Shown here in pieces: positions 1 through 49,867 of a stretch of 49,867 nt of DNA (the first letter of the stretch is position 1; the number at the start of each line of letters is the position of its first letter). The stretch is from a virus. The stretch is from positions 1 through 49,867 of IMG/VR virus record IMGVR_UViG_3300032223_002956; one strand, written 5' to 3'. The notes below the pieces were generated by a model. The model was not told the origin of the DNA, made no database searches, and saw nothing but the letters and a program-made list of their open reading frames with translations. Both the position numbers and the translations under genes were made by a program.

Positions 1-1
1 A

Positions 2-835
2 GCACAATACAGTACGGGAACGCTCTCCCTCACCTACGGCAGTTCAACCGTAACCGGCGTCGGGACTAACTTCACCAGCGGCATGAGTCCAGCTCGGATC
101 CACCTGACGGCAGCAAACGTCGATCTGTACGTCATAGGCTTTGGAAGCAGCACGTCGCTCCTGCTTCCCGGGTCATGGACTGGCACTACTCAAAGCGGCC
201 TTGCATACACGATTCACTACGGATCGGGCAAGGTTGGGATGTACGCGATCCACAACGGAACGCGATTCCTGGTACTGAATGCGGCGAATGGGGTCAATGT
301 GCCCGCTGGTTCCCCTACGGCCACGAACACCGCTTTGCTGGCAAGTACCCGTTTGGATGGCGGGGAAACGCTCGGCTTGACCTCGACAGTGTCTGGGATT
401 AGTGGAAACTACATTGTAACCATCACTGACCCTCCTCAGTTCAACAGGTCGATCAGTAACTGGAATCTGGCCGGTGGCTCACCGATAACCGTCTACAGTT
501 GTCCGGAAACCGTTAATCAGTGCGTACTGTCCAGAACGACACCAAACAGCTTTGGGAGCACTAGTGCGAGTAGTTTTTCCATCTGGTACGACACCGGGCC
601 AAGCTCCACGATATTTGAACTCCACGTTCTCCGCGCCGGCGATACGGGGATTGGGCCCCACACCTACGCTTTAACCTCACACACTACGCTTATCTCAGGG
701 GTTATGTCGGGCCTTAGCATGGCGAACAACACCCAGCTCAACCCCGGTGATTCTCTGGTCGTTTGGTTTCCTGATCCGTCGGTAACAAACGGCGTCTTCG
801 TCGCAAATTCAACCGAAAGTCCATTGGAGCCTTAA
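2..835 (+). CDS. Partial phage surface/fibre-like protein, 5' end outside window
   Basis: The frame is open from the first bases of the window, so the true start lies upstream; the first internal ATG is at 83. Residues before that ATG (GTLSLTYGSSTVTGVGTNFT) have the Gly/Thr/Ser-rich VTGxGTxF pattern that often opens phage tail-fibre or decoration proteins. The rest is rich in Ser, Thr, Gly and Asn with short beta-like stretches and few charges, as in beta-structured virion proteins. The stop is immediately followed by the ATG of the next gene, so the two are probably cotranscribed. No catalytic motif is visible. A virion role is inferred from composition only; a lysogenic conversion surface protein is possible. 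Confidence 0.6.
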   Translation, partial: AQYSTGTLSLTYGSSTVTGVGTNFTSGMSPARIHLTAANVDLYVIGFGSSTSLLLPGSWTGTTQSGLAYTIHYGSGKVGMYAIHNGTRFLVLNAANGVNVPAGSPTATNTALLASTRLDGGETLGLTSTVSGISGNYIVTITDPPQFNRSISNWNLAGGSPITVYSCPETVNQCVLSRTTPNSFGSTSASSFSIWYDTGPSSTIFELHVLRAGDTGIGPHTYALTSHTTLISGVMSGLSMANNTQLNPGDSLVVWFPDPSVTNGVFVANSTESPLEP

Positions 836-1108
836 ATGAAAGTCAAGTTCTTTGGTTCGGCTACCACGATTAACGGGGTGGCAATGCAATCTCTCGGGCA
901 GGAACTCACTCTGGCCGACGAGGCTACAGCACGCGCAGCGGCTCGTTCCGGAGCAGCAATTCTTCCAAGTGTGATGTTTGACGAAGTCAACCTCACACCC
1001 GAAGAAGTGATTAACTATCCGAAACCTTCCGACGTATTCAACGCGCCGGTTGAGTTTCGGGACAAAATCCAAATGTTGAAGATGCTCCAAGCGCAATGGT
1101 TAATTTGA
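836..1108 (+). CDS. Paralogue of the 100-aa tail-module protein at 36924
   Basis: This 90-aa protein starts directly at the stop of the preceding gene. It clearly resembles the 100-aa product encoded at 36924-37226 on the other strand. Shared blocks are KFFGS-T-I-GVA near the N-terminus, LGQE around residue 25, AILP/SILP near 42, YPKP near 60 and a C-terminal EF-DK--ML-MLQA-WL. The other copy lies between the major tail protein and tail terminator genes, so a virion or tail-assembly role is likely for the family, but I recognise no named domain. This copy stands outside the structural module behind a partial fibre-like gene. It lacks the C-terminal Gln/Pro-rich tail of its paralogue. Confidence 0.8.
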   Translation: MKVKFFGSATTINGVAMQSLGQELTLADEATARAAARSGAAILPSVMFDEVNLTPEEVINYPKPSDVFNAPVEFRDKIQMLKMLQAQWLI

Positions 1109-1356
1109 TACCAGTGACGCCATCTGAAAAAATTTTCGGCCGCCGCGCGATGTGTCCTGAGTGCCGGCACAGTGTGGGGGCCGAAACCCTCACTCAGGGG
1201 CGGGCGAACATCGCCAACCACATGAAAACAAGGCACCCGAAGTGGTCAAGCCCGATTACCTTCGATCTGCTGTATCCCGAAGGCTCTGAAGTACCTGTTC
1301 CATCCCTCCATTACTCCCCGGGCAAACCGGGTCGTCCAACCTCCTCCACCGCTTGA
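1096..1356 (+). CDS. Small zinc-finger-like protein
   Basis: An 86-aa ORF overlaps the end of the previous gene by 13 nt. It carries CPEC around residues 20-23 followed by NHMKTRH, giving a Cys-x2-Cys ... His-x4-His arrangement that could bind one zinc ion. The C-terminal third is rich in Pro, Ser and Gly and looks disordered. No strong ribosome binding site precedes the ATG at 1096, so the start is uncertain; translational coupling to the previous gene would explain this. It is followed by a hairpin terminator, so it is probably the last gene of its transcription unit. Nucleic-acid binding is plausible but only inferred. Confidence 0.55.
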   Translation: MVNLIPVTPSEKIFGRRAMCPECRHSVGAETLTQGRANIANHMKTRHPKWSSPITFDLLYPEGSEVPVPSLHYSPGKPGRPTSSTA

Positions 1357-1382
1357 TCCCCCTGTTAATCTCAACTTAGTCG

Positions 1383-1422
1383 CGGGCCATCTGACAACAA
1401 ATCAGGTGGCCCGTTTTTCTTT
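1383..1422 (+). terminator. Rho-independent terminator
   Basis: A 12-bp stem (1383-1394 paired with 1402-1413, one G-U wobble) with a 7-nt loop is followed by TTTTTCTTT. It separates the 836-1356 genes from the gene starting at 1440. Confidence 0.85.
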
Positions 1423-1439
1423 CTCCAGAGGCAAACCAA

Positions 1440-2339
1440 ATGGCAAAATTGAAGACCCAGGCTACTTACGCCGAAATGCGTAACGTCATCCGACCCGGCG
1501 ACATTATCGCCTTTTCCGGGCATGACCGTTTCTCGCGTCGTGTTCAGGCTGAAACCGGCTCCCCTATCGATTCCCTTGGCACCGTCATGCAGACGAAGCT
1601 GAGCATCAACGGTCGCGCGGCGAACGGCACCATAAACCAGTTGCTCCACACGGTTCGCACCGGCGACGTTGAGGAACTGCGGATGAGCCGGCTGTCGCAT
1701 CTGATCGACAACTTCGACGGCACCGTCGTTCTCTTCCAGCTCAACTTCGCGCGCCGCAAACAGGCTGACTTTCAGAAGTTCTTCGACACGCTGCTCCACG
1801 GGCCGACCGGCCGCCGGATCCAACGCTCGGCGCTCGAGAAGCTGCCGTTCATCGGGCACCGGTTTGAGAAGGATTTCCGGACGATCATGCCGGAATGGAT
1901 CGCGTCTGCGATGCACAACTCCCTGTTTGCCGTGTTCTCCCTGGCGGAGTTTACAGCAGCGGATGTGCTCAAAGCGAAGCCGTTGTTCCGCAACCCGATC
2001 ATCCTGAAGGGTGCCGAAATCGACCTGTCCGCGTTCACCGGTACGGACGACGAGGAGACGCCGAAAGAACCGCGGCGGCCGCGTACGGCTCGCGTGAGTT
2101 CCCCCGACTTTGCCACCCCTTCCACCCCCGACGAAGCCGGTCTGAACACCTTCCCCACCGAACCCATCGTCGAAGTCGCCCAGATCTGCGAGCAGATCGC
2201 CGAGAAGTACGAGAGTGCTCCGGTGGTGGGTTTCGACCCCGGTGTCGACGAGGGAACCGTCACCTTCACACCGACCCAAGAAACCGTTACCTTCGCCGGT
2301 GGTGCCAGTGCTGGAGGCGGGGCCAGCGGCGAGTGGTAA
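1440..2339 (+). CDS. YiiX/NlpC-P60-like permuted papain-fold protein, catalytic residues apparently lost
   Basis: A 299-aa protein with AGAGG upstream of ATG 1440. Residues 10-50 follow the permuted NlpC/P60 (YiiX-type) pattern: an RxGDIIxFSG turn, then a helix ending in TGSP, then a strand. In the family the strand begins with the catalytic His (SHVG); here the position reads SPIDSLGTVM. Around residues 150-180 the family has FCSE(L/W)VA with the catalytic Cys; here the equivalent reads TIMPEWIASAM and is followed by the usual TPADV-like turn. Both catalytic residues therefore seem replaced. The last 95 residues are a Pro/Thr/Glu-rich tail ending in Gly/Ala/Ser. A structural or binding role is inferred; the family assignment rests on pattern memory. 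Confidence 0.6.
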   Translation: MAKLKTQATYAEMRNVIRPGDIIAFSGHDRFSRRVQAETGSPIDSLGTVMQTKLSINGRAANGTINQLLHTVRTGDVEELRMSRLSHLIDNFDGTVVLFQLNFARRKQADFQKFFDTLLHGPTGRRIQRSALEKLPFIGHRFEKDFRTIMPEWIASAMHNSLFAVFSLAEFTAADVLKAKPLFRNPIILKGAEIDLSAFTGTDDEETPKEPRRPRTARVSSPDFATPSTPDEAGLNTFPTEPIVEVAQICEQIAEKYESAPVVGFDPGVDEGTVTFTPTQETVTFAGGASAGGGASGEW

Positions 2340-2905
2340 TCACTTCGAAGGCTGAATTCCAGAAGCTTTCGGCCGCCGGCGTGTTGGGTAACACTCTGCG
2401 CTCGTGGTCAGGTCTTAAGGATCTGGCTGCGAGCGGGTACCGGGGTGGGCTCACTATCCGGTGCAACGAGGCGCAGAGCAAGTGGTTTGTGCCGTGGACG
2501 AGTACCGGGCACTTACCCGGTCGATGGGGCATAACTCAGGTTGAATTTGACCTCGCAAAACTGACTGCGAAAAGTCGCCTTCCGGAATCTTTCTTCTACC
2601 TCCAGGAAGTCCCGTCCCAGGACACCATCCGCGTCGCCAACATCGAAGCGATGCCGCGATCCGAGTACCTCCACCTCGAGACAAACACACGCGAGCCGGT
2701 CAGGGGGATTCGGGAGAGAACCAAACCCCTGTACAGCACCACGGCGCGCATCGTTCTGCGCTCGGCGATCAGCGAAGAAAGCTACGACACCCTCGAGGCC
2801 ATCTGGGACAACTACCCGACGGCCATTATCGAGGCGACAGAGTTCCCCCGGGTGGTTGGCACGCTCAGCAAGAGGTTGGTGATTTGGGAGGTTCGTTGCT
2901 ACTGA
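2333..2905 (+). CDS. Hypothetical protein
   Basis: About 190 aa if translation begins at GTG 2333, which overlaps the stop of the previous gene by 7 nt; a GGAGG at 2313-2317 lies rather far upstream, so the start is not certain. Its frame stays open well upstream, but the upstream part is a shadow of the previous gene. The product begins VVITSKAEFQKLSAAGV and includes a Trp-rich stretch (WFVPWTSTGHLPGRW) followed by mixed alpha/beta sequence. No motif is recognised. The overlap suggests coupling to the peptidase-like gene upstream, and the HNH gene follows with another short overlap. Confidence 0.6.
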   Translation: MVITSKAEFQKLSAAGVLGNTLRSWSGLKDLAASGYRGGLTIRCNEAQSKWFVPWTSTGHLPGRWGITQVEFDLAKLTAKSRLPESFFYLQEVPSQDTIRVANIEAMPRSEYLHLETNTREPVRGIRERTKPLYSTTARIVLRSAISEESYDTLEAIWDNYPTAIIEATEFPRVVGTLSKRLVIWEVRCY

Positions 2906-3447
2906 AGCGGCCGCTGAATCAACAGGAGATCGACAAGTTCTGGTCGAACGTTGATCGATCTAACACCGACCCCGATGCGTGTTGGGAGTGGACCGGTTAT
3001 CGAATGAAGTTCGGTTACGGTTTCTTTCAGATGCGGAAGGTGAGTAACACGCCGTTGTTAGCACATCGAGTAGCGTGGACTCTCTTGAATGGGAAACCCA
3101 TCCCTGAGGGAAAACACGTTCTTCATGCTTGTGACAATCCACCTTGTTGTCGGCATCTCTTTTTAGGCGACCAACGCTCAAACAATGATGATCGTGACCG
3201 TAAAGGCCGAGTCGCTTCAGGTGATCGGAATGGCTCCAGAACTCATCCGGAAAGAGTCCCTCGCGGCGAGCGGCAGGGAACTTCAAAGTTGACCCGTGAG
3301 CAAGTACGAGAGATTCGCGAACGGTGTAAGAAGCGCGGAGACGGAACAAAACTCGCCCGGGAGTTTGGGATATCTCAACAACACGTATCGGTCCTAGTTA
3401 ACAAGAAACAGTGGAGGTTTCTGGATGCCCCGCATCGAATACATTAA
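2884..3447 (+). CDS. HNH homing-type endonuclease with C-terminal HTH
   Basis: A 187-aa protein of the phage HNH family. The N-terminal half has CWEWTG near residue 33, GYG near 45, LAHRVAW near 60, and the core LHACDNPPCCRHLFLG at 80-95 with the conserved His81, Asn85 and His91 and Cys residues for zinc. The block KLTREQVREIR near residue 134 and the helix-turn-helix-like LAREFGISQQHVS near 157 form a DNA-binding tail, as in free-standing homing endonucleases. Start options are TTG 2884 (AGAGG at 2871) or TTG 2896/CTG 2902 (GGGAGG at 2886-2891). It overlaps both neighbours. It may be a mobile, selfish insertion in the operon or a packaging/replication nuclease. Confidence 0.85.
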   Translation: MGGSLLLKRPLNQQEIDKFWSNVDRSNTDPDACWEWTGYRMKFGYGFFQMRKVSNTPLLAHRVAWTLLNGKPIPEGKHVLHACDNPPCCRHLFLGDQRSNNDDRDRKGRVASGDRNGSRTHPERVPRGERQGTSKLTREQVREIRERCKKRGDGTKLAREFGISQQHVSVLVNKKQWRFLDAPHRIH

Positions 3448-4336
3448 ACCGAAGAAGTTCCACAACGCAACGCTTAACACCATTGCGATTTGCAACGAAA
3501 TCCTCGAAGACTATACTCAGCAGGGCTTCGACATAAGTTTACGTCAACTTTATTACCAGATGGTGTCGCGGGGGTATATCCCCAACACCGACAAGTCCTA
3601 CAAGAACCTCGGCGAGATGGTGAACGACGCTCGTCTGGCGGGGCTCATGGACTGGGACCACATCATCGACCGGACGCGGAATCTGCGGGGCCTCGGGCAT
3701 TTCGATTCGCCGGCTGACATCATCGCGGCGACGAGCCACTCGTACAACGTCGACATGTGGGAAGGTCAGCAGTTCCGGCCGGAAGTGTGGGTCGAAAAGG
3801 ACGCGCTCGTTGGCATCGTTCAGCGCGCGGCGAACCAGTACGACACACCCTACTTCTCCTGCCGCGGCTATACATCGTCCTCGGCGATGTGGCGCACAGC
3901 CCAGAGACTGCTTGGTTACAAGCAGTCTGGCCAGACGCCGGTGATCATCCACCTGGGCGACCATGACCCGTCTGGGATAGACATGACGCGCGACATCTCC
4001 GACCGGCTCGACCTCTTCATGGGTGGCGTTGAGATCAAGCGGATCGCGCTGAACATGGATCAGGTGACGAGATTCAACCCTCCACCTAATCCGGCGAAGG
4101 TGACCGATTCGCGCTGCGAGAAGTACATCGAAGAGTACGGCCATGAGTCGTGGGAGTTGGACGCGCTCGAGCCGTCGGTGCTCACCGGGCTCATCGGCAA
4201 CACGATCAACTCACTGATCGACCGGGGACCGTGGGATGAATGCGCAGTGAAGGAAGCGAAGGGCCGCGCGGTGCTGCAGGGCTGCGTTGACAACTGGGAG
4301 GACATCGAATGGTACATCAACCACAAAGCGGCGTAG
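3425..4336 (+). CDS. TOPRIM protein of the TopoVI-A/Spo11-like 'mini-A' type
   Basis: A 303-aa protein. Residues 38-50 (SLRQLYYQMVSRG) match the winged-helix segment of topoisomerase VI A/Spo11 that carries the catalytic tyrosine; Tyr43 and Tyr44 are candidates. The TOPRIM domain follows, with Glu124 in VEKDALVG and the Asp pair at 179/181 in HLGDHDPSG, which together bind magnesium. Overall length is shorter than canonical TopoVI-A, and no ATPase B subunit is seen in the window. This fits the stand-alone mini-A group known from mobile elements. A role in DNA cleavage, unlinking or recombination during phage replication is inferred. It overlaps the HNH gene upstream by 23 nt and the coiled-coil gene downstream by 28 nt. 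Confidence 0.8.
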   Translation: MPRIEYIKPKKFHNATLNTIAICNEILEDYTQQGFDISLRQLYYQMVSRGYIPNTDKSYKNLGEMVNDARLAGLMDWDHIIDRTRNLRGLGHFDSPADIIAATSHSYNVDMWEGQQFRPEVWVEKDALVGIVQRAANQYDTPYFSCRGYTSSSAMWRTAQRLLGYKQSGQTPVIIHLGDHDPSGIDMTRDISDRLDLFMGGVEIKRIALNMDQVTRFNPPPNPAKVTDSRCEKYIEEYGHESWELDALEPSVLTGLIGNTINSLIDRGPWDECAVKEAKGRAVLQGCVDNWEDIEWYINHKAA

Positions 4337-4713
4337 ACGAACGTCGCGCGGAGATCCGGAGGCTCGTTGAGCGTCGGCCGGATCTCAAGCTTCGCGAGTG
4401 GCCGCTCCTGATGGACGCTGCTGTTGAACTGCAGCAGCGGGCTGACAATCTTGAGGGCGCCTTGATCGAGGCCCGAAATAACCTGGCCTCCGCCCGCTTC
4501 ACTTTAGCTCAGCAGTCGGAGGACATTGACCGGTTTGTTGAGCGGCTGGACAAAGCCGAGAAGTTGCTGGGTGAACAGCAACAGGTTCACTTGAATGATC
4601 TGGCGACTATTCAGTCGGCGCACCAGAGCCTGATCGAAAAGGACAAGCAGATCGAGCAGATGAAGCAGATGCTGGTGCAGCAGGAGGTGGAACTTGAACG
4701 ACTTCGTAAATAA
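4309..4713 (+). CDS. Coiled-coil hypothetical protein
   Basis: A 134-aa, highly charged protein. From about residue 35 to the end it is almost uninterrupted helix-forming sequence rich in Glu, Gln, Lys and Leu with heptad-like spacing (for example KDKQIEQMKQMLVQQEVELE), so a parallel coiled-coil dimer or trimer is likely. It overlaps the TOPRIM gene by 28 nt and the next gene by 20 nt, so it belongs to the same transcription unit. No enzymatic motif is seen. It could be a partner or adaptor for the TOPRIM protein, but that is only suggested by position. Confidence 0.7.
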   Translation: MVHQPQSGVDERRAEIRRLVERRPDLKLREWPLLMDAAVELQQRADNLEGALIEARNNLASARFTLAQQSEDIDRFVERLDKAEKLLGEQQQVHLNDLATIQSAHQSLIEKDKQIEQMKQMLVQQEVELERLRK

Positions 4714-5410
4714 CGTATACGTGCGAGCCTTTTGCGCGTTCTGGATCGGCTGGCTGTTAGGTGGCGTGCTCGGCACCTATCTGCGAAAGGTATTCGACCG
4801 TCTACCGGTCGGCACCCGCTCTGTCCTGCTCGGCGCGCACTGCTTCTTCCTCCACCCGTGGTTCGTCGCGTGGGCCTGGTGGAAGCTGTATGGCTTCCCG
4901 TGGGATCCGCGCCTCTGGGTGGCGTTCTTCGTTCACGACCTCGGCTACATCGGCAAGCCCAACATGGACGGCGAAGAGGGAGAAACCCACCCCCTGTTGG
5001 GCGCGCGGATTATGGGTTGGTTGTTTGACGATCCGTATTGTCGAGATTGTGGTCTACGCTTTCACTGCGAATGCACAAATCAGAAGTGGCGCAACTTCGC
5101 TCTCCTGCACTCCAGGTACTACGCGAAGCGGTTGGGTAAGCCGTACTCCCGTCTCTGCGTTGCCGATAAGCTGGCGACCGCTCTGACGCCATCCTGGCTA
5201 TATCTGCCGATGGTCAACCTCACCGGCGAGATCCACGAGTACCTGAAGAACGCGAAGAACGCCGACGACTTCTCGCAGCGTCAGGGGGAATGGCACCAGC
5301 AATTGCAGGAGTACATGCGGAAGTGGGTCGCCGCTCATCGTGACGGCGCGCCGGATACGTGGACTTCGGAGAATCGGCATGCTCGATCAACAAGCGGGGT
5401 CTGGCAATAA
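4694..5410 (+). CDS. HD-like metal-dependent hydrolase with N-terminal membrane segment
   Basis: TTG at 4694 with AGGAGG at 4682-4687 gives 238 aa. Residues 11-30 (RAFCAFWIGWLLGGVLGTYL) could be a membrane anchor. HD-domain residues appear in order: His49/His54, the HD pair at 81-82 in FFVHDLGYIG, His99 in ETHPLLGA, His139 in LLHSRYY and Asp158 in CVADKLA. A Cys cluster (CRDCGLRFHCEC, residues 116-127) may bind zinc. HD proteins in phages are often nucleotidases, dNTPases or phosphodiesterases; the substrate cannot be read from sequence. The neighbouring DUF5664-type gene is also linked to nucleotide hydrolysis, which makes a nucleotide-pool role attractive. Confidence 0.65.
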   Translation: MNDFVNNVYVRAFCAFWIGWLLGGVLGTYLRKVFDRLPVGTRSVLLGAHCFFLHPWFVAWAWWKLYGFPWDPRLWVAFFVHDLGYIGKPNMDGEEGETHPLLGARIMGWLFDDPYCRDCGLRFHCECTNQKWRNFALLHSRYYAKRLGKPYSRLCVADKLATALTPSWLYLPMVNLTGEIHEYLKNAKNADDFSQRQGEWHQQLQEYMRKWVAAHRDGAPDTWTSENRHARSTSGVWQ

Positions 5411-5612
5411 CGCCATCCTCGTCGAACCAGTAACAGATCCACCTTCTCTCCTCTGTCCGGATTGTCGGCGTCCACTGCGGATGTTCGACGATCCGGACGC
5501 TCCGAAGGGCCGCTCATGGGTTTGCCCCATTGCCCTTCAGGCTCACCAGAAAGGATTGCTCGGAAAGCCTGGGATGAAACACCGGGCGATCTGGCTCTAT
5601 CAACAAAAATGA
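5379..5612 (+). CDS. Small zinc-ribbon-like protein
   Basis: About 77 aa starting at ATG 5379 with GGAG at 5368-5371; an earlier start at 5340 is possible but lacks a site. It contains LLCPDCRRPLRM near residue 24 and a later Cys (WVCPIALQAHQKG), giving a CxxC...C...H pattern typical of a degenerate zinc ribbon. It overlaps the HD-like gene by 32 nt, and its stop overlaps the ATG of the next gene (ATGA). Function unknown; tight coupling puts it in the replication operon. Confidence 0.65.
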   Translation: MLDQQAGSGNNAILVEPVTDPPSLLCPDCRRPLRMFDDPDAPKGRSWVCPIALQAHQKGLLGKPGMKHRAIWLYQQK

Positions 5613-6028
5613 ATACTCACGATGTAATCGAAATGGGCGTCAAAGCCCAGGTAAGCCTTGAGGAAGAGGCGCTCGACCGAACGGAAGCTAGCGCGGCGCG
5701 CCAACCCGTCGACTATCGCCGCGACGCCATCCACCCGGAATTCGAGCGTGGTCTGGCACTGATCGCGGGATACGCCGGCACCAAATACAAAGACCCGCTG
5801 CAGTATTTCAAAAGCCGCCTGACGGGCGACAGGGGGCCGGTTAACCATGCTCTCAATCACCTCGGCCAGTACCGTCGCGGCGAACCGCACGATCACTTTG
5901 GACCCGATCCAAGATGGCATCTGCTGGCCGCCGCATACAACCTGATGATGGAGTTCGGCTACGTCAGCGCCGGTAATGAACCGGATATCTGGCCTTTCCA
6001 ATTTGACCCCCTCACCCCCGGAGTGTAA
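5609..6028 (+). CDS. DUF5664-type dATP/dGTP diphosphohydrolase-like protein
   Basis: The 139-aa product starts at ATG 5609, overlapping the previous stop. Residues 50-125 resemble the phage DUF5664 (dATP/dGTP diphosphohydrolase, MazG-like) helix pattern: AGYAGTKYKDPLQYFKSR, then a helix with NHALNHLGQYRRGEPHD, then HLLAAAYNLMMEF. Such enzymes would hydrolyse purine dNTPs and could bias the pool available to the phage polymerase. The gene directly precedes the DNA polymerase with no gap. The MazG-type acidic metal ligands are not all obvious, so the enzymatic assignment is moderate. No PurZ-like gene for diaminopurine synthesis is in the window. Confidence 0.6.
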   Translation: MNTHDVIEMGVKAQVSLEEEALDRTEASAARQPVDYRRDAIHPEFERGLALIAGYAGTKYKDPLQYFKSRLTGDRGPVNHALNHLGQYRRGEPHDHFGPDPRWHLLAAAYNLMMEFGYVSAGNEPDIWPFQFDPLTPGV

Positions 6029-7861
6029 ATGAAACCTGCAGCCCTGTTCGACGTTGAGTTGTATCGCAATTTTTTCCTCGTTCTCTTCAAACGCAAACTC
6101 GACGGCCGGCGGTTCAGGTTCCAGATTTCCCCCAACCAGAAGCTGGATGTTGACGGGCTCCTGCACGTCATGCGAAACCATCTTCTGGTTGGGTTCAACT
6201 CGATGGAATACGACATCCCGATGATCCAGTTAGCGATCAAAGGGGTGCCAATCAACGAGCTGAAATGGGCATCCGACGACATCATCGTTCACGGCATGAA
6301 ACCGCGCGACTTCGCTGCGAAGTACGAGTTACCGCGCCCGACGTGGGACCACATCGATCTTCGACCGATCGCGCCTCTCAGCACGTCGCTGAAAGCCTAC
6401 GCTGGCCGGTTGCACGCACCAAAGCTGCAGGATCTGCCGATTGACCCGAACAAGCTGATCACGGCGGAAGAAGCGTCAACGCTCGTCGAATATTGCTGCA
6501 ACGATCTCGACAACACCGAACTGCTGTTCGACGAACTGTCGGCCCAGATTGAGCTGCGCGTCGAGCTCAGCAAAGAGTACGGCCAGGATCTGCGCAGCAA
6601 GTCTGACCCGCAGGTTGCCGAGAAGGTGATCTCGGAAGAGGTGAAGCGCATCAACCGGGTCAACCCCGGGCGCCCGCAGGGTCTCGAGGGAACCACCTTC
6701 AAATACCGGATACCCGAGTACGTGAACTACCGTCTGCCGCAACTCAAGACGATGCTCGACATCGTCCGCGAAGCCGAGTTCCGGGTGGCCGATGGTGGCA
6801 AGGTGATAATGCCCCCGAAGCTGGAAGGGTACGAGATTCGCATTGGCGGGAGCACCTACCGGATGGGTATCGGGGGCCTCCACAGTTCTGAGCATTGCAT
6901 CGGATATACGGCCAGCGAGAAGGTGCTGCTGATCGACCGCGATGTGGCCAGCTTCTACCCGAGAATTATTCTGAACCAGGGTCTGTACCCGGCGCACCTC
7001 GGGCCGGCGTTTCTCACGGTGTATCAGTCGCTCGTCGAGCGGCGTTTGGTAGCCAAGAAGGCGAAGAACACGACCACCGCGGAGTCGCTGAAGATCTCAA
7101 TCAACGGCACTTTCGGCAAGCTGGGCAGCATGTGGAGTGTGCTCTACGCGCCGGATCTGCTGATCCAGGTTACGCTGACCGGCCAGTTGAGTCTGCTGCT
7201 CCTGATCGAGATGGTGGAGGCAGTCGGAATCCAGGTTGTGTCGGCCAATACTGACGGCATCGTCATGCGCTGCCCGACGGTGCTTCAGCCGCTGCTCGAC
7301 GATGTCATCGCGAAGTGGGAGAAGCTGACGAATTTCGAGACCGAAGAGACCCAGTACAGTGCCATTTACTCGAAAGATGTCAACAACTACCTGGCTATTA
7401 AAACAGACGGCAAGGTGAAGGGTAAGGGGCTCTACGCGAACCCGTGGGAGAAGGAAGGTGCCAACATCTTCAAACTCCACAAGAACCCGTCGACCACCAT
7501 CGTGATTGAGGCCATGGTTGCGCTGCTCCGCGACAACATCCCCCTGTCGAAGACGATTCGCGAGTGCCGGGACATTCGCAAGTTCCTCGCGGTGCGGAGC
7601 GTGACAGGGGGAGCGCATTCGAAGGGTGAGTATTTGGGGAAGGTCGTGCGCTGGTACTACTCCACGTCGACGGTCCAGAACATTCTCAACTACGAGAAGT
7701 CGGGCAACAAGGTGCCGAAGACCGACGGCGCGAAACCGCTCATGGAATTGCCGGCGGAGTTCCCGACAGATGTGAATTACAAGTGGTACGAGCGTGAGGC
7801 GCAAGCCGCTCTGGGTGCGATTGGCTACGCCCAGCGCACGCTGTTTGATAAGGCAGCTTAA
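6029..7861 (+). CDS. Family B DNA polymerase with 3'-5' exonuclease
   Basis: The replicative polymerase candidate, 610 aa. Exonuclease motifs: DVE at 8-10, GFNSMEYD at 55-62 and YCCNDLD at 155-161. Polymerase motif A is DRDVASFYP (303-311), motif B is KISINGTFG (355-363) and motif C is SANTDGI (405-411). Motif C has Asn in place of the first Asp and Gly in place of Ser of the classical DTDS; the catalytically essential second Asp is kept. The protein is shorter than most family B enzymes, and no terminal-protein insertion is evident. It directly abuts the DUF5664 gene and is followed by AGGAG and a 32-aa ORF. It probably works with the primase at 10109 and the SSB-like protein at 9112. Confidence 0.9.
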   Translation: MKPAALFDVELYRNFFLVLFKRKLDGRRFRFQISPNQKLDVDGLLHVMRNHLLVGFNSMEYDIPMIQLAIKGVPINELKWASDDIIVHGMKPRDFAAKYELPRPTWDHIDLRPIAPLSTSLKAYAGRLHAPKLQDLPIDPNKLITAEEASTLVEYCCNDLDNTELLFDELSAQIELRVELSKEYGQDLRSKSDPQVAEKVISEEVKRINRVNPGRPQGLEGTTFKYRIPEYVNYRLPQLKTMLDIVREAEFRVADGGKVIMPPKLEGYEIRIGGSTYRMGIGGLHSSEHCIGYTASEKVLLIDRDVASFYPRIILNQGLYPAHLGPAFLTVYQSLVERRLVAKKAKNTTTAESLKISINGTFGKLGSMWSVLYAPDLLIQVTLTGQLSLLLLIEMVEAVGIQVVSANTDGIVMRCPTVLQPLLDDVIAKWEKLTNFETEETQYSAIYSKDVNNYLAIKTDGKVKGKGLYANPWEKEGANIFKLHKNPSTTIVIEAMVALLRDNIPLSKTIRECRDIRKFLAVRSVTGGAHSKGEYLGKVVRWYYSTSTVQNILNYEKSGNKVPKTDGAKPLMELPAEFPTDVNYKWYEREAQAALGAIGYAQRTLFDKAA

Positions 7862-7875
7862 GGAGAAAAAAGACA

Positions 7876-7974
7876 ATGAAATTAAGAGACCTCCCACTCT
7901 GGATCTGTGTGCGGTGGCAGATCTGGTGTGACGATCTGCTCCGCGAACTGCGTGAGGCTGGATGGATTCGCTGA
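7876..7974 (+). CDS. 32-aa microprotein
   Basis: A short ORF with a good ribosome binding site (AGGAGA at 7861-7866, 9 nt before ATG 7876). Translation: MKLRDLPLWICVRWQIWCDD followed by a short charged tail ending in GWIR. It is Trp-rich (five Trp) and amphipathic. Its stop at 7972-7974 overlaps the next gene's start at 7962, so its translation may drive that of the nuclease. Function unknown; it could be a leader peptide for translational coupling. Confidence 0.55.
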   Translation: MKLRDLPLWICVRWQIWCDDLLRELREAGWIR

Positions 7975-8462
7975 TCGACGATCCGTTCGCCGGCCCCGCG
8001 CGGCGGAAGCCGACCACGTACACCGAGAAGGATCTCTGGCGCGACATCCGCAAGCACCTCACACCCCCTGAGCACGAGTGGGAACGGGTCGAGAATGCGG
8101 TCAGTCAGGGGATGAGTGACGTGGTTGGAATAAAAAATTGCGTGGTTGCCTGGACTGAGTTGAAAGTCTTCAAATTCAACAAGTTGTGCTTTCAGCCCAG
8201 CCAGCGACCGTGGATCCTGCGGTGGTCACGAGCCGGCGCACGGGTCTTTATCGTGGCTCGAAATTTGGAGCAACTGGTAATCTTTCCTGGTAGGCAGATC
8301 GAGGCGCTTTACGACGCACGCGTCGCCTACACGAAGGGCCATCCCAACGGCACCGCGGACGCTGAGGCAATCAAGCGACTGGCGTGCTTCACAACTCACA
8401 AACCATTTGATTGGCCAGGGCTCAGCAGAGTCCTGTTTGGAGGACGTATTGTCACAACCTGA
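7962..8462 (+). CDS. PD-(D/E)XK nuclease, VRR-NUC/Holliday-junction resolvase-like
   Basis: The 166-aa product carries Glu44 in RVENAVSQGMSDVVG, Asp53, and Glu66-x-Lys68 in AWTELKV, followed by QPSQRPWILRW and an RVFIVAR strand. This is the usual order of the restriction-endonuclease fold in phage VRR-NUC-type resolvases (E, D, ExK, Q-R-W). It likely cleaves branched or junction DNA arising in replication and recombination. It lies between polymerase and recombination-type genes. It overlaps a 32-aa ORF upstream and the next gene downstream. Confidence 0.75.
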   Translation: MDSLIDDPFAGPARRKPTTYTEKDLWRDIRKHLTPPEHEWERVENAVSQGMSDVVGIKNCVVAWTELKVFKFNKLCFQPSQRPWILRWSRAGARVFIVARNLEQLVIFPGRQIEALYDARVAYTKGHPNGTADAEAIKRLACFTTHKPFDWPGLSRVLFGGRIVTT

Positions 8463-9102
8463 TCCACTTTCCGACTTCGCGGCGGCTGAAGATCTCGCCA
8501 GTCTCTACGAGGAGATCGCAGAGAAGCCCTCGCAACCCAGTGACGAGCAGTTGAAGGGTATCGCGAACATTGCGGCCGAGATGCAGCGCCTTGAGCGGCA
8601 AATCGCTCATCGCTCAAAGATCCTCCAGGACGACAAAGACGCTCTGGCGCAGATTCAAACGCGGACGTTGCCCGAAGCCATGCAAGCCGTCGGCATGAAG
8701 AAGTTCACACTGCTTGATGGGTCGGTGGTCGAAGTTAGCGACAACATCTACTCCCAGCTCAGCCAGATCGGTGAAGCGGAAGCGTTCGACTGGCTCGAAA
8801 GCACCGGCAACGCAGCGATCATCAAGCAGACCATGCTGGTCGATTTCCCCCGCGCGGCGAACTCGGCGGCCGAAGCGGAGCGGCAGCAGAAGATCGAGGA
8901 ACTCAGCACCGAACTGCAGACGCGGGGCCTCGAATTCGACGTCAAGAAAAACATCCACGCGAGCACGCTGAAAGCCTTCGTGAAGCGCCAGGTTGAAGCC
9001 GAGCGCAACCCGATGTACGACGGGCCGCGAATTCCCCGGAAGCCGTTCGGAATATTCGAACAGCCGACAGCCACTATCAAACCGCCCAGGAAGGGCAATT
9101 AA
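8449..9102 (+). CDS. Conserved phage DNA-metabolism protein with coiled coil
   Basis: TTG 8449 is chosen over upstream 8407 because GGAGG (8439-8443) lies 5 nt before it; this gives 217 aa. A helical region (residues 30-75, MQRLERQIAHRSKILQDDKD) leads into KKFTLLDGSVVEVSD and EAFDWLESTGN, a layout I recall from unnamed siphovirus replication-module proteins next to SSB-like genes. The later block LKAFVKRQVEAERN also recurs in those proteins. No catalytic motif. It is likely an accessory of the recombination or replication machinery, since resolvase and SSB-like genes flank it. Confidence 0.65.
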   Translation: MSQPDPLSDFAAAEDLASLYEEIAEKPSQPSDEQLKGIANIAAEMQRLERQIAHRSKILQDDKDALAQIQTRTLPEAMQAVGMKKFTLLDGSVVEVSDNIYSQLSQIGEAEAFDWLESTGNAAIIKQTMLVDFPRAANSAAEAERQQKIEELSTELQTRGLEFDVKKNIHASTLKAFVKRQVEAERNPMYDGPRIPRKPFGIFEQPTATIKPPRKGN

Positions 9103-9111
9103 GGAGAGCGA

Positions 9112-10020
9112 ATGAAAACCAAACCGAATGCGGCGGAAACTGCCGTCGTTGAAGAAGTGAACGACATCGTTGTCGTCGAGACGCAGGGAGCAGTCGTTGA
9201 CACGGCTATCGGCGACTTGATGTGGGAAGAGTTTGCTGGTCAGGGTAACGAGAACGTCAAACCCAGCGATCTGCAGACCCAATACCTCGCGATTATCGAA
9301 GGTAGCAGCGATCTGGTGAAGCGCGGCTCGGCGAGTTACAACAAGAACGCGAAGCCCGGGGACATCGTCAACACCGTCACCGGCGACGTCTACAGCGGCG
9401 AAGACGGCATCATCTTCATCCCCTGCTATTACTCGACCGAATACGTCACCTGGTTGAACAAGCGGGTCATCGACCGCAATGCCGTCGGCTCTCCGAAGGC
9501 TCTGGCTGTCGTGAAGGCGAACAAGCGCAACCCACCCAGCAAGCCCGGGGCAACCGGTCGCCTGACTGACCCTGACGGCCCCGAGGGTAACGAGTTCACC
9601 GAGACTGCTTACCACGTCGGCTTCCTTCTGCGCCCCGGCAGCATCGACGTCACTCGCGTGACGATCTCGATGACGTCCACGCGCCTGAAGAAGTCGAAGC
9701 GCCTGAACACGCTCATCGACAACGCTCGCATCCAGGTCGGTAATCCGCCGCGCGAAGTGCAGCTTCCGCGTTTCGGTCAGGTTTACCAGATCACCGTCAG
9801 CCCCGAGACGAACAACTCCACCGGCGATCAGTATTACGTCTGGGAGCCGAAGTTCCTCATGCCGGTCAGCGACCGTCGCCTGTTGCTGAAGGCGAAGGAG
9901 TACCACGAGTTCTGCGTCGCCAATGGCGTCCAGGCGCCGCCCGATGAGTCTGCAGCGCCCGAGGCCGATGGTGGCGCGGGTCACGCGCCCGCCGGTCAGT
10001 CCGACGACGTTCCGTTCTAA
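9112..10020 (+). CDS. SSB-like phage protein with acidic C-terminal tip
   Basis: The 302-aa product is preceded by AAGGAGAGCG. Its central block (KPGDIVNTVTGDVYSGEDG then IIFIPCYYSTEYVTWL) is a pattern seen in conserved phage replication-module proteins. The C-terminus is Ala/Gly/Pro-rich and ends SDDVPF, the acidic-hydrophobic tip used by single-stranded DNA-binding proteins to recruit partners. I infer ssDNA binding or a related scaffold function; an OB fold cannot be confirmed by eye. The perfect terminator at 10042-10080 follows, so this is the last gene of the polymerase transcription unit. Confidence 0.6.
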   Translation: MKTKPNAAETAVVEEVNDIVVVETQGAVVDTAIGDLMWEEFAGQGNENVKPSDLQTQYLAIIEGSSDLVKRGSASYNKNAKPGDIVNTVTGDVYSGEDGIIFIPCYYSTEYVTWLNKRVIDRNAVGSPKALAVVKANKRNPPSKPGATGRLTDPDGPEGNEFTETAYHVGFLLRPGSIDVTRVTISMTSTRLKKSKRLNTLIDNARIQVGNPPREVQLPRFGQVYQITVSPETNNSTGDQYYVWEPKFLMPVSDRRLLLKAKEYHEFCVANGVQAPPDESAAPEADGGAGHAPAGQSDDVPF

Positions 10021-10041
10021 ACGCCTGTTTCAAAGTAGTGC

Positions 10042-10080
10042 GCGGCCATTGTTCCTTAATCGGGCAATGGCCGCTTTTTA
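10042..10080 (+). terminator. Rho-independent terminator
   Basis: A perfect 10-bp stem (10042-10051 with 10065-10074) and 13-nt loop TTCCTTAATCGGG are followed by TTTTT. The loop closely matches that of the terminator at 16536. Confidence 0.9.
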
Positions 10081-10108
10081 GTCTCACATTTCCTCAACGG
10101 GAGCATGA

Positions 10109-11659
10109 ATGACACCAGACTCAACACCTCTAAAGGACACTATGGCAACTGGGTTGATGAAGGTGTTCACCGGCTACACCAAGGCCCACGGGGTGTATGG
10201 CGCGCTCGCCGCGGAACCCGATGAGAACGGCAAGATTCTCGGCAAGCTCCGCAAGACGGTTCGCGAGGACGTGACCCTCGCAAAATTCGAGGCCCATGTC
10301 GCCGGCGAGAACGGGATTGGCATCATCCCCATTCGCGAAGACAACAGCGTGTGGTGGGGCGCGATTGACGTCGACATCTACGACGGGTTTGAGCACCGGG
10401 AAATGGCGCTCCGCGTCGCCCGCCTCAAACTCCCCCTGGTTACCTGCCGAACGAAGTCAGGGGGATGCCACCTGTATTGCTTCGCTGCTGAGCCGGTTCC
10501 GGCCGCGAAGATGATCTCCAAGTTGCGGGACATCAGAGCCCACTTAGGGTTTCATCCCGATACCGAAATTTTCCCCAAGCAGCACACGGTGAAGTGCGAA
10601 GAGGGCGACCTTGGCTCCTGGATCAACATCCCCTATTTCAACGGGATGCTCGGTCTACGCTATGCGTTCAGCCCCAAAGATGGCGACCCGCTGTCGCTCG
10701 AGGATTTCCTCGCGACGGTCGAAGAGCAGCGCGCGTCGGTCGACTGGTTTTCGAGACCCCTCATCACCTCGCTGGATATTCCGCAGGGGCCGCCATGCCT
10801 TCAGCACCTCGTGCAGCTCGGTTTCCCCCCGGGGACGCGCAATCAGGGGTTGTTCAACCTGGCCGTCTATGCGAAGAAGTCGAACCCGGAAGGCTGGGAA
10901 GCGACCGTCGACGAGATGAACCAGAAGTACATGACCCCTCCCCTCGGTTCCGAGGAAGTGGCCACAGTCATCAAGTCGCACAAGAAGAAAGACTTCAGCT
11001 ACCGCTGCGGCGATCAGCCGATTGCGTCGCACTGCAACTCCGAACTTTGCAGGACGCGCCGCTACGGTGTCGGCCAGAGTAACGTGAACCTGCCGACTTT
11101 CGGGCGCCTCGCGCAGCTCGTCACAAGCCCTCCGTTGTGGTTTTGGGAGGTGAATGGCGCGCGCATTGAACTGACGACCAACGAACTACAGGATCCGGTT
11201 GCGTTCCAGCGGAAGTGTATGGAGAAGATCCGCGTCATGCCGCCCATCCCGAAGCGGGATGTCTGGTCGGCGCTCGTCAACGAGAAGATGATGGACCTCG
11301 ACATTATCCCCGCGCCGGCCGAGGCGTCACCCGAAGGTCAGTTCTGGGAGCACGTCGAGACGTTCTGTACGCGCACGAAGGCAATGACGCGCGACGAGAT
11401 GCTCACCGGCCGACCGTGGACCGATGGTGGCCGCACGCACTTCCGCATGAAGGATTTGCTCATGTACTTCAAGCGGCAGCAGTTCAAATCGCTGACCGAT
11501 GCACAGATGACCAACCTTCTCAATCAGGCCGGGAGTCAGCACGGTCGGTTCAACCTGAAGGGCAAAACCTGCAACTGGATCAGCATTCCAGCGTTCGAAG
11601 TGCAGAGTGAGCCGCTCGATGTTCCGGAGAGTTTGAAGGTGGAGGCGAAAATCTTTTGA
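10109..11659 (+). CDS. Archaeo-eukaryotic-type primase/primase-polymerase
   Basis: The product has 516 aa; CGGGAG at 10098-10103 precedes the ATG. Residues 82-92 (WWGAIDVDIYD) carry the DxD metal-binding motif (Asp87, Asp89), followed by TKSGGCHLYCF (His121) as the S-x-H nucleotide motif, the order of AEP primases. The middle (GTRNQGLFNLAVYAKKSN) resembles the helical PriCT-type domain. A Cys cluster near residue 300 (YRCGDQPIASHCNSELC) looks like a zinc site. The C-terminal third has no clear ATPase motif, so the replicative helicase may be one of the later genes. It probably primes for the family B polymerase. Confidence 0.75.
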   Translation: MTPDSTPLKDTMATGLMKVFTGYTKAHGVYGALAAEPDENGKILGKLRKTVREDVTLAKFEAHVAGENGIGIIPIREDNSVWWGAIDVDIYDGFEHREMALRVARLKLPLVTCRTKSGGCHLYCFAAEPVPAAKMISKLRDIRAHLGFHPDTEIFPKQHTVKCEEGDLGSWINIPYFNGMLGLRYAFSPKDGDPLSLEDFLATVEEQRASVDWFSRPLITSLDIPQGPPCLQHLVQLGFPPGTRNQGLFNLAVYAKKSNPEGWEATVDEMNQKYMTPPLGSEEVATVIKSHKKKDFSYRCGDQPIASHCNSELCRTRRYGVGQSNVNLPTFGRLAQLVTSPPLWFWEVNGARIELTTNELQDPVAFQRKCMEKIRVMPPIPKRDVWSALVNEKMMDLDIIPAPAEASPEGQFWEHVETFCTRTKAMTRDEMLTGRPWTDGGRTHFRMKDLLMYFKRQQFKSLTDAQMTNLLNQAGSQHGRFNLKGKTCNWISIPAFEVQSEPLDVPESLKVEAKIF

Positions 11660-12342
11660 CAAAACCCAGACTATTGGATCTGTACTGCTGTGCAGGGGGA
11701 TGTTCCGCTGGATATGTTCGGGCGGGCTTTGATGTTGTAGGTGTAGATATCGAACCCCAACCGAAGTACCCATTTGAGTTCCATCAGGGTGATGCTATTC
11801 AGTTTCTCGTTGAACATGGGCACGAGTTCGACGCTGTTCACGCATCCCCCCCCTGCCAGGAATATAGCCAGAGCACGAAGACGTGGAAGGCTGAAGGACG
11901 AACTTATTCTGACTTGGTCGCGCTAACGAGAGAGGCTCTGCAGCGGTGCGGGAAACCTTACGTTATTGAGAATGTTCCAGGTGCCCCGTTGGTTGAGGCG
12001 ACGCTGTTGTGTGGAACGATGTTCGGTCTATCGATCTATCGCCACAGGTTGTTTGAAACGTCCTTTTCGTTAGAGCAACCGGAACACAAACCTCATTTGG
12101 TTCCACAGGCAAAGATGGGCCGTCTTCCGAAAGCTAATGAGTATATGCAAGTCGTAGGGCATTTCTCAGGAGTTCCTTTAGCGAAAAAGGTGATGGAACT
12201 ACCTTGGATGGGGCAACGAGAACTTGCTCAAGCTATCCCCCCAGCATATACGGAATATGTCGGGAAAGTGTTGCTCGAGAACTTGAATCGTCAACCATCA
12301 ACGTCGTTCTGGAGCATGCTCAAGCGTAAGCTGGCAGCGTAA
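11656..12342 (+). CDS. Small C5 cytosine DNA methyltransferase
   Basis: The 228-aa product starts at TTG 11656 (GGAGG at 11641-11645), overlapping the primase stop. Motifs: SAM-binding LDLYCCAGGCSAGY (7-20), catalytic SPPCQEYS with Cys67, YVIENVPG (motif VI, about 102-109), YRHRLFET (motif VIII), and a C-terminal AIPPAYTEYVG (motif X-like). There is little room for a classical target recognition domain, so specificity may be short or partner-supplied. Codon use looks more A/T-rich than in the neighbouring primase, which hints at separate acquisition. It likely protects phage DNA from restriction; a second C5 enzyme lies at 48122. Confidence 0.85.
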   Translation: MTKPRLLDLYCCAGGCSAGYVRAGFDVVGVDIEPQPKYPFEFHQGDAIQFLVEHGHEFDAVHASPPCQEYSQSTKTWKAEGRTYSDLVALTREALQRCGKPYVIENVPGAPLVEATLLCGTMFGLSIYRHRLFETSFSLEQPEHKPHLVPQAKMGRLPKANEYMQVVGHFSGVPLAKKVMELPWMGQRELAQAIPPAYTEYVGKVLLENLNRQPSTSFWSMLKRKLAA

Positions 12343-12358
12343 CTAAAAGGAGGGCCGA

Positions 12359-13921
12359 ATGGCACAAGTTCAAAAGCTGTTCGGTCCTCCAGGGACCGGC
12401 AAGACTACTCGCCTCCTCTCCATCATGGAAGAGCACCTGGCCGCCGGTGTGCGGTCGCAGGACATCGGCTATTTCAGTTTTACCCAAAAGGCTGCAGATG
12501 AGGCGCGGAAGCGCGCCATGCACCGTTTTGGGCTCGCGAAAGGGGATCTCCCATTCTTCCGGACCCTGCACTCACTGGTCTTCGGGCAGTTGAATCTGCG
12601 CCGCGACCAGGTGATGGGCGGGACACACTGGCAGGAGTTAGGTGATGCGCTTGGGCTGCGGTTTGAGGGCCGCACCCAGGTTGAGGATGGTTCCATGTAC
12701 GGGATGGGCGCGGCTGATCGATTGCGCTTTATTGAGTCCCTTTCGCGAGTGAGGAAGGAAAGTCTCGAGACAACCTGGTTGGGAGTCTACGAGGACGAAT
12801 TGAACTGGTGGGAGCTCGAGCGTTTCGCCCGGGCTTTGCGGATGTATAAAGACGGCCGCCGGCTGGTGGACTTCAACGACATGCTCGATGAATTCGTAGA
12901 GGTCGGCGACGCTGTCGTTCCCCGGTTGAAGGTGTTGATCGGCGACGAAATGCAGGACTTGTCGGTCTCTCAATGGCGAGTCTTTCGTGCAATTGCTGAA
13001 AAGGCTGAAATTATTTATATTGCTGGGGACGAGGAGCAAGCCATCTACGATTGGGCCGGGGCAGATCCTGGTGCCTTTTTGGACTTTCCGGTGGACAAAA
13101 TGGTGGTTCTGGATCAGAGCCATCGAGTGCCTTCAGCGGTGCATAAAGCGGCCTTGACCGTTTCTAGTCGGATTGTTCAGCGGCAAGAGAAGACTTGGCA
13201 CCCGAAACCCGGCGACCCGGGCGCGGTGCTCCGTTACCTCGATACATCGGACGTCGATCTGCACGAGGCTCCCGACTTCGCCGGCATCCGGCAGGAGAAT
13301 CCGAACGCACTCGAATGGCTTCTGCTCGCGCGCAACGGCTACATGCTCGCCGACCTCGAGCAGATGTGCCTCGAGGCGGGATACGCATTTTCGAGCGTGG
13401 GCCGGTCGCCGCTCGACTCGTCGGCGCTCAAGGCGATCTTAACCTGGGAGAAGCTTCGCAAGGGGCAACAGGCGACGGTCGCTGAGATTGATCTGGCGCT
13501 GAACTTTGTGTCGCAAAGCCACTTCCCACTTGACGCCAGGTCGACACTGAAATCCCAAGGCAAAATCCCCCTGGGTATGGGCGAACTCCAGCAGATCGGT
13601 CTCCGATGGCAGGGGGATGTGCCGGTGTGGTTTGAGGCGCTGACGGAGATTCCGGCCGAAGAGCGGGAGTACTTCATCGCGGCGCGCCGTCGCGGCGAAC
13701 GTCTCACGGCGAAGCCTCGGATCTCGATCTCGACGATCCATGCGGCGAAGGGTGGCGAGGCGCAGAATGTCCTGCTGCTGAGTGATCTGTCGACGAAGTC
13801 ATTCCAGTCGATGGAGCGGAACCCGGACAGCGAGGCTCGAGTTTTCTATGTCGCGATGACCCGCGCGCAACGTGCGCTGCACATCGTGGAACCCCGCAGT
13901 CACATGTTTTACCAGATGTAA
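12359..13921 (+). CDS. UvrD/PcrA-like superfamily 1 helicase
   Basis: The ATG is preceded by AAAAGGAGGG; 520 aa. Walker A GPPGTGKTT at residues 9-17, motif Ia FSFTQKAADEA near 40, Walker B LIGDEMQDLS near 199, motif III IAGDEEQAIYDWAGA, motif IV-like LDQSHRVP, STIHAAKGGEA (motif V) and FYVAMTRAQRAL (motif VI). This is a compact UvrD-type helicase without obvious nuclease domain, of a sort frequent in phages. It is a candidate replicative or repair helicase moving 3'-5' by family precedent. Confidence 0.9.
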   Translation: MAQVQKLFGPPGTGKTTRLLSIMEEHLAAGVRSQDIGYFSFTQKAADEARKRAMHRFGLAKGDLPFFRTLHSLVFGQLNLRRDQVMGGTHWQELGDALGLRFEGRTQVEDGSMYGMGAADRLRFIESLSRVRKESLETTWLGVYEDELNWWELERFARALRMYKDGRRLVDFNDMLDEFVEVGDAVVPRLKVLIGDEMQDLSVSQWRVFRAIAEKAEIIYIAGDEEQAIYDWAGADPGAFLDFPVDKMVVLDQSHRVPSAVHKAALTVSSRIVQRQEKTWHPKPGDPGAVLRYLDTSDVDLHEAPDFAGIRQENPNALEWLLLARNGYMLADLEQMCLEAGYAFSSVGRSPLDSSALKAILTWEKLRKGQQATVAEIDLALNFVSQSHFPLDARSTLKSQGKIPLGMGELQQIGLRWQGDVPVWFEALTEIPAEEREYFIAARRRGERLTAKPRISISTIHAAKGGEAQNVLLLSDLSTKSFQSMERNPDSEARVFYVAMTRAQRALHIVEPRSHMFYQM

Positions 13922-13930
13922 GGAGGCTCA

Positions 13931-14068
13931 ATGAAAGAAAAATGTCTGTGCGGTCACGAGAAGCGTGACCATTCTTCTGACCTGAAGCGGTGTTTGGTTG
14001 AGTCAGCCACTGAGCCCTGCGAGTGTGACGGTTTCTATGACGAACGCGACGATCCTACTCGGCCTTAA
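13931..14068 (+). CDS. 45-aa Cys-rich microprotein
   Basis: AGGAGG at 13921-13926 precedes ATG 13931. The product begins MKEKCLCGHEKRDHSSDLKR, then has further Cys residues (RCLVESATEPCECDGFY). The CxCGH...H...C...CxC order matches a family of tiny phage zinc proteins. It overlaps the next ORF (14037). Function unknown; metal binding is inferred from Cys/His spacing. Confidence 0.75.
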   Translation: MKEKCLCGHEKRDHSSDLKRCLVESATEPCECDGFYDERDDPTRP

Positions 14069-14336
14069 GTGTGTGTCCTGCGGCGGTCCCGCGGACAGCG
14101 AAGACCAGTTCCATGCCGGCGACATGCCGGCGATTGCAGTGTGCAAGAAGTGCAGAGGAGGTTCCAGTGGCGACGTCCAGAGAGCTCAGAAAACAGAAGA
14201 ACGAATTCAAACGCCGGAAGTACCGGAAAGGTGCCCTGGGTATCGTGAACCGGGCCGTCCGATTCGAGAAGAATTTCCGCGCGGCGCTCGAGAAGTCATT
14301 CACGCAGCCTGGGGCAGCTTGCTCTACGGGGTCTGA
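14037..14336 (+). CDS. Small zinc-ribbon protein
   Basis: From ATG 14037 the product starts MTNATILLGLKCVSCGGPAD and continues to CKKCRGG, a clear CxxC...CxxC zinc ribbon in the first 45 residues. Beyond about 14170 the frame overlaps the better-supported ORF at 14167-14352. Third-base composition there favours the other frame, so the last 55 residues here may be read-through of a shadow or a genuine overlap. It lies in a run of Cys-rich microproteins between two helicases. Confidence 0.5.
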   Translation: MTNATILLGLKCVSCGGPADSEDQFHAGDMPAIAVCKKCRGGSSGDVQRAQKTEERIQTPEVPERCPGYREPGRPIREEFPRGAREVIHAAWGSLLYGV

Positions 14337-14352
14337 TGTCTCCGCAGCTTGA
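14167..14352 (+). CDS. 61-aa basic protein
   Basis: GTG 14167 with AGAGGAGG at 14154-14161 starts a Lys/Arg-rich product (ATSRELRKQKNEFKRRKYRK then helical NFRAALEKSF). It is likely helical and nucleic-acid binding by charge. Most of its length overlaps the tail of the zinc-ribbon ORF, and it ends within the start of the SNF2-like gene. The strong ribosome site and G/C-rich third bases support translation. No homology is recognised. Confidence 0.6.
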   Translation: MATSRELRKQKNEFKRRKYRKGALGIVNRAVRFEKNFRAALEKSFTQPGAACSTGSDVSAA

Positions 14353-16003
14353 CCTCGCCACCATATCCTACCCCTTCAAAACGCGCCCATACGAGCATCA
14401 ACGCAATTGTTGGAACCGAAGCGCAACCCGACAGTATTACGGTTTGCTATTTGAGATGGGCCTGGGGAAGTCGAAATCATTTCTCGACACCGTAGCGTTT
14501 CTTTACGACTCCGAGTTGATCGACGGGGTTGTCTGCATGGCCCCGAAGGGGTGCGTTAACGACTGGTTCGATGAGCATGTCCCGAACCACCTCCCATCGC
14601 ATATCGCTCACAAAATGGTGCAGTGGAACGCATCACCAAACCAGAAACAGCTCGACGAACTGCGCTCGATTATGAAGCCGGTCCCGGGAGTCCTGCACAT
14701 CCTGGTGATGAACACCGAAGCGGTGTTGGGTGACCTCGCATACAAGGCGATCTCGTTTTTCCTGTCGCACCACAAGTCGATGTTCGGGATCGACGAGTCG
14801 ACGACCATCGGGAACCCTCAAGCGAAGCGCACGAAAGAGATCCTGAGCCTCGGTCGCCTCGCAGCCTATCGTCGGATCATGACAGGGGATGCTGCCCCAA
14901 ACAGCCCCCTGACCGTGTTCTCGCAGTGCGACTTCCTGAAGCCCGGGTTGCTCGGCAGCAATTTCTACGCCTTCAAGGCGGAGTACTGCGAGACCGTGAA
15001 ACGGAAGATCCGGGTGCCGGTAAAGAACGGGAAACCGGGCGACAAGCGGGATCAGGTAATCCAGCAGATCGTCGGCTATCGTAACCTCGATAAGCTTCGG
15101 GCGCGGATGAGCGAGTTCTGCTTCATCGTGAAGAAGGAAGACTGCCTCGACCTGCCACCGAAAATCTACCAGGAGCGCATCGTCGAGATGGGCCCGAAAC
15201 AGAAGCGCATGTACGAAGCGGTTCGCGACGAAGCCTTCTATCGCCTGGAGCAAGCCGAGCGTGGCATTACCCCGAAAGACGTTGATGATGCAGTCCTCAC
15301 GATGGCTTTGTGTCGCGAGTGCGACCAGATCTTCCAGCCAGCTCTGACGTGCCCGGTGTGCGGGAGCGACCAGATCGGACCGGCGCCGGAAGTGCTGAGC
15401 CTCGACCCGTCGACGACGATCAGCGCGAAGATGGTCATCGTTCAGATGATGAGGCTCCACCAGATCGCGTGCGGCTTCTATACGACCGACGATGGCAAAA
15501 CCCACGGGTTCGACGAGACGAACAATCGCCTCGAGGCGACGCTCGACGCTCTGGATGAAGCCCCGCAGAAGGCCATCCTTTGGGCGGGCTATGTTCACAA
15601 CATCGTCGAGCTGGAGACGGCCATTGCGAAGAAGTTCGGGGTTAACTCCATTCGCTCGTATTATGGCGCCACGTCGAACGACGATCGTCGAGCGGCGAAG
15701 CGGGATTTCATGGATCCGGAATCGCCGGTGCGCTGGTTCCTCGCGAATCAGCAGACGGGCAAATATGGCCTGACGTTGACCATTGCGCCGACGGCCATCT
15801 ACTACAGCAACATGTACGACCGGGAGGCCCGCGCGCAGAGCGAGGACCGCAACCACCGGATCGGCCAGCGGTCGGCGGTCAACTACCTCGACATCATGTG
15901 CCGAAACACCGTCGACTTCAAGATCGTGAAGGCTTTGAAGGAGAAGGCTGAACTGTCGGCGCTCGTTTCGCCGTCGAACTGGAGACGTTCCCTTGGGGTT
16001 TGA
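14336..16003 (+). CDS. SNF2-like superfamily 2 helicase/ATPase
   Basis: A 555-aa protein. Residues 36-46 hold the SNF2-type motif I (LLFEMGLGKSK), near 155 motif II reads FGIDESTTIG (DEST in place of DEAH), and near 180 motif III reads MTGDAAPNSP where LTGTP-type sequence is usual. The C-terminal lobe has QSEDRNHRIGQRSAVNYLD (motif VI, typical RIGQ). A zinc-like insert (CRECDQIF...CPVCG) lies near residue 325. This is the phage SNF2-like ATPase type, probably a DNA translocase or fork-remodelling helicase. It overlaps the preceding genes by a few bases. Confidence 0.85.
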   Translation: MSPQLDLATISYPFKTRPYEHQRNCWNRSATRQYYGLLFEMGLGKSKSFLDTVAFLYDSELIDGVVCMAPKGCVNDWFDEHVPNHLPSHIAHKMVQWNASPNQKQLDELRSIMKPVPGVLHILVMNTEAVLGDLAYKAISFFLSHHKSMFGIDESTTIGNPQAKRTKEILSLGRLAAYRRIMTGDAAPNSPLTVFSQCDFLKPGLLGSNFYAFKAEYCETVKRKIRVPVKNGKPGDKRDQVIQQIVGYRNLDKLRARMSEFCFIVKKEDCLDLPPKIYQERIVEMGPKQKRMYEAVRDEAFYRLEQAERGITPKDVDDAVLTMALCRECDQIFQPALTCPVCGSDQIGPAPEVLSLDPSTTISAKMVIVQMMRLHQIACGFYTTDDGKTHGFDETNNRLEATLDALDEAPQKAILWAGYVHNIVELETAIAKKFGVNSIRSYYGATSNDDRRAAKRDFMDPESPVRWFLANQQTGKYGLTLTIAPTAIYYSNMYDREARAQSEDRNHRIGQRSAVNYLDIMCRNTVDFKIVKALKEKAELSALVSPSNWRRSLGV

Positions 16004-16148
16004 TGTTTGCTGCGACGGGTGTCGCAAGATGAAGCCGGTGGCGGTCCTTAAGTACCTCTACCGGCTGGGAAAAGCATTGTGTGAAGAGTGCATTAAAAAG
16101 GGAGGACACACCGATGAGCCAACTGTTCGCTGCGATGCAGCCCACTGA
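15993..16148 (+). CDS. 51-aa zinc-ribbon microprotein
   Basis: TTG 15993 with GGAG at 15981-15984 begins inside the end of the SNF2-like gene. The product starts MGFDVCCDGCRKMKPVAVLK and carries LCEEC about 20 residues later, giving a CxxC...CxxC zinc ribbon. It overlaps the next gene (ATG 16114) at its 3' end. Similar tiny zinc ribbons accompany phage helicase genes; the role is unknown. Confidence 0.65.
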   Translation: MGFDVCCDGCRKMKPVAVLKYLYRLGKALCEECIKKGGHTDEPTVRCDAAH

Positions 16149-16509
16149 GAATCCAGAACTGGGGTTGTTCCACTCGCGCCGCGAGCTCACCACCTACGTG
16201 AACGAGCATCTGCTGCGGAACATGACGCTGGAGAACCATGAAGGGCTGTCCCCCGTGGGTCTGCTAGTGATCGAGATGTCCGGGGTGGCTGAGGTCTACA
16301 TTCAGCCCTATCTTATGAAGGTGATGAAGAGCGCGATGTACACCTGGGACGAACTCGCGCCGGCCATCCTTCAGGTGATGGTCCGCTGGAACCAGGAGCC
16401 GGCGGTCGCGGCCGGTGAACTGGTCGAGCCCCGGGAGGTTATGCGGGACGTCGCCCGCGGCGACTTCAATCCCCCTGAAGCAGGGGAGTTGGTGTCTGGC
16501 GTTGCGTGA
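16114..16509 (+). CDS. Hypothetical protein, last gene before attP
   Basis: ATG 16114 is preferred to 16081 because GGGAGG (16100-16105) stands 8 nt before it; the product has 131 aa. It is mainly helical and mixed-charge (for example LLVIEMSGVAEVYIQPYLMK), with no signal peptide or catalytic motif I can name. A strong terminator follows at 16536, closing the rightward operon that starts at the primase. Confidence 0.65.
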   Translation: MSQLFAAMQPTENPELGLFHSRRELTTYVNEHLLRNMTLENHEGLSPVGLLVIEMSGVAEVYIQPYLMKVMKSAMYTWDELAPAILQVMVRWNQEPAVAAGELVEPREVMRDVARGDFNPPEAGELVSGVA

Positions 16510-16535
16510 ATGGTGGGATGAGTTGAGCTCATGAG

Positions 16536-16580
16536 AAAGCGGGACCGTCGTTCCTTTACCGGGCGACGGTCCCGCTTTTG
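16536..16580 (+). terminator. Rho-independent terminator
   Basis: A stem of 12 perfect G/C-rich pairs (16539-16550 with 16564-16575) is extended by AAA/TTT to 15 pairs, has loop TTCCTTTACCGGG and ends in TTTT. It ends the helicase operon and separates it from attP and the integrase. Confidence 0.92.
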
Positions 16581-16670
16581 TCGTTTGTGGGGAGCACGAT
16601 TGTGTCAGAGTTGTGTGTTTTTGCGAAATGATAGAAATTTCTGAAATCTTTGCAATCTCACGCAGCACGC

Positions 16671-16686
16671 AGAATCAATAAGTTAC
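16671..16686 (+). repeat. Left arm-type direct repeat at attP
   Basis: AGAATCAATAAGTTAC here recurs 65 bp downstream at 16736-16751 with 14 of 16 identical bases. Direct repeats of this length flanking a core are typical arm or core sites for tyrosine integrases. Confidence 0.6.
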
Positions 16687-16698
16687 GTGTTTTCAACG

Positions 16699-16732
16699 GG
16701 GTACGAGGGTTCGAATCCCTCTCTCTCCGCCA
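16699..16732 (+). other. attP: Putative attP core: 3' end of a tRNA-Ser-like gene
   Basis: GAGGG-TTCGAAT-CCCTC forms a complete T arm (16705-16721), followed by TCTCTCC, a discriminator G and CCA (16722-16732), that is, the 3' end of a tRNA with a long variable arm (tRNA-Ser-like). No matching 5' acceptor strand GGAGAGA or anticodon arm lies upstream within tRNA distance, so it is not a complete tRNA. Its place directly before the integrase gene fits an attachment core that rebuilds the host tRNA on integration. A 10-bp palindrome AGAAATTTCT sits upstream at 16633-16642. This 300-bp interval (16510-16807) otherwise holds only the terminator and flanking repeats. Confidence 0.8.
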
Positions 16733-16735
16733 TTT

Positions 16736-16751
16736 AGAATCAACAACTTAC
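16736..16751 (+). repeat. Right arm-type direct repeat at attP
   Basis: AGAATCAACAACTTAC, the second copy of the 16-bp repeat at 16671, starts 4 nt after the tRNA CCA end. Confidence 0.6.
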
Positions 16752-16807
16752 AGAGATCCCGGGCCGTGATTGTGCTCTGGTTGTGGTTCGTTTGGTAGGC
16801 TCGAAAC

Positions 16808-18028
16808 ATGCTCACCCTCTACCGGCTCCACAAGAAGACGTGTGTCGAGGCCGGCGGCGCGAAGTCCCGGTACGACCGGACGTACCGGCGCTGCCAGTGT
16901 CCGATCCACGTCGAGGGCCTCGTCGGTCGCCAAAAGGTTCGCGAGAGCCTGGGGCACGCAAACTGGAAAGCTGCCCAGCTCCGAGTCGCTGAAGCCGAGG
17001 GTAGCGGTCGGTGGGGATCGGCCATGCCCGAAAAGGCACCGCAGGACGCGCCGCCGGTGCCACCCGAACCCATTGGGATCACCTTTTCGGACGCCAAGTC
17101 CAAGTTTTTGAAGGACATACAGTTTGGCCGACAATTGTCGAGCAAAACGTATGAGAAGTACGAACTGCTTCTCCGCCGGCTCGAGGAGTTCTGCGCCGCC
17201 CGCGGCCTGACGCCCCTCACCGACCTCACCCTCGAGCAACTCCGCGAGTTTCGCGAAGGGTGGGAATACAATCCCCTCACCTCCATGAAGAAGCTCGAGC
17301 TCCTCAAAGCCTTCTTCCGCTTCTGCGTCGACTCCAACTGGATCCCCACCAACCCCGCCAAGGCCATCCGGCCGCCCCGCCCCAAAGAAAACCCCATCCA
17401 ACCCTTCACCCCGGACGAATACACCCGCATCCTCGCCGCGCCCCACCAAATCCCCCTGGCTATGGGCACGACCGCCGCAGACTCAGATCCTATTGATGCG
17501 GAGAAGCTGGTGACGTTCATCATGCTCCTGCGGTATTCCGGCCTCCGGATCGGCGATGCGGGCCTTCTCACCATCGATCGGATTCAGGGGGATAAGCTGT
17601 TCCTCTACACCCAGAAGACGGGGACACATGTCTATGTGCCCCTCCCGCCAGTCCTGGTAACCAGGCTTCGGTCGATTCGGCTGCGGCACGGCAAGTACCT
17701 GTTCGTCGGGCCCAGTTCGATGGATGTGGATGTGGTGGCGGAGGTGTGGCGGCGCAAGCTGGCGAGGGTCTTCACGAAGGCGGGGATTGTGGGTGGGCAC
17801 CCGCACCGGTTCCGGCATACGTTCGCGGTGGAGTATTTGAAGGGGGGAGGGAAGATCGAGAACTTGTCGATTCTGATGGGGCATTCCAGCGTTCGCATTA
17901 CCGAGCGGCATTATGCGTCGTGGGTCAGGGACAGGCAGGACTTGCTTGAAGCGGAGATCCGGGGGATGTGGAGAGGGTTAGAGGTGGAAGGAGTAGCCAC
18001 CAACGAAAAAACGGGCACGACCGGTTAA
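16808..18028 (+). CDS. int: Tyrosine recombinase (phage integrase)
   Basis: The 406-aa integrase has a Cys-containing N-terminal arm-binding-like segment (RRCQCPIHVEG, 28-37), a SAM-like core-binding domain (about 90-190) and a catalytic domain with Arg247 (SGLRIGD), Lys270 (TQKTG), His333-x2-Arg336 (HRFRH), His359 (GHSS) and the nucleophile Tyr369 (HYASW). All six expected residues are present, so it should be active. It sits next to the tRNA-Ser-like attP. The Xis-like HTH protein lies on the opposite strand at 18805. Its stop codon lies inside the loop of the stem-loop at 18010-18041. Confidence 0.95.
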   Translation: MLTLYRLHKKTCVEAGGAKSRYDRTYRRCQCPIHVEGLVGRQKVRESLGHANWKAAQLRVAEAEGSGRWGSAMPEKAPQDAPPVPPEPIGITFSDAKSKFLKDIQFGRQLSSKTYEKYELLLRRLEEFCAARGLTPLTDLTLEQLREFREGWEYNPLTSMKKLELLKAFFRFCVDSNWIPTNPAKAIRPPRPKENPIQPFTPDEYTRILAAPHQIPLAMGTTAADSDPIDAEKLVTFIMLLRYSGLRIGDAGLLTIDRIQGDKLFLYTQKTGTHVYVPLPPVLVTRLRSIRLRHGKYLFVGPSSMDVDVVAEVWRRKLARVFTKAGIVGGHPHRFRHTFAVEYLKGGGKIENLSILMGHSSVRITERHYASWVRDRQDLLEAEIRGMWRGLEVEGVATNEKTGTTG

Positions 18029-18041
18029 GGTCGTGCCCGTT
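18010..18041 (-). terminator. Terminator for the leftward Xis/dCMP deaminase operon
   Basis: A perfect 13-bp stem (18010-18022 with 18029-18041) has a 6-nt loop that contains the integrase stop codon. On the minus strand it is followed by a T-rich run, the complement of GAAAAAA at 18004-18010. It should end leftward transcripts and may also slow rightward ones. Confidence 0.8.
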
Positions 18042-18065
18042 GCGAGTGTCCAGAATGAGCTACGT

Positions 18066-18188
18066 TCAGAGATATAACGACTGCGTTGCTGCACACCATT
18101 TGCATTCGCGTTGGTGACTATGCACGGTGTACGGGGAAAGAACTGCCTTTCCCCATCGATGGCCGAACAGTTTGCAGAGCCAGCGCAT
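18066..18188 (-). CDS. 40-aa Cys/His microprotein
   Basis: This short ORF starts at ATG 18188, sharing one base with the stop of the dCMP deaminase gene (TGATG). The product begins MRWLCKLFGHRWGKAVLSPY and ends with CKWC plus a short tail. The LCKLFGHRW...CxWC pattern is common in tiny phage proteins that likely bind zinc. It is the last gene of the leftward operon before the terminator at 18010-18041. Function unknown. Confidence 0.65.
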   Translation of the reverse strand: MRWLCKLFGHRWGKAVLSPYTVHSHQRECKWCAATQSLYL

Positions 18189-18619
18189 CACAACCACTCG
18201 ATGGCAACACCGGCTTCCTGCAGCATGGTCATCGCCTCGGCGAAACCATACCGTGGATCCGACCGGCGCTGCTCATAGACCTCTCGGTCGCCGACTACCT
18301 TCTTGATGCCGGCGTTGATCAACAGGCCGGCGCATGCCGCACAGGGGAACCAGTTGGTGATTGCGGTCGCCCCGTACAGGCATTGACCGTACCTGGCGGC
18401 CTTCGCGATAGCAACTGCTTCCGCGTGCTGGAGCCAGGTGTATTTCTCAGGCCGGTGCGTTCTGGTGTGAGTCACCTTCACCTGTTGAGGGAGCGAATTT
18501 GCTCCCGACGAGGTGTCGCCAGATGGGGCGTTGCCGATGTAGCAAATCACCTGTGTATCGGGATCGTCGCTCTCCAGCGGGAGATCTTTGAAAAGTTGCT
18601 CTCCGAGTTTGCTTTGCAT
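18188..18619 (-). CDS. dCMP (deoxycytidylate) deaminase family protein
   Basis: Reading leftward from ATG 18619 (AAGGAGAGAG just upstream) gives 143 aa. Zinc and catalytic residues are His65-Ala-Glu67 in QHAEAVAIAK and Cys93/Cys96 in FPCAACAGLL, the signature of the cytidine/deoxycytidylate deaminase family. It would convert dCMP to dUMP, raising thymidylate precursors for phage DNA synthesis. It is the third gene of the leftward operon of Xis-like protein, 58-aa protein, deaminase and Cys microprotein. A long linker near residues 30-60 is less conserved-looking than the core. Confidence 0.85.
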   Translation of the reverse strand: MQSKLGEQLFKDLPLESDDPDTQVICYIGNAPSGDTSSGANSLPQQVKVTHTRTHRPEKYTWLQHAEAVAIAKAARYGQCLYGATAITNWFPCAACAGLLINAGIKKVVGDREVYEQRRSDPRYGFAEAMTMLQEAGVAIEWL

Positions 18620-18631
18620 CAGTCTCTCTCC

Positions 18632-18808
18632 TTAAATCGCCAAACTGGCAGGGTTGAACAACATCGGGGTCCGAATATTCACCGTACAGCCCCAGTCGGG
18701 TTGGGCCTTCCACTTCTTCGGGAGCAGGAACCGAAACCAGCGGAGGTCGCCGGTCTTTTGGAGGTGAATGAAAGCGACCAGGATGCGGAGCAACGTGCGG
18801 CGGGTCAC
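18632..18808 (-). CDS. 58-aa hypothetical protein
   Basis: GTG 18808 overlaps the stop of the Xis-like gene (GTGA), and the frame runs to TAA at 18632-18634, just before the ribosome site of the deaminase gene. The product starts MTRRTLLRILVAFIHLQKTG and continues with basic and aromatic sequence (RWFRFLLPKKWK). This exact fit between two genes supports it as real. No family is recognised. Confidence 0.6.
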   Translation of the reverse strand: MTRRTLLRILVAFIHLQKTGDLRWFRFLLPKKWKAQPDWGCTVNIRTPMLFNPASLAI

Positions 18809-19008
18809 GCTGACACTCGCTGACGGTAAACCCGTTCCACCACGCTGACTGGAACGCGAATGGATGTGTAGGCGCGCTTCCCCGGGTTCCTCGGCCGCTC
18901 AACGGTCAGCACACCAGGCTCATCGCGAAACAACTCCATGACGGTGTTGTAGGAGAATCCCCACACCTTCGCGATCTCAGAAATCTTGAAATGTCGTTCC
19001 TCAGCCAT
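18805..19008 (-). CDS. Xis-like/MerR-type HTH DNA-binding protein
   Basis: Starting at ATG 19008 (AGAGGCGAGG upstream) gives 67 aa. FKISEIAKVWGFSYNTVMEL (residues 7-26) is a winged helix-turn-helix of the excisionase/MerR type, followed by a wing around RPRNPGKRAYTSIRVP. This size and layout fit a recombination directionality factor or small regulator. It is the first gene of a leftward operon and lies near the integrase. The longer open frame upstream of 19008 is antisense to the secreted-protein gene and is rejected. Confidence 0.7.
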   Translation of the reverse strand: MAEERHFKISEIAKVWGFSYNTVMELFRDEPGVLTVERPRNPGKRAYTSIRVPVSVVERVYRQRVSA

Positions 19009-19021
19009 CCTCGCCTCTTTC

Positions 19022-19030
19022 TGGTAAAAT
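19022..19030 (+). promoter_or_regulatory. Candidate extended -10 promoter
   Basis: TGGTAAAAT matches an extended -10 (TGn plus TAAAAT). The ATG of the secreted protein begins 8 nt after it, at 19039, so the transcript would have almost no leader. No good -35 is seen. Confidence 0.4.
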
Positions 19031-19038
19031 CGTGATTT

Positions 19039-19470
19039 ATGCTGCTCCTGATCACTACCCTGATGCTGCTGTCCACGCCCGACTACACGGGGTGGGGTGC
19101 TACGAAATGGCAGATGGCGCCCACCGACGTGCAGCGCGCGGCGGGCGGAGAATTGAAAGCCATAGCCATTCCCACACAGGTCGATGGTCGCGCGCGAAAG
19201 TTTGTCATTGAGCGAGTTTCGGTTACCGACGACCTGTATGGAAAACTGTTTTTCGAGTTCTACGAGGACAAGCTCGACGCTGTTGCGTTTGAACTGGAGG
19301 GCGACAAGCCCCGGGTCTTCGCCCAGGTAATGTCGGCCCTCCAGCAGCAATACGGAGCACCTCGTGACGCCGGAACAACCTCGGCGATATGGAGCCTTCC
19401 TTCCAGTTCGATCATGGTCGAGGCTCTTCGATCCAGTCGATGTGTGACGCTGAGGTTTAGCAGTCACTAA
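19039..19470 (+). CDS. Secreted protein, moron-like gene
   Basis: This 143-aa ORF runs rightward inside the otherwise leftward half. Residues 1-12 (MLLLITTLMLLS) form a short signal peptide. The mature part has GWGATKWQMAPTDVQRA and then alternating beta strands with a conserved-looking VFAQVMSALQQQYG helix. The layout (signal, GWGxxKWGM-like, two-strand hairpins) recalls small bacterial periplasmic proteins, but I cannot name the family. Its own promoter-like -10 box and opposite orientation suggest expression from the prophage, hence a lysogenic conversion role. No ribosome binding site is visible, in keeping with a nearly leaderless transcript. Confidence 0.6.
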   Translation: MLLLITTLMLLSTPDYTGWGATKWQMAPTDVQRAAGGELKAIAIPTQVDGRARKFVIERVSVTDDLYGKLFFEFYEDKLDAVAFELEGDKPRVFAQVMSALQQQYGAPRDAGTTSAIWSLPSSSIMVEALRSSRCVTLRFSSH

Positions 19471-19646
19471 GCATGCTTGAAGGCGAGTAACACCAGGGTT
19501 CCGACGGTAGTCAGAAGCGTAACGATGAGGAGTTTCACCGCCCCACGTAACGACTCATCCATTTCATCCTGACGTTTTTCAATCTGCTCGAGCCGCCAGT
19601 TGATCAGGTGCCCATTTTTCAGTTCGGGAGGAGGGGTGCGTGACAA
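19467..19646 (-). CDS. Holin-like or XhlA-type small membrane protein
   Basis: Leftward ORF from TTG 19646 (AAGGGGGT upstream) of 59 aa. A helical, charged stretch (NGHLINWRLEQIEKRQDEMD, 11-30) leads to one membrane helix (LIVTLLTTVGTLVLLAF, 40-56). This coiled-coil-then-TM plan is that of XhlA-like lysis accessory proteins. It lies right after the endolysin-like gene, which supports a lysis role. It overlaps the 3' end of the convergent secreted-protein gene by 4 nt. Confidence 0.65.
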   Translation of the reverse strand: MSRTPPPELKNGHLINWRLEQIEKRQDEMDESLRGAVKLLIVTLLTTVGTLVLLAFKHA

Positions 19647-19660
19647 GTTACCCCCTTTCG

Positions 19661-20122
19661 TTATGCGATCAGCGCGCTGATCTGTGTGTCGAGCGTTACG
19701 TTGTGCTCAGGGCCATAATTTAGCCAGGTCCGAACAAAACGAAGAACGTCCGCGGCGTAAGCCAGCGGATCGCTTTTCCCGCCAATCCGGAGAACATAAC
19801 CTCCGTAGACGTTGCGCTTTCCTGCGAAAAACTCCCGAAACGTCAACGCGCGTTTGACGATGTTCCGGTGGCACTGCGCGCGGAGCGCCTTCCAGCCGTC
19901 TTCGACGGTCGGGAAGTTGACGTATCCATTGACCACGGGAAGCGGGCGTCCTGCGCTGTCCTTCCAATGATCGAGGCTCCCCGGGTTCCGCAACCGCTGA
20001 GGGATGGGTTTGATCTTCCCTCGCGAGTGTTGGAAGAACCCTTCGCGAGTGGCGATGCCCCGGGCGACGGCGTCAACTACAACCTCGCGCGAGTAGCGGT
20101 GAATGTTGAGATCTTCGTTCAT
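19661..20122 (-). CDS. Endolysin-like/lytic transglycosylase-type protein
   Basis: ATG 20122 is preferred over 20152 because GGAGG lies just upstream; this gives 153 aa. The pattern ATREGFF (Glu27), QRLRNPGSLDHW (about 43-54), VNFPTVEDGWKALRAQ, then TFREFFAG recalls the 'NPGN' type of phage muramidase-like proteins, in which the early Glu is the likely acid catalyst. No signal peptide is seen, so a holin is needed for export; the membrane protein at 19467 fits. Substrate specificity is unproven. A terminator-like hairpin lies just upstream of this gene (20131-20188). Confidence 0.55.
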   Translation of the reverse strand: MNEDLNIHRYSREVVVDAVARGIATREGFFQHSRGKIKPIPQRLRNPGSLDHWKDSAGRPLPVVNGYVNFPTVEDGWKALRAQCHRNIVKRALTFREFFAGKRNVYGGYVLRIGGKSDPLAYAADVLRFVRTWLNYGPEHNVTLDTQISALIA

Positions 20123-20130
20123 GTTCCTCC

Positions 20131-20188
20131 AAAACTCCATCCCCCTGACCAAAGCGCATCTTGAAGATCGCCTCTACAGGGGATGGAG
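20131..20188 (-). terminator. Terminator downstream of the OMP-like gene
   Basis: On the minus strand CTCCATCCCCTG (20177-20188) pairs with CAGGGGGATGGAG (20135-20147) with one bulge and is followed by TTTT. The 29-nt loop holds a smaller ATCTT/AAGAT hairpin. It would end the transcript of 20210-20779 before the endolysin-like gene. Confidence 0.65.
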
Positions 20189-20209
20189 TGGAATGCTTAG
20201 GGTCTTGGG

Positions 20210-20779
20210 TTACGGGTTGGGGAAGGTGCGGCCGGCGTAGAAGCGGTAGGTGCCCGCGCCGAATAGTCGCTCAACCTGTTGTCGCCCACCGGCGGTCGTA
20301 ATGGCTCGGCCGAAGTCGGCGATGTTGGAATAGTCGTAGGTCGCCGACGCGCCAAGTAGCCAGTTCTTCGCACCGAATCGACTCAGTCGGTAATTGAGGC
20401 TGCCACCCGCGCCGTATGCGCCACCGGTCGCGCCGCCACCTGTTGCCACACCCACGTTACCTTTGCCGGTCACGAACAGGTCACCGTGTCGGTAAACGAC
20501 GGTTTCGAGTCCCACCCTGGTCTTGGTCGTACCCTGCGACACATCTTCGGCGAACGCGCCATAGACGGGCCCGGTGAGATGCTGCAGAATGTTCGTGAAG
20601 CCGGTGAGATTGCCGCCGCGAACACCGGTGCCGGCGACGATGATGGTCTTCGGCAGATCGTTGGTCTGCACGACGGGAGCGAGGTCGTTGATGGAAGGGG
20701 CGGTCTGCGCGAAGGCGCCGAAAACGGAGGTGAGCAAGATCAGCGTGAGGAGAAGCGATGTTCGGAAGAGTGTCTTCAT
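20210..20779 (-). CDS. Secreted outer-membrane-barrel-like protein
   Basis: The 189-aa product starts with a clear Sec signal peptide (FRTSLLLTLILLTSVFGAFA, cleaved near QTAPS). After a 20-residue linker it has repeated Gly-rich and aromatic strands (for example GNVGVATGGGATGGAYGAGG) and ends RFYAGRTFPNP. This resembles a short outer-membrane beta-barrel or surface protein. It lies in the phage half between membrane and lysis genes. Roles as a lysogenic conversion or superinfection-exclusion surface protein, or in outer-membrane disruption at lysis, are inferences. It suggests a Gram-negative host. Confidence 0.6.
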   Translation of the reverse strand: MKTLFRTSLLLTLILLTSVFGAFAQTAPSINDLAPVVQTNDLPKTIIVAGTGVRGGNLTGFTNILQHLTGPVYGAFAEDVSQGTTKTRVGLETVVYRHGDLFVTGKGNVGVATGGGATGGAYGAGGSLNYRLSRFGAKNWLLGASATYDYSNIADFGRAITTAGGRQQVERLFGAGTYRFYAGRTFPNP

Positions 20780-20803
20780 TTGGTGTTACCTTTCGAGTGA
20801 GAT

Positions 20804-21577
20804 TTACAAGCCGTACGTGAGTTTCACCATACCCAGCACTTTGAGGAGGATTTCCTTGAGCTGGTTGGCCTTCTTGCGCCACGGTGCCATCGCTATATCC
20901 AGCGACTTTGCCGATTCAGCCAGGTGCTGGGAGGTATCCGCACTGCTGGCAAGAATTTTTTGAATATTTTCGTTATCGAGTAACTGGTCGAAGTCATCGA
21001 CCGTTTTTTCGAGTTTTTTCATGGCGACCTTCACGTCGCCACCATCCTTCACACTCTGATCGAGTTCGAAGGTGGCGTCCTGAATATTCCGCATGGTGGC
21101 GGCCATGGGTATCAGAACGTCTTCAGAATCCGTTGTGACCTGCGTCAGGTCTTTCTCAGACGCTTTGATCAGGCTCCGGAGGTCCACACCCATCGTTTCG
21201 GTGGTGGATCGCATCTCCGACAGCAATTCGGTCATGCCCGGTAATACGCCAGACTGCTGCTTGCCACGGGAATCCCGTCCACCGACGAGCACGGCGCGCA
21301 CATCTTCGGTTGCCTCCTCGCTCGTGCGAGCCTGAGCGGTGACCGAAGAAAGCATCGCGGCGACGTCCCAGTAGAAGCCGGATTCACCGTCGCGGTAGTC
21401 GCGCTTCACCTCGGCGACAAAGTCTTTGATGGTGCCGGTCGTCGCGGCCACATTTTGCAACGTGGACCTGACTTCTTCGCGCATCCCGTAGACGACGGAT
21501 GCCAATAAGACAATTGTAAGCAGGGCCACAACTATCAACCCGTCGCGAATGCCGCTCCAGACACGCTGCCAGTTCAC
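20804..21577 (-). CDS. Single-pass membrane protein with long helical domain
   Basis: GTG 21577 overlaps the stop of the DUF5675 gene (GTGA) and gives 257 aa. One membrane helix lies near residues 14-33 (IVVALLTIVLLASVVYG), followed by about 200 residues of helical, charged sequence with repeated Thr/Ser/Asp-rich segments, resembling MCE- or methyl-accepting-type coiled rods. No enzymatic motif. It may span the periplasm. It sits among lysis-region genes, so a spanin-like or adsorption-blocking role is possible but unsupported. Confidence 0.6.
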   Translation of the reverse strand: MNWQRVWSGIRDGLIVVALLTIVLLASVVYGMREEVRSTLQNVAATTGTIKDFVAEVKRDYRDGESGFYWDVAAMLSSVTAQARTSEEATEDVRAVLVGGRDSRGKQQSGVLPGMTELLSEMRSTTETMGVDLRSLIKASEKDLTQVTTDSEDVLIPMAATMRNIQDATFELDQSVKDGGDVKVAMKKLEKTVDDFDQLLDNENIQKILASSADTSQHLAESAKSLDIAMAPWRKKANQLKEILLKVLGMVKLTYGL

Positions 21578-22020
21578 GTTGTCACCAGCGGAGCCGCCGG
21601 GTTGACGAAGGTGATCCACACCTCTTCACTGCGAGCGAGAGCATTCGCGATGTAGCCAAACACCCGGGCAAATGCGCTGGTGCTATGGGTGACGCCCGTC
21701 TCACACGTATTCTCCCCGGGCAGCAAACAGCCGTCGGTGTCCTTCGCGAAGTTCCCAACGTGGATCCGGACTCCCGTGTAGCCAGGGACATCCAGAATGT
21801 GGGGAAGATCTCGCTGGAAATGGTCGGAGTGATCAACGATCACCCGGTAGCGACCAGCCGGAATGGCGGTCTGGCCGTAGACCTTCCACTTCTCGACCGG
21901 CTGGCCGGCGACTTCACGAATCTCATCCTCACAGGTGAAGCAGACGAACGCTCCATCAATGGAAAGATGCCCCTGCGTCCAGCCGTTGTGGCTGGGAAGA
22001 CGTTCAACTTTGATTTCCAT
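21574..22020 (-). CDS. DUF5675 family protein
   Basis: The 148-aa product matches the DUF5675 pattern: an early FTCEDEIREV block, WKVYGQTAIPAGRYRVIVDH (44-63), then DVPGYTGVRIHVGN and a late DGCLLPG motif. Members are common in phages and prophages and have a small beta-rich fold with a conserved Gly-Cys-Leu turn; the activity is unknown, with a peptidoglycan-related role often assumed from location near lysis genes. Here it lies between the metallophosphoesterase and the membrane protein. Confidence 0.8.
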   Translation of the reverse strand: MEIKVERLPSHNGWTQGHLSIDGAFVCFTCEDEIREVAGQPVEKWKVYGQTAIPAGRYRVIVDHSDHFQRDLPHILDVPGYTGVRIHVGNFAKDTDGCLLPGENTCETGVTHSTSAFARVFGYIANALARSEEVWITFVNPAAPLVTT

Positions 22021-22032
22021 TATTTGTTTTCC

Positions 22033-23334
22033 TTATGCTGCTCGCGCAATTTCGCGATAATCGTAATCGGGCGCGGCGAACGTCGCGGTTCCGAGAAGTC
22101 CTTCTTCGCGGTGCCAGACATAGGCCTCTGCGCTGCGAATGTTGCCGACGTACGCCATCTCTGAGTGCCAACTGTCGGCCGCGGCCAGCGACGGCAGGAT
22201 CCGAACTCGCACGCCGTTCAGTTCACGAAGCTGAACCTGGTGAAGGTGGCCGACGTGAATCTCACGCCAGGTCGTCGCGCCGAACATTTCGCGCTGCTCA
22301 GTCGCCATCAACAGGGGGTATTTGTCGTGCTTGCCCTTGTCCCCGTGGGTCCACATGAGCATGACCTTGCCCCACTGGAAGTACTTCCGGGGCGTCGGGT
22401 CGTTCTGAATGACGACGTGCTTCTGGTTGTGGAAGTAGCACTCGAGCGAGTCGCCCAAACACCAGGTGCTCAGCGAGTCATGGTTGCCGGGGACGACGAT
22501 TGCCTTCACCGGAGCTACCGCTGAAAGCCTCGTGATGGCGTCGGCGATCATCCGGCGGGTCGCGCGGTAAGTGCGCTGAAACCGAACGTCGTTATGCTGC
22601 GGCGTCCCGCGCGTCGTCGTGTTCTGCAGGTTATCGGTGTTCAGCAAATCGTTGCCGACAACGAAACAGATCTTCTCGATATTGTGGTGCGACGTGCGCT
22701 CCACAAGTGCCTCGACAGATTCGGCGAACAGGTCGGCCGCGATCTGCGAGTCGTAGTTCTGATATCCGGTTTCCTTCGCCCAGGCGAGTTTACCCATGTG
22801 CAGATCTGGGATCCCGATCTCGAGCATGATGCCGGAATTGTGCTGCTTCGGGGCCGGTGCCAGCGAACGTCGCGCGGCGCTCAACTTGAAGTCTGCCTTC
22901 AGGTCGGCGATTTCCTGCAGCGTGGCTTCCTTCTGCACGTTACGCTCGAGGAAGATCTTCACCTGAAACAGTTGGGTGACGATAGGCTTTGTCGACTTCC
23001 GACTCCAGCCGTCTTTGTCGTTACCGACTGTGCGGGGAACCGTCGCCATATCCCACTTGTTGATGACCGTCTTAACGACTTTCCAGACGGAGGTGTCGAC
23101 TTTGCACTGCTCGAGCAGCTTGTCGACGTTATCGATTGTGGATTTCGGAATGCTGATGGTCCAGGTGGTGTCGGTCTTTTCCTGGCTCTCATCTTCGGTT
23201 GATTTGCCGGCCCGAGCGAGTCGCAGCCGATCGGCGCATTCGGAACTGCAAGTTTCGTTGCGCGCCGGGAAAGTCTTTTCGAGATCGCATCCAAGACAAA
23301 TGCGAGTCGTTTCTTTGTGCTGCGATAATCCCAT
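22033..23334 (-). CDS. Calcineurin-like metallophosphoesterase
   Basis: ATG 23334 (GGAG upstream) gives 433 aa. Metal motifs in order: IPDLHMGK (Dx H), VGNDLLNTDN (G-D/N), VVPGNHDS (GNHD), WTHGDKGKH and HVGHLHQ (GHxH), the full set of the superfamily. The N-terminus has a CLGC...CSSEC Cys cluster that may bind zinc, and a charged linker of about 120 residues precedes the catalytic domain. Phage members may act on DNA ends, nucleotides or phosphoproteins; the target is unknown. It begins just after the terminator at 23346-23383. Confidence 0.85.
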   Translation of the reverse strand: MGLSQHKETTRICLGCDLEKTFPARNETCSSECADRLRLARAGKSTEDESQEKTDTTWTISIPKSTIDNVDKLLEQCKVDTSVWKVVKTVINKWDMATVPRTVGNDKDGWSRKSTKPIVTQLFQVKIFLERNVQKEATLQEIADLKADFKLSAARRSLAPAPKQHNSGIMLEIGIPDLHMGKLAWAKETGYQNYDSQIAADLFAESVEALVERTSHHNIEKICFVVGNDLLNTDNLQNTTTRGTPQHNDVRFQRTYRATRRMIADAITRLSAVAPVKAIVVPGNHDSLSTWCLGDSLECYFHNQKHVVIQNDPTPRKYFQWGKVMLMWTHGDKGKHDKYPLLMATEQREMFGATTWREIHVGHLHQVQLRELNGVRVRILPSLAAADSWHSEMAYVGNIRSAEAYVWHREEGLLGTATFAAPDYDYREIARAA

Positions 23335-23345
23335 TCGGGCTCCTG

Positions 23346-23383
23346 AAAACGAAACAGCCCCCGAACCCAAAAGGTCGGAGGCT
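23346..23383 (-). terminator. Imperfect terminator downstream of the oxygenase gene
   Basis: On the minus strand AGCCTCCGACC pairs with GGTTCGGGGGCT (one bulge, one wobble) around a TTTT loop, then GTTTCGTTTT follows. It should end the fibre/oxygenase transcript before the metallophosphoesterase gene. Confidence 0.6.
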
Positions 23384-23436
23384 GAGTCATTGAGGTTAAA
23401 GATTGGCTCTTTTATGAGCGTAGGGGTGCTGTTAAC

Positions 23437-24084
23437 TTATTTGAAACCGATCCAAAGATTCAGTGAGAACCGCGCGGCCGAGAACGGTTCGCTTTCATCG
23501 AGCTGGACGTTTTCGACGGCGTGGTAGACGAACGAGGGGAAGACCACGAGCCGGTTGTGGCGCGGCTGCACCGTCACCGAGCTGGCGTCCTGTTTGAGGG
23601 TTAGGGCTCCACCGCGGAACCGCTCGGGCACGGTGTTCATGTAATAGACCACAGTGACCAGCCGATGGTGAATTTCAGCCGGCGACGTTCGGTTCTGCTT
23701 CGTATCCTGGTGGAAGCCGTAGAAGTCGCATTTTCCGTAACGGCTGAGAACGCTCTCCTGGTAGTTGGCATAGTTGATGATGTCGAAGATTGTATACCCC
23801 TGGTGCCAGAGCCGATTGCACTCCGGAGAGGCAAGCTGGCGCTTTACTAAGGTGAGAATCTTCGAGCGTTCAGGCGCGGAACTGAACACCGAGTCGAGGT
23901 ATACCACCTCGTTCTGCCGGATCTTTCTATCAACCCGGTTTTCTGCAGCTTGACCTACCCGTGCTGGCATATAAACCGGGCGAAGATCAATGCACTCCTG
24001 CAAGCAGAGCGCCGCTTCGTCCTCCGGAAGGAAGTCGTCGATGACGAGAAGCGGCGCTGAGAATGTTGGCTTTGCGATTTCCAT
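23437..24084 (-). CDS. 2-oxoglutarate/Fe(II) oxygenase, prolyl-4-hydroxylase-like
   Basis: ATG 24084 is used (215 aa); an alternative TTG 24096 adds four residues, and neither has a strong ribosome site. The double-stranded beta-helix iron triad is visible: His and Asp in YGFHQDTKQN (H125, D127) and His188 in FVYHAVENV, with Arg205 in AARFSLNLWIG to hold 2-oxoglutarate. The VTVVYYMN and GGALTL strands are also typical of the P4H-like group. It immediately follows two collagen-like genes, the classical substrate type of prolyl hydroxylases, so collagen-like fibre hydroxylation is a natural hypothesis. Small-molecule or DNA oxidation remain possible. Confidence 0.8.
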   Translation of the reverse strand: MEIAKPTFSAPLLVIDDFLPEDEAALCLQECIDLRPVYMPARVGQAAENRVDRKIRQNEVVYLDSVFSSAPERSKILTLVKRQLASPECNRLWHQGYTIFDIINYANYQESVLSRYGKCDFYGFHQDTKQNRTSPAEIHHRLVTVVYYMNTVPERFRGGALTLKQDASSVTVQPRHNRLVVFPSFVYHAVENVQLDESEPFSAARFSLNLWIGFK

Positions 24085-24102
24085 GAGGCTATCCAATCTG
24101 TT

Positions 24103-24684
24103 TTAATAACCGGGGGAACCGGGGGAACCGGGGGAACCGGGGGAACCGGGGGGGCCGTCTGGACCGGGAGGACCGTAGGCTGTGCTGCCAGCGGGGCCTG
24201 TTGGACCCGTTGGACCGGGGGAACCAGGCGCGCCGGTAGATCCGGTCGGACCCGTTGGGCCGGTTGGGCCGGTTGGGCCGGTTGGACCGGGGGAACCTGT
24301 GGCTCCGGTCGAACCCGTTGGGCCGGGAGAGCCGGCAACACCAGGGGTGCCAGTCAAGCCAGTGGGTCCAGTGGGCCCAGCGGGGCCAGTTGGTCCAGTG
24401 GGTCCAGTTGGTCCTGTTGGGCCGGGTGGGCCATCAGAACCTGCTGGGCCGGGTGGAAATAACCCAGAACCATTGACCCATGCAAGCCCTGAGGGGGTGA
24501 CTTCCAAAAAGTACCCCGCTGGCCCCAGTGGAAGATATCGTAGGCCGGTCGGGGTTGTTGAATCGGCGATCAACAACGATCCTGCTGGACCGGTGGACAC
24601 ACTCACTGGTGTTGTGCCGTTATGAGTCTGTAGATCACCTTTGGAGTGATTCGTAAGTGCTGAAGTTATTCGCCAATCTGCCAT
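24103..24684 (-). CDS. Collagen-like tail-associated protein, copy 1
   Basis: The 193-aa product has an N-terminal domain of about 78 residues ([30 protein letters not shown]) followed by an uninterrupted Gly-X-Y stretch of about 115 residues to the C-terminus. Most triplets are GPT, with GPA, GPP and GSP; it ends in GSP repeats. The N-terminal domain resembles that of the adjacent copy. It is likely a trimeric, triple-helical fibre tip or host-binding element. Most prolines are in the X position (GPT), while GSP and GPP triplets put Pro in Y, the usual hydroxylation site. No capping domain follows. Confidence 0.85.
24111..24146 (+). repeat. 9-bp tandem repeats encoding Gly-Ser-Pro triplets
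   Basis: Four perfect copies of CGGGGGAAC lie end to end at the 3' end of collagen-like gene copy 1. Slippage here would change fibre length by one triplet at a time. Confidence 0.85.
24254..24289 (+). repeat. 9-bp tandem repeats encoding Gly-Pro-Thr triplets
   Basis: Three perfect copies and one near copy of GTTGGGCCG in collagen-like gene copy 1. Confidence 0.8.
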
Positions 24685-25500
24685 TTACGGTACCGTCGAT
24701 CCCGGGCTTCCGGGTGAGCCACCAAAACCAGGCACACCATCAGGGAACCCACCATATCCATAACCACCCGCACCACCACTTCCGCCAGGGCCACCTGCTC
24801 CACCTGGATGACCTGAACCACCTGCTCCACCCATGCCACCGGAACCACCATCCCCGCCATAAGAGGAGCCACCTTCGCCACCGAACCCAGTAGCATCGTG
24901 ACCTCTGCCGCCGTCGCCACCTGCTCCACCTGCTCCACCAGCACCTGTCCGCCCGGGAGGGCCTGCATGTGCGGCGTAATCGGCTTCATCCTCGAACGCT
25001 CCGGGCGCACCAGTCGGACCGGTTGGGCCTGTGACATGGTTGTCTTCGCCCGCCGCGCCCGTTGGGCCCGTTGGCCCTGCAGGACCTGTTGCTCCGGTTG
25101 GACCGGGTGAGCCGGTCGCGCCTGTTGGACCTGCTGGCCCCGGGGGGCCAGTGGGGCCCGGAATTCCAATCGACCCAGTAGCTCCGGTTGGTCCGGTTGG
25201 TCCGGTTGGTCCGGTTGGTCCGGTTGGTCCGGTTGAGCCAGTTGGGCCGGGAGCTCCAGTTGGCCCCGGTGAGCCACCAGCTCCCACTGCCCCCCACTGA
25301 GGGGCAGAAGGGCCGGCGCGAAGCACGTTAGTTACAGATCCCATCGGTAGCCAGGAAAGCGAGACTGGTGATGACGGATCAACTACAAGGAGAGATCCAT
25401 TTGCCCCTGCCCGAAGAATTTGCTCCTGGGTTGCAGAGAACGTCAAGAGATCACCCTTCTGAGTAGGCATGTTGGAACTTACGACGTTCCATTTGGACAT
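24685..25500 (-). CDS. Collagen-like tail-associated protein, copy 2, with Gly-rich end
   Basis: AAGGGG lies upstream of ATG 25500; 271 aa. The N-terminal 80 residues ([31 protein letters not shown]) are paralogous to the other collagen-like protein. A Gly-X-Y stretch of mostly GPT triplets (about 80-170) is interrupted by a short insert (EDNHVTG), then an acidic/aromatic segment, then a Gly-rich tail of GGxGG type (about 190-260) ending GSPGSTVP. The tail end could be a polyglycine-like bundle as in some phage adhesins. It is tandem with copy 1 and likely assembled at the tail tip. Confidence 0.85.
25183..25236 (+). repeat. 9-bp tandem repeats in collagen-like gene copy 2
   Basis: Five perfect copies and one near copy of TCCGGTTGG encode GPT triplets. 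Perfect nucleotide identity where synonymous change is free suggests recent expansion by slippage. Confidence 0.85.
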
Positions 25501-25514
25501 AATCGAACCCCTTT

Positions 25515-28500
25515 TTATGAATTAGGTAACAGTTGAAATCTCGCACCGGCATCTAAAGTCACCGAACTTGCGCCGCCAACGGTATCCCCTGAATACGCAT
25601 TTAGGGTCACCGTAGAAGACGAAGCGTTGATCAACCAGATCGGGTGCCTCAAAACAAGAGTGAGTGCCGGTAAATTAACAACTGACGACCCAGTCTGAAG
25701 TGTGATCACATCCTCCAAGCCGGTAACCGCATACGGTGTGGTGCTCACCGTTACCTGCCCCAATGGAACTGTTGATCGAATTGCACCGAAAAGGTAAATC
25801 TCTCGCATTGGAGCGAGAGCTTCATCGCTTTCGGTATCATCGGCCGCCACAGTTAGCACCCGCACAGAGATCACACATCCCACATAATTGCTGACCTCAG
25901 GGTTCAATTCAATCTGTGCCGTGAGGCTAGTATTAGATATAAGGGGTGAGTCAACGGAAGAATCTGCTGCGGCCGATTCAACAATGCCCACGCTGGTAGA
26001 ATCGAGAGGTGTAGCAAACGGCAACGTGGTGATTGAAGTAGAAGTATTCCCGGTGATTAGGCGCGACTGACCGCGCCCGGTACCAGAAATGACCGTGTAA
26101 TGGTTACCCACTTCAGCGTTTGCTGTCAGGCCACCAGTGGCGAAACTATTTGTCCAGTTCGCGTCACTGAAAGTATTCCCCGACACCGAAATCTTTGAAC
26201 GCATACACAACACGTCACCGACAGCGACGCCGTCGGTCAACGGATTACGATTCAACGTCAACGTCGTCGCGGTGTTTGAGACCACGCTGTAGTTCAGGAC
26301 TGAAAGAAATCCTCCAGCAACCTGACCCAGCACCGAGCACGAGTACCCAGCCCACTGATTGGTCGTCCAGCCAGCCCCTGCAATAGTGAAGGTTGGATTT
26401 CCCACACCGGTCAGCGCCGCGCCGAAGGGTCCGGAATGGATTACCCGCCGGATCTTCACCCTCAACTTCTGCGCAAGCAAATCGGGCATCCCCGAATATG
26501 CATCATTTAGTGATGTCAACGTCGCTGACGATGGAGTTCCCGTCAGGTCTGCTTGCCACGACATTCGCCGCGGATCCACCCCGGCAAACAGCACACCTGA
26601 AACTGCATTCGCATCCCAGGTTCGAAGCTGCACCGTCTGAGTAAACGCAGAGCCAGCCCCAACAGCATCCCCTCGAGTCAGGAAACTTGGCGCTGAATAT
26701 GCGCCGGCTGAATCGACAGAGCACACGGCCAGGTAGTAACTGCGGTTGCCCGTAAGGCTCCCGCCAGTGCTTGCTACTGTCGCCTGGTTGGAGATGTTCG
26801 GCGGTCGGCTGGTCCCGAAAGAATTCACGGGAGCCTTGCCGACGATACTGAGTACTACCACCGGGTTGCCCGCTGCGTCCTTCTCTGTGGCAACCGCCGC
26901 AAGTGCAAAGGTCCGCTCGGTGTGGCTGTACAGGGGGTCGTTTGCTGGCGGGGTCGTTTGATTCGGGCACCACACGAGCGGCGCCCGGTCGGTCAGATCG
27001 AGGCGAAGCGAGCCCAGCGTTTCCTGCGCAACCTGGCCGTAGGCATCCTGGTACCAGCCGTCATAGTGCCACGACGCTTCGATGGTCATGCCTTCAAAGT
27101 TCGTCGTCGCGGAGATCTTCCGGACCCGGAACATCTGGTTGCTGAAGCCGTGCTGCGCGTCAGTCACGCGGATGATGTGGCCGACACGAAGATGCTGAGC
27201 TCGGAACGTGGTATCGAATGAAACGGAAATCGTGCCGCGCGTGTCGCCCGCCGGATTGCCCCGGTGGACCTTCGCGAGATAGGTGGCTGCAATCCGTTGG
27301 CAGTGGTCGAAGGTATTCGGTCCCCGCACGTTGAGCGTCTGCTCATATTCCACCGTGGTTCGCGTCACGTCATCCGGCTCGACCTCGTTCAGCACATCCT
27401 GCTGCCAGAGGTTTTCCTTATCCATGAACGAGAACGAGATTTTATTTGGTGAGTTGGCGCTCTGCGAGCGCGAGACCCTCAACGTGCTGTTTCCCTGGTC
27501 GTCGCGCTTAATGCTCGACGGGCCGAAGTCGTAAGCTGAGTAGCCGTTCTTGCTGGATCCGTCGTACGCAATTGAGGTGATGGGTGAAGCGTTGTTACTG
27601 CCAGTGATGGCTGCTGGCTGTTGCTCACCCAGGCTTCGCTCGATGTCCACCCGGATACGACCGTTGTTCCAACTGAGGTATGCGTTGAAGCCGGCGCGAA
27701 TAGAGCGAATCACCTCCGCGGCCGACGTCCGATCCCGAAGAGAAAACGAATAACGAAACCGCTTATGGGCCGCGCCGTCGGAATCCAGATTTGTCGGAGT
27801 TCCGGTGGAATCGAGGTAGTTGATCTGCGTGTCCGCGATCGCCGCGGCGTCAATGAAACTCTGCAGATCAATCTCATCCCACGAGAACCTGGTCTTGATC
27901 AAAACGTCGGCCAGAATCCACGCCGGGTTGTCGGTTTCGATTCGGTAACGGACAAAGCCGCCCGAACTCGTGCCGTTGGAAGCCGTTGTCGTAAAGGAAA
28001 ACGTTGTCGACGTGGAGGCATTCAGAATCGGCCACGTTCCGTTGAGAGCCGAGTTTGAGTTCCCGCTGATGGTAATGGTGTAGGTTGGATCGGTCGACGC
28101 AATGTCGAGATTCGTCCCGACGAGCGTTGCCACGCCAACCCCACCCGTCACCGTGATGCTCGAAATCCCCTGAAACTTGTGGATCTGAGGGCCTTGAATC
28201 AGAACATCAACTTTGGGCGCGCTCGATGAATCGGCAAGCGAGCGCGGGACGCAAATTTCAATGGTGGCTAGTGAGCCGTAAGGATCACCCTTCGAATCAT
28301 ACAATTTGTCGGCGCAAGGGGAGCCGTTACGTTTGCCGTTCGTCACCCATTCCCACCGGAAAGTGTTCTTGTCAGGGGAGTACGGTACGAATGGAATCTG
28401 GGTATCATTGACGATGACCTTCTGCACCGAACCGGGATCGGTAGTACCTGAACCCCTCAACTGGTCAGCGCACAGAACCACTTCAAACCGGGTGCTGTTG

Positions 28501-29555
28501 GCGTCGCCGAGGACGTTCATGACAGGGGGTTGCACCCAGGTGGCGCCGTAGAGAAGCGGGTAAGGTTCACTCCACTTCGCGTCATTGATCGAGTTAACCC
28601 CTTCGATGTATTTGCCTTCGAGGAAGGACTTACCGCGCCAATTTTGCGGAGGAGCGAAGGTAATACCCCCGAAGCGACCAATGGTGAACATGCCGCGGGA
28701 CTGACATGCTGTTTTGGTGTAGGTGCAGTCGCTGAAGCCTGCGGTGCCTGACCCGCCAGTTGGGTTGTAGCCACAACGGTAGAAGATCGAGTCAACGTTC
28801 GTCGAGTCAATCTGCGACGCCACGTCACCCGGGAAGATCCACGGGCAGCGGGAACTGATCCGGACAGGGGGGAGAAAAGTCTGCTGAGTGTTGTTGCGGG
28901 TCGCGGCGACCAACGTCATCATGGACGTGTCAGCTTCGGGCGGTTCGCAAAGACCGACGAACTTCGTCACATAGTCAGTCGTGAAGGTGCTAGTCTGGCG
29001 ATCAAAAAACGCGAGATCCATCTGCAGCTCAGCGCCTTTAAACCCGCGCGAAGCGTTCATCTCATAGTTCGTCCAGATGTACTTGTCCGGGTCGATCAGG
29101 TGGAGAGTCACACGAGGGACGCGGTCAATGCCGTTTTCTTCCATGGCTTGAACGGCGTCGATGTCCTGCGACATGATCCGGCCGAGCCAGTCATAGCCGC
29201 CATACTGCACCCCACCTTCAGCGGTATTGAAAGGGTGTGTCGCAAGGCGTAGAACGTCACCGAACACGATCAGGCACCAGGTGTAACCAGTGCCGGTCGC
29301 GGTAATGGTAACCGACGTCACTGCGCCCGCTGCGATTGCCGCGACAGCTTTGGCGCCCACACCGTCACCGAGGATGCTGACGGTCGGGGCAGAGGTATAA
29401 CCCACACCACCATTGACTACGACACCAGTCGAAACGCCACCACCTGAAACAAGACCATACGCCTGAGCCCCACCAGGATCCGGAAAACGCACGGCGGTAA
29501 AGAGGATCGGTTGTAATGCGGTTTCGTTAGCGACGACGCTGGTGACAGTGCTCAA
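25515..29555 (-). CDS. Tail tip/host specificity protein (gpJ-like)
   Basis: The product has 1346 aa. The N-terminal part has [20 protein letters not shown] and [13 protein letters not shown], typical of DUF-type phage tail-hub modules; the middle (about 650-860: [47 protein letters not shown]) matches the phage tail-tip J-type beta domains. A small [15 protein letters not shown] repeat-like insert lies near residue 47 and an NGTW module near 500. The C-terminus is beta-rich and ends with [10 protein letters not shown]. It overlaps the upstream minor tail gene by 4 nt. It is probably the central baseplate/tip protein that carries the collagen-like fibres. Confidence 0.8.
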
Positions 29556-30289
29556 GGTATTGCCTCCACAAGGACATTGATGGTGTTTTGATCAGGCTCG
29601 AGAAAAGTGCGCTCAAGCGACTGCATGCCAAAGCGGCACTTCGCGTAGGAATCCCCGGTCACCGGGTCCACAAAACTGAACGTCCGCAGGTTGCCGAACA
29701 TGGACGTATAGAAATCGAACAGCACTGCACAATCGGCGTCAGACACGCTCGAATACTGCAGGGGGAATGAGACTCTCGGACTGGAGCGCCAGTAGTAGCT
29801 GTACCGCAACCCGGCCGGCGACGTGACTCCTGTGGTCAGGAACGTTCGCGCGGTACCCACCGGGAACTGCGCGATGATGTTGCCGCTGCGAATCTTCGGG
29901 TACACCGCAGATACGCCAGTCGCATAACTACCACTCGGCTGCGTCTGGCTGATTTGGAGCGACACGCTGAACTTCCCGGGCGACACTTCGGTGTAGGTGA
30001 AGATGTCGCTATCGAACACCATGTTGGAATAGGTCACCGAGTTGATCGAGAATGTCCAGGTTGAATCGAACGCCCCCTTCTGGGTGATGAAAAAGTTTTG
30101 CAGGTTCTGAACGTCGGTCCATTTGATGTGGCTCGTCGTCAGCGTGAATTTGTTGAGCGGTGGGCCCGACGCCCACCGCTGCTCGGTATCGTCCAGGAAG
30201 CGCACCACCTTCGTCGGGAATGTGAGTCCTCTCACCACCGGATACATCGTGACGTGTCCGGTGGTGAGAGTGGGGAATGCTCCAGCCAT
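29552..30289 (-). CDS. Distal tail/minor tail protein (DUF2460-like)
   Basis: The product has 245 aa and stands between tape measure and tail tip genes, the usual place of distal-tail or hub proteins. The start (AFPTLTTGHVTMYPV) and the C-terminal FSFVDPVTGDSYAKCRFGM are beta-rich and match the F-DP-TG--Y--CRF pattern I recall from phage minor tail proteins. The middle has short hydrophobic strands and no catalytic motif. A hub or tape-measure cap role is inferred from position. Confidence 0.65.
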   Translation of the reverse strand: MAGAFPTLTTGHVTMYPVVRGLTFPTKVVRFLDDTEQRWASGPPLNKFTLTTSHIKWTDVQNLQNFFITQKGAFDSTWTFSINSVTYSNMVFDSDIFTYTEVSPGKFSVSLQISQTQPSGSYATGVSAVYPKIRSGNIIAQFPVGTARTFLTTGVTSPAGLRYSYYWRSSPRVSFPLQYSSVSDADCAVLFDFYTSMFGNLRTFSFVDPVTGDSYAKCRFGMQSLERTFLEPDQNTINVLVEAIP

Positions 30290-33200
30290 TTATTTGGGGA
30301 CGATCCTTTTCTGTAGCGAGTCAACCAGCGATTCGGCCCCGCCGGCTCGAATTGCATCGTGCAGAGCTGTCGCGATCTTGGGGGCCGCCGTCCGGAAGGA
30401 GGCAGCGTCCATCGTGCTCACGTTCATCTGCACCACGACGTTAGCTTTGGGTGACGTCGGCGTGTAAGGAGCCTTCACCCCACCCGGAATATTGGTGTAA
30501 GTGTTGGTCCCGTTCAGCCAACCTCCCGTGTGCCAAACGTCAATGAAAGGTTGCTCAATCTGAGGAGTTGGCAGGAAGGTTGATTTCCTGCGCTGCCCCA
30601 GGTAATTGTAGTCGGAGTAGAAGCCAGATGTGTCCGACGTCCGAGTCTGAGAAAGCGGAGCGACAAAGCGCGCCGCATTCAGCTCGTTGTCCAACTTCTT
30701 CTGGTACTTCTCTTTGCTGGTTCCAAAGAGCGACCCGACCGTTGCGAGAATGGCAGCGCCGGCTTCAATGAAGGGAGCTGCTGGCCCGGTAAAGGGAGCA
30801 ATCGCCCCCGCCGCACCGGCGATACCCGACATGATTCCTTTCGCGCCACCCTGCTTGAAGCCGGAAAACGCTTGAAGAATACCAGTCCCTACCTGCAGAC
30901 CGAGACCAACGCCGGCACCGATTCTCGACGCAGTGGACAGCTTCCCCGCGGCTTTTGCGGTGGTCGCCGTCCCGTCGCCAGTGGGAATGGAATAATCCGT
31001 TCCCAGCACGGTATCGAGTGCATGAGATCCAAATACCGTGGAGGCTCCACCGAAGAAGCTCCCCAGAGATTTGCCCCCACCCATCACTTTACCGAGGGGT
31101 GCAAGTAGTGAGCCCAGACCGGAGCCGCCAGTCGCGTGCATGATCAGGGGATTGCTGGGGTCGGCACCGGAGAAGATGCCTCCGAGGCCCGGGATGCCAC
31201 TCAGCAGGTTGGGGATTCCCCCAACCGCCCCCGGAATGGAAGTGACTCCTGATACCGAGGTTCCGGAGGCGATCTGCCGAAGAACTGCAGATAGGTCGAT
31301 CAGCGCAGCCGTGTTGTCCTTGCGCGTCGCAACCTCTTCCTGAAGGGCAATCTTCTGGGTGTCGACACCGAACGGTGTACCGGCCAAAATTCGGCCAAGG
31401 CCGTTTAACTGGATGTTACCTTTAGCGTCCCGCGAGGTCTGCCCCGCGGCACCGCCAAAGATCCGATCCAGGCCAAGGCCCTGCCCGCCCTTGAAGGCTT
31501 CGGCTGCCACGTTCTGAAACACCGTGCGACCGACGACCTTCAACTGCGCGGTCAGGATGTCGCCGATACCCCGGAAACCCTTGGTCGTCAGTGCGTCGTA
31601 CACCTTGCCGGCGTCGTCGCGAACCTTGTCGATCTGCTGCTTCCGGAGTTCAGCGAGTTTGATCTCGTGCTCCCGTTCAGCATCACGCTCCCGGCTCTTC
31701 AGATCGATGTACGCCTGAAGCTGAGCCAGCTTCCGGTCATCTTCCTTCTCGATCTGGCTCGCGATCCCCAACTCGATGTTGTAGAGCTGGCGCGAATACT
31801 GTAACCGCTGAGCCTGAGCTTGAAGTTCTCCGAAGGCGCCCTGGCCGAACCCGGCGCGCAACTCAGCCAATCGGCCGGCGTGAGAGAAGTCTTTACCCAA
31901 CTCGCTTTTCGCCGCTGAAGTCAGCGTCGCGCGAATCTTCTTCTGCTGTTCCTCAGCCTCAAGCGTACGCTTGTGCTCAAGTTCCAGAAGAGCTTTTTCC
32001 TTCTCATACTCCGCGTCTTTAAGCTGGTTGATCCACTTCGCGTCAGCGATATCGATCGCTTCCTGACGTCGCTTCTTATCCGCGATATCAGCCGCGACAG
32101 TAATCGCCACCGAGTGAAACTGGTTAGCTTCATTGATCGCTGAGCGATAGTCTGCCGCGATTGAATCGGCTCCGCCTTCTTCCCCAAACTGATACCGGGT
32201 ATTCTGGCGGGCTAAGGCTTGCGTGTGAGTGATATCATTCAGCGCGGTCTGATTGTTGAGACCATTCCGGCGCTCGGTGATCGCGGCTCGTTCCTTTGCG
32301 TCGTCGGAGGCCTGTATGCGAGCAAACTGAACGTCTGCTGCTGCTCGGGCTTTGGGGTTATTCGCGTATGCTGGATTCTTAAAGAGTTGTGCTCGACGAG
32401 CCGCGACAGTACTGTCGCCGACGTTTTTCGCTTCACTTTCATCCGCCAGCTTGGTAAGCTCGTCGAGTTCGCGTTTGATCTCTTCAGCAAAACCTTTCGC
32501 TTTCTGGATCGACTTTAGGAGGTTTTCGAGACGGTTTAGATCTCGGCTTGTCTCCCTGAAATCGCTGTCGACTTTAGGGCGATCCGCTCTACCCAGGGGG
32601 TTGAGGGTATCGGACAGTTTGTTCTCGAGTTCCTTCTTCTTGTCTTTGAGTTCGCTAATCCTGGCCGAAATGGCGTCTTCATCAGAGCCGAGCTGTTTGG
32701 CTTTGAAGCCTTCAGCCTGACTTCTGGAAATTCGAGCCTCTTCGGAAGCCGCCAGGCTGGAGCCGTCAACGATTCCGGGTAAACCTGGGCCGGTGCGATA
32801 TCTGTCGAGTGAACTGAGCGCTGATCCACCCACACCTTCGAGAAAGCGCTTCTCTGCGCCGTACGCGCCCCCGGTAGGATCGAGGTTAAAGATTGGCGCG
32901 AGCGATCTGCTGTAGGCTCTGAACGGGTCGCGTACTGCGGATTTGAAGATGGGTGACGATTCGGCGCTAGAGCCTAACGATTGCGCCAGCTTTTGTGGAG
33001 TTGAAAGAAACGCAGAGAACATCGTCGATACGGCTGAAGATGTTGACACCTTCCCCTCAGTTGGGGTAAGCGCGGTGACCACCTTAATTGTGATGGGGGC
33101 GAGTTCTGTCGCCAGACCCTTCTTGAACTTCTCCCACGCAATCGAGAGTTCATTTATCTTCTCAGCAGCTTCGTTTAGTTTTGCGGTTGCGTCGAGGGGC

Positions 33201-34579
33201 GCTAACCCCTCGAAACCCTTCACCGTCTGACGCAGCTTGTCGTAGTTCTGGATCAGGGGGAGGAGTTCTTTGGCGCCGCGGCCGAGCACCACCGACGCAA
33301 GTTGAATGCGGTCGGTCGTGTTCGGGATCTTTGAGAGCTTCTCGAGGAACTCGACCAGTACGGGGCCGGATTCCCGGGCCTCACCGTTGAGTTCGCGCGT
33401 GCGAATTCCCAGCTTCGCGAGCGATTCTGCCGCCCGCTTGCCGGCACCGGTGGGTTCCTCAATAGCGGACGCCAGGTGGCGCGCTCCGCCCTCGAGGACG
33501 TTGATATTGATGCCGGTGATCGCCGCAGCGTCTTTCAGCTTCTCCGCTTCAGCGGTAGTTAGCCCGAGGCGCGACGAGAGGTTGGTCAGTTCCTGAGCGG
33601 CCATTGCCGACTCTTTGGTAAACTGGTAGAGTTGCTTCAGCACCTCGACGGTGATGAACGCACCAGCCGTCGCGGCAATCGCGCCAGGGCCGATGCTCGA
33701 AAGAATCGTCGACGCTTCGGACAGCAGACCGACGGGGCCGTAACTACCACCCGGAGTACCTGCAGCAAATGATCCGGCCGTAACAGCCACTCGACCGAGA
33801 GGGCCAAGATTATTAGCACCCGCTCCGAGGAACGGAAGAAGCGCAGACCGAGCTACTCGATTCTGAGACCGACCTTCTTCCCATTCCGCTTTCTTGGCTT
33901 CAGCAGCGGCTTGTTTTCTACGCTTTTGATCTTCGGCAAAAGCTTCAAGTTGAAGTTTCGCCAGCTTGCGCGTGCGATTCTCATTCTGAGTATGAGCCTC
34001 GTCCCATGAGCGGGAAAAGTCCTTGGTTCGCCGGTTATTTTCGGCGTGTGCCTGATCCCAGATTTTGAGAAAATCAGCGGTGCGTTTATGGTTTTCCTGA
34101 TGAGCGTTATTCCATGCCTGGGAGAAAGTCTCCGCTTTCTTTGCGCTCTCATCCAACCTACGAGCATTCTCTTTGTGAGCCGCATTCCACGCTTGTGCAA
34201 ATTCACGAGCGCGACGAGCGTTTTCAGCGTGGGCTACGTCCCAAGCCTGAGAGAATTCCTTAACCCTGCGAGCATTATCTTTGTGCGCGTCATCCCACGC
34301 TTGAAGGAAAGACCGGTCGCGTCGCGCGTTTTCAGCGTAAGCTGAGTCCCACATCTTGGAAAACTTGGCAAATTCTTTTTCCGCCTCAGTCAAAGCGTTC
34401 TTCGCGCCCTGAGCAACACGATCAAGAGACTTGCTCATTTTGTCAGCCGAAGCGTCTATGCTTTCCGACTGCTTCTTCGCCTCTTCGCCGAGGCCCTTGA
34501 GACTCTTTTTTACCTGGTCGATCGCCTCGGGGTTCGTCTGCTTGACATTGATCCCGATCTGTACATTCTGGTCACTCAT
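30290..34579 (-). CDS. Tape measure protein
   Basis: This 1429-aa protein is the longest in the window and lies between the chaperones and the distal tail protein, as tape measures do. It is mostly helical. Residues 73-205 hold seven copies of an 18-residue repeat. A hydrophobic Gly/Ala-rich region (about 248-325) could insert in membrane, followed by long helices and a Gly-rich, beta-type C-terminal part (from about 1090). By the usual rule of about 1.5 angstroms per residue the tail would be near 210 nm. It overlaps the frameshift chaperone extension by 8 nt. Confidence 0.9.
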   Translation of the reverse strand: MSDQNVQIGINVKQTNPEAIDQVKKSLKGLGEEAKKQSESIDASADKMSKSLDRVAQGAKNALTEAEKEFAKFSKMWDSAYAENARRDRSFLQAWDDAHKDNARRVKEFSQAWDVAHAENARRAREFAQAWNAAHKENARRLDESAKKAETFSQAWNNAHQENHKRTADFLKIWDQAHAENNRRTKDFSRSWDEAHTQNENRTRKLAKLQLEAFAEDQKRRKQAAAEAKKAEWEEGRSQNRVARSALLPFLGAGANNLGPLGRVAVTAGSFAAGTPGGSYGPVGLLSEASTILSSIGPGAIAATAGAFITVEVLKQLYQFTKESAMAAQELTNLSSRLGLTTAEAEKLKDAAAITGININVLEGGARHLASAIEEPTGAGKRAAESLAKLGIRTRELNGEARESGPVLVEFLEKLSKIPNTTDRIQLASVVLGRGAKELLPLIQNYDKLRQTVKGFEGLAPLDATAKLNEAAEKINELSIAWEKFKKGLATELAPITIKVVTALTPTEGKVSTSSAVSTMFSAFLSTPQKLAQSLGSSAESSPIFKSAVRDPFRAYSRSLAPIFNLDPTGGAYGAEKRFLEGVGGSALSSLDRYRTGPGLPGIVDGSSLAASEEARISRSQAEGFKAKQLGSDEDAISARISELKDKKKELENKLSDTLNPLGRADRPKVDSDFRETSRDLNRLENLLKSIQKAKGFAEEIKRELDELTKLADESEAKNVGDSTVAARRAQLFKNPAYANNPKARAAADVQFARIQASDDAKERAAITERRNGLNNQTALNDITHTQALARQNTRYQFGEEGGADSIAADYRSAINEANQFHSVAITVAADIADKKRRQEAIDIADAKWINQLKDAEYEKEKALLELEHKRTLEAEEQQKKIRATLTSAAKSELGKDFSHAGRLAELRAGFGQGAFGELQAQAQRLQYSRQLYNIELGIASQIEKEDDRKLAQLQAYIDLKSRERDAEREHEIKLAELRKQQIDKVRDDAGKVYDALTTKGFRGIGDILTAQLKVVGRTVFQNVAAEAFKGGQGLGLDRIFGGAAGQTSRDAKGNIQLNGLGRILAGTPFGVDTQKIALQEEVATRKDNTAALIDLSAVLRQIASGTSVSGVTSIPGAVGGIPNLLSGIPGLGGIFSGADPSNPLIMHATGGSGLGSLLAPLGKVMGGGKSLGSFFGGASTVFGSHALDTVLGTDYSIPTGDGTATTAKAAGKLSTASRIGAGVGLGLQVGTGILQAFSGFKQGGAKGIMSGIAGAAGAIAPFTGPAAPFIEAGAAILATVGSLFGTSKEKYQKKLDNELNAARFVAPLSQTRTSDTSGFYSDYNYLGQRRKSTFLPTPQIEQPFIDVWHTGGWLNGTNTYTNIPGGVKAPYTPTSPKANVVVQMNVSTMDAASFRTAAPKIATALHDAIRAGGAESLVDSLQKRIVPK
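33965..34363 (-). repeat. Seven 18-residue helical repeats in the tape measure gene
   Basis: Units starting at Phe73, 91, 109, 127, 152, 170 and 188 share F--(A)W--AH-EN-RR. Six of the seven steps are 18 residues (the last counted to the Leu at 206); the fourth is 25, which is 18 plus one heptad. At the DNA level the units are diverged 54-bp repeats. Confidence 0.85.
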
Positions 34580-35006
34580 CGTCCTGGGAGCCCCTCGGCG
34601 AGTTGGCGTACTCGGCGGCCATCCGAGCGTTATCGAGACGAACCTGCTCAGTCTCGATGGTGATTATGGCGTCCATCTCTCGCGCAAGAATTTCCCCGGG
34701 CCGGTGAGATTGAATGCCGGCTCCCTCCCACGCGCGCTTAGACCGCTGGTATCCCTGCAGGATCATTTTGGTCTTTGGCGTAATGAAGGAGGTCGGACAC
34801 TCATTAATCTCTATGTCAGGAACGGTATACGACTCACCGCTGGACGTCTGATAACTGGGCGTCCAGCGGTAACCTTCGTTGCGTTTCTGATTCGGGAAAA
34901 ACTTGCAGTTTCTCGCGGTGTAGTACCGCTCCTCCCTGCAGGTTACGCAGTTGTACTTGCTGTCGGACCATCCACGGGAGCGGAGGATGTGGAAGCCGAC
35001 TCGGAG
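34572..35006 (-). CDS. Frameshift extension of the tail assembly chaperone (T-like part)
   Basis: This frame is open from the slippery site to the stop at 34572 and has no good start of its own before the ATG at 34766. Joined by a -1 slip at 35006-35012 to the upstream ORF, it would give a fusion of about 285 aa (141 plus 144). The segment begins LRVGFHILRSRG and carries a possible zinc motif (YNCVTCREERYYTARNC), then a charged helix (AREMDAIITIETEQVRLDN). The arrangement equals lambda gpG/gpGT. It overlaps the tape measure start by 8 nt. Confidence 0.8.
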   Translation of the reverse strand, partial: LRVGFHILRSRGWSDSKYNCVTCREERYYTARNCKFFPNQKRNEGYRWTPSYQTSSGESYTVPDIEINECPTSFITPKTKMILQGYQRSKRAWEGAGIQSHRPGEILAREMDAIITIETEQVRLDNARMAAEYANSPRGSQDDE

Positions 35007-35428
35007 TTTTTTACCTCAGCCCCGCCGAGCGCCGCGCGCTCTTTGATCTGACTCAGGATCTCCGCGTAAAGCGCCTGAGGTGCCTGGTTAATGATCTGGT
35101 CTGGGGTTGTGAGTTCGTCACCACCGACCGTAAGCCCCGAGACATCGACGAGAAAGCTCTTGATCCACGCCGGGTTGATTTTCTGGTCGATGATTTGGTT
35201 GTATTCCCGATTGAGGAATCTCAACCGCTTCCGGTTTTCCGGATCCTTCTTCTGCTCGGGCGTTTCAAGAACCGTCGCCTCTTCACCAAGTTCTTCAAGC
35301 TGATCGTTGAAGTTAGCGATCTCCTGACGGAACTCCTGCCGCAGGGGCTCGGTGATCCGCTTCAGGCGGAATTTGATTCCCGGCATCGCCGCCGAGTCGT
35401 GCGTTTCGATTGTCGACAGATTGTACAT
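34943..35428 (-). CDS. Tail assembly chaperone (G-like)
   Basis: The 161-aa product lies between the major tail protein and the tape measure. It starts MYNLSTIETHDSAAMPGIKF, has long charged helices (FRQEIANFNDQLEEL) and a Ser/Thr-rich C-terminus beyond the slippery site. Codons 139-141 are GTA AAA AAC, which place an A AAA AAC heptamer in the right phase for a -1 frameshift. Chaperones of this type coat the tape measure before tail tube polymerisation. Sequence similarity to a named family is not evident; the call rests on position, size and the frameshift signal. Confidence 0.8.
   Translation of the reverse strand: MYNLSTIETHDSAAMPGIKFRLKRITEPLRQEFRQEIANFNDQLEELGEEATVLETPEQKKDPENRKRLRFLNREYNQIIDQKINPAWIKSFLVDVSGLTVGGDELTTPDQIINQAPQALYAEILSQIKERAALGGAEVKNSESASTSSAPVDGPTASTTA
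34962..35012 (-). promoter_or_regulatory. Programmed -1 frameshift site (A AAA AAC plus hairpin)
   Basis: The slippery heptamer is at 35006-35012 with zero-frame codons GTA AAA AAC. Six nt downstream, GTCGG (34996-35000) can pair with CCGAC (34962-34966), enclosing an inner CATCC/GGATG stem (34985-34989 with 34969-34973). Heptamer, phase and spacing all fit. Confidence 0.85.
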
Positions 35429-35627
35429 TGCTCTCCCTGTTTATGCGCCGGCGGCGCAAATAATTCGACCCAACGATCCCCGACAAAGTGCCGAGGGGAA
35501 AGTTGAGACCATCCATTACCGCTTTGATCTCAGTCCCTTTTCCGGTGAGGGCCAGGATGGTTGCGATGCTCCCGACGATGAGGATCGCCAGGAGCACCAC
35601 AACACGATCAAACTTCGACCCGGACAC
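35313..35627 (-). CDS. Small membrane protein in the tail module
   Basis: The 104-aa ORF starts within one base of the major tail protein stop. Residues 9-28 (VVLLAILIVGSIATILALTG) form a membrane helix, followed by FPLGTLSGIVGSNYLRRRR, a turn plus basic patch like those in small phage holins or membrane-anchored proteins. The last third overlaps the chaperone gene by 116 nt and may be read-through. The role is unknown; holin, antiholin or adsorption-related are possibilities. Confidence 0.55.
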   Translation of the reverse strand: MSGSKFDRVVVLLAILIVGSIATILALTGKGTEIKAVMDGLNFPLGTLSGIVGSNYLRRRRINRESNVQSVDNRNARLGGDAGNQIPPEADHRAPAAGVPSGDR

Positions 35628-36862
35628 TAGACGATGAAGAACGTGACTTCGTCTTTCGTGCCATAACCGGAACCATAGGCACGACCGCGGAGGTTGTTGA
35701 CGAACCGGCGCTGACCGCCGTCCATCGTGTGCGGATCGATCTGCACGCCGCGCAGAAGCGCCAGCAGCGTGGCCCCCGAAACGGTACCGAGTTGAAGGAC
35801 CACATCGAATGCAGTCTTGCTCACACCGTACTGGCGAAGCGTCTGCTGGGCAGTGGTGTCAGCTTCGTACATCGAGAATGCGAGTTCGATGTTTCGCTCG
35901 TCACCTTCGGCCGAATCGGGGTAGTAGGAGCCGAACAGATCCTTGATCGCCTGATTACCGGTGTTGATGGTGATCGAAGAGGTCCGCATTTCGGCGATCT
36001 GGCCGCCATTGAGAATTGCCTTGCCAGTGAAGCCGGCAACCAGGGGGCCGTTGGTCACGGGGCTGGCTGGTTCCGACGGCATCGCCGTCAAACCACCCTT
36101 CTGATAGGTGTCGGCTCCGGAGAACAGATCGGTTTCCAGCGTCCAGAGACCCTCACCCTCGGCGGTGAACTCCGCGACGTCAGCACCGAAGTTAAACGTC
36201 GCGCGCGAGACCACGTTGCCGAAGCTGACGCGCTGATTGATGGTCGACGGCTGGCGGAACTGATACGCGACGAACGACATGATGTTGTCGCTGAGAGCGT
36301 ATTTCACGCAACCCTTCTGAATGGTGCCACCCGTGCCGCCACCCATCGAAGAGGTAGAGCCGATCAGAGTGAGGCTGTTGGCGTCCACGATCTGAGCAAC
36401 CCACGGGCCGTTGAGACTCGTGGAGTGACCGCTGAGCGTGATACCAACATATACGCCAGCGGAACCAAGACCATGCCCGGTGACCGTCAACACGCTGGGT
36501 GTGGCCGCAGTGGAAGCGCCGGCGGCCGACGTACCTACCGCTGTAGTCGTAGCGGCCTGACCGAAGGTGGCCTGAAGAACGGGATCCACGTCAGGGACAA
36601 CAGCCTGAGTGCCGTTGGGCGACCAGGACCATTCACCATTCCAGCTCGAGTGCCGGCGACCAGATGCCGCCTGAGTCGCCGTGCGAGTACCGGTGCGGTC
36701 GCGGCGAACCAGAGACGCCACCGAATTCTGGCTGTCAAAACTGATGTGTTTGCACGCATTGGACGCAGCCACTGTTGCAGTGCCGCTGCTATTCGGAATG
36801 GTGCCGAATGCCGACTGGATCTGCAGATACAGCCGGCTGAGATTTACAAGAGAATAGGGCAT
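35627..36862 (-). CDS. Major tail (tube) protein
   Basis: The 411-aa product with AGGAGCG before its ATG has the beta-rich, Gly/Ser/Thr-rich composition and gene place (before the chaperones) of siphovirus tube proteins. A central insert (about residues 130-200: TVTGHGLGSAGVYVGITLSG...SLNGPW) is an NGxW-type extra domain also found in other virion proteins here. The C-terminal FDVVLQLGTVSGATLLAL precedes a conserved-looking GYGTKDEVTFFIV end. The tube fold itself cannot be verified by eye. Confidence 0.7.
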   Translation of the reverse strand: MPYSLVNLSRLYLQIQSAFGTIPNSSGTATVAASNACKHISFDSQNSVASLVRRDRTGTRTATQAASGRRHSSWNGEWSWSPNGTQAVVPDVDPVLQATFGQAATTTAVGTSAAGASTAATPSVLTVTGHGLGSAGVYVGITLSGHSTSLNGPWVAQIVDANSLTLIGSTSSMGGGTGGTIQKGCVKYALSDNIMSFVAYQFRQPSTINQRVSFGNVVSRATFNFGADVAEFTAEGEGLWTLETDLFSGADTYQKGGLTAMPSEPASPVTNGPLVAGFTGKAILNGGQIAEMRTSSITINTGNQAIKDLFGSYYPDSAEGDERNIELAFSMYEADTTAQQTLRQYGVSKTAFDVVLQLGTVSGATLLALLRGVQIDPHTMDGGQRRFVNNLRGRAYGSGYGTKDEVTFFIV

Positions 36863-36923
36863 CCGATGGACGCTCCTCTGTTTCGCCGATTATCGGCCGT
36901 TGCTCCGTAAGAGCAGTGCCCCT

Positions 36924-37226
36924 TTACAGGGGGAGTTGCTGCTGGCTGGGGTTTGCGAGCCACTCAGCCTGAAGCATGTGCAGCATCTCGACCTTGTCCT
37001 GGAACTCGCGCGGGGCGCCCGGGAGGTCGGCCGGTTTGGGATATTTCGTCAGCTCGTCAGCCGTGATGCCGGCCTGATCAAAAGCTTCTGCCGGAAGGAT
37101 CGAAACGCCACCATTCTTCGCGATCTCGCGCGCGAACTGGTCGTCCAGATCAACTTCCTGCCCGAGGGTGCGAAGCTTCGCGACCCCGTCAATCAAAGTC
37201 GTCGAGCCAAAAAACTTGAACGTCAT
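36924..37226 (-). CDS. Tail-module protein, paralogue of the 836-1108 product
   Basis: ATG 37226 with GGAGTAAGG upstream gives 100 aa; a longer frame upstream is rejected because this site is strong. It shares KFFGS, LGQE, SILP, YPKP and a C-terminal MLQAEWL with the 90-aa product on the other strand. Located between the tail terminator-like gene and the major tail protein, it is probably a tail assembly component. No known family is recognised. Confidence 0.75.
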   Translation of the reverse strand: MTFKFFGSTTLIDGVAKLRTLGQEVDLDDQFAREIAKNGGVSILPAEAFDQAGITADELTKYPKPADLPGAPREFQDKVEMLHMLQAEWLANPSQQQLPL

Positions 37227-37228
37227 CC

Positions 37229-37741
37229 TTACTCCTTGTGATATTCGAAATTGAACTGAAAGCGAATGCTTTGCCTCAGTGATTTGCGGGTTGATGGAAC
37301 CAGTTGAAATGTCGTCCAATTGAAGCCGCCGGTGTAAACAACCTCGTCAGTCCAATGCTGATTAGTGATTCGGTTCATCACCTGATTGACCGCGTAGACG
37401 AGTGCATTCGCGTTGTCTTCCGCGTTGAACAACTGATTCTCAAAATAGTAAAGGTGAACGTCCAACCCCACCCGTACTGAACCGCTGAACGTCAGGGATC
37501 GCTGCTGCATCAAGTTAGTGCCACCGGCGATAAATGCCGCCACCCAGTTCCCCCGCAAAGTGCTTGCCACCTCAGCCTGGTCGGGAACCATCTGAGCTCT
37601 GAAGAAATTGGTGGAGGTCGGCGAGAAATCAATTTGAAAGGCGTTAACCCCGTGATCTTCCGAAACAGTTGCGAGGGTCGGATTAAGCCCGTAAGTCTCA
37701 TCTGCCAGTTGGTTAACTACTGCGTCCAGAACAGCCTTCAC
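37229..37741 (-). CDS. Tail terminator/completion-like protein
   Basis: GTG 37741 (overlapping the previous stop as GTGA) gives 170 aa. N-terminal helix (AVLDAVVNQLADETYGL), then beta strands with GSVRVGLDVHLYYFE, and a C-terminal RQSIRFQFNFEYH strand. Position just before the tail tube genes and this alpha-beta order are those of tail terminator proteins that cap the tube for joining to the head. The call is mainly contextual. Confidence 0.6.
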   Translation of the reverse strand: MKAVLDAVVNQLADETYGLNPTLATVSEDHGVNAFQIDFSPTSTNFFRAQMVPDQAEVASTLRGNWVAAFIAGGTNLMQQRSLTFSGSVRVGLDVHLYYFENQLFNAEDNANALVYAVNQVMNRITNQHWTDEVVYTGGFNWTTFQLVPSTRKSLRQSIRFQFNFEYHKE

Positions 37742-38364
37742 ACGAGCCTCCGCTTAATGCGCTCAATCACGTCGTTCAAAATGTCATCCCGATCCTGAGA
37801 ACTGATTGCGAAAAAACGCCTCTCTGGATTAGAGCCCATGCCGGTGTTGTGAAACTCCGCCAGCTTCCCCTTGGGACCGTAGATACCCAAAACGATGCTC
37901 GTTGCGGGGACGTAGTAGTTGTCGTAATTCCCACCATGCAGTGGAAAGTAGACACCGTTCACAAAGATCGCCATGGCGTTCATCATGTGCGGGTCGGATG
38001 GTCCGAACAGATCTACTCCAACTCGACCGAGAGCTCGCTTAAATGCGGCGTAGGAATCGAACCGAATGCCCCCGGATGGCGTCGACTTCGTGTCGTGCTT
38101 CTGCGCCAAACCCCGAACACTCTTCAGGCGCGCGTACTGCCGACTTCCCAACGACCCAAATGGGTACCAGTAATAGGGGTGAGTGTCGTTGTACGGGGTA
38201 AATGAGTTCCCGGCGAAATCTACATTCTGGTGAACCGTGCGATCGTAGATGCGATCTGCCTGACGGTCCATCGCATACAGAAGATCCCCTGCTTGAATTA
38301 TTGGGCCTTTGTCAATCGAGAGTGTGAGGTTAGAGTTACCGTTTAACGTCGCCGTGATCGGCAT
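37738..38364 (-). CDS. Head-tail joining protein (HK97 gp10/virion morphogenesis-like)
   Basis: The 208-aa product carries a C-terminal GKLAEFHNTGMGSNPERRFF then AISSQDRDDIL, matching the IA-IHNxG...RPFF-GIS-xD pattern of phage neck/morphogenesis proteins. The N-terminal part includes DRQADRIYDRTVHQNVDF and a PYYWYPFGSLG turn. It overlaps the minor head gene by 29 nt and the tail terminator-like gene by 4 nt. Confidence 0.7.
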   Translation of the reverse strand: MPITATLNGNSNLTLSIDKGPIIQAGDLLYAMDRQADRIYDRTVHQNVDFAGNSFTPYNDTHPYYWYPFGSLGSRQYARLKSVRGLAQKHDTKSTPSGGIRFDSYAAFKRALGRVGVDLFGPSDPHMMNAMAIFVNGVYFPLHGGNYDNYYVPATSIVLGIYGPKGKLAEFHNTGMGSNPERRFFAISSQDRDDILNDVIERIKRRLV

Positions 38365-39154
38365 TGGTGGGCCTCCATTGATGCCGGCAATTGAACCCGC
38401 CGCACGTCACAAAGACGTTTGGGAGCATTCCGTTGTCCAACTCATTGATTTCCGCCCGGGTCCAAACTTTTCCGCGTTCCGCTTGAGACATCAACGCCGC
38501 ACAGAAGGGCCGAATTTTGGGATCCGCCGCGCTCGGGCCATCGTAAACGAACAACACTGGCTTACGAGTAGTGGTAGCAAGGATGGTGGTGAGAATATCA
38601 CCGGCCAGCCGGTAATGCTCAAAGAGGGAAGAAGAGGCTTCACGCTCAAATGCGGCCGAAATCCGATCAACGTGATTGAGAAGTTCCGACGTAAGTGAGT
38701 TGGTGGTCTGATTGATGGCAAGCAGCGCCCGGTCGCGCATATCAGATGCAAACGTATGAGCGAGACCCAGGAACGACAGAGTTATCGCAACGCGATGCTC
38801 TGACAGGAACCTCTCACTTGAAGCTGGGAGCTCGGCCACGGGCATGCGAAGTGTTTGGAGAAGGGTTTGATAGGCTCCGACCTGTAAATCAAACTGCGAG
38901 CTGAAATCGGCCAAGGCCGAATCTAACCCTGCCTCCACCATCGCTTTGTTCAGCAAGTCTGCTACCTGGCTGAGAAGTTTGGCATTGTCAGCCGTAGCAA
39001 GAATTTTTCCATCCCGCGTAACTAACCTCGCCAGCAAATAGACGATTACCGCAGAAACAGCCTTCTTCGCCACGTCGGACATGGAGTCCTGAAGATCGGC
39101 CGCCGCGCGCTGAACTGCTGCGTTGTGCTGGTCGATTAGCTGCTTCGGTGTCAT
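38336..39154 (-). CDS. Minor head protein with C-terminal GGxxCRHxW motif
   Basis: The 272-aa product starts at ATG 39154, overlapping the prior stop (ATGA). Long helices fill residues 1-200. The C-terminal part (RPFCAALMSQAERGKVWTRA, then VTCGGFNCRHQWRPT) matches the Cys/His-containing ending of phage minor head proteins of the Mu gpF/SPP1 gp7 type, which help head assembly or hold the portal region. Its location among neck genes, not right after the portal, is slightly unusual. Confidence 0.7.
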   Translation of the reverse strand: MTPKQLIDQHNAAVQRAAADLQDSMSDVAKKAVSAVIVYLLARLVTRDGKILATADNAKLLSQVADLLNKAMVEAGLDSALADFSSQFDLQVGAYQTLLQTLRMPVAELPASSERFLSEHRVAITLSFLGLAHTFASDMRDRALLAINQTTNSLTSELLNHVDRISAAFEREASSSLFEHYRLAGDILTTILATTTRKPVLFVYDGPSAADPKIRPFCAALMSQAERGKVWTRAEINELDNGMLPNVFVTCGGFNCRHQWRPTNADHGDVKR

Positions 39155-40092
39155 CCCCGGAATACCAGATTTGGAATGGTGAGGTACTGATTGACGTATT
39201 GCCCCTGACCAACCGGAGATCCAGTAGTTGTCGGGTCACCGGTCAACGTAAATACTTTTTGAGCAATCGGAATCGGAGAGGTGTTCTGCTTGCGAAGGGT
39301 GCCGCTCACCGGTCCCACAAAAATATTCCAATGGGTGGCGGTCAGGGGGGTGATGATGGCTCGAGCGATATCTTCGACGCTGCCGCGGCCGGTGGGGGGA
39401 ACGAGATTGGTGATGTCGGCCGATACGACGTTACCGGCGGTCACTTCAACTGTCTGCACCGCTGAAGGGTGTGACTCGTTGTTCACTGACTGGGTATTGT
39501 CGAGGTAGGTGATTGCGACGTCAAACGAGCCCCCTGTGGTCCCCGTTCCGGTCGTCTGACCCGCTACCCAGGATCCTGAGTTGTGCGCCATCACGGCGCC
39601 CGGGGCTGCCATGGGCTTGTATACCACTGGAAGACCGGCGAGTCTCAACTGAGGCTCAATTCGAAACTGCTGCTCCTGCCGGAACTGCTTTCGCTTTTCC
39701 TCATACCGATCGTCTTGCGCTCGATTTGAAGCGGCGCGATAGACGTTGACCAGGCAGAGGTACGCCACCCACGCCTTCAATTCAGACCAGTAGTTTGCGT
39801 TCACCCCGTTAATGACAAGATTGTCCAAAAGGACGCGGCTACGCTGCACGGCAGGGGTGCCAATATTGAACACTGCCTGAAGATGATTTGCTGACAGGGA
39901 ATCGCCGGCGAGAAAACCGGCCCAGTTGGACATCCACCCCATTACCGTTCGGCCAGCCTCTTCAAGCGAGCGGTGAATGATGCTGTTTTGCCCTTCAACC
40001 AAAACACCCTGGGCCTGGGCTTCTTCGACGACCGAAGGGTCCAGTGACACGAGATCGGAAGTGTTGACAAAAAAAGCGTCGGTCCAGAGCAT
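39151..40092 (-). CDS. Putative head-tail connector/virion protein
   Basis: The 313-aa product has a helical N-terminal part (LDPSVVEEAQAQGVLVEGQN, then IIHRSLEEAGRTVMGW) that recalls head completion adaptors, and a beta-rich C-terminal part with a GTGTTGGSFDVAITYLDNTQ segment. A VVEVTAGNVV-like strand pair and a PGTGAR-like loop are absent of catalytic motifs. It may be a connector with an added surface domain. It overlaps the minor head gene. Confidence 0.55.
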   Translation of the reverse strand: MLWTDAFFVNTSDLVSLDPSVVEEAQAQGVLVEGQNSIIHRSLEEAGRTVMGWMSNWAGFLAGDSLSANHLQAVFNIGTPAVQRSRVLLDNLVINGVNANYWSELKAWVAYLCLVNVYRAASNRAQDDRYEEKRKQFRQEQQFRIEPQLRLAGLPVVYKPMAAPGAVMAHNSGSWVAGQTTGTGTTGGSFDVAITYLDNTQSVNNESHPSAVQTVEVTAGNVVSADITNLVPPTGRGSVEDIARAIITPLTATHWNIFVGPVSGTLRKQNTSPIPIAQKVFTLTGDPTTTGSPVGQGQYVNQYLTIPNLVFRG

Positions 40093-40100
40093 TTTGGTCG

Positions 40101-40181
40101 TTACCTCATGAAGGCGAGCGCGGCAACCGCTGCCGAGAGCACCATGAGCACTCTCGACAGCGTGTGAATATTCCGCGCCAC
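40101..40181 (-). CDS. Possible 26-aa membrane peptide
   Basis: GTG 40181 to TAA 40101 encodes ARNIHTLSRVLMVLSAAVAA plus LAFMR, a basic start and one hydrophobic helix. It fills the gap between two structural genes, but no ribosome site is seen, so it may not be translated. Confidence 0.35.
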   Translation of the reverse strand: MARNIHTLSRVLMVLSAAVAALAFMR

Positions 40182-40188
40182 GGTTGGG

Positions 40189-41034
40189 TTAATACTCGAG
40201 AAAAGCATCGAACTCGACCGCCGCACCTGTGTCAACGACGGTATGCAGACGAAGTTTCGCGCTCGCGGTACCGAAGCGCACGCGGATCAGTTCACGATAT
40301 GGAATCGTGTCCTCCCACATGGCGCTTTTGCTGATGCCTCCCTGCACAACCCGGGATCCGTTGGGAACCCAGTTTGCGAAAGAGTCGACGGAATCGTGAA
40401 CCGAAAACATCACCTTCGCGCCGGCATCCAGACTGCGAACACGAATCCGGAGACTGGGATTCAGGTTGCTGAGGCCGGAAATATCGAGCGAAGGGCTGAA
40501 CACCTGGCCGGCGTGTGTGACAGTACCGCTGGCCGTACCCACACCGTTACCGACGCTGTTGGTCGCGTCGTTGCGGCCAATGAGGGTCTGCACGGTGGCT
40601 GAACTCGACGAGGTGGCCCAGGTACCATTTGCGTTCGTGTTGACAGCGTGCGACGCCACGGTGACCCAGTCGCCATCCTGGAAGAGCCAGGGAGTGACGG
40701 TGCCGCCCGAGGTATACGCTGCGTTGCCGGCAATCGGGTTGAAGGAGGTGTCGAAAATCTGGAACGTGAACGAATCGACAACAAGCACGTAACAATTCGC
40801 GTTGGCGTTCGTATTGCCGCCCACCGACGCGATGGTCACAAAGTCGCCATTACGCAACCCGTGCGCGGTGGCGGTGCCAATGACGATGGGCGTGGTGTTG
40901 GACGCTGACGCCACATTGATGGTGGAAGCTGCGGTGCGCGTGGCGACGATGGGAGTGGCGTTCGTGGAGGAGGCGAGATTCGCGCTCCTCCCCTGAACGA
41001 CAGTCCGCAGCCTCTGAACGAAGGTCCGGGTCAC
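40189..41034 (-). CDS. Decoration-like virion protein with NGTW insert
   Basis: The 281-aa product has a C-terminal half similar to the 120-aa protein encoded just upstream (matches around DISGLSN/DVSGISG, then RFGTASAKLRL, and FDAFLEY/YQAWLEY). Its N-terminal half holds two NGDxVTxAS/NGTW-type beta modules (about residues 56-150, AHGLRNGDFVTIASVGG and NTNANGTW). It is probably a head decoration or surface protein made by duplication plus insertion of an extra domain. Confidence 0.65.
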   Translation of the reverse strand: MTRTFVQRLRTVVQGRSANLASSTNATPIVATRTAASTINVASASNTTPIVIGTATAHGLRNGDFVTIASVGGNTNANANCYVLVVDSFTFQIFDTSFNPIAGNAAYTSGGTVTPWLFQDGDWVTVASHAVNTNANGTWATSSSSATVQTLIGRNDATNSVGNGVGTASGTVTHAGQVFSPSLDISGLSNLNPSLRIRVRSLDAGAKVMFSVHDSVDSFANWVPNGSRVVQGGISKSAMWEDTIPYRELIRVRFGTASAKLRLHTVVDTGAAVEFDAFLEY

Positions 41035-41038
41035 TGGG

Positions 41039-41401
41039 TTAGTACTCCAGCCATGCCTGGTAGGTTACCGACGGCGACGTTCCGGTAATCGCCAGAACCG
41101 CAAGTCGCAACTGCGCCGATGCCGTGCCGCATCGCAACCCGGGGAAGTCATACTTCTTGAAGGTGAACCGGCGAGAGTTGGCGAGCGCAACCGCGCCGCT
41201 GACAGACACCGTGGGGCCGGCCAGGGGAGTGGTAAAGGCGTCGACAGTGTCCTGGAAACCGAATCGCACGGCAGTGTCACCGACGACGGTCTGGACATCG
41301 AGAACGAGAGTCCAGTCGCCGCTGATGCCGCTGACGTCGACACCGGAACCGTTGAAGGTCGCGGTTTTGGTCACCTTCGCCTGAATGGGGGTGATGGTCA
41401 T
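41039..41401 (-). CDS. Decoration-like virion protein
   Basis: GGGGAGG before ATG 41401 gives a 120-aa, beta-rich product with GVDVSGISGDWTLVLDVQT and RCGTASAQLRLAVLA, ending YQAWLEY. It is paralogous to the C-terminal half of its downstream neighbour. Place after the capsid genes and small size fit a head decoration (cement) protein. Not assigned to a named family. Confidence 0.65.
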   Translation of the reverse strand: MTITPIQAKVTKTATFNGSGVDVSGISGDWTLVLDVQTVVGDTAVRFGFQDTVDAFTTPLAGPTVSVSGAVALANSRRFTFKKYDFPGLRCGTASAQLRLAVLAITGTSPSVTYQAWLEY

Positions 41402-41431
41402 TTGTTGTTCCTCCCCTGATGGGGTGAGAGC

Positions 41432-41848
41432 TTATTTCGTGGCTTTGAGCCCGGGCACTGCAGTTGCGGTGCCGTCCTGGTTGACGACGACGGTGAGTTT
41501 GGGCGCGTTGTGGCGATTCCGGAATTCTTCATCCTTCATCAGTTGTTCGCGTTCCGTTGTGCGGCTGAGAAGGAACTGTTGGATCTGTTCCGCAGTCGCG
41601 ACCTCGTGCGTCTCCTCGACGATTCGCTGAGCGCCGAGCCGGATACTGGTCTCGACAACGTGACCACCGGAAACTCCCTGGCGGAGAGCCTTGCGGGAAA
41701 CGATATACAGGGAGTGGCCGTTCTCGGGCTGGCCTTCCAGGTCAGCAATGTTGCCAGTCTTCTTGTAGGTCTTCGTACGAACAGTCGCTTCGGCGCGCAA
41801 TTCAGCCGCTTTCTCGTCAACGTAATTCCAGAATTCTTTTGATGTCAT
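41432..41848 (-). CDS. Hypothetical head-module protein
   Basis: From ATG 41848 the product has 138 aa (a GTG start 15 nt upstream is also possible). It is highly charged and helical: MTSKEFWNYVDEKAAELRAE, then a Lys/Glu-rich RNRHNAPKLTVVV end. No motif is recognised. It stands between capsid and decoration genes, which suggests a head role. Confidence 0.6.
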   Translation of the reverse strand: MTSKEFWNYVDEKAAELRAEATVRTKTYKKTGNIADLEGQPENGHSLYIVSRKALRQGVSGGHVVETSIRLGAQRIVEETHEVATAEQIQQFLLSRTTEREQLMKDEEFRNRHNAPKLTVVVNQDGTATAVPGLKATK

Positions 41849-41919
41849 TTGGCAGGAGTCCACCTACTTGGTGGGGGCCGCCCGCGAGGGGCGACCCCGA
41901 TATGTTTACTGCGCGGCGA

Positions 41920-42831
41920 CTAGCTCAGGAGCTGCGTGCCGAAGACGTTGCGAAGAACCGCGGCACCATACAGGCAATCCACGGTGAACTGCTGGGCCAG
42001 CGTGTTCGGCGCATAGCTCATGACGATGCGCATGCCGAAGTTACCCATTTCGGCGTAATCGGCAATGGCGCCGGTGCCGGGGATGGGCGAAGGCAGCTTG
42101 CGCATGACGAGAGCGAACGCATCGCGAGCGAAGGCCACGTTGTAGGTGGTCGTCGAAGGCTTGGCGACGAACTGCGAGCGGTAGACGTCGAAACCCTTGA
42201 TCTCGCCGACCTTGCCGGTCGCGATCGGGCCGCCGTCGCCAATGGTGCGACGTTCGGTGAAGCGCGAGATCTGGCGGAGATCGGTGTAGAACTGGCTCGA
42301 CCCGACAATGTACTTCTTCTCGGATTCCGGCACCTTGGCGTCGAACAGGCTCTTTTCGGCGAGGTCAATGGCGCTTTCGGTGATGGTCGTGTTGCCGGTA
42401 CCAACCGCGGTGTTTGCCGTCAGGTTGGTGTAGAGGTTGAGCAGATCCGACTCGATCTTTTCGGCAATCGCGATGATCGCCGGCTGCATGTACTTGTTCA
42501 GCAGATCGAAGTTGCCACTGTCGGCGCCAACCAGGGCCTGAGCGACGTCGGGAATCTGGAAGGTCGCTTCGGCGTGGGTGTTGAGAACAACCTGCGCGTT
42601 GCCGAGCGACGGGTTCTGGCTCTGAACGGAGCCACCTTCCGCGATGTTGTTTGCAACCATCGACGGGGGAATGGGGATGTTGACGGTGTCACCGGCCTGA
42701 GCCAAAGTCGGCTCGTAGGAACGATTGACGAGAGAACCCATGACGAGGGAGCCATGCAGTGCCGGAAGACCCTGAGCTGCCACGAGTTTGACGATTGCCT
42801 GCGCGAGATTTGCGCTTGTAATACCAGCCAT
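41920..42831 (-). CDS. Major capsid protein (P22 coat-like)
   Basis: The 303-aa product follows the scaffold gene in transcription order. It shows the P22-type coat layout: an N-terminal helix (SANLAQAIVKLVAAQGLPAL), VNRSYEPTLAQAGDTVNIPI, a mid-region QALVGADSGNFDLLNKYMQP and AEKIESDLLNL, then the late GTGAIADYAEMGNFGMRIVM. Length and position are right for an HK97-fold capsid protein. The family call is by pattern; an HK97-like non-P22 type is an alternative. Confidence 0.75.
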   Translation of the reverse strand: MAGITSANLAQAIVKLVAAQGLPALHGSLVMGSLVNRSYEPTLAQAGDTVNIPIPPSMVANNIAEGGSVQSQNPSLGNAQVVLNTHAEATFQIPDVAQALVGADSGNFDLLNKYMQPAIIAIAEKIESDLLNLYTNLTANTAVGTGNTTITESAIDLAEKSLFDAKVPESEKKYIVGSSQFYTDLRQISRFTERRTIGDGGPIATGKVGEIKGFDVYRSQFVAKPSTTTYNVAFARDAFALVMRKLPSPIPGTGAIADYAEMGNFGMRIVMSYAPNTLAQQFTVDCLYGAAVLRNVFGTQLLS

Positions 42832-42874
42832 TTAAATGGTCCTGAAAGGAGCGCAGAACGCGCTCTGTGTACGA

Positions 42875-43627
42875 CTACCGAGTGGAGCCGTTGGCCTCTG
42901 CGATAAGAGCCCTGATTTGTGAGCCAGCGGCAGCGAGCGTCTCTTTGGACGCGCCGGGTTTGATATCCGCGATGTCCACAGAAGTACGTCCGGTTTGCCG
43001 ACCGGTGCCGGCCGTCGCACCCGCGCCAGACCGGTTTACCGGGGCGAGGAGGTGCGGCTTTTTGGTCGGGATGAAATCTTTGATGAAACTGTCGTAGGGA
43101 AGATTGTCGGAACTGACGAGGTTCCCATCTTCCGAGCGCGTGATCATCTTGCTGACGAGTGTGTAGGCGTCTTCCGCGGCATCTTCGGTCGCGAAATCGA
43201 AACCTTTCAGCGCCGCGCGAACCTTCGACTCCTGATCGGTGTCGAGGGCCTTCTTCTCCGCAGCAATACGCTTTTCGGTTTCCTGCGTCTGCGACGCCCG
43301 AAGCGTTTCCACTTCCTTCTTCAGGCCCTGGATCAACTGATTGGTTTCCGGGGGAAGAGTGTTGCCATCCTGCTTATTCAGCGGAGTGCTCGGCGGAGTG
43401 CTAGGGGTGCGCTCGTTCATTTGCTTAAGCAAATCCCCGAGGCCGGTGAGCTGAGTGCTGAACGGATCAAACAGCCTCGGAAGTTCGTTTTTCGCAAACG
43501 CCGCGATTCCGTTGTTGATGAGCTTCTGCACGCCGGCAGCGTCGAGCTGTCCTGCAGGGGGAGTGCCTTCGCCACTGGGTGGCGTGCCGTCACCATGGAG
43601 GATGCGGCTGTTGGGAAAACGCTTCAT
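42875..43627 (-). CDS. Scaffolding protein
   Basis: The 250-aa product directly precedes the capsid gene. It is highly charged and helical, with a coiled region near residues 100-135 (EVETLRASQTQETEKRIA), Pro-rich linkers before it, and a flexible Gly/Ala tail (RSGAGATAGTGRQTG) leading to a basic helical end. This is the usual make-up and gene place of a scaffold. The conserved C-terminal basic helix that binds coat protein is plausible (about 220-250). Confidence 0.75.
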   Translation of the reverse strand: MKRFPNSRILHGDGTPPSGEGTPPAGQLDAAGVQKLINNGIAAFAKNELPRLFDPFSTQLTGLGDLLKQMNERTPSTPPSTPLNKQDGNTLPPETNQLIQGLKKEVETLRASQTQETEKRIAAEKKALDTDQESKVRAALKGFDFATEDAAEDAYTLVSKMITRSEDGNLVSSDNLPYDSFIKDFIPTKKPHLLAPVNRSGAGATAGTGRQTGRTSVDIADIKPGASKETLAAAGSQIRALIAEANGSTR

Positions 43628-43711
43628 ATTGGGTATGTGTCCGAAAGTAGGGAACTGCTTGTTGAGTGATCGGATTACTCAGAGGCGGAACTGGGTCCAC
43701 CTATTTAAAGG

Positions 43712-44119
43712 TTACTTGCGGGGTGCAAGTTTTCGACCCCGTTTTGGGTAGAAATCGGGCGTTTGTCGCGCCATATCTACCAGAAGTCTGGCCGTAACAT
43801 CGATTGAAACTTCCAGAGCCTCAAGCCTTTCCGAATGGCCTTCGACGTACTCGTCGTAGACCTTGAAACGAAGATGGAGTAACTCATGAACGAGTGTCTT
43901 TTCCATGTCGTAACCGGGATGCTCCCAGTCACGGTGGTTCAAAATGCGAACTGTTGCCTCGTTGAGCAGATATTCGATCTCCCCGCGGTGCCCGGGATCC
44001 GACATTCCGGACAACCGCACGATGGAGTATTCGATATCCCAATCCTGAAGCCGAAGGGTCTTTTGCCAGAGCTGAGCAAGATACTGCAGATCCGACTCTT
44101 CAAATGTGCGGTAGTTCAT
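43712..44119 (-). CDS. Putative HExxH metallopeptidase-like protein
   Basis: ATG 44119 (GAGG at 44129-44132) gives 135 aa. The zinc motif TLVHELLHLRF (His78, Glu79, His82) lies near residue 80, preceded by ATVRILNHRDWEHPG and followed by a helix with ERLEALEVSID. It resembles short phage SprT-like or prokaryotic Zn-peptidase domains. It sits between portal and scaffold genes, so a prohead protease or head-module role is possible, but prohead proteases are usually serine proteases; the substrate is unknown. Confidence 0.6.
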   Translation of the reverse strand: MNYRTFEESDLQYLAQLWQKTLRLQDWDIEYSIVRLSGMSDPGHRGEIEYLLNEATVRILNHRDWEHPGYDMEKTLVHELLHLRFKVYDEYVEGHSERLEALEVSIDVTARLLVDMARQTPDFYPKRGRKLAPRK

Positions 44120-44156
44120 AAAGCCTAACCTCAAAAAAAGTTTGAAGTGTCGTAAC

Positions 44157-44187
44157 TAAAAGCAAGCCCGAAGTTAATCGGGCTTGC
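44157..44187 (-). terminator. Rho-independent terminator after the portal gene
   Basis: A perfect 10-bp stem (44162-44171 with 44178-44187) with a 6-nt loop has a short T run on the minus strand. It lies between portal and the HExxH gene, so downstream head genes need read-through or their own promoter. Confidence 0.8.
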
Positions 44188-44192
44188 CCTAT

Positions 44193-45761
44193 TTACTGAT
44201 CTGTCTCAAGGTCTGGTGCCTTGGGGAGAGTTGGAGTCTTCAGGTCGCGAGCTTTGGTCGACACCTTGTTGATGGCTTTAGCACGATCAACCATCGCTCC
44301 CAGTTCACGATCTTGCTTGGCCGGCGCATCATCGATCTCTTTGAAGATTTCGGCGATCGTACCCGGGTTTGCGTCGGGGAGTTGCATGCGGGCGACCCGC
44401 TTGTACATCTCTCGCTCAAGGCGTTCGGAGGGGATGTTTAGCGTCAGCGTTTCCGCAATCGACTGCATCGTCTCAAGGGAGACGTCTTCCTTAAATTCAA
44501 AGCCGCGAACATCCCATTCGATGTCTTTGTCACCGTTGGCGATTGAGACGTCGTTCAGAAGGTTCTGCATGAATCCGCGCACGATATCGCCGAACATTTT
44601 CAGAATGTCTTTCGAAGGCATCATGTCGATCTGCTTCGACACGCCCGACTGTGACGCCGGTGTCGCGCGGCCGGAACGGCCCTGATGAATCAGGTAGAAC
44701 GCGCGGAAGATGTTTTCAGTCAACTCCTGGATGCGATCCGCGAGATGAGTAAAGCTGACCCCCGCGGGCTCCGTCCATTCGTACTTTGCATCTTGCGGCA
44801 GTTTAAGAAAGCCGGCTTCCTGCATCGTGATCATGACGTCCGAATCGGTCATGATGACGGGCATTGCGAGAGCCGACATGAACAGAGCCCAGTCGAGAAC
44901 GTTGTCGGTGTTGAGGTGCGAGACCGCAGCGAGGTAGGCCCGATTGGCGAGCCACAAACCTTCTGAAACATCCAGAACCCTGACCGGCACGCGGTTCAGG
45001 TGCGACATCACATGCTTGCCTTCGCGAACCAGCTCCGCAAAAGCATCGCTCGGAGGAACTTTCTCGTCAGGGGAATGTTTGCGCTGCCAGACCTGGTAGC
45101 CGTCGCGGGTGTAGATGTACCAGTAGTCGATGATTTCGGGTGGCTCAGTTGGTTTTGTGGCTACCCGGGCACTCGTGCTGAACACAATCCAGTCCAGATT
45201 GCCGTACCGGTCGTTCTGCCAGTTGATGGCTTCGCGCGGACTGTAAATGCAGATGTACGGATCGAGCGCGCCGGCAGCCTTCTGCTCCGCCAGGTTTGTA
45301 TACTGCTGCTCGGCGGCTGGAAGATCGGTTAGCACGTATGCCTTCCGGTAGAGCAGCAGGTACTGAAACGCTTTCCGCGTCATCTCGATGAAGCTGGTGC
45401 CAGACCGGTCGCAATCGAGTAGGAAGCGATCATAGAAGCGGCGTCGATCTGTGGGCAGCTTTGCCGTCTGGCGCTTACCAGCAGCGTCGACCTGGACGGC
45501 TTCAATGTGGGGATCTTCCTCAAACAGTTCACCGGAATACCAGTCGAGCGCGGTGCCGAGGTGGTTCGTGTACATGAACCGGTTCAGCCGCGCCTGGTAG
45601 ACGTCCGAAATCTCTTTCGGGCGCCTGACCAGAAACTGCTCCGCACACGTTTTCAGCGCCGTGCCACCCTCATAGAGAAGAGAGATCCGGCTCCAGGTAT
45701 CGGCGAGCAGTTTGTATTCCGGGTGCTGAGCGTTGATGACGTCAAGCCGGATCTGAGTCAT
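44193..45761 (-). CDS. Portal protein
   Basis: The 522-aa product follows terminase and a small gene. The order is typical of portals: an N-terminal basic/helical wing (LLADTWSRISLLYEGGTALK), a crown-like mixed region (FYDRFLLDCDRSGTSFIEMT, then YGNLDWIVFSTS), a later helix (ELTENIFRAFYLIHQG) near GVSKQIDMMP, and a long C-terminal acidic helix. It matches the DUF4055-like portal type by layout. It starts in overlap with the small gene at 45761. Confidence 0.8.
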   Translation of the reverse strand: MTQIRLDVINAQHPEYKLLADTWSRISLLYEGGTALKTCAEQFLVRRPKEISDVYQARLNRFMYTNHLGTALDWYSGELFEEDPHIEAVQVDAAGKRQTAKLPTDRRRFYDRFLLDCDRSGTSFIEMTRKAFQYLLLYRKAYVLTDLPAAEQQYTNLAEQKAAGALDPYICIYSPREAINWQNDRYGNLDWIVFSTSARVATKPTEPPEIIDYWYIYTRDGYQVWQRKHSPDEKVPPSDAFAELVREGKHVMSHLNRVPVRVLDVSEGLWLANRAYLAAVSHLNTDNVLDWALFMSALAMPVIMTDSDVMITMQEAGFLKLPQDAKYEWTEPAGVSFTHLADRIQELTENIFRAFYLIHQGRSGRATPASQSGVSKQIDMMPSKDILKMFGDIVRGFMQNLLNDVSIANGDKDIEWDVRGFEFKEDVSLETMQSIAETLTLNIPSERLEREMYKRVARMQLPDANPGTIAEIFKEIDDAPAKQDRELGAMVDRAKAINKVSTKARDLKTPTLPKAPDLETDQ

Positions 45762-46084
45762 TACCGCACCACGTAGTAGGCGACGAGACCGTTGCTCGCA
45801 TTATCTGCGTCAACGTAAAAATCGCTGACCCGGAGGGTGTTGGAATTGTCTTCGGATTCGACAACGTGTTCGTCAACGAAGCCACTTGCGCCGGCAGGAA
45901 GAAATGCCTTCAGCAGACCAACCAGCGTGGTCTTATTCAACGTCGAGGTGCCAAAATAGTTGTTCCCGGTACCGGTGGGCGGCTGCGTTACCACAATGCG
46001 ATTCGCAAAGATCGTCGAGTCAGTCGTCAACTGCTTCGGGGTACCGGGAGTCGGGGTGATTTTCCCCAGAGAAATAACCTGCAT
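45761..46084 (-). CDS. Small beta-rich virion protein
   Basis: The 107-aa product begins MQVISLGKITPTPGTPKQLT and has strands with TIFANRIVVTQPPTGTGNNY. It overlaps the portal start by one base and is downstream of terminase, the spot of small head accessory proteins. No motif is seen. A decoration or head-completion role is suggested by context. Confidence 0.6.
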   Translation of the reverse strand: MQVISLGKITPTPGTPKQLTTDSTIFANRIVVTQPPTGTGNNYFGTSTLNKTTLVGLLKAFLPAGASGFVDEHVVESEDNSNTLRVSDFYVDADNASNGLVAYYVVR

Positions 46085-46092
46085 GATGGAAC

Positions 46093-47637
46093 CTACTGGA
46101 CGAGGCCTTGCTGGTCACCGGACATTGCCCGCATACCAAACTTGCGCTCGATCACGTAGCCAAGAGCGTCGGACATGTGGGAAATCTTCACATCGCTCTT
46201 GTCAATGACCCCAGTGCTGTTGCCCCCGGGGTCCAATTTCCATTTCGTCTGCTGCAGATCTCGTCTGAGCAGGGTGCAACCAATGTCGATCTGCAGCCGG
46301 CGATAGCCGTCGCAGCAGAGCGCGTCGTTGACCGCATTTGTGCGATCCCTGACCGCCGGGTTCTGCTTCGGAATGTGAAACGTCGTCCGGAATTCCGGAT
46401 ACCGCTGCAGAAACCGCCGAATGATGATCCAGTCGGTGTCAGTGCCGCTCGTATTGCGCTGATTGCCGCTCGAGTCACCGAAGATGTGGAGTTTGATCGG
46501 GCGGCCGCGGGCGGCGCGGACGTACTCCCTGGTCTTGTCGATGAACGCATGGCACGCCTCGGGCGTGTTTGAATTCGCCAGCGAGATCTCCTGCAGCACC
46601 TCAACGGTCAGCAGTTTCTCGTTCGTCAGGCGCGTCCGCTCAGTAGTCGTCTCGCGCCACTGGCCGATCACCGAGCTCATCGGGTCGACGTTGAAGTCGA
46701 GGCTCCAGAACAGGGGGAGTTCAGGGTCGCGGTCGAGCCGCATCACGTTCAACTGGTTGTCGTAAGCGTGGTAGACGTTACCGACACCGGCGGTTCGCGC
46801 CGGCTTGCCCATGTAGAGTGACGCCCAGTCGGCCGCACCGACGGCGCGCCGCAATTCATGGAGGGCATCAACCGGGTACCGCTCGGGGCACAACGCTTCG
46901 CCTTTCCGGCGCCCGATGACATCCGGATACTCTTCCTCCCAGATCGCCGGGAGGTTGATGACGTGCCACTTGTCCCAATCCTCATTCCATTCCGGATTGG
47001 TGAGGCGACCAACGAGGTCATCCTCGTGCCACCGGGTCATGATGATCAGGATCACCCCGCCCGGGTGGAGCCGGGTGCGGGCCGTCGAAGTCCACCACTC
47101 CCACACGCTGTCGCGGTAGGTGGGGCTGTTCGCCTCCTGGATGTTCTTCACCGGATCGTCAATGATCAGCAGATCCGCGCCTTTACCGGTAATGTCACCA
47201 CCGACACCAGCAGTGACCATGCCACCATCCTGCGATGTGCGCCACCGGTTGGCGGCCTTCGAATCTTCCGCCAGCGTAAAGCGCAAAGCACCCTGATTGG
47301 ACGTCACGATGTTTCGCACCGCGCGGCCCCATTCCGCCGCAAAGTTCGCACCATAACCGCAAAGCATGACGTGTTTCTGAGGCCAATTGTCGAGAAACCA
47401 CGTTGGTACCCACTTGGAACAAAACCACGATTTTCCGTGACGAGGTGCCATGTTAACCACGATGAATCGCGGTCCAGTACCAATACATGCCTTGTAGACA
47501 ACGTCCGAAAGGTACGTCAAGTGCCTGTAGGGGAGCCAGGGGACTGCGTCGCTGCGGCTGAGCGTGGCTGCGGTCGCCGCCGGCGTGATGCGCCAGAGGT
47601 TCTGCAGCACTTCCGGTGGAAGCGTGGAAATCGACAT
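46093..47637 (-). CDS. terL: Terminase large subunit
   Basis: The 514-aa product has a Walker A-like APRHGKSW (about residues 63-70), Walker B LLIIDDPVKN, an ATPase coupling motif in IIMTRWHEDDL and a C-terminal RNase H-like nuclease with acidic residues in FWSLDFNVDPMS, HIFGDSSGN and ISHMSDALGY. All parts of a packaging motor plus DNA-cutting nuclease are present. The ATG at 47637 has no clear ribosome site. No small terminase is obvious; the small gene at 47739 or the unknown at 49151 could be it. Confidence 0.93.
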   Translation of the reverse strand: MSISTLPPEVLQNLWRITPAATAATLSRSDAVPWLPYRHLTYLSDVVYKACIGTGPRFIVVNMAPRHGKSWFCSKWVPTWFLDNWPQKHVMLCGYGANFAAEWGRAVRNIVTSNQGALRFTLAEDSKAANRWRTSQDGGMVTAGVGGDITGKGADLLIIDDPVKNIQEANSPTYRDSVWEWWTSTARTRLHPGGVILIIMTRWHEDDLVGRLTNPEWNEDWDKWHVINLPAIWEEEYPDVIGRRKGEALCPERYPVDALHELRRAVGAADWASLYMGKPARTAGVGNVYHAYDNQLNVMRLDRDPELPLFWSLDFNVDPMSSVIGQWRETTTERTRLTNEKLLTVEVLQEISLANSNTPEACHAFIDKTREYVRAARGRPIKLHIFGDSSGNQRNTSGTDTDWIIIRRFLQRYPEFRTTFHIPKQNPAVRDRTNAVNDALCCDGYRRLQIDIGCTLLRRDLQQTKWKLDPGGNSTGVIDKSDVKISHMSDALGYVIERKFGMRAMSGDQQGLVQ

Positions 47638-47738
47638 TGTGGTGAGGTTTGGCTGGGCGGAGGGACGATTTCTACTCCCATTTCCGACAAAACAGGTCGG
47701 CTACTTGGCTTGTTAGTAGATCCGCGCGCAGCCCTGGG

Positions 47739-47918
47739 TTAAGCGGGTTCCTGAGTGGGGCTCGGCTCGCCAGCAACTTCAGCGGCGGGGCTCTCGCTCA
47801 TGCTCGGCTCAGCCAGAATGGCGTCGACGTAGGCCGCGGCAGCGCGTGCCGTGGGTGGGTCGCCGGAAACCTTCTTATCATTCAGCAAAAAAATTACAGC
47901 ATGACGTAACTGAGACAT
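47739..47918 (-). CDS. 59-aa hypothetical protein upstream of terminase
   Basis: ATG 47918 with GGAGAG upstream starts the 59-aa product MSQLRHAVIFLLNDKKVSGD followed by an Ala/Pro/Glu-rich tail (PSMSESPAAEVAGEPSPTQE). A longer frame from 48074 lacks a ribosome site. The first half is a short helix; the tail looks disordered. It lies just before terL in the operon. It is too small for a typical terminase small subunit, but that is worth testing. Confidence 0.55.
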   Translation of the reverse strand: MSQLRHAVIFLLNDKKVSGDPPTARAAAAYVDAILAEPSMSESPAAEVAGEPSPTQEPA

Positions 47919-47950
47919 CAGCGTCTCTCCAGATTTGGCCTCATCGGGGC

Positions 47951-48004
47951 GCACGGCGCGCAGCGAACCGGGAGGAGAGTGGACCGGTGTCGTGTGCGCC
48001 GTGC
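47951..48004 (-). other. Nested inverted repeat upstream of the 59-aa gene
   Basis: An outer 12-bp stem with one mismatch (47951-47962 with 47993-48004) encloses a 4-nt symmetric internal loop and an inner ACCGG/CCGGT stem with a 12-nt purine-rich loop. No T run follows, so it is not a standard terminator. It lies in a 200-nt noncoding gap (47919-48121). Confidence 0.55.
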
Positions 48005-48087
48005 TGCCAGTCAACGCGCGGCCAGGAGGCGACTGGCGTGTGTTGCGCGTGACGAAAATGGGTGCCAATTGCAAGAATGGCCCCGGT

Positions 48088-48147
48088 TACACCCTCAGGA
48101 TAAGGGTGTAGGCAAATCAGGTTAGGCTACCTGAAGGAAGCCTAACC
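48088..48147 (-). other. Two hairpins at the 3' end of the methyltransferase gene
   Basis: TACACCCT/AGGGTGTA (48088-48110, 7-nt loop) and GGTTAGGCT/AGCCTAACC (48120-48147, 10-nt loop). The second covers the methyltransferase stop codon. Neither has a T run; they may mark a factor-dependent end or an RNA processing site. Confidence 0.5.
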
Positions 48148-49151
48148 ACTTGCGCCGCTCGACGCGCGATGCTTGCGCCTCGAGAAACGCCGTTATGAAC
48201 TCGGCCGCGACTTGCGGGACGATCGCGTTGCCGTAGGCGCTGAGTTTCCCCACTCTTCCCGGTACCCCATGAGCCAGCGGCTGAAGTCCGGATTTAACGC
48301 GCCTCGTTTTTCCGTCGAGGCAGGGGATGAGGTCGTAGTCTGACCATGGGTTAATAGGGCTACCGCTTGCAGGTCCGACCCACCTGAGTCGATCAGGCCC
48401 AATTCCTGCTTCCGTTCGGCCGACTCCGGTCCCCCGGTTATCACCTTCGGTGAGGGCCAGCCGGTCAGTCTCGCAACCGCAGTCAGGGGGTCCGCTACTC
48501 CCCTGCTCACCCTCTCCCCGCACGACTGAGAGTCTTCCGCTCGGGGTGTCGGCCATCCGGCCAGCCACCAAAAGCACCTGACGCCCCAGCAAACAATTTA
48601 CCGGCACCCCTTCGTGCAACATTGAGCCATCCTTGTGGTCGCGGCCGGTAGGCGTCGCCCACCCACCAGAGTCGCTGTCTGATGTGCGGCGCCCCGACGC
48701 CCGCAGCGCACAGATCGGCTCCCCCTGTTTCATATCCCAGTGCTTCCAGGTCAGATCGTACTCCGGAGAGCCATTCACGTCCATCCTTTGACGCAACCTG
48801 CTCTCCAAAGACTGTTGAAGGCTTACATTCGGCGATGAGTCGCCCGAAGACCGGCCAAAGATGCCGTTCGTCATTCACACCTCGTTTCTTCCCCGCGTTC
48901 GAAAACGGCTGGCAGGGGCAGGAGCCCGTCCAGACCTGCCGATCTTCCGGCCACCCCGCCAACTGCAGCGCGTATTCCCACCCGCCGATTCCGGCGAAGA
49001 AGTGGGCCCGTTGAAAGCCCCGGAGATCCCCGGGGGTGACATCCTGAATTGACCGACTGTCGACCTCACCTGCGGGCAGCAAGCCATCGCGGATGAGGTT
49101 GTTCAGCCACTCAACGCAGAACGGATTGTTCTCGTTGTAGTAGACGGCCAT
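48122..49151 (-). pseudogene. dcm: C5 cytosine methyltransferase, split by a one-base frameshift
   Basis: From ATG 49151, motif I is FFAGIGGWEYAL (51-62), motif IV GSCPCQPFS with catalytic Cys80, GEQVASKDG near 116 and motif VIII HIRQRLWWVGD (156-166). This frame stops at 48507. The conserved C-terminal part (PLAHGVPGRVGKLSAYGNAI near 48220) is in another frame, reached by a +1 shift. Removing one A from the AAAA at 48570-48573 joins both parts into 342 aa. Either a real inactivating indel, a sequencing error in the homopolymer or a recoding site explains it. A conserved second frame overlaps it. Confidence 0.8.
48193..48874 (-). other. Overlapping alternative reading frame inside the methyltransferase gene
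   Basis: In the frame one base off the catalytic one, an ORF begins MTNGIFGRSSGDSSPNVSLQ and has SPEYDLTWKHWDM, LRASGRRTSDSDSGGWATPT. After the A-run at 48570-48573 the same kind of sequence goes on in the third frame: AGWPTPRAEDSQSCGERVSR, LTGWPSPK, then LNPDFSRWLMG. In a stretch counted by hand the alternative frame has G/C at 39 of 50 third positions versus 29 of 48 in the catalytic frame. It may be true overprinting or a conserved shadow ORF. Confidence 0.5.
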
Positions 49152-49840
49152 TAGGCTGCGACGGGCATCAGCCCGCGACCCTCCGGAGTGGTGAAGAAGC
49201 CGGGGAGCGTCGCTTTCGCATCTTCGCGACGGATCAGGATACCGGTGTGACGCTGAAGTGAGTGCGGGCGTACGGGTGTCGTGCTGATTTCCTTGTCGGC
49301 GTAGACTTCACCGGTGAAACCGGCCGGGTGCTCAGTGTTGGCCCGCGTCCATACCTCGTCCAGCGACCGGAACATATAGCGAGGCATCCTGGGGCCGTTC
49401 TTCATACCCACGAACTCCCGCAGTTCGGATCTCGTCAACCACCAGATCGCCAGTTCTGGTTTGTGAACAGGGGGGTACAGGGATGTCAGTAACCAGTTCG
49501 GCGAAGTCTTGCGGCGCTCGGCGTCCAGCAGAACGGCATTGTCAGTGGTCATCGTGAAGGTGCGCGACTTGCGGCCGACGATGGGCTGCGGCGTACAGCC
49601 ATTTTGATCGGCAACGGTTTTCGGCTCCACTTCATTGACCAAATTTAATTTCAAGTCCGTAACTGTGAGTGGAGAAATGCCGCTCTCGACAGCGTGAACT
49701 TTGGCCACCGCTGCGTATTCCCGCCTGATGACGATGCCGACTCGCTCAGCGAGACGATACTGTTTCCAGGTGGGATTGTCATACCAACCCGCCAATGGAA
49801 TGGCTCCCTCCTCACTGATCAGCACATCAAAGTGAGCCAT
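49151..49840 (-). CDS. Hypothetical protein upstream of the methyltransferase
   Basis: The 229-aa product starts at ATG 49840 close to the window end and shares one base with the methyltransferase start. It contains two related stretches: GIVIRREYAAVA near residue 35 and GILIRREDAKAT near 202, suggesting an internal duplication of a small strand-helix unit. Between them lie a basic/aromatic segment (PELAIWWLTRSELREFV) and FTGEVYADKEI. No family is recognised. It could be a regulatory or packaging protein given its place at the head of the late operon. Confidence 0.6.
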   Translation of the reverse strand: MAHFDVLISEEGAIPLAGWYDNPTWKQYRLAERVGIVIRREYAAVAKVHAVESGISPLTVTDLKLNLVNEVEPKTVADQNGCTPQPIVGRKSRTFTMTTDNAVLLDAERRKTSPNWLLTSLYPPVHKPELAIWWLTRSELREFVGMKNGPRMPRYMFRSLDEVWTRANTEHPAGFTGEVYADKEISTTPVRPHSLQRHTGILIRREDAKATLPGFFTTPEGRGLMPVAA

Positions 49841-49867
49841 CCCCGGCTTTCCGCCGGTGTCGCGAAC

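Follow-up and report, generated by a model that had tools for sequence, protein, structure and literature searches.

A gene near one end of the virus record IMGVR_UViG_3300032223_002956 resembles a DNA cytosine methyltransferase, is open in a second, overlapping frame, and changes register in both frames at the same short run of adenines. What does such a locus encode, and what happened to it in this contig? We refer to the whole stretch of 49,867 nucleotides analyzed here as the window, to the frame carrying the catalytic motifs as alpha, and to the nested frame, displaced by +1, as beta. In our assessment, the locus is very likely a predicted nested two-subunit DNA cytosine-C5 methyltransferase, frameshifted in this contig.

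A shift shared by two frames

The gene lies between an upstream gene ending at 49151, whose stop codon overlaps the alpha start in a TAATG, and the terminase genes, of which the large subunit occupies positions 46093-47637 (Table 1). PF00145 scores 56.5 bits on the alpha frame of the window (cut-off 22) and matches 60 of 60 aligned relatives, and the best match by both sequence and fold is M.HhaI. The pre-shift part of beta comprises a region reading LTWK..ALRAS.RRTS and the first of three cassettes; its ATG at 48874 directly follows an in-frame TGA and has a GAGG five bases upstream. Elsewhere in the same contig, a second and divergent C5-methylase match lies at 11656-12342 on the plus strand (PF00145, 24.8 bits, E 3e-7).

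Table 1 Features of the methyltransferase locus, in positions of the window
Feature	Position	Strand	Remarks
Methyltransferase gene	49151->48122	-	1030 nt = 3x343+1
Alpha (catalytic) frame, pre-shift	48575..49151	-	Frame 0; PF00145 E 3.9e-15; phrog_363 E 5e-61; intact-relatives profile E 3e-103
Alpha motif I	~49004-48978	-	Frame 0
Alpha motif IV, SCPCQPFS	~48923-48900	-	Frame 0
Alpha motif VIII	~48695-48660	-	Frame 0
Beta (nested, +1) frame, pre-shift	48575..48874	-	phrog_1008 E 2.6e-9; profile E 8e-73; start context
Beta first cassette (GWATPTGRDHKDG..)	48667-48575	-	Pre-shift beta frame
Interval in which alpha and beta both shift by one base	48565..48574	-	AAAA run 48570-48573 inside
Alpha frame, post-shift, C-terminus	48122..48564	-	Frame 1; phrog_363 E 2.9e-9; profile E 4e-27
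Beta frame, post-shift	48193..48564	-	Frame 2; phrog_31772 E 7.5e-11; phrog_1008 E 5e-7; profile E 8e-38
Beta cassettes 2 and 3	starts 48558 and 48462	-	Post-shift beta frame
Beta motif IX-like GALNPDFSRWLMGYREEW	~48303-48250	-	Post-shift beta frame
Alpha motif X (YGNAIVPQ)	~48232-48212	-	Frame 1, post-shift

The first-pass annotation had proposed that the enzyme motifs and the conserved C-terminus lie in different frames, and that a single base removed from the AAAA run would repair both frames at once. Profiles built from intact relatives bear this out. The enzyme-frame profile matches the window in frame 0 (model positions 14-191) and then in frame 1 (229-300), and the alternative-frame profile matches in frame 1 (27-191) and then in frame 2 (181-313). 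The break is tightly bracketed in beta, with ..GRQV ending at base 48575 and LAGWPTP beginning at 48564, and in relatives both frames run unbroken through this site. The repeated GW(P/A)TP pattern described in the alternative frame was recovered as three GW(A/P)(T/S)P copies, one before the shift and two after it, and the gene is, as stated, one nucleotide longer than a multiple of three.

As sequenced, the window divides the locus among three ORFs. The first ORF (214 aa), in which the pre-shift alpha frame continues to 48507, lacks motif X; a 250-aa ORF fuses the beta start and first cassette to the alpha motif X; and motif IX is stranded in an ORF of 105 aa. Motif X is thus separated from the uninterrupted polypeptide bearing motifs I, IV and VIII, with which it forms a single chain in intact relatives.

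A single indel at the A-run is the best account of this double shift. The position of the shift, exactly at a four-base homopolymer, would also suit a programmed frameshift leaving the gene without any defect. We regard this as extremely unlikely: both frames move together, as an indel in the DNA itself would cause but a single slip in either frame would not; alpha is intact without a shift in 201 distinct relatives; and broken members are scattered (L045, L100, L108, L115 and L251, the last a Paenibacillus prophage), as mutation or error would give. Alpha is also partial or split in L054 (Pseudomonas phage PACT201) and L138. Since the 201 relatives need no shift, the shift in the window is private to this contig. 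A gapped-pattern search around the A-run found no near-identical relative in viral_contigs, and a search for close relatives with the post-shift alpha frame found none either, so that the indel may be either a mutation or a sequence error, the two being inseparable here. The contig as a whole is not riddled with indels, since nearby ORFs run uninterrupted for 1346 and 1429 codons.

Conservation and selection of the nested frame

Whether beta is a gene was judged from relatives of the locus. We assembled 201 distinct full-length alpha genes, fetched by enzyme-frame patterns, by the alternative frame, or from annotated phages. Most were fetched by beta, and the subset fetched by alpha-only patterns (n = 35) gives the same result. 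The +1 frame was open over a median of ~89% of the gene in each retrieval set, compared with 16-25% for the +2 frame (201 genes). Among the 35 genes fetched by alpha alone, synonymous shuffling predicted 52.5 beta-frame stops over motifs I-VIII and 40 in the cassettes, and we observed one and two, respectively (overall 3 versus ~93 expected). The +2 frame, serving as a control, showed no comparable depletion (92/118 and 195/186).

Synonymous sites of alpha are constrained as well. Identity at four-fold sites in the alpha alignment is 31-36% (0.33) up to codon ~95, rises to 60-69% from there to motif VIII, reaches 80-88% over the segment that beta reads as LNP..WLMG (motif IX), and falls to 40% past the end of beta. 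The jump implies that functional beta begins near the HLWP of alpha, and a beta-frame start codon is found near HLWP in 143 of 179 relatives. The exact position of this codon varies among relatives, and its Shine-Dalgarno signals are weak (38/179, compared with 61/189 for alpha). Support for a fixed beta start codon or a strong Shine-Dalgarno signal was only partial.

Could GC-rich composition and conserved enzyme motifs nonetheless produce the second frame as a by-product, with no second protein made? The majority of members are indeed GC-rich, and the alternative-frame motifs are partly forced by alpha codons (RRTS derives from the GAPHIRQRL region, and GWPTP shares bases with VADT). Yet composition does not reproduce the pattern. 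Among neighboring genes of equal GC, 0-2.6% are at least 80% open in the +1 frame, versus 89-95% of alpha genes above 50% GC, and the same nesting occurs at 42-44% GC, in Krischvirus KMB43 and Paenibacillus phage Tadhana. Together with the stop depletion relative to the +2 control, the jump in four-fold-site conservation at the beta start, and the cassette substitutions described below, which track beta rather than alpha, these observations leave the by-product reading highly improbable. The pattern in relatives excludes a chance origin of the open second frame. Judged by these sequence comparisons, the overprinting of beta on alpha is real, as the first-pass annotation had suspected. It withstands both conditions that the annotation had named for its refutation, since the second frame is open in relatives and synonymous sites are under constraint. 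The supporting observation, a stronger G/C bias at third positions in the alternative frame, also holds in direction when more codons are counted (72/100 versus 52/100 in the enzyme frame, pre-shift, same bases).

In two members, from Arsenophonus (L115) and Commensalibacter (L145), the overlapping region has 49-53% GC. Both hosts are AT-rich, and the GC content might be kept up by dual coding or by recent transfer.

We then mapped which frame is selected along the gene. Counted over pairs, ignoring kinship, substitutions fall on alpha codon positions 1, 2 and 3 in proportions of 28/23/49% over motifs I-VIII and 31/22/47% over the C-terminus. In the cassettes the proportions are 44/30/26% (counted in the same way, kinship ignored), a +1-frame signature indicating that beta is selected there. 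Recounted in the beta frame, the cassette substitutions give 24/15/60-61% (pairs 60-85% identical, kinship again ignored). The third-frame comparison and the synonymous shuffles are a partial guard against kinship in these counts. Amino acid identity in the cassettes points the same way, at 0.62 for beta compared with 0.41 for alpha and 0.43 for the third frame, and the beta register holds 459 of the 479 cassette matches. In the first cassette of the window, 74 of 151 differences lie at beta position 3 and 32 at position 2. The sequence evidence thus indicates that selection switches along the gene, acting on alpha over motifs I-VIII, on beta over the GWxTP cassettes, and on both over the C-terminus.

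Alpha nevertheless stays open throughout. Its frame holds no stops in the cassettes, versus 255 expected if only beta mattered, in a set picked for full-length alpha, and full-length alpha was missing in only 6 of 160 loci fetched by beta. On the simplest reading of these counts, alpha has to stay readable across the cassettes, with its sequence there free to vary. The fold model of alpha, whose best PDB matches are M.HhaI, has low confidence over the cassette linker (pLDDT below 50 at 175-198).

The order of selected frames, alpha, then beta, then alpha, invites another explanation, namely a single protein made by programmed frameshifting, which would carry motifs I-VIII from alpha, slip to beta for the cassettes and motif IX, and return to alpha for motif X. 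The spliced order (I-VIII, recognition domain, IX, X) would be that of the canonical enzyme. However, beta is stop-free and constrained from about alpha codon 100 onwards, well ahead of the cassettes, and has a start codon at its onset in most genes; the stop-free passage of alpha through the cassettes, with the selection of the set noted above, likewise counts against slippage, and split relatives (see below) have a separate second ORF. We consider a frameshifted single protein unlikely, though it retains a small share of our confidence, and proceed with two separately encoded proteins.

Cassettes, split relatives and the predicted role of beta

Genes that otherwise resemble one another differ in how many cassettes they hold and in the order of these, and the same cassette was found again in unrelated phages. 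Three loci (L007, L019 and L022) share common flanks and carry different cassettes between motifs VIII and X, as in a recent cassette exchange. The motif IX-like LNP..WLMG.P..W of the relatives occurs in the +1 frame only, while motifs I-VIII and GNAIVPQ are in alpha.

A broader clade, that of Paenibacillus phage Tadhana, shows the same nesting, and in Tadhana itself (44% GC) both ORFs are annotated as DNA-cytosine methyltransferase. Four divergent loci of this clade are arranged differently (L248, L262, L265 and L267, the last at 35% GC). Here the first ORF carries motifs I-VIII, and an overlapping +1 ORF carries, in a single frame, the cassettes, LNPDWVECLMGF.IGWTD and ..GNAV (motif X). Four rows scored as nested (L253, L256, L257 and L259) were left out, a wrong frame offset having placed their open frame at +2. 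The order of this second ORF, recognition domain followed by IX and X, is that of ordinary C5 enzymes, which by homology identifies the beta cassettes as a recognition domain and the LNP motif (LNP..WLMGFP) as motif IX. Beta is therefore probably the half of a C5 methyltransferase that contains target recognition and motif IX, in other words the enzyme's own missing half. This point is absent from the first-pass annotation, as are the selection of beta in the cassettes and the M.EcoHK31I precedent.

Two further loci, L264 and L270, resemble single-chain enzymes, with a single ORF holding motifs I-VIII, the cassettes, IX and X. Both carry the beta start and the first cassette in the +1 frame; they may instead represent copies that were frameshifted, secondary fusions or errors of sequence, and were not counted as ancestral.

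Beta has no sequence match in Pfam, NCBIfam or PDB, and its fold model, which is poor (mean pLDDT 67, pTM 0.28), matches no solved structure. The missing domain match would be compatible with a real overprinted protein whose function is unrelated to methylation. This seems quite unlikely to us, given that the beta sequence of split relatives is continuous with a methyltransferase motif X, that the cassettes, like the recognition domains of multi-specific phage enzymes, form modules of variable number, that alpha has no conserved recognition region, and that M.EcoHK31I offers a precedent. On the evidence of its position, the modularity of its cassettes and the split relatives, beta looks like the recognition subunit. 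The published prediction for M.EcoHK31I, with the recognition domain in alpha, counts against this role.

The nested two-subunit enzyme that we favor would be organized as follows. The outer ORF, alpha, would provide the catalytic half (I-VIII), a weakly constrained stretch, and motif X. Beta, read in the +1 frame, would start at about codon 92-100 of alpha and encode a short stretch at its N-terminus, between one and several exchangeable GWxTP-initial recognition cassettes, and motif IX. We infer that the two proteins are translated separately off one message and assemble as one active enzyme, in which alpha would flip and methylate the cytosine and beta would read the target sequence. Cassette swaps would then change specificity, presumably protecting phage DNA from restriction. 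The gain or loss of a single base within 48574-48565 would break both proteins together in this contig. On plasmids, no endonuclease was annotated near the gene in the one region examined (pTO42E).

The layout of two genes in one is conserved across hundreds of phages and bacteria. We lean, with some reserve, towards a more general proposal: that the C5 methyltransferases of phages and prophages include a very large and largely unrecognized dual-coded group, with cassettes that are protein-coding only in nested beta and an alpha that is an unconstrained linker there. Nesting would have arisen by successive frame changes that moved the enzyme's own recognition half to a second frame, from split to nested, rather than by de novo overprinting, and phages would trade cassettes as modules, leaving both frames open.

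Long genes nested on the same strand are rare, and their existence is difficult to prove. Hundreds of independent examples, alternating selection and split relatives would together offer a natural series from an enzyme to two overlapping genes. Many phage cytosine methyltransferases would accordingly be mis-annotated, with one of two subunits called, and specificity prediction or engineering from the enzyme frame would target the wrong protein. In Pseudomonas phage PMG1 (L057) and Synechococcus phage Sc-Yong805-2 (L231), the annotation includes the nested beta ORF alone, as a hypothetical protein, and misses the catalytic alpha.

Comparison with known two-polypeptide methyltransferases

M.EcoHK31I, which recognizes YGGCCR, and M.EaeI are both two-polypeptide C5 methyltransferases. 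Lee, Kam and Shaw (in NAR, 1995) reportedly described the EcoHK31I beta subunit in an alternative frame inside alpha, both proteins being needed. The large alpha subunit of M.EcoHK31I carries motifs I-VIII and X, and the predicted recognition domain has been placed in it, while the small beta subunit carries motif IX; M.AquI is a naturally split C5 enzyme with its catalytic and recognition halves on separate polypeptides, the small subunit bearing IX and X (PMC3404938).

In every anatomical feature compared, the family of the window follows M.EcoHK31I, its closest precedent. As in that enzyme, alpha of intact relatives has motifs I-VIII and X and lacks IX, and a small IX-bearing protein is nested in the large one in another frame, as is reported for EcoHK31I. 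Unlike M.EcoHK31I, with its recognition domain predicted in alpha, the present family has cassettes selected in beta, several of them exchangeable, and resides mostly in phages and prophages. The four split relatives, in which the second ORF carries IX and X, are closer to M.AquI, whereas in the window and its clade relatives motif X lies in alpha, with beta nested inside it.

Existing catalogs hold both halves separately. The PHROG families matched by alpha (phrog_363) and beta (phrog_1008) are both labeled DNA methyltransferase and are listed as separate families, with no mention that a single stretch of DNA encodes both in two frames. In Escherichia phage K1ind2, both frames are annotated as overlapping coding sequences, a "putative C-specific methylase" and a "putative Mte8-like protein"; the pair was deposited without a functional link, and both frames are intact there, unlike in the window. 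Papers on the K1 phage and on the Paenibacillus phage include the genes in their lists and are silent on the overlap. In the literature searched, we found no report of such nesting in phages, which is not proof of absence. Relative to these systems, what appears to be new here is the breadth of the arrangement over phages and bacteria, down to 42-44% GC, together with target cassettes selected in the nested frame and a putative series leading from split to nested genes.
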